Shown piece after piece: positions 1 through 24,693 of a stretch of 24,693 nucleotides of DNA. The notes under the pieces are model-generated. The model was not told where the DNA came from. It did not search any database and saw nothing but the letters and a program-made list of their open reading frames with translations. Position numbers and translations under genes: made by a program. Each line of letters starts with the position of its first letter. The stretch's first letter is position 1. This DNA is from Isotricha intestinalis (Eukaryota; Ciliophora; Litostomatea; Vestibuliferida; Isotrichidae), in contig JAJJLU010003913.1 in assembly GCA_023807065.1 (NCBI GenBank), positions 1 through 24,693 on the forward strand, in the 5' to 3' direction.

Positions 1-1020
1 AAAAATAAATTAAAATAAATTCATATTTAAAATTTAATTAAACACTTTAAATATAATAATTCCTCAAAAATAAAAAAGAAGAAGAAACAATCAAATTTTC
101 CTCATCAATTTAATTTTAATTTTCATTATTATATGTTTTAATTTTCAAAATCTTTCTTTTTTTATTAATATTTATAAATAATATAATTTGATTTTAAATA
201 TATAGCATTAAAAATTATCATTTTTCTTCTATAAATTGATATATTTTATTGATTAGAAAATGATATTTATTTATTTTATTTATTGAAATAATTTATAGAA
301 AGATTAAATTTATTTGTTTATTTAATATATTTTTTGTTTATATTGATTTATATTATTTTATTAATTATAAAATATGAAATGAATGATTATAATCATTGAA
401 TTAATTTCTTTTTCAATTAATAATATTTAAAATTCTAAAATGAAATTTAAATCCTAATTATTTTTTCAAAGATATTATTTTTGAAATACATATTTATTTT
501 TTTGAGGGAAAGAAATAAAATTTAATAAAATATTTATGGCTAAATATTTATGATATTAATAAAGATAATAAATCAATTATAAAGAATATACTTTATTTAA
601 ACCCTTTCATTTAGATAAATGGAAATCATTTAAATTTAAAAGAATTAAATCATGAAAAAAATAAATTTAAAATAACCTATTTAACTATAAATAATTTTTT
701 AATCATACATTACAATGAAAGGAAATTTATTTTATGATTTTTTTTTCAATAAATCTGCTGTTTATTTTATTATAATCATATTTACTCATTTTAATTAACT
801 ATTTAATTAACTCTTCAATTAAATTATTATAGATTTAATGATATTAAAAATGTATAACATTTAAAAAAATTAATTTTTATTATGATTCTGAATGATATTA
901 TAAGATTGAAATATTTTTTTAACTAATAATTAATTAATTATTTAAAAAATAATTTATCTATTAGATAATAATAATAAATTGAATATTAAGTAAACAATTA
1001 ATTAAAATTGAAATCAGAAA
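1..1020. other. AT-rich region with no recognised gene
   Basis: Both strands are full of stops in every frame and I recognise no conserved motif. The part next to 1021 is the 3' flank of the FAIM-like gene. A shredded coding relic cannot be excluded, but nothing supports one. Confidence 0.5.
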
Positions 1021-2687
1021 TTAATCAAAAGGAGTAGGAATATTTTCATTTTTTTCATTAAAATCATTCATATTATAATGGCTAAAAAGTTAATATTAAA
1101 TTTACTTTAAAAATTGAAAATTAATTTTTGGGATTTGTTGATTTGAAATATTTTTTTTAGGTTGAGGATTAGAAAATAAAGTGTCTAAATTAACTAAACC
1201 TGTTTTCATTATTTCATTCTATAATTATTAATAAATAAAAATTACCTTAAATGAATTTCTTCTTTTATCATTTTCAGAATTTATAAATTGATTTTCATTG
1301 AAATTAGTTTGTTCATAATTATAATTATGATTTATGTATGAATTTTGATATTGATTATTATATTGATTATTATATTGATTATATTGGAAAAATTGGTTAT
1401 TATTATTTTGATTAATTTCTTGATTATTTATATTAGGATTAGTATGATAATTATATTGATTTTTATCATTATTATTTTGATTTATTATATTTATATTATT
1501 TTGATAATTCATATTATTATTTAATGTATTTATATTTTGATTTCCTATATTACTATTAAAATTACTTCTTGCATTTATAATATTTTGATTATTTAAATAA
1601 TTTTGGATATTTGGATTCATATTATTTTGATTATTATTGAAATTGTTTTTATTATTATTATAATTGAGTTGTTGACCATTAAAATTCATTTGTAAATTAT
1701 TATTTTGATTATTATCAGGAAAATTAAATTTAATTTGATTCTGTTGGAAATTATTATTGTTCATAATATTATTAGGAAAATTAAAATTCATTTGATTTTG
1801 TTGGAAATTGTTATTATTCATATTATTTTCAGGAAAATTAAATTTGATTTGATTTTGTTGAAAATTATTATTATTCATATCTGGATAATTCAAGTTCATT
1901 TGATTTTGTTGGAAATTGTTATTATTCATATTATTTTCAGGAAAATTAAAGTTCATTTGATTTTTATTAATATTTTGATTATTTTCAGGAAAATTAAATA
2001 TTTGATTTTGAAGGGAATTATTGTTTAGGATTCTAAAATTATTTTCGCTGAAATTAAAATTATTATTCTCATCATTATGTATTATATTTTTGTTCGAATT
2101 CAACTTGTTTTTATTATTTTCATTCAATTCATTATTAGACAATTTAGAATCATCATCATCTATAAATTGATCATTAAAAGTATTTCCATTATTAAAAGCA
2201 AGAGCTCTTTTATCATATTCATCAACTTTTTTATTTTCCTCTTTTAATTTTTTGTCTTTTTCTTCTTTTAATTTTTTTTCTTTTTCCTCTTTTAATTTTT
2301 TTTCTTTCAAACTTTTTAATTTTCCTGAATTTTGATCTTTTAATAGAGACATAAATGTTTTATTATTGATAGTAAAGGTAAAAATATTTTCTTTTGATTC
2401 AAAAATTTCACATTTTATTTTATCAATTTGAAATGAATACTTAAAAGGATTAATGTTTTCTTTATCTCTTAAAAATAAGATTTTTGAATCCAAACATACT
2501 TTTTTTTTTCCACTAAATTTTGAATTATAGAATTCAACCTTGTGATTCTTAGAATTTAAGTTAAATGACCATATATGTAATATTTTTGAACTATATAAGA
2601 TTAATATATATTTTACTAACTAAATATTTTGCCCACTTCTTTTTGTTCATAAGATAATTTTTCTATATCTAAAAAATCCGTTGACAT
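1021..2687 (-). CDS. FAIM-like N-terminal domain protein with Asn/Gln-rich repeats, four exons
   Basis: Exons on the minus strand are 2687-2617, 2590-1246, 1218-1106 and 1081-1021, giving about 529 aa and ending in TAA. The ATG at 2685-2687 was chosen because splicing a 26-nt intron joins it in frame to the long exon, whose own frame has no ATG near its 5' end. Residues about 25-110 read like the FAIM (Fas apoptotic inhibitory molecule) fold: a Trp-Ser-Phe strand, HKVEF, then SGKKKV, then a strand pair ending FTFTINNKTF. Ciliate genomes carry many proteins of this kind. A Lys/Glu-rich KLKEEK repeat follows, then about 300 residues dominated by Asn and Gln with a 17-20 residue repeat around FNFPENNMNNNNFQQNQ. 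The C-terminus is NIPTPFD. The domain call is by family pattern; the cellular role is unknown. Low-complexity Asn/Gln tracts often mediate self-association, but that is inference. Confidence 0.7.
1082..1105 (-). other. Spliceosomal intron 3 of the FAIM-like gene (24 nt)
   Basis: It starts GTAAATTTAA and ends ATTAACTTTTTAG. If retained it creates AAG TAA. Splicing gives AA+C (Asn) and continues HYNMNDFNEKN to a TAA at 1021. Its shape is the same as that of introns 1 and 2. Confidence 0.7.
1219..1245 (-). other. Spliceosomal intron 2 of the FAIM-like gene (27 nt)
   Basis: It starts GTAATTTTTA and ends TTAATAATTATAG. It is phase 0, after ...TTT AAG. If retained it gives an in-frame TAA, which is how the unspliced reading ends. 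Splicing continues the frame into an exon encoding NEIMKTGLVN. Confidence 0.75.
1690..1990 (-). repeat. Coding minisatellite for FNFPxNNMNNNNFQQNQ units
   Basis: About five tandem coding units of 51-57 nt are seen as repeated GGAAAATTAAA, TTGATTTTGTTGGAAATT and ATTATTATTCAT blocks on the plus strand. The translated unit is Phe-Asn-Phe-Pro-(Glu/Asp)-Asn followed by Met-Asn4-Phe-Gln2-Asn-Gln. Units differ by a few residues (PENN, PDMN, PNNI, PDNN), so this is a drifting tandem duplication inside the FAIM-like gene. Confidence 0.8.
2591..2616 (-). other. Spliceosomal intron 1 of the FAIM-like gene (26 nt)
   Basis: It starts GTAAAATATA and ends TTAATCTTATATAG on the minus strand. Its removal joins ...TTT AGT TA to T TCA AAA in one open frame. 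Without removal the exon-2 frame meets a TAG at once. A TTAAT stretch about 10 nt before the 3' end is shared with the other introns of this gene and may be the branch site. Confidence 0.75.
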
Positions 2688-3377
2688 TTGATTTTTATAA
2701 TTTTTTAGTAAATAATAATAGTTAAGATTGACAAAATTTATAATTTTATGAAAATAATCAAAACTAATATTAATTTATTGATAAATCAAATTTATAAAAA
2801 TAAAAAAATAAAAAATTTAAAATATTATCTATTTACAATTCTTTGTAAGAGTATCATAAATTTTTTTTATTGAAAATATATCATTATTTTTCATTAATTT
2901 TCATTTAAACTTATTGTTGTTTGTATTTTCCTAACTTTTATATTTTATATCTTTGTAATCTTATTTTTGAATATTTTATTAAAAATTTCCCTATTTTATT
3001 CCTACAATTGAAAACACTTTATTTATTTTCTTGAATTATTTCTTTTATTTAATGAAATAATTTCCAAATAAAGATAAAGTGATAAATAAGAAAATTTAAA
3101 TTAAAATAACCCCTTCACTATTTTTCCAAGTTAAATTTCTTATTATTGATTGACTAGGATTTAAATAATTTTTCAAATATATATACTTAATATATAGCTA
3201 TAGATTGTCTTATATAATTATTATTATCCAATAGTTATTCAAAAATAATATTTCTGAAATAAAATTATATTAATTTCAAAAAGAAAAATAGTAAATTATA
3301 AAGATAATAATATTTATTCATATATTTTAGCATTTGAAAATGAATAATTTAAATTATTCAAACAAATTATAAAACAA
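2688..3377. other. Intergenic AT-rich region
   Basis: This is the 5' flank of the FAIM-like gene and the 3' flank of the EGF-TM2 gene. No open frame, repeat array or RNA-like structure was seen. It consists of A/T runs with short simple-sequence patches. Confidence 0.5.
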
Positions 3378-3890
3378 TTACCATCCAATTAATTCAATTC
3401 CATTTTCATCTTTATATTTATTTTGTGCATATTTAACAATATCAAACAATTGCCAAGTAACCATTCCAACAAAGCAAACAGCAGCAGAAATACAAATAAT
3501 TAAATTAGCAGTTTTATTTTCTTCTTTTGCTTTACTAACAATTCTTAAAGCAATGAATAAACAATATAAAAAAACAAAAACACATAATTTAGAAATTGCA
3601 TATTTATAATTATGAATATAGAAATGACCTGCTCCATAAGTTAAAAAAAATTCTAATAAAAATGCTTTTAATTGTCTTTTTCTTTCATAATTACATTCTA
3701 TTTCATTGTCTTCTGGATATGTTATATATTTTTTATCACATACACAAACATAGTTTGACTCTTGTTTTACACATTTTCCATTTTTTGATGCACATTTTTT
3801 TGACCCACATTCAATGGATTCTATTTCCTTTTTTGATAATGTGATATTTATTAAAAAAAGAAAAATTAAAATTTTTTGAGTTTTAAACAT
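3378..3890 (-). CDS. EGF-like plus TM2-domain membrane protein
   Basis: This is a 170-aa single-exon ORF from ATG 3890 to TAA. Residues 1-19 form a signal peptide (a hydrophobic ILIFLFLINITL run). Residues 28-66 hold six Cys (28, 33, 40, 49, 51, 66) with NGKC and YVCVCDKKY, the spacing of a small EGF-like module. From about residue 70 the TM2 hallmark begins: a basic RKRQL, then LLEFFLTYGAGHFYIHNYKYA. Three hydrophobic segments follow, at about 77-95, 101-117 and 130-150, ending in WQLFDIVKY. The C-terminus ENGIELIGW resembles the acidic-W ends common in protist EGF-TM2 proteins. It is probably exported to the surface or endomembranes with the EGF module outside the cytosol. Its specific role is unknown. 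The family call is secure from motif order. Confidence 0.88.
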   Translation of the reverse strand: MFKTQKILIFLFLINITLSKKEIESIECGSKKCASKNGKCVKQESNYVCVCDKKYITYPEDNEIECNYERKRQLKAFLLEFFLTYGAGHFYIHNYKYAISKLCVFVFLYCLFIALRIVSKAKEENKTANLIICISAAVCFVGMVTWQLFDIVKYAQNKYKDENGIELIGW

Positions 3891-3966
3891 TTATTTTTTT
3901 TTATAATTATAGTTTTTTTTTTTTATGAAAATAATGGAATTAATAATTTTGTGATAAAAAAAAAAT

Positions 3967-5010
3967 TATAAATTATGTCAATTTTGTTATGATAATTGTC
4001 ATAAAAAATGTAGAATTGAATGTGAAATTGAAAAATGTATTATTTCAAAAGAAAATTCTGAAATTGAGTCTCAAAAAAAATTTTATTATGATTGTGGAAT
4101 TTTATTAAAACATTGTCCAAATTCAATAAAAAAATCAGAAATAATGCCATGTCCATTGTTACCAATTGATAAAAATTTTTTTCCAGAATAATTTTTTTTT
4201 GTCATGAAGATAATTGTTATTTATGTTCAATATGTTATTTTAATTGTCATAAAAATTGTAAAAATAAAAGTATCATAATGAATTTCATTCAATTTTCAAT
4301 GAAATAGTTTTTTTAAATTCCAAATTTATGATTATCAATCTCAATTAAAAAATAATTATTGGCCAATTCAAATGATTAATTTAATGTTTGAAGGATAAAT
4401 TTTTGATTAATTAGGAAATTTATTAAATGGAGTTTTAATTAATTATAATTCTAAGATTCCTTTTAATTCAGATCATCCTTTTTCTATATTTATTAGAACA
4501 ATTTTCAAATTTTTTTTAATAGGAAATTTAAAACTTTTTTTTATCATGAATTATATTTTTTTCTCCTAGGATTACAAACATGAAATAAGAGAACAAAGTT
4601 ACAACTTTAAACATTATTAACTTCTGGATGAATAGAATGTATATTAAAAAATAATTATCTTTTTAAATCATGGTAGATGTGGAAAGTAATTTCATTAATG
4701 TTGAAAATATTTTCTTCATGAAAGAATTAAATCTATATTTCTAAAAATATTATTAATTTGAAAAAATATTCAAAAAAATAACTATTAAGTTCATATTACT
4801 TCATTAATGAATGATATAATTATAATTTATTAATTATTATTAATTCTACATTGTTTTATCAGTAATTTTATTTGATAAAGAGAATTAAGTGAAAAACAAT
4901 AAATTCTTGGAATAAAACTTTCTAAATTTATGAAATTTCAGAAATATTTAATGTTACTCTTTTTATTATTAATCAAAATATGAATGACTTCATCTTTGAG
5001 TTCATTTTTA
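3967..5010 (+). pseudogene. Decayed UBR-box (zf-UBR) E3 ubiquitin ligase-like sequence
   Basis: In one frame from 3970, C-x2-C and CHKKC are followed by spaced Cys and then FYYDCG. That order (C..C, CH..C, then FxCDCG) is the zinc ladder of UBR boxes, which bind N-degrons. The frame stops at TAA 4189. A second Cys/His cluster with CSICYFNCHKNC follows in another frame at about 4200-4270. Further on, about 4320-4530 reads as a helical protein, interrupted by TAA at 4396 and 4408 in the same frame (FEG-stop-IFD-stop-LGNLLNGVL). Scattered readable pieces continue to about 5000, with stops and frameshifts. Several tandem UBR-like boxes in a very large protein are known from protists. Here only a remnant is left. 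The divergent TM2 gene starts just upstream. Confidence 0.55.
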
Positions 5011-5232
5011 ATTCTACTATTTATATTTGAGGAAAGGAAAAAAAGATTGTAATATTTGTAAAGTTTATAAAAATCCTTTAGTTCCTTAAATTAAATTTAA
5101 TTTTTAGGTTTGTAAAGAAGGAATTATGATTTATTTTTTAAAAAGATATTTTATTTTATTAATTTTAAGTCTGTAATTAAAATTTATATATTTTTTTTGA
5201 ATATTATATTTTTAAAATTTATTTTGTTTTTT

Positions 5233-6351
5233 TTAAGAATTATTTTCTGAAGGTTTTTCATCTATTATTAAATTGTTTATGTCTGTTATTGTCATTTCTA
5301 TTGGATTTTTATCTTGAAATTGTATATTTTTTGGTTTTTCTTTTTCATTTTCAAGTTTATCTATATCTTTTTCACCTTCTTCTTTATTTTGTTTTAAATT
5401 ACTTTTTTTTTGTTCTGTTATAAATAATAATTCGTTATTATTATTATTATTTATTTTAGAAGGAGAATTATCTTCACTTGAAATATTATTTAATTTCTTT
5501 CTTTTTTCAGTTTTTTTTATTAATTCATCTTTTCTAATTTGATTTCCTTTATTTTGTAATAATTCTTGTTTTTTCATAATTTCTTCAGTTAATCTTTTTA
5601 TTTCTTTTTCATTATAAAGAACAATATTTTTATATTCATTTTCTTCTTTTTCATATAATTGTTCTTCTTCTTCAATTTCATTTTTTAATTTTAAAATTTC
5701 TTCTTCATAATTTATTTGTTTTTCTTTTTCTTTTCCTAAAGGACCATCTCCTTTTATTAAATTTATTCTTTCTTTAATTTTATTAATTGTTGAATTTAAA
5801 TTTGAATAAGTTAATCTTTGTTCTTTTAATTTTTCTTCATATTCTCTACTTTTCTTTTCAAGTTCTTTTAACTCTGATTTCATTGATTGTATTTTTTCTA
5901 AAGTTTTATCTTCATTTTTTATATCAAATTTCATTGATATATTATTTATTTCTTTTACTTGATTATTATAAATATTTACTAAAGATATTTTTTCTTTATT
6001 TAAATCATTTATTTTATCATTTTCTTCTTTTAATTTATTTTTTAAATCAGTTATTTTATTTACTCCTAAAATATTATCTATTTGAAAATTCTTTTTCTTT
6101 ATTTCATCTGAATAATATTCTATTTTCTTATTTATTTCTTCTAATTCATTATCTTTTTCTTTTGAATAATATTTATTTGTATACTCTGCATTTATTAATC
6201 TTTTTGAATTTACATTTTGATTTCTAAATTCAAATATTTTTTGCTTTATAAATTCTATTTGGGCTTTTAATTCTTTATTTTTTGCTTGTAGTTGTTCTTT
6301 CTTTCTAAATTATAAAAAATTAATTTACAATTGAGCATTTTGATTAATCAT
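5233..6351 (-). CDS. Coiled-coil protein, two exons, family not recognised
   Basis: Exon 1 is 6351-6329 (MINQNAQ and the first two bases of a Leu codon). Exon 2 is 6304-5233, ending in TAA. Together they encode 364 aa. The start was set by splicing a 24-nt intron, which extends the frame far upstream of the first internal ATG at 5934. Residues about 8-290 are nearly continuous heptad-like Glu/Lys/Leu/Ile sequence broken by one GDGPLGKEK turn in the middle. The tail is Asn-rich and then charged (KEKPKNIQFQDK). This is the profile of an axonemal, basal-body or other cytoskeletal coiled-coil protein. No family-specific motif is visible, so the function is left open. Confidence 0.75.
6305..6328 (-). 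other. Spliceosomal intron of the coiled-coil gene (24 nt)
   Basis: It starts GTAAATTAAT and ends ATAATTTAG on the minus strand. If retained it gives TTG TAA. Removal gives TT+A (Leu) and AAG AAA GAA CAA, joining the ATG at 6351 to the long exon. Confidence 0.75.
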
Positions 6352-6499
6352 TTAAAAAAAATATATAAAAAAAATATAAAAAATCTAAAAAAGAAAAAAA
6401 AAATAAATCAGATTTTAATTATATAAAAACAATAATAACATATAAAAAAAACTTAACATAATACAAAAAAAATATATATATACAAAGGAAAAAACATAA

Positions 6500-8088
6500 A
6501 CATTTATTTTTTTTTCTCGATTCCCTCCATTGAAGAATTGAGTAAAATCTGATTATCCTCCATTAAAGAAATTTCCAAAATCTCCAAAATTACCATCAGA
6601 ACTAGTGGTAAAGAAAGTTTGTTCATTTCCCAGAGTTTCATTTCCTCCAAAGAACATTTTAAAATTTTACTAGGATTCCCAGGAAAATGTATGCTCAAAC
6701 CATCATCACCTCATATGCCACCTGTGTCACCCATTGAAATTTTTTGAGGATTTAAAGGATCTACTCCCATATCATTCATTTGTTTCTTTTTAGGATTAAA
6801 CATAGTATGCATCACAAATATTTTCAAAATTCCTTTGAGCTACTTTTTTACTTTGTTCACTTTCTGAATTTCTATCTGGATGATTTTTCAATGCCTATTT
6901 ACGATATGATTTCTTTATTTATTTAGGACTTGTACTTCGATCTACTCCTAATATTGAGTAATAGTCACTATTACGAGCTCTGGGCCATGTGTCTCATTCA
7001 CTATTAGGTATACTCTTTTCCTTCCATTTCGTATGTTGGACTTGTTCTTTTAATCATATTTGATTTTTTTATTTAATATATCTATCTCTTTGTTACTTGA
7101 GTCTAAATTCTTTTCTTCTTGAATATCGTGGATTGTATCATCATAAATCTTCAAATCTTTATATATATTTCCTAGACTAAGAAATAATGTCACATATTTT
7201 GAATTAAATTTAACGCTTCATCTACATCTTTTAATGCATCTCTTAATTTATTTTATCTTTTATAATATAAAGCACTATTTGTTAATATTATATTTGAAAA
7301 TTATTATTTTCAGAATCATAATCTAATAATTTAGTTTATTATGTGATTGCTTCTTCTATTTTACCATCTTTAAATGAAGAATTTACTTTTTTTTTGCTTT
7401 CAATTCCATTTATATAATTTAATAATTTTTTATATTTTTCTTCTTCCATTTCTTTTTGCATTAATGTATTTATTGTTGTTTTTACATCTAACAATCACCT
7501 TTGAACTATGCTTTTGCTAATAATTATAAAAATTAGTGGTCTCTATTTTTATCATCTGAAGATACTTTTGAATTAACATAATATTTCATCTTTAAATTTA
7601 CAATTTCCAAGAAGAGATTCAATATCAATTTGTTTAAGAGTTGCAAAAAAAGGAGCATCAGTTAATTATTGATTATATAAAGTTTTCACATCTTCCCATT
7701 TTCTATTCTTCTCATTTTATTTTCATAACCAGAAATTTATTTTTTAATTCTATTTAATTCTGTTGAATAAGATGAATCATTAGGTTCTAAAGTAACAATT
7801 TTTGAATAAGCATTTGAGCTTCACAGAAATTCCAATTCAAATATAAACGCTTGCTGTTTTTTTTAAATTTTTAGTATTTTTTGGATTAAATTGAATTACT
7901 TTTTAATAATCATTAAGTGATTCTCTATATATTTCCTAAAAGTTTTAAACATATTATTCTATGCATTTAATATTGTTTCTTTTGGGTTTAAATCCAATAC
8001 TCTTGTATATTAATCAAATGCTGTATTATAATTTCCTTTTTTAAATTCAATATTTCATTACTCTTTTATTTTTTTTCCAATTTGACAT
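6500..8088 (-). pseudogene. Decayed DNAJC7-like co-chaperone (TPR repeats plus J domain)
   Basis: Reading the minus strand from an ATG at 8088, TPR-like pieces appear in changing frames: YNTAFD-stop-YTRVLDLNP near 8000, ESLNDY-stop-KVIQFNPKN near 7880, and IVTLEPND near 7790. A clear J domain follows at about 6970-6780: DYYSILGVDRS, IKKSYRK, ALKNHPDRN (HPD at 6882-6874) and a FENICDAYYV helix. A Gly/Phe-rich tail (MFFGGNE, NFGDFGNFFNGG) follows at about 6660-6510. The order TPR, J domain, G/F matches DNAJC7/TPR2-type Hsp40s, which pass clients between Hsp70 and Hsp90. Many in-frame stops (TAA 6921-6919, TAG 6897-6895, TGA 6713-6711) and several frameshifts show that it is broken. A short ORF at 6504-6698 on the same strand is out of frame with the tail and is not a gene. 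Confidence 0.8.
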
Positions 8089-8297
8089 ATTTAAATTTTA
8101 ACTTTTTTTAAAAAAAAGTTTTTTATTTTTTTTATTATTTGAATTTTTCCATATTTTCAAATCTTATTTTTTTATTTTTATATTTTTTTTTTATTTTTTT
8201 TTGATTTTTATGTTTAATAATGTTAGTTTATTATTATACTAATAATAAATAAGAAATTAAAAAATATTTATATATATAAATTTTTCAAAAAATTTTC

Positions 8298-10844
8298 TTA
8301 ATGATTACTCATTGAACGTAAATGTGAAGAAGATATATTATTATTAAATCTTCTCTTTTTTAAATTTTGTGTATCTTGATTTAATTTCATTTTATAGTAA
8401 ACATTAGATTTTTGAACAGGAATAGAATCATTATTTTCTTTTTTATTTTCTTTATTTTGTAAAGAATATAAATTTATATTTTTAGGACTTTTAGTTTTAC
8501 ATAAATTATTTTCACTTGTTGTATTTACATTTTGAATATATTTAGGATGATATAAATTAATTTGTCTTTGAAAAATCATATTTTTCATATCATCATAATC
8601 ACAAATTTCATTTTTTCCACTTATTTTATCAACACTTTTTGAATGATGACTATCAACATTTGAACTTAAATTTTTTTTTTCTTTCTCTAAAGTAATTGAA
8701 AAAGTATTTGTTTCTTTTTCTTTATTTAATTTATATAAATTTTTATCATATAAAACAGTTGTTGGAGTATTTGATCTAATTCCTTTATTTAATACTCTAT
8801 TAATTATACTTTTTTCTATTTTTGAATTTGAAATTATACTAGTATTATTATTTTTATATGAAATTGTTGAAGTATTATTATTTGATAACATACTATTATT
8901 TGTATTTGAAATAGTATATTTTGATTTTGATTTATTATTTGGAGGAAATTCTTTTAAATTTCTAGCACTTAAAATTTTTCCTGATTTAACACTATAATTC
9001 ACTTTTTTAACTGAAAAATTTGAATATAAATTATTACTATCTTTTCTAAATGAATTTTTTTGTGTATATGGAATTTTATTTTTAATATTATATTGAGATT
9101 TATTTATATTTTTATCGTTAGTAAATGAATTAGTATCAGAATTTTTTTTTTCGTCATCAATGTTAAATTGAGTAATATATGATAATATTTTAGAAAGAAC
9201 ATTAAAAGTAAAATTAACATATAAATTTTTATCATTATTATCAATTGATTTATTTATACTTTGAGTTATAAAAGAAGAATTTGTCATTGAAGATTCAGTT
9301 AAAGATGTCATATTATATAATTGATATTCTTCATGAAATCTTCTTTGAAATTCTTGAAAAATAATATTTTTTAATTCATCATTTAATGATAATAATTTCC
9401 CTTGATTAATAAAAAAATCAATTAAAATATCTGTTTTTATTTTTTTCCATTTTATTAATTTAAATAAATCAATTGAATTTTCAATTATCAAATTATTTTT
9501 TCCATTTAACCAATTTAAAATTGCAATTAATTTTTGGTCTTCTGATATAACTTTTAAAAGATTATTTTTAAAAATTAAATTTAATGCACTTCTTGGTAAA
9601 TTACTTATTGAGTTTAATGCATAATAATCTTTAAAATTAATTAATATTTGATATAATATTGAAGGAAAAATAAAATTTCTAGAAAAATAAAGATGAATTG
9701 TTAATTTTATTTTACCTTTTTCATTTTGAAAATCTTTTAAATTTTGTCTAAAATTATTTAATTTAAAAATTAAATATTTTGATTTTAAAGAAGTAAAAAT
9801 ACAATTAAAATTCATTTTTGATTTATTTTTAATTTCTTGAATTTCACAAAGAGAAAGAAGACTAATAATTAAATTTTTTTCATTTAAATTAGATTTTCTA
9901 TCAATACTATCATCTAACATATCTTCATCTTCAATAATTTCCATTGCTAATTGAAAAACATCTTTATTAGATTCATAATAACTTATTAATCTTATTTTTA
10001 TTCCTTCAATTATACTTTCTTTATGTTCTAAAAATTGTTCATTTAAATTGTCACAATAAATATTCCAAATTAAAAGTTTTTCTAAATTATTTTGAGAAGA
10101 ATGTAAAGTCTCAAAATTCATTATTGTATATTTTCTTTCATTTTCAAGTAATTCAAATAAATCATTATTTATTTTCCTGTTATACATTAATAACCAAAAT
10201 ATTAATTTATTTTCTTCTATATTATTTGGTGAATAAAAATATTTGAAATATATATCAATAATTTCATTAATTGTTTCTGGACTTAATTTTAATAATTCAT
10301 CTTTTTTTTTTAAAATAAAAAATTTAATATGTTTATTTAGATATATAAAACATTTTTCTATTAAATCAGCAAAAATTTCTTTAACTTTGATATTATATAA
10401 TAAATCAATATAATTTTTTATTATATTTATACAATTATCCTTATCAATTTGATAAATCAAATAATTTTTTACTAGAATTTCAATAAGTTTTATATATTGA
10501 AAAAAAAGACTAATATTAAAAATTGATCTGAGAGAATAAAAATCGATATCTAAATCTAAATTTTTAAGATTAATTACTTCATCATTAAAATTCTTTATAA
10601 AATTAAAAAATAAATCTAAACTTATTTTATCTATAAATTTAGGTAATAAATAACATTTTTTTTTTTGTTCATAATGCTCTTTAATATTATTTAATAATGG
10701 AGTTAATGATATTATTAAATCTTCATCTTCTATTATATAAATTTCTCCCCCAACAAAAAAATTTATTTTTTTCTTCTCATTAAAACTATTATCAGAAGGA
10801 TAAAATATATAATTTTTTTGTTTTTCTTCTTCAAGACTTGTCAT
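8298..10844 (-). CDS. BTB/BACK-like protein with two BACK-type segments
   Basis: This is an 848-aa single-exon ORF from ATG 10844 to TAA. Residues about 27-125 look like a divergent BTB/POZ domain (FFVGGEIYIIE strand, then LIISLTPLLNNI, KCYLLPKF and a helical end). Residues about 135-235 read as BACK-like helices (LSPETINEIIDIYF, then NKLIFWLLMYNRK). Residues about 412-505 fit the BACK pattern much better: LPRSALNLIFKNNLL, VISEDQKLIAILNWL, LFKLIKWKKIKTDIL and INQGKLLSLNDEL. BTB-BACK proteins usually connect substrates to Cullin-3. No Kelch repeats follow. Instead a Ser/Asn/Lys-rich disordered tail of about 340 residues does. The BTB assignment is by pattern and less certain than the second BACK. 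It could act as a Cul3 adaptor or a scaffold. Confidence 0.7.
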   Translation of the reverse strand: MTSLEEEKQKNYIFYPSDNSFNEKKKINFFVGGEIYIIEDEDLIISLTPLLNNIKEHYEQKKKCYLLPKFIDKISLDLFFNFIKNFNDEVINLKNLDLDIDFYSLRSIFNISLFFQYIKLIEILVKNYLIYQIDKDNCINIIKNYIDLLYNIKVKEIFADLIEKCFIYLNKHIKFFILKKKDELLKLSPETINEIIDIYFKYFYSPNNIEENKLIFWLLMYNRKINNDLFELLENERKYTIMNFETLHSSQNNLEKLLIWNIYCDNLNEQFLEHKESIIEGIKIRLISYYESNKDVFQLAMEIIEDEDMLDDSIDRKSNLNEKNLIISLLSLCEIQEIKNKSKMNFNCIFTSLKSKYLIFKLNNFRQNLKDFQNEKGKIKLTIHLYFSRNFIFPSILYQILINFKDYYALNSISNLPRSALNLIFKNNLLKVISEDQKLIAILNWLNGKNNLIIENSIDLFKLIKWKKIKTDILIDFFINQGKLLSLNDELKNIIFQEFQRRFHEEYQLYNMTSLTESSMTNSSFITQSINKSIDNNDKNLYVNFTFNVLSKILSYITQFNIDDEKKNSDTNSFTNDKNINKSQYNIKNKIPYTQKNSFRKDSNNLYSNFSVKKVNYSVKSGKILSARNLKEFPPNNKSKSKYTISNTNNSMLSNNNTSTISYKNNNTSIISNSKIEKSIINRVLNKGIRSNTPTTVLYDKNLYKLNKEKETNTFSITLEKEKKNLSSNVDSHHSKSVDKISGKNEICDYDDMKNMIFQRQINLYHPKYIQNVNTTSENNLCKTKSPKNINLYSLQNKENKKENNDSIPVQKSNVYYKMKLNQDTQNLKKRRFNNNISSSHLRSMSNH

Positions 10845-11061
10845 ATTTATTTTTATTTAATTTAAATTTCATAATTATTATATAAATAATTTTTATAAAT
10901 AAACAATATTATTTTTAAACAATTAAATATGAAATAAGTTTTAAAAGGAATTTCTTAATATTTTATCTAAAAAAAATAATAATGATTTATAATGAAAAAA
11001 TAAATTTCTCAATTAAATAATATCTTTGAAAATTATATAAAAAATATATGATTAATTGAAT

Positions 11062-13560
11062 TTATAAATCACTTGGTCTTTTTATGTTTATCAGAGGTAA
11101 TTGATTATGACTGTCATTATCAACTAATCCTAAAGCAGAAAAATTTCTTTTCATTCTTTTATCTTGATTATTCAAATTATTATTATTATATGATTTATTT
11201 ATTTTTTCTTCATCTTTAAAATCATATAATTCTTCTAAATATTTTTTATCTTTTTTATTTATTTTTTCTTGATTTAATTTATTCCAAGAAACTTTATTTC
11301 TTTTTTCTTCTTCTTTTAAACGAGTTTCTAATATTCTTTCTTTCATTAAATTTGAATATTTTTTTTCTTTTTGTCTATTTATTGCATGTAATTCTAATTT
11401 TTTATTTTTTTCTTGAAATGATTTTATCCTATTTTGATAAATTAAATTATTATTAATTAATTTTTTTGATAATAAAATTTTCTCTTTTTCAGCTTTTTGT
11501 GCTTCAATTAATTTTTTAATTTCATTATTTTCTTCAATTTTATTTTCATAATTATTATTATTTGTTCTATAACTTTGATCATGCATTTGAAAAGGAAGAT
11601 TATTAAATCCTATCATTTTTTTTCTATAAATTAACTTTTGATTTAATCCTAATAATTCATAGAAAGACTCTTTTATTTCTTTATTACTTTTTTTATTTAA
11701 ATTATCTAATTGATATTTTAAAGTAGAAATTTCTTCATCAATTTTTTTTTTTTTTGATAAATAAATAAATTGATTTTTTTCTAAATTTCTCTTTGATTTA
11801 TTTCCTGTATTTTTTTCAAGAAATAATATTTCTTTTTTTTCTTCATTTAATCTGAAATTTTCTTTAATTTCAAGTAAATTTAATTTTTCTTGATTATCAG
11901 TGATTTTTTTTAAAATAAAATTTTTTTTATTTTCATGAATTATAAGACTTAAATTATCAATAGTGTTAACGAATTCATTAAAAACCATTGTATAAAAATT
12001 AGAAGAATTTTTTTTAAAAACTTCATTTAATTTTTGTTTTGTAAGAGAAATGGAAAATTCATTACAAAATTTAAAAAATTCAGAAAAATCAATATGAAAT
12101 TTTTTTTCTTGTATAGTTGAAAAAAGAGGAGTACTTCCTGCTTTATTATGTTGATTAGAATAAAAATCAAAAATCTCTTTAAGAGCTTTAATTCTTTTTT
12201 CATCTTTAGAAATAATTTTTACTGAATCATTTGTTCCATTTTTTATATTATTTATTGTTTTATTCAGAGGAGAAAATTGTCTTGATAATCTTATTTTATT
12301 ATTAAATTGTTTTACTGAATTAGAATTATTTAATTTTCTCAATTGTTCATTATTCGAATTGTTTAAATATCTTAATTTTAATAAATTTTTATTTTTTGAT
12401 TCTATCATATCAAAAGAATTTTGTTCTTCTGTTAAATCTGGTTCTTTTATATTTTCTATTTTTTGTTCTATCCAAATTTTTTGAGCTAATAATTTTTCTA
12501 ACATTTCTTGTATTAATTTTATATTTTTATTATCTTCTTTTTTTTCTAACAATATTTTTTCATAAATTTTTATGTTTTGTTCAATTCTTTTTTTTTCATT
12601 TAAATATTTTATCATTTCTTTACCTTTTGGTGAATTTAATGTTTCTTTATATTTTCTTTCCTTTTCAAGTTTTTCAAATAAATATATTTTTTCTAATATT
12701 TCTTTATCAAATAAAATATTTAATTCTTGAATTAAATCATTATTTGTTTCTACAATTCCATAAATTGTTGATATTTGAAGAAATTCTCCTAAAATAAAAG
12801 GAAAAGCTTCAATATAAATTATATTTTTATTTGGAAAATTATTTATAAATGTTTCAATATTTTCCTTTTCTTTTCCAATTATATTATCATAATTTATTGT
12901 TTCATTCTTTTCTAATATTTTTTTATTTTTTGTGTTTTCATTTAAAACTTGAGAATAATTTTTACTTATATTTCCTAATTTATCATATTTTATAATTGGT
13001 TTAAATATTTCTTCTTCTGTATTCTCACTTTCTTTTTCTTCTTCATTATTTTTATTTTCTTCTTTTAAATTTTCTTCTTCTTCATTCAAGAATGGTTTTA
13101 TTTTTTTATCATAAAAAATTTGATTATATTTATTCTTGTTTTGACTTAAAAAGATTTTAAATAATTTAAGAATATTAATCATATCATTTTTTCTATTTTC
13201 ATTAAGATATAAATTTGATACATAAATATCTTTAGGATTATAAATTTGAATAATACATAAATGTGTGTGTTCAAAAATTTCAAAGGAAATTAAATCTATA
13301 TCCTCTATTTTTACCAAATAATGATTTGTTGAATTATTAAAATCAAATTGATTAATACTATATTTACCATAAATTTCCATAATATCATTTTTATAAATTT
13401 CAAATTTTCTTTTAATTATATAAAGAGACCGATATAATGCAATCATTTCAAAAGAATTATCACATGAATCATTTGGTTTAAAAAAAACATCATCATGAAC
13501 ATCATGAACAATGTTTTCCCTGAAAAAGTAATCTTTATTCTCATCAGTTATATTATCCAT
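11062..13560 (-). CDS. Coiled-coil protein with an EF-hand-like helical module
   Basis: This is an 832-aa single-exon ORF from ATG 13560 to TAA. Residues 35-150 form a folded-looking N-terminal part (SLYIIKRKFEIY, LCIIQIYNPKDIYVSNLYL). Acidic linkers follow, then coiled coil at about 285-375. Residues 456-540 (LKEIFDFYSNQH, DFSEFFKFCNEFSI, KLNEVFKKNS, VFNEFVNTI) have the paired-helix layout of EF-hand-like modules in ciliary proteins, but no complete Ca-binding DxDxDG loop is visible. Residues about 545-780 are long charged coiled coil (LIEAQKAEKEKI, LKEEEKRNK). The tail is Asn-rich and basic. A ciliary or cytoskeletal role is inferred from this architecture; I do not recognise an exact family. 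Confidence 0.7.
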   Translation of the reverse strand: MDNITDENKDYFFRENIVHDVHDDVFFKPNDSCDNSFEMIALYRSLYIIKRKFEIYKNDIMEIYGKYSINQFDFNNSTNHYLVKIEDIDLISFEIFEHTHLCIIQIYNPKDIYVSNLYLNENRKNDMINILKLFKIFLSQNKNKYNQIFYDKKIKPFLNEEEENLKEENKNNEEEKESENTEEEIFKPIIKYDKLGNISKNYSQVLNENTKNKKILEKNETINYDNIIGKEKENIETFINNFPNKNIIYIEAFPFILGEFLQISTIYGIVETNNDLIQELNILFDKEILEKIYLFEKLEKERKYKETLNSPKGKEMIKYLNEKKRIEQNIKIYEKILLEKKEDNKNIKLIQEMLEKLLAQKIWIEQKIENIKEPDLTEEQNSFDMIESKNKNLLKLRYLNNSNNEQLRKLNNSNSVKQFNNKIRLSRQFSPLNKTINNIKNGTNDSVKIISKDEKRIKALKEIFDFYSNQHNKAGSTPLFSTIQEKKFHIDFSEFFKFCNEFSISLTKQKLNEVFKKNSSNFYTMVFNEFVNTIDNLSLIIHENKKNFILKKITDNQEKLNLLEIKENFRLNEEKKEILFLEKNTGNKSKRNLEKNQFIYLSKKKKIDEEISTLKYQLDNLNKKSNKEIKESFYELLGLNQKLIYRKKMIGFNNLPFQMHDQSYRTNNNNYENKIEENNEIKKLIEAQKAEKEKILLSKKLINNNLIYQNRIKSFQEKNKKLELHAINRQKEKKYSNLMKERILETRLKEEEKRNKVSWNKLNQEKINKKDKKYLEELYDFKDEEKINKSYNNNNLNNQDKRMKRNFSALGLVDNDSHNQLPLINIKRPSDL

Positions 13561-13639
13561 AAATTAATATTAATCTTCAAGAAAAATTAAAAAAAAATAA
13601 AAATTTAAAAAAATGTTAGAAACCATAATAAATAAAATT

Positions 13640-14065
13640 TTAATAAATGAAAATCTATATTTCTTTGGATATACAGGAATATCCTCAACTTAGTATTAGT
13701 AAACTAAGGAGTAACATACGGTAGGGCAAAGTGGATACAATATGTACAAAGAAAATATTAAAACTATATTTAATAATTCTTAGTGTAATACCAGTAATAA
13801 TGGTAGGAATATTAGGATTATATGGTTTATTAGTTGCATTAAATAATAGTTACATTTATAAAATGCCTTTTTTTTCTTCTTTTTTTCTGGTTTCTGTTGT
13901 GAAGACTCTGCTCTAGCTCCTGAATATCCATTGAAATTGGAGGGAATGTTAGAGTTTAAGACAAAAAGATTGAATTTTAGGAGGAATGATGTTTATTAAA
14001 TCTCTTAGACTTGATGAATTGTTTCATTTATTTTCATTGTTTAAGTTTTTATCATTTTTTTCTTT
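13640..14065 (+). pseudogene. Decayed V-type ATPase proteolipid (subunit c) fragment
   Basis: Pieces of the proteolipid appear in order but in changing frames. YFFGYTGISS is at about 13656-13685, then LVLVN-stop-GVTYGRAK at about 13690-13731 (family: a Gly-Ala-Tyr-Gly-Thr-Ala-Lys motif). The TM3-like stretch VIPVIMVGILGLYGLLVAL is at about 13788-13846. The last matches the very conserved subunit c segment that runs Pro-Val-x-Met-x-Gly-Ile-Leu-Gly-x-Tyr-Gly-Leu. Farther on, ILGGMMFIKSLRLDELF at about 13977-14025 sits where the family has its proton-carrying Glu helix; that part is weaker. The in-frame stop and at least two frameshifts mark a relic. The intact protein is a four-helix membrane rotor subunit that moves protons. 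The ORF at 13731-13916 is only one frame of this relic. Confidence 0.7.
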
Positions 14066-14286
14066 GTTGTTCCTTTTTTCCTATTGATTTTTTAATTAAT
14101 ATAGTGTTTTTTCCTTTTGTTTTTGTTTTTTACTTTTGAAAACATTTATTTGGAATATTTTTTCTTATTCCAAACTTCAATCATTCATTTATGATGAAAT
14201 TTTCTTTCTTATGATTTGATAAACATAAATTACAATTATATATTATTTTAATTTTTAAAACTAATATATATAATAATTAAAAAAAG

Positions 14287-15296
14287 ATGGAATTAAAAAT
14301 AAGAGATATAAATAATCCTATTGATAAATGGGAATTAAGGTAATTAAAAAATAATTTTTAGAGTATTTAATAAATAATTTAAGTGTGTATAAAATTAAAA
14401 ATGAATAAGACTGTAAGAATATTTAATAATAATAATAGGGAATATAATAATAATAATAATAATATAAAATAAAATAATGAATAAGTAAGTAATAATAATA
14501 AGAAAAAAGTTTGTAAATGATTAAAATAAAAAAAGTGGGTAAAATTGAAATAAAAAAAGAAAGTAAATAAAAATTAAAAAATAAAAAGGAGTAATTTAAA
14601 TAAATAAAAAGATAGGAAGTATAAAAATATATAATATTTAGAAAGTAAATTAAAAAATAAAAATAAGAAAGTAAAAAATAATAATAAAATATTAGCCAGT
14701 AATATAATATTATTAATTAATTATAGGAAGTAATATAATATTATTAATTAATTATAGTTAGTAATATAATATTATTAATTAATTATAGGATGTAATATAA
14801 TATTATTAATTAATTATAGTGGGTAATATAATATTATTAATTAATTATAGGGAGTAATATAATATTATTAATTAATTATAGGAAGTAATATAATATTATT
14901 AATTAATTATAGGAAGTATAAAAATATTATTAATAGTAGATAGTATTTTTATGATTTAATACTTTAGTGTGAAGATGTATTTAAATATTTTATTTTAGGA
15001 TTTAAATATTATTATTTAATTTATTAGAAAGTAATTAATATTAATAATATTAGCCTGTATTTAATTTAATAATTATAGTGTGTATTTAATAAAAATATAA
15101 ACTATATAGCCAGTAAATTAAAAATAATTTAAGAAAGTAAAAAATTATTTAAAAAAAGTGTGTAAATATTTATTATAATTGAAGGGAGTAAAATAATGAT
15201 TATAATTAAAGAATGTATAATATTTAAATATATTTGTTAGAAGGGAGTATTTTGATTTATATAATTTCAAAGAAATCAAAACATAAAAACAATTAA
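14287..15296 (+). CDS. Micro-exon gene: small zinc-ribbon-like protein split by about 31 introns of 21-28 nt
   Basis: Exon 1 (ATG 14287 to 14339) encodes MELKIRDINNPIDKWEL plus AG. Then come 31 GTA...AG segments of 21-28 nt, e.g. 14340-14361, 14363-14383, 14387-14409. Almost all are separated by exactly three bases: TGT 14384, ACT 14410, TTT 14510, TGG 14536, CCA 14696, TTA 14758, GAT 14789, TGG 14820, GGA 14851, ATA 14940, CCT 15054, TGT 15079, CCA 15110, TGT 15159, GGA 15185. The joined triplets read C-T-G-x-FWK, then EKKPELDWGEEICED, then KPCPKCGNKGKSKHKNN and TAA at 15294-15296, about 59 codons. This resembles a zinc ribbon with CPKC as the second Cys pair. By hand count the triplets are about one third G+C; the introns are about 7-15%. 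Irregular places: a lost 5' splice site and a TAA triplet at 14439-14488, a 2-nt spacer at 14589-14590, and a lost site near 14999. It is therefore an active gene with small assembly errors, or one beginning to decay. Confidence 0.75.
14439..14512 (+). other. Irregular unit of the micro-exon array (lost donor site, TAA triplet)
   Basis: After intron 14413-14438 the expected triplet is GGA (14439-14441). The next 44 bases, to AAG at 14485, contain no GT. They are an (AAT)n-rich stretch that looks like an intron, or two, that lost its donor. The next triplet, 14486-14488, is TAA. It lies exactly where a C-x2-C pair would need the second Cys (C-T-G-x-F-W-K). The following segment 14489-14509 is GTA...AG, but unlike the other 3n-long introns it has no in-frame stop. 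Confidence 0.6.
14699..14912 (+). repeat. Seven identical 28-nt introns in a row, separated by different codons
   Basis: Copies are at 14699-14726, 14730-14757, 14761-14788, 14792-14819, 14823-14850, 14854-14881 and 14885-14912. Each starts GTAATATAATATT, ends TTAATTAATTATAG and is identical over all 28 bases by eye. The triplets between them are GAA, TTA, GAT, TGG, GGA and GAA, and they encode E-L-D-W-G-E of the zinc-ribbon-like protein. The 31-nt period is therefore intron plus one codon. Confidence 0.93.
14999..15027 (+). other. Second irregular unit of the micro-exon array
   Basis: Between AG 14998 and the triplet AAA 15028 lie 29 bases starting GATTTAAATATT and ending TTTATTAG. They contain no GT. 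Either GAT is a codon followed by a 26-nt intron that lost its donor, or 14977-15027 is spliced as one 51-nt intron. Both readings keep the frame: ICED-D-KPCP or ICED-KPCP. Confidence 0.55.
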
Positions 15297-16176
15297 AAGA
15301 TAAAATTATATCATTGGTGAATATTATATAAAATTATTATATAAAATAAAAAATAAAATTTACTTCACGAAAATTTTAAAGTTATTTTTATTATTTTAAA
15401 ATTGACTTTATAAACAAAAAAATTATTTTAAATTTATTCTTAATTAATTTATATAATATCTAATTTCCCCATATTTAAAATAAAAAATAAATAATTTGTT
15501 GAAATTAAATCTATTAATTTTGAATTGAAAATTTATTATTTTTCAGAAATCATTTATAATTTATTTAAAAAATGATTTTTTTATTTTATTTAAAAATAAT
15601 AATATAATGATGTTTCTTTAATTTCCATCATTTCTTTTTTTTCATGATTAAAAACAAAATATGTAAATAGAAAAATGAAAAACAAAATAATTAAGGAAAT
15701 GTATTTAGAAAAATATAATTGATATTCTATTAAAAAGGAATAAAAATGTTAACAACGTTCAATTTTATTTTTTCACTCAATTCTTTATTGATGGTCTTTC
15801 CTTTATTTTATTTTTAATATAATTATCATTTTTATTTTTAATTAATTTAATGCTTTTCTTCCTGTTCTTCAAAAATTTCTATATATTTTTAAATTATAAA
15901 ATAATTTTATTACTTTTTATTATGATAGAACAATTAAAAATATGGGTTTAAAATTTAAATTCCAAATATCATTTTAATTAAAAAAATATAATATCAATTA
16001 AAATAAAACTTTTATATTACAATAAAAAATAATGCTCAATTTAAAGAACAAAAAATATCTTTAAATATTTAAAAAAATTAAATTCTGAAATCGAAAATCA
16101 AAAAAAATAATTTTCTGGTCAGAAAGAAAAAAGAAAATATATTCCAAAAAAATTCGAAAAATATAAACTAAAAAAA
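15297..16176. other. Intergenic region upstream of the cyclin gene
   Basis: Very AT-rich, without open frames or recognisable motifs. It holds the 3' flank of the micro-exon gene and the promoter side of the cyclin. The last 130 bases before the ATG are A-rich on the plus strand, a usual 5'-leader composition here. No tandem GTA...AG units are present. Confidence 0.5.
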
Positions 16177-17562
16177 ATGTCATTATTAAATAATTCAAAT
16201 AGTATAAGACCATTAACTACAAAAATAAATCCATTTAACCAAAAAAACACTTCAAATATTTTTAACGACTTTTCTCAAAAAACAAATATAAATTTTAACG
16301 GAACTCAAAGAGAATTTGGAAAAGATATTACTAATCAAAATAATTTAACGTCTTTTAACAAAGAAAATTTTACTCGAATTTTAGTAAATAAAAATAATTT
16401 TAAAAATCCAATTAAAAAAGATGAAAATAGAATAAATGAAATTCCTTTAAATGAAATAAGAAGACAAAGAAGTCAAGATAATTTTTCAAAAAATATTTTT
16501 AATGAAAAACAAAAAGAAAATAAGCAAAATTATTCTTCTAAAAATATTTTAAATTCAAATAATGAAAATGAAGATATTCAAATGGAAGATTTAACTGAAA
16601 ATAATAATATAAATAATAATAATATAAATTATCAAAATGAAATGCATCAAAATTTAAACATTGATAGAATAATTATAGATGAAACAATAATATCAAAAAG
16701 TGAAAAAGAAGAAAAAAAAGAAAAAGAAGAAAAGTTAGAAGATATTGAAATGAAAAATGAAGAAGAAAAGATAATAAAAGAAATAGAAAAACCAAAAATA
16801 AAAAATCCTCAATTAGTTGAAGAATATTTTGATGAAATATATGATACATTAAAATCAACAGAATTAGAACATTTACCAGAAAAAGATTATATGTCAAAAA
16901 GAACAGATATAACATCAAAAATGCGTTCTATATTATTAGATTGGTTGGTAGAAGTACATATGAAATATAAATTAAAACCAGAAACATTATATATAACAAC
17001 AAATATTATAGATAGATATTTATCAATAAAAGATATTAAAAGAACAAAATTACAATTAGTAGGAGTAACATCAATGTTTATTGCTTCTAAATATGAAGAT
17101 ATTTATCCTCCTGAAGTAAGTGATTTTGCATATATTACTGATAATGCTTATACTAAGAAAGAAATTTTAAAAATGGAAATTGATATTTTATCCACTTTAA
17201 ATTTTAATATTACTTTCCCTACTCAATATAAATTTATTGAAATTTATAAAAGAATATTAAATTTCGATGATAAAACTTTCTGCTTTTCTTGGTATTGTCT
17301 TGAATTATGTTTAATTGATTATAAAATGATTAAATATAAACCAAGTTTTCTAGCTGCTTGTGCAGTTTTCTGTGCTTATAGATTATTAGATTTAGATGAA
17401 AGGGGAGTTCCTGAAAAATTAGGTTTTTGTTATGCAGAAATGAAAAGTTGTTGTTTGGAAATTTGTGGGTTAATTGATGATCAGAAAAGGAGTAATTTAA
17501 GAGGAATTTATAAGAAATTTTCTCTTGAGAAATATTATAAAATTGCTCATATGAAATTTTAG
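16177..17562 (+). CDS. B-type mitotic cyclin
   Basis: This is a 461-aa single-exon ORF ending in TAG. Cyclins of this type bind and activate a cyclin-dependent kinase for mitosis and are then destroyed through the APC/C. The N-terminal cyclin box spans about 215-343 with MRSILLDWLVEVH at 249-261, LYITTNIIDRYLS, LVGVTSMFIASKYEDIYPPEV and LNFNITFPTQYKF. The C-terminal box is about 345-455 (FLAACAVFCAYRLL). The N-terminus holds degradation signals: a destruction-box-like REFGKDITN at 45-53 and a KEN box at 62-64. Between these and the cyclin box is a Glu/Lys-rich linker at about 130-205. The length and MRSILLDWL motif favour cyclin B over cyclin A. No intron is needed. Confidence 0.95.
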   Translation: MSLLNNSNSIRPLTTKINPFNQKNTSNIFNDFSQKTNINFNGTQREFGKDITNQNNLTSFNKENFTRILVNKNNFKNPIKKDENRINEIPLNEIRRQRSQDNFSKNIFNEKQKENKQNYSSKNILNSNNENEDIQMEDLTENNNINNNNINYQNEMHQNLNIDRIIIDETIISKSEKEEKKEKEEKLEDIEMKNEEEKIIKEIEKPKIKNPQLVEEYFDEIYDTLKSTELEHLPEKDYMSKRTDITSKMRSILLDWLVEVHMKYKLKPETLYITTNIIDRYLSIKDIKRTKLQLVGVTSMFIASKYEDIYPPEVSDFAYITDNAYTKKEILKMEIDILSTLNFNITFPTQYKFIEIYKRILNFDDKTFCFSWYCLELCLIDYKMIKYKPSFLAACAVFCAYRLLDLDERGVPEKLGFCYAEMKSCCLEICGLIDDQKRSNLRGIYKKFSLEKYYKIAHMKF

Positions 17563-17814
17563 AGTTTTTTATAATATTTTTTTAGTGAGTTTTTATCTTG
17601 TTTATTTATTATATATATTATATAATTTATTTTCAATGATAATATTATTATTAATTTATTTTTTTTTAAATAATATAAATTTCTTAAATTTAAATTTCAT
17701 ATCATTAATAGAAAAAAAGTGAAAATAAGGAATATCATAATGAATTTGTAAAATTTCTTTTTTTTATTTAATTATTAAAAAAGTTTATATATAATTAATA
17801 TATGTATTTAATTA

Positions 17815-19329
17815 TTATATGTTTTGAAAAGTTTTTGTCAATTTTTGAATTTCTTTTATATTATCGTTAAATATTCCAATATGTTTTTCTTTTTCTATAT
17901 TTAATTCATGATTTAAATTCATATTATTTTCTCCTAATAATTCACATTCTTTTTCTAATTCTTCTATTTCATAATCTAATACATTAAAATTATTTGATGT
18001 TTCTTTTATTTCATTTTGTAGTTTTAATAAATAAGATAAAATTTGTTTATTAGTATTAATTAAATTATTTCTTTCAAATTCTTTTTTTTTAATATAATAT
18101 TTATATTGATTTATTTTCTTATTATGATTACTTAATATAAGAAATTCATAAAAATAATATTTTTTTCTTCTTATTTTCAGATGATATTTGTTTAATATTA
18201 TTTGAAAAATTGATTGAAATAAAGGATTAAGTAAAATCATTTTTTTTGAAATTTCTCTTTGAATTTTATATTTTATTTTATTAATTATTGATTTCTTTAT
18301 TCTATATATAAAATTTAATTCACTTTTAAAAAATATTTTTCTTTTAAATCTATTACTTTTTCTTTTTAATATTTTATTTATTTTTTTATTTATTTTAATT
18401 ATTTGCATTGTATGAATGAATTTTTTTATAAAAAATATTTTATTATTAAATTTAAATTTTTGATTAAATAATTTGTCAAAAATATTTTTTAAAAATATTT
18501 TATTGATTGTATTATACATAATAATAGAATCATAATATTTAATTTTATATTTTATTCGTAGTAATTTATTGATGAATATTTTTTGGAATGAAATAATTTT
18601 CTTTTTTTCAAAAAGTATTATTTTTATTTTATACATAAATTTTTTATATAATTTCTTCTTAAACAGATTTAAACTATGATATATTTTTAATATCTTAAAT
18701 CCATTTTTTTTTAAATGAATATTTCTATCATAAACAATTCTTTTTTTGAATTTTTCTTTTTTCATATTCATAAACAAAAGTTTAAAAATTTTCATTTTTA
18801 AATTTTTATGGTAATAACTTATCAAATTTAAATCTTTCTTATATTTTTTATCAGTATAAATATTAATAATTTGTTCATTATTCTCAATAATATATTTATA
18901 AGTTTTTAATTTGTTTTCAAGAAAAATAATGAAATCTTCATTATAATTTTCATTATTGAAATAAATATCTAAATCATCTACAATTTCTTTAATACCTAAA
19001 TTAGATAATTTTACATTAACTTTATTATCAATTTTATAACTAATATTGAAGAAACTTTGATTTTTATTAATTGGAATTGGAATATTTTTTTCAAATCCTT
19101 CATCAATATCATCTTGAGTTATTATATCATTATTGTTATATTTTATATTCAAATTTTCATATGAATCATCGGTAAAAAAAGAATTAGAATTTTTTCTTTT
19201 TATTGTTATCTCACTAATTGAATTATTATTACTTTTTTCTTTATTATTATTTTTTTTATTCAAATTAAATTTATTTATTTCTCCTTTAAATTCATTCATT
19301 GTGTTTTTTAAAAAATTTAAATTTTCCAT
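17815..19329 (-). CDS. Sfi1-like, very basic helical-repeat protein
   Basis: This is a 504-aa single-exon ORF from ATG 19329 to TAA, convergent with the cyclin gene (252 bp apart). The N-terminal about 115 residues are Asn/Ser-rich. From about 165 to 420 there are repeated helical segments rich in Lys, Ile and Phe with roughly 20-35 residue spacing (FKLLFMNMKKEKFKK, LNLFKKKLYKKFMYK, IISFQKIFINKLLRIK, NIFDKLFNQKF). This resembles Sfi1/centrin-binding repeats, in which a bulky residue anchors centrin; here Phe would replace the usual Trp. A coiled coil follows at about 430-500 (LDYEIEELEKECELLGENN). A basal-body or centrin-fibre role is inferred. The alternative is an unrelated basic coiled-coil protein whose composition reflects the AT-rich genome. 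Confidence 0.6.
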   Translation of the reverse strand: MENLNFLKNTMNEFKGEINKFNLNKKNNNKEKSNNNSISEITIKRKNSNSFFTDDSYENLNIKYNNNDIITQDDIDEGFEKNIPIPINKNQSFFNISYKIDNKVNVKLSNLGIKEIVDDLDIYFNNENYNEDFIIFLENKLKTYKYIIENNEQIINIYTDKKYKKDLNLISYYHKNLKMKIFKLLFMNMKKEKFKKRIVYDRNIHLKKNGFKILKIYHSLNLFKKKLYKKFMYKIKIILFEKKKIISFQKIFINKLLRIKYKIKYYDSIIMYNTINKIFLKNIFDKLFNQKFKFNNKIFFIKKFIHTMQIIKINKKINKILKRKSNRFKRKIFFKSELNFIYRIKKSIINKIKYKIQREISKKMILLNPLFQSIFQIILNKYHLKIRRKKYYFYEFLILSNHNKKINQYKYYIKKKEFERNNLINTNKQILSYLLKLQNEIKETSNNFNVLDYEIEELEKECELLGENNMNLNHELNIEKEKHIGIFNDNIKEIQKLTKTFQNI

Positions 19330-19486
19330 TTTTTATTTTTTTCTAAATATATTTTTTTATTTTTTTTTATTAATTAGAATAGTTAATTAAATAATAAAAA
19401 TATAGATTTTATTAATGATTCAAACAATATTAAATAATAAATTTTTGTTTCATTATTCCTTTATATTTTAATATCTTTTATAAAAA

Positions 19487-20047
19487 TTAAGTAAATTTAA
19501 TTTTAGATTCATAAAATTGAATTAAAATAAAAGGATTAATTTTTTGAAGTTCTTTAGTTAAAATAGTTTTTTTTTCAACAGTACCATTATTATCATAAAC
19601 AACAATAGCACATAGTTCATCTCCTTCTCTTTTAATAGTAAAAACTTCTTTATATCTTTCATCAACAAAATAAGAATCAATTTTTTTTTCTTTAATTTCA
19701 TGATTATTTTTATTATTATTTTCTATATTATTATGATTATTATTTATATTTGAATTATTATTTCCAGAAATTAAATTTTCTTCTTTATTTTCATTTATAT
19801 TATTATTTTCAAATCCTGAAATTGGTTTTTCTTTTTTTTTTCCTAAAAATTTTTCATTTGAATCTTTGTGTGTATTATTTAATTTCAAATTATAATCATC
19901 TATCATTTTTTGAATATTTTCTAGATTTTTTAAAGGTTCCCAAGTACAATCTGACATAGGATATCCTACCCATTTTATTTTATATTCTACTTTTCCATTT
20001 TTTACTCTTTTATCAACTATTTTTTCTACTTCATATTCATCTGACAT
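19487..20047 (-). CDS. HP1-like chromodomain and chromoshadow protein
   Basis: This is a 186-aa single-exon ORF from ATG 20047 to TAA. The chromodomain spans about 4-52: [31 protein letters not shown]. The aromatic cage that reads methylated Lys9 (or Lys27) of histone H3 is present as Tyr5, Trp26 and Tyr29, with the spacing seen in HP1. A hinge of about 75 residues, Asn-rich, follows. Residues about 131-186 fit a chromoshadow domain ([18 protein letters not shown], then [19 protein letters not shown]), which dimerises HP1 and binds PxVxL-type partners. It is therefore a heterochromatin protein. In ciliates such proteins also serve small-RNA-guided DNA elimination; whether this one does cannot be seen. 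Confidence 0.92.
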
Positions 20048-20884
20048 TACTTTTTGAATTTTTTTTTAAATTTTTTTTATTTTGTTTTTATGATTTTTGA
20101 AATTATTCTCAAATATTTTCTTATATTCTAGTATAAATAAAATGAAATATGATTTACTTAAAAATCTTAAAAACAATGTTAAAATTTTGATACAATTTAC
20201 AAAATACATTCAATTACAATAAATGATTCAAAAAATAAATATTTTCCTATTAACCTGAACAACTTTTAAATGGTCAAAGACTAAATTATGAGAATAACAG
20301 AAAGAAAGATATAAAATAAAACTTGTAAAATAATAAATAAGAATAAATCAAAGGGAACAGGGTTTTTTGTGTGTCAAAAATAAATTAAGGAAAATGTTAT
20401 TTATTTAAGCTCATGTTTTATATAAATTTTATTCAAATATTATGATTGAATATAATAAAATTATTAAAAAATTAGTCATTAAATAAACTTTTTATATAAT
20501 GGAATTTTAATTTTACAGCAATTCAAATATATAATAAGGATAATTTTGAAGATTATTTTAAAAAATATTAATTATGTTAATTTAATTAAATGAATGTTGA
20601 TTGATTTTACTCGGTATCTTTTCTTTTGTTCAAATATTTACCTTCTATATTTTAAGGTTTTTTATTTTATTCTTTTTAAATCCTGATGAAAAATACTAAA
20701 TATAAATTCATTAATATATCTTTAATATTTTTAATAATCAAATTTTATTTAAGTATTTTTCTTTTACTTTTTTTTGGTTATTACTTCAAGAGAGTTAATA
20801 ATTATTTTGGGGCAGAGTATCATTCCATTTTTAAATGTTATAATATCTTAATATTTAATGTTTGAGAATTTAAGATAATTTCTC
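20048..20884. other. Intergenic AT-rich region
   Basis: This is the 5' flank of the HP1-like gene. No convincing frame or motif was seen on either strand. The part nearest 20885 may hold more of the decayed Hsp70, but no family residues can be recognised there. Confidence 0.45.
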
Positions 20885-21660
20885 TTTTCTTCCTAAAGAA
20901 ACATATATTATCTCTTATCAGGAGAGTCTATTTTCAAATTTTTAAATATTTTATTTAAATCTTCTTAATTTAAATTTTATTTTAAAATATTTAAATAAAA
21001 TTTATCAATTTATAATATGATAAAATTTTAATTTCTAATGCTCTGATTCTACATATGGAAATTGTTCTTTAATTTAAAGTAAAATATAATTCATTAATTT
21101 AATATTAAAATCTTCACTTATTTTCTTTTCCTTCATAAGCTAAAATATTAAATTTATATCCTTAATTTTTAAAATATAAATATTAAAAATTCCATCACCT
21201 AAATCAAATATTAACATTATTTTTTCTTTATAATATTTATAAATATAATCCTATCCCATTAGTTGATTCATTAAATATATTGTATTTCAAATCCAACTTT
21301 TTCTAACGATTTTTTTATTATTTTTCTTTATTCTAAATTAAAACAATTTAGAATAGTTAATATTGCTTTTTTTCATTTTCTTTTATTAATTTTTTATATA
21401 TTCAAATATTTTAGTACAAATATCTTCTGGATAATAATATTCTTCTTTTCATTATTATTTTATATTCTGGTTTATTATCTTTATTTATAATTTCAACTTT
21501 ACTTTTTTCAATATATTCTTTTATTTCATCATATTTTCAAATATTATAGATTTAGGATATTCAATCATATGATTTTCTGTTAATATCCCTATTCACCATT
21601 CATCTTCTTCTTCTTCACTAATGGTATTATTCTTTCTTTTGAGTCATAATCATGTTGAAT
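20885..21660 (-). pseudogene. Decayed Hsp70-family ATPase-domain fragment
   Basis: On the minus strand several Hsp70 landmarks occur in order. KAILTILNCFNLE-stop-RKIIKKS at about 21367-21305 matches the AVxTVPAYFNDxQRxAT segment. FNESTNGIGLY near 21270 matches the Asn-Glu-Pro-Thr-Ala-Ala motif. MLIFDLGDGIFNIYIL at about 21215-21170 is the phosphate-2 loop, normally DLGGGTFD. ISEDFNIKLMNYILL near 21115 matches the GGEDFD region. KLRRFK and ENRLS near 20970-20915 match the LRRLR...AKRxLS segment. Stops at 21330-21328 and elsewhere, plus frameshifts, break it, and Gly-to-Asp in the loop would damage ATP binding. The upstream half and the substrate-binding domain are unreadable or absent. Confidence 0.75.
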
Positions 21661-22060
21661 TATTAATTTTAATTTATTATTAATTACACTTACCTTTGTT
21701 GAATTAGTTTGAATATTTCTTGAGTATGATTTTTTATTAAAGTAAATATTTTTAATTTACCATTCAAATATATTTCTTTTTGATTTGCTTTTTTAATTTT
21801 TTATCATCAAATATTTTAGTTAAACGAAGGAAATGACTTTTTTCATTTAATCATATTTATAATAACAATCAAAATAATAAAGCAATAATCAAGAGAGTTG
21901 AAAATATGTAATAATAGATTTTTAAATAATTTTTTAATCTTATTTTTTTTATTAAAAATATCAAATAGAAAAAAAATGAATTTATAATACCATATATAAT
22001 TGTTTTAATTTTCATTTTTAATTTTATTAGATAATACAGATTTACAACCTTTATTTTAAC

Positions 22061-22240
22061 TTATTTTCTTTGATTTATTTTTTCAAAATTTTGAATTTTT
22101 TTAACTAAACTTTTTACAATATATGAAGTATTAGTATTTCTATTCATTTGTTTTTTACTTTTTCTATTTGAAGAACCACTCCTTGTTCTAAGATTAATCA
22201 CAGGATTATTTAATTTTTGTAAAGTATTATTTAAATTCAT
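22061..22240 (-). CDS. Small Asn/Ser/Lys-rich hypothetical ORF
   Basis: It has 59 codons from ATG 22240, with no resemblance I recognise. The sequence is basic (LRTRSGSSNRKSKKQ, then IVKSLVKKIQNFEKINQRK). An intron-like GTAAAATTTT...TTAATATAG (25 nt, minus strand) ends about 35 bases upstream of the ATG. However, the ORF frame has a TAA right after it, so no upstream exon can be joined. It could be a small gene, the end of a broken one, or chance. Confidence 0.25.
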   Translation of the reverse strand: MNLNNTLQKLNNPVINLRTRSGSSNRKSKKQMNRNTNTSYIVKSLVKKIQNFEKINQRK

Positions 22241-22489
22241 ATAATTAATATTCCTTGCCAAAAGATTTTATTTCTATATTAATAAATTAAAATTTTACTT
22301 AAGAAATTTAAATTTAATTAATGTATAAAAAAATATGAAAATAAATATTTAAATTGGATTATAGATATGCTTTATAAAATACTACTATTTATAAATCAAT
22401 TATTGAATTAATGTACTATTTTTTTTCATAAAAATAAATTTTTGATTTTTTTTTTATTTTGAAATTAAAATTTTATTTAATTTATTTTT

Positions 22490-24693
22490 TAAAAAATGAT
22501 ATTTAGAGCAAACTTTTTCTTATATTGTTTAAAAACAATTATATAATATTTTTTGATATTTGATTCTTCAAATAATCAATTATTAATACTTTTATTATTA
22601 TCATATCATATTTTAAAAAATAAAAAAATTAATTCTTCTTTTAATACAATTTAAGTTAAGTTAATTTTATTTTTTTTCATTAATTTAAATAAAGTTTTAA
22701 TATATAAAGCTCCAAACACATCTAATTTTAAAATATATTTTAAAAATAATATTAATATTAATTATTTTCCTTAGCCTAAATAAAGGTAAAAAATTTAATT
22801 TTCCAAATTAGATATGTATAAAATCTACTAAAAGAATTACTCTATCATTATAGAAATATATTTTAAATAAAAATTAAAATAAACTAGATAATTAAGGTCA
22901 AATTGTTCAAGAATTAAATATTCATTTTTTTTTTTTTTGAGTAAAAGATTAAACTCAAAATTTTTTTTTCTCATTAAATATAATGTCTACATTACTATAA
23001 TAATGTTTAAATAAACTTAAAAAAAAATACATTTTCATTAATTTTGGTGAAGGATAGTTAAATATTGGTTCTTTAAATTCTATTTCTTTAATATATATTA
23101 TAAATGTTCACTAGATATAATATAAGAAATATAATATTCTTTACTTTTATAAAATTCTATTTTATAGAGATTTATTAATATTTCCTCATTTTCTAAAAAT
23201 AATGATTTATTTATATCTTTGAACTAAATTTTTAATTTTGCTTTTAATAAAAATACATTATCTTTTTATATATTCATTTATTTTAATTCTGCTTTATAAT
23301 ATTTGAATTGTTTATAAATAAAGATTATTGATATCCCTTTTTCATGATATAATCATATCATTTAAATTTTTTTGAATTTTCATAATCATATTCTCATTTT
23401 TTACTTTATAATGATTAATTATTTTAAATTTTTGGTTCTTTCATAATTTTTATTTCTGATTCAATAATAATTATTATATTTAGTTGAAATAATATTTTTC
23501 AGTTGAGGATCAATTTTCATTGTTATTAAATTACATTCATTTTTTACATATAATATTGAATCTGAATCATAATTTATTTATCTTTAATTATATTTTTTAT
23601 ACTTTCTTTATTTTCAATGTTTAAATAGTAATGTATTATATTTTCTAAATCCTCTTTTAATTGTCTCTTTCTAATAAAATTGCATTTTCATTTTTTTCTT
23701 CTAAATTAATTTCATTATTAAATTTTTTTTCTGTGTGAAAAGAATAAATTAAAAAAATATTAATAAACTTCTCATTATTATTTTCTAAATTTAATTTATA
23801 TTTATTAAAAGAACAATACTTAAAGTATCAAGATTAATTAATTCTTCATTATTTAAATCACCATTTTTTTTAACAAAATAAAATTTTTGAGTTTTATTTT
23901 CATTTTTTTCTTTTGATTTAAATTGTAGTTTATCTTCAAATAATTCTTTAATTTCTTTATCCATATTTTCTTCTTCATCATTAGAATTATTTAAATTAAT
24001 AAACATTTGATTAAAAGAAAAATAATTTATAATAAATTGAATTATATTTTCAATTTCTTTAGACAATTATTAATTGAACTTAAATGATTAATTTGTATAT
24101 TAATTTGATTATCTTCTTCTACTAATCAATATATGAATTAATCTTTGTATACTTTTCAAATATTTTTTTATTAGAAGAAGCAAAAGAAACATTTAGAAAA
24201 ATTATATTTTCATTTGAAATACAAGATGTAAAATTAAAAGTCATTAATTCATCATTTCTTTTTTGCTCCATTAAATATAAGTTTATTACTTTCTTCATTA
24301 TTATTCCATCTTTAATAATAAATTCTTCTTGATTTTGAATAATCTATATTAGCATTATCTTTATTTAAATATCCATTTTTAATATCATAAAATGTAAGTA
24401 ATTCATAAATATTCTTGATTTATTCAATAAATCTTTCATTTTCTCAATTTCTTCTTCTTCTTCGTCTAAATTTCTTAATTTTTTTATTTGTAAATTACTT
24501 GAAACTATATTAGTAGCTAAATCAAATAATTCTAAAACATTGTAATTTAATTCAATAACTCTATTAATCATTTTATTAATTATTATCATAATTAAATTAA
24601 ATAAGTTTTCTCTTTGATTTTTTTGAACTTGTATAGAAATATTAGGTTCTTTAATTAAATTAGATATTTGTTTAATTCCTTTTATATTTCTTT
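22490..24693 (-). pseudogene. Large decayed or frameshifted coding sequence, family not recognised, runs off the window
   Basis: The minus strand carries consecutive readable blocks in changing frames. An open block runs from the window edge to 24365 (SNLIKEPNISIQVQKNQREN, FDLATNIVSSNL, LDEEEEEIEKMKDLL). Next is a block with LMTFNFTSCISNENIIFL near 24250, then 24066-23791 with IQFIINYFSFNQMF and FYFVKKNGDLNNEE. Later come IEFKEPIFNYPSPKL near 23070 and LKLDVFGALYIKTLFKLM near 22730. The composition is that of a large helical, membrane-associated or scaffold protein. Breaks every 100-300 bases speak for a pseudogene, although unrecognised 25-nt introns could repair some joins. I cannot name the protein. 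Confidence 0.45.

What the first reader, a model, noticed from the sequence alone, without database searches (positions are those of the whole stretch)
14287..15296. A gene cut after almost every codon: about 31 ultra-short introns with 3-nt exons
Seen: from 14340 to 15272 the sequence is a chain of segments that start GTA and end AG, 21-28 nt long. Their interiors differ, but the spacing stays at three bases. Only the boundaries are conserved, as expected for splice sites and not for a satellite. The spacer triplets are far richer in G+C than the segments. Joined in order, they read on from MELKIRDINNPIDKWEL as an open peptide with C-x2-x, CPKCG and a basic tail, then a stop. Known: the introns in neighbouring genes here are 24-27 nt with the same ends, and short introns are recognised by intron definition, which does not limit exon size. 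Inferred: a real gene split into single-codon exons. I know of no described gene with such a density of introns.
Basis: partly seen in the sequence, partly recalled or inferred. Interest (0 to 1): 0.97.

Follow-up and report, generated by a model that had tools for sequence, protein, structure and literature searches.

The report
Genes built from one-codon exons
In this unnamed, very AT-rich single-celled eukaryote, dozens of gene copies spell out one protein domain a single codon at a time, with a 20-30 base segment between neighbouring codons that is most likely spliced out as an intron, so single amino acids could be gained or lost without breaking the gene.

Summary
The window has 34 segments (31 GT..AG) with almost always 3-nt spacers at 14340-15272. 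The plan recurs on about 55 of 2153 contigs of this genome (hand count of partly truncated lists); one chain pattern gives 254 matches against 3 for its reversed control. The spacers are codons: in 18 loci of one family 505 triplets contain no stop (letter shuffles: mean 52, minimum 32), while both other frames do; a second family, cut in another phase, is stop-free only in that phase (0 of 138 pairs). Joined triplets give conserved Cys-pair blocks and a tail, while intron interiors at matching positions are no more alike than chance. The window's ordinary genes have few introns; the clear ones have the same ends and length. Kinase, B-box or trypsin-like modules precede the domain in several loci. 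Its middle is hypervariable: near-identical introns, unrelated codons. The window's copy is damaged. Splicing is inferred; no RNA was available, and about 15% of parsed segments lack GT or AG.

The parts
14287..14339 (+). First exon, MELKIRDINNPIDKWEL plus two bases of an Arg codon
   Evidence: Open from the ATG; C1460 has a near copy, MELKIRVIENPIDKWEL
14340..14361 (+). Intron 1 (22 nt, GTAAT..TAG)
14362..14362 (+). Single-base exon A, completes the Arg codon
   Evidence: Same 1-nt exon in 9 of 18 family-1 sequences searched, window included
14363..14441 (+). Introns and codons TGT, ACT, GGA (first Cys)
14442..14509 (+). Damaged stretch: 5' splice signal GTA reads ATA, second Cys codon absent, TAA triplet at 14486-14488
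   Evidence: C748 shows GGA GTA..AG TGT at the matching place
14510..14698 (+). Single-codon exons TTT TGG AAA (GA) GAA AAA AAA CCA with introns; exon 14589-14590 has only 2 nt
14699..14915 (+). Array: seven identical 28-nt introns, each followed by one codon (GAA TTA GAT TGG GGA GAA GAA)
   Evidence: the intron core (27-mer) occurs 12 times in the genome, on five array-bearing contigs
14916..15272 (+). Second block: introns and codons ATA, TGT GAA GAT, GAT, AAA, CCT TGT CCA AAA TGT GGA AAT GGA (CPKCG)
   Evidence: C-P-x-C in 12 of 12 rows tabulated
15273..15296 (+). Last exon KSKHKNN, stop
1021..2687 (-). Ordinary gene with three introns of 26, 27 and 24 nt (GTA..TAG), the comparison for intron type
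5233..6351 (-). Ordinary gene with one 24-nt intron (GTAA..TTAG)

Best explanation
The window holds one worn copy of a gene family whose Cys-rich domain is written one codon per exon, each codon standing between GTA..AG segments of about 21-28 nt that are most likely removed as spliceosomal introns. Shown: the triplets are codons (stop-free in one frame only, conserved residues, in-frame tail), and the plan occurs on about 55 contigs, in at least two families cut in different codon phases. Inferred: the short introns are recognised one by one (intron definition) and removed in succession, as proposed for the Arabidopsis 1-nt exon. Inferred: because every unit is 'intron + 3 nt', units can be duplicated, deleted or skipped without changing the frame, and the arrays grew this way, partly by block duplication between near-identical introns. 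Inferred: the domain is a predicted zinc-binding recognition domain with a hypervariable loop between two Cys pairs, attached to kinase, B-box or trypsin-like modules or made alone.
For: 505 triplets in 18 family-1 loci, 0 stops (2000 letter shuffles: mean 52, minimum 32); over 372 adjacent pairs the three frames hold 0, 12 and 54 stops. Family 2 (9 loci, 138 pairs): 19, 0 and 7; the stop-free frame is the phase of its upstream exon. 254 pattern matches against 3 in the reversed control. Conserved Cys/Gly/Pro/Trp columns with synonymous variants; intron interiors at matching slots 0.617 identical, unmatched 0.608, codon slots 0.696. 1-nt exon A in 9 of 18 sequences; last exon open to a stop in 13 of 13. 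Clear ordinary introns are 24-27 nt with the same ends. Prp8 is encoded. No boundary repeats beyond chance. An 11-codon block is duplicated in C826 at 94.9% identity.
Against: No RNA or protein evidence. In the 13 parsed family-1 loci 99 of 672 segments lack GT or AG (ATA, GAA or TTA starts; TG ends), although the parse favours GT..AG, and the parse prefers 3-nt exons. The window copy is damaged. No homologue of the joined peptides was found. pN/pS is a weak test (0.54 in frame against 0.64 and 1.07 in shifted frames for the first block; 0.77 with the second block). Zinc-ribbon models score below their cut-offs. Some loci were found through the CPxCG or FKC motifs themselves, so conservation of those motifs is partly circular there; the loci are free of this.
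Confidence: 0.85

Rival explanations
1. The segments are removed from DNA, not RNA: germline sequences eliminated during nuclear development, as in ciliates; the codons are joined in the working genome.
For: Everything that shows the triplets to be codons is equally met if they are joined in DNA. Ultra-short introns and eliminated sequences both occur in ciliates (established knowledge).
Against: Eliminated sequences are as a rule flanked by short direct repeats (recalled); here 376 of 578 segments have none and the distribution follows chance (expected 381). Ends are asymmetric GT..AG, as in this genome's clear ordinary introns.
Confidence: 0.07
2. Decaying gene copies or repeat arrays without a working product: the chains are remnants that are no longer read.
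For: The window copy is damaged, and several loci have many segments without GT or AG, C231 most (21 of 95).
Against: No stop in 505 triplets over 18 loci and open upstream kinase, protease and B-box frames would not survive general decay. It may hold for single copies, the window's included.
Confidence: 0.04
3. Mobile introns (introners) were inserted between the codons of an ordinary gene; the one-codon spacing is a by-product.
For: The same intron sequence recurs at several loci; introners are known in many eukaryotes (PMC9860276, start of abstract).
Against: No repeats as from target-site duplication beyond chance. The exact 27-mer core has 12 matches, all in arrays, so no spread to other genes was seen. 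Insertion does not explain constant 3-nt spacing and one phase per family; duplication of 'intron + codon' units does.
Confidence: 0.2

Closest known systems
Aphid bicycle genes and the 'megacycle' gene (PMC9168663; two passages read)
   Same: Fast-evolving family with many microexons; the megacycle gene has more than 100
   Different: Nothing in the passages read points to single-codon exons or near-identical introns; animal genes, no shared domain known
Single-nucleotide exon of Arabidopsis APC11 (PMC4674806; passages read)
   Same: Shows that an exon of 1 nt can be spliced; intron definition with stepwise removal proposed
   Different: One such exon in one gene, against dozens in a row here
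3-bp microexon of Drosophila homothorax (PMC7392893; listing and start of abstract)
   Same: A 3-nt exon coding one residue
   Different: Single, alternatively spliced exon; no array
Ultra-short introns of Paramecium, Nyctotherus and Stentor (PMC5014332, PMC2633312, PMC9505925; starts of abstracts)
   Same: Introns around 25 nt, AT-rich; exceptionally small in Stentor
   Different: No report of an intron after every codon in what was seen
Rubredoxin-like / zinc-ribbon domains (Pfam)
   Same: Two C-x2-C pairs, the second CPxCG
   Different: All scores below the curated cut-offs; middle of very variable length

Membership tests
Spliceosomal introns | GT..AG ends and a length like the host's other introns | tested here: met
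   573 of 672 parsed segments are GT..AG (my count); ordinary introns 24-27 nt, GTA..TAG
Spliceosomal introns | Removal restores one reading frame | tested here: met
Spliceosomal introns | Removed from RNA | not testable with these tools
   No transcripts available
Eliminated germline DNA (IES-type) | Short direct repeats at the boundaries | tested here: not met
   376 of 578 with none, chance expectation 381
Introners | Copies of one intron in many unrelated genes | tested here: not met
   27-mer core: 12 exact matches, five contigs, all arrays; exact matches only
Introners | Target-site duplication (recalled; transposon type) | tested here: not met
Pfam zinc ribbon / rubredoxin | Score above the curated cut-off | tested here: not met
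   Best of three peptides: Zn_ribbon_8, 17.7 bits, cut-off 34.4
Pfam zinc ribbon / rubredoxin | Binds metal through the Cys pairs | not testable with these tools
   Cys pairs conserved in the rows tabulated; binding untested
Microexon gene families (bicycle-like) | Many very small exons, fast-evolving paralogues | tested here: met
Microexon gene families (bicycle-like) | Secreted effectors with signal peptides | not tested
   No signal-peptide tool used

The most novel reading that the evidence does not exclude
A codon-cassette diversity system: every residue of a recognition loop is its own exon in a fixed phase, so recombination between near-identical introns, and splicing that skips any subset of exons, can add, drop or reshuffle single amino acids without ever losing the frame. 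A cell could then make a repertoire of loop variants, fused to kinase, protease and B-box effector modules, for recognising self, prey or pathogens.
Probability: 0.25. Interest if true: 0.98.

Novelty: categorically new. Interest (0 to 1): 0.94.

Why it matters
No gene with runs of single-codon exons turned up in the searches made (open-licence PubMed Central papers only, no preprints, lists partly capped). If spliced as predicted, it sets a new extreme for exon size and intron density: about one intron per codon, beside genes such as Prp8 with 2473 codons in one open frame. It makes long-standing questions testable: how small exons can be under intron definition, in what order neighbouring introns are removed, and whether introns can act as joints for residue-by-residue protein evolution. 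Ordinary gene prediction would be expected to miss such genes.

Tried and rejected
Satellite or chance: rejected by shuffles, the reversed-pattern control and the stop-codon test. DNA elimination with boundary repeats and introners with target-site duplications: no boundary repeats beyond chance. Viral contigs: three pattern matches, none with a chain of five or more introns, 35-43% GC, so taken as chance. Homologues of the joined peptides: profile of eight rows, 329 candidates, none at E <= 1. pN/pS on conserved blocks: weak, reported as such. Trp-richness as a sign of binding loops: Trp is 32 of 505 in family 1 against 12 of 3234 in ordinary codons, but TGG triplets are also common as written in family 2 (14 of 177), where none of the 138 codons is Trp, so part of this may be a sequence preference of the exons. 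Ordinary introns from 49 gene models (20,180 codons, 20 introns, 8 of them GTA): models overlap on both strands and several introns are probably artefacts next to masked stretches, so only the order of magnitude is used. Organism: not identified; the 18S search did not complete, and the cyclin search gave 12 unnamed relatives of 68-99% identity, then lower ones. Rows dropped: first-block codon table uses 8 loci, without the window (damaged), C21, C398, C891, C1201, C1618 and loci whose start is not held, and without the first two codons of C661; second-block table uses 12 loci, without C398, C515, C891, C1201, C1460, C1618. Parses cover 13 of 18 family-1 loci. The array comparison shows the 6 of 13 loci with at least six introns more than 80% like the locus's commonest one, so their high intron identity is partly by selection.

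Full report
What is there. From 14340 to 15272 the + strand is a chain of GTA..AG segments with 3-nt spacers, between a first exon (MELKIRDINNPIDKWEL) and a last exon (KSKHKNN, stop). A scoring parse gives 34 segments, 31 of them GT..AG, and 33 inner exons, 30 of them of 3 nt. The longest strict run is 13; dinucleotide shuffles of the same stretch reach at most 3 in 1000 trials.

Genome-wide. The window is contig C1349 of a 57.3-Mb, 2153-contig genome. A pattern of three spaced triplets between GTA..AG segments matches 254 times, against 3 for the reversed pattern. Hand-merging the partly truncated lists gives 55 contigs (about three single matches could be chance; truncation means some may be missing). 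I examined 31 loci, the window included. Family 1 (18 loci) has the WELR-C start and/or the CPxCG end, two of them (C21, C398) divergent. Family 2 (9 loci) has FKC at the start and/or C-x2-C-x-Y at the end; two of them (C1465, C1834) are held only in short pieces. Four further loci (C72, C519, C546, C570) are other genes.

The triplets are codons. I took only triplets with a canonical segment on each side, without any coding filter. Family 1: 505 triplets, 0 stops; 2000 letter shuffles of the same triplets give a mean of 52 and a minimum of 32. Over 372 adjacent pairs the three frames hold 0, 12 and 54 stops. Family 2 has 27 stop triplets as written among 177, but in the eight loci where I located the upstream exon it ends in TG, two bases into a Cys codon (the TG end was part of that search). 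Read in that phase the family has 0 stops in 138 pairs, against 19 and 7 in the other two frames. C72 (1, 0, 1), C519 (2, 0, 0) and C570 (4, 0, 3) read like family 2; C546 (0, 1, 10) reads like family 1.

Conservation. Aligned codons of family 1 show Cys 7 of 7 and 8 of 8, Gly 8 of 8, Pro 8 of 8, Tyr 7 of 8, Phe 7 of 8, Lys 7 of 8 and Trp 6 of 8 in the first block (8 loci), and C-P-x-C in 12 of 12 with Gly in 10 of 12 in the second (12 loci); synonymous variants occur (TGT/TGC, CCA/CCT/CCC, GGA/GGG/GGT). Some loci were found through the CPxCG pattern, so the second block is partly circular for those. Over six loci, intron interiors at the same places are as different as unmatched ones (0.617 against 0.608, 225 comparisons); codon slots are 0.696 identical. 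A 1-nt exon, A, completing an Arg or Lys codon was found in 9 of 18 sequences, several of which lack the gene start. The last exon continues in frame to a stop in 13 of 13 loci, with K-x-x-H/Y in 10 of them (KEAH in 3). A pN/pS estimate points the same way but is weak: 0.54 in frame, 0.64 and 1.07 in the shifted frames, 0.77 when the second block is added.

Why introns. Ordinary genes in the window have few introns, of the same kind: 26, 27 and 24 nt in gene 1021-2687 (-) and 24 nt in gene 5233-6351 (-); two further predicted introns are doubtful. The array introns average 25-28 nt by family, end TAG (410 of 578) or AAG (154) and have 5% G+C inside (the GTA start was required there). Prp8 is present, in one 2473-aa open frame, and four L32e copies are uninterrupted over the matched 107 residues. 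Boundary repeats expected for eliminated DNA or for target-site duplications are absent beyond chance. Splicing of 1-nt and 3-nt exons is known elsewhere (PMC4674806, passages; PMC7392893, start of abstract). That these introns are actually spliced is inferred. Against a simple picture, 99 of 672 parsed segments lack GT or AG (my count).

Hypervariable middle. Between the blocks lies an array in which the introns are near-identical (mean pairwise 0.84-1.0 in the six loci shown, introns chosen for likeness) while the codons of different units agree in only 0.32-0.37 of their bases: introns constant, exons variable. In C826 an 11-codon block is repeated at 94.9% identity, with corresponding introns more alike (0.94) than others (0.83), so blocks of units do duplicate. 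The window and C1705 are 87% identical over the second block and flank, yet their arrays differ: seven units, PELDWGE, in the window and 35 in C1705. The recurring 27-mer intron core occurs 12 times in the genome, on five contigs, all array-bearing.

Architecture. Upstream of family 1: protein kinase plus B-box (C148; C826 with the B-box below its cut-off), a Cys-rich protein with only a sub-threshold B-box match (C18), a fragment of a similar protein (C1618, not scanned), a 484-aa protein without a match over cut-off (C21), or only a short leader (window, C1460, C231, C281, C453, C661). Of five family-2 upstream proteins scanned, four match Trypsin_2: C2, C1294 and C1465 above its cut-off, C439 below; the fifth (C94) has no match. 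C1834 shows a GSSGSP motif by eye only, and the frames upstream of C589 and of the other C2 locus were not scanned. Kinase plus B-box also precedes C519, and B-box C72 and C570. The module set suggests signalling or effector parts joined to a variable recognition part; this is inference.

Mechanism. Because a unit is always one intron plus three bases, gain, loss or skipping of a unit changes the protein by one residue and never shifts the frame. This explains constant spacing, constant phase within a family, different phase between families, and tolerance of defective units: where a splice site is lost, joining the neighbours would drop one codon. In the window, skipping the damaged units would keep the frame (inference, not tested).

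Limits. Literature searches covered only open-licence PubMed Central papers.

Noticed in passing
window 6400-8200, - strand: Remnants of a DnaJ-like gene with TAA and TAG where Gln is expected; a 57-aa piece (6799-6969) read with code table 6 matches DnaJ at 60.9 bits. The long open frames checked in the window end in TAA or TAG, so this looks like a decayed gene from an organism with a ciliate-like code, or a trace of an earlier code.
   Followed up: partly
L062 (C546): Another kind of gene, rich in Lys/Glu (IEELLEKYPLEQTNEAEFEIIGEP...), is cut into single codons in phase 0 (33 adjacent pairs, 0 stops in frame), so the habit is not confined to the Cys-pair families.
   Followed up: partly
L051 (C72), L061 (C519), L063 (C570): B-box or kinase/B-box genes with the single-codon stretch inside the gene, followed by a long open last exon of about 90-95 codons.
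   Followed up: partly
L010 (C826), L009 (C538), L059 (C453) and others: Recurrent non-canonical segments: ATAAG starts in place of GTAAG, and TG ends in place of AG; some recur at matching places in related loci.
   Followed up: no
L058 (C439), L064 (C589): Family-2 arrays in which most introns are exactly 33 nt long, unlike the 28-mer of family 1.
   Followed up: no
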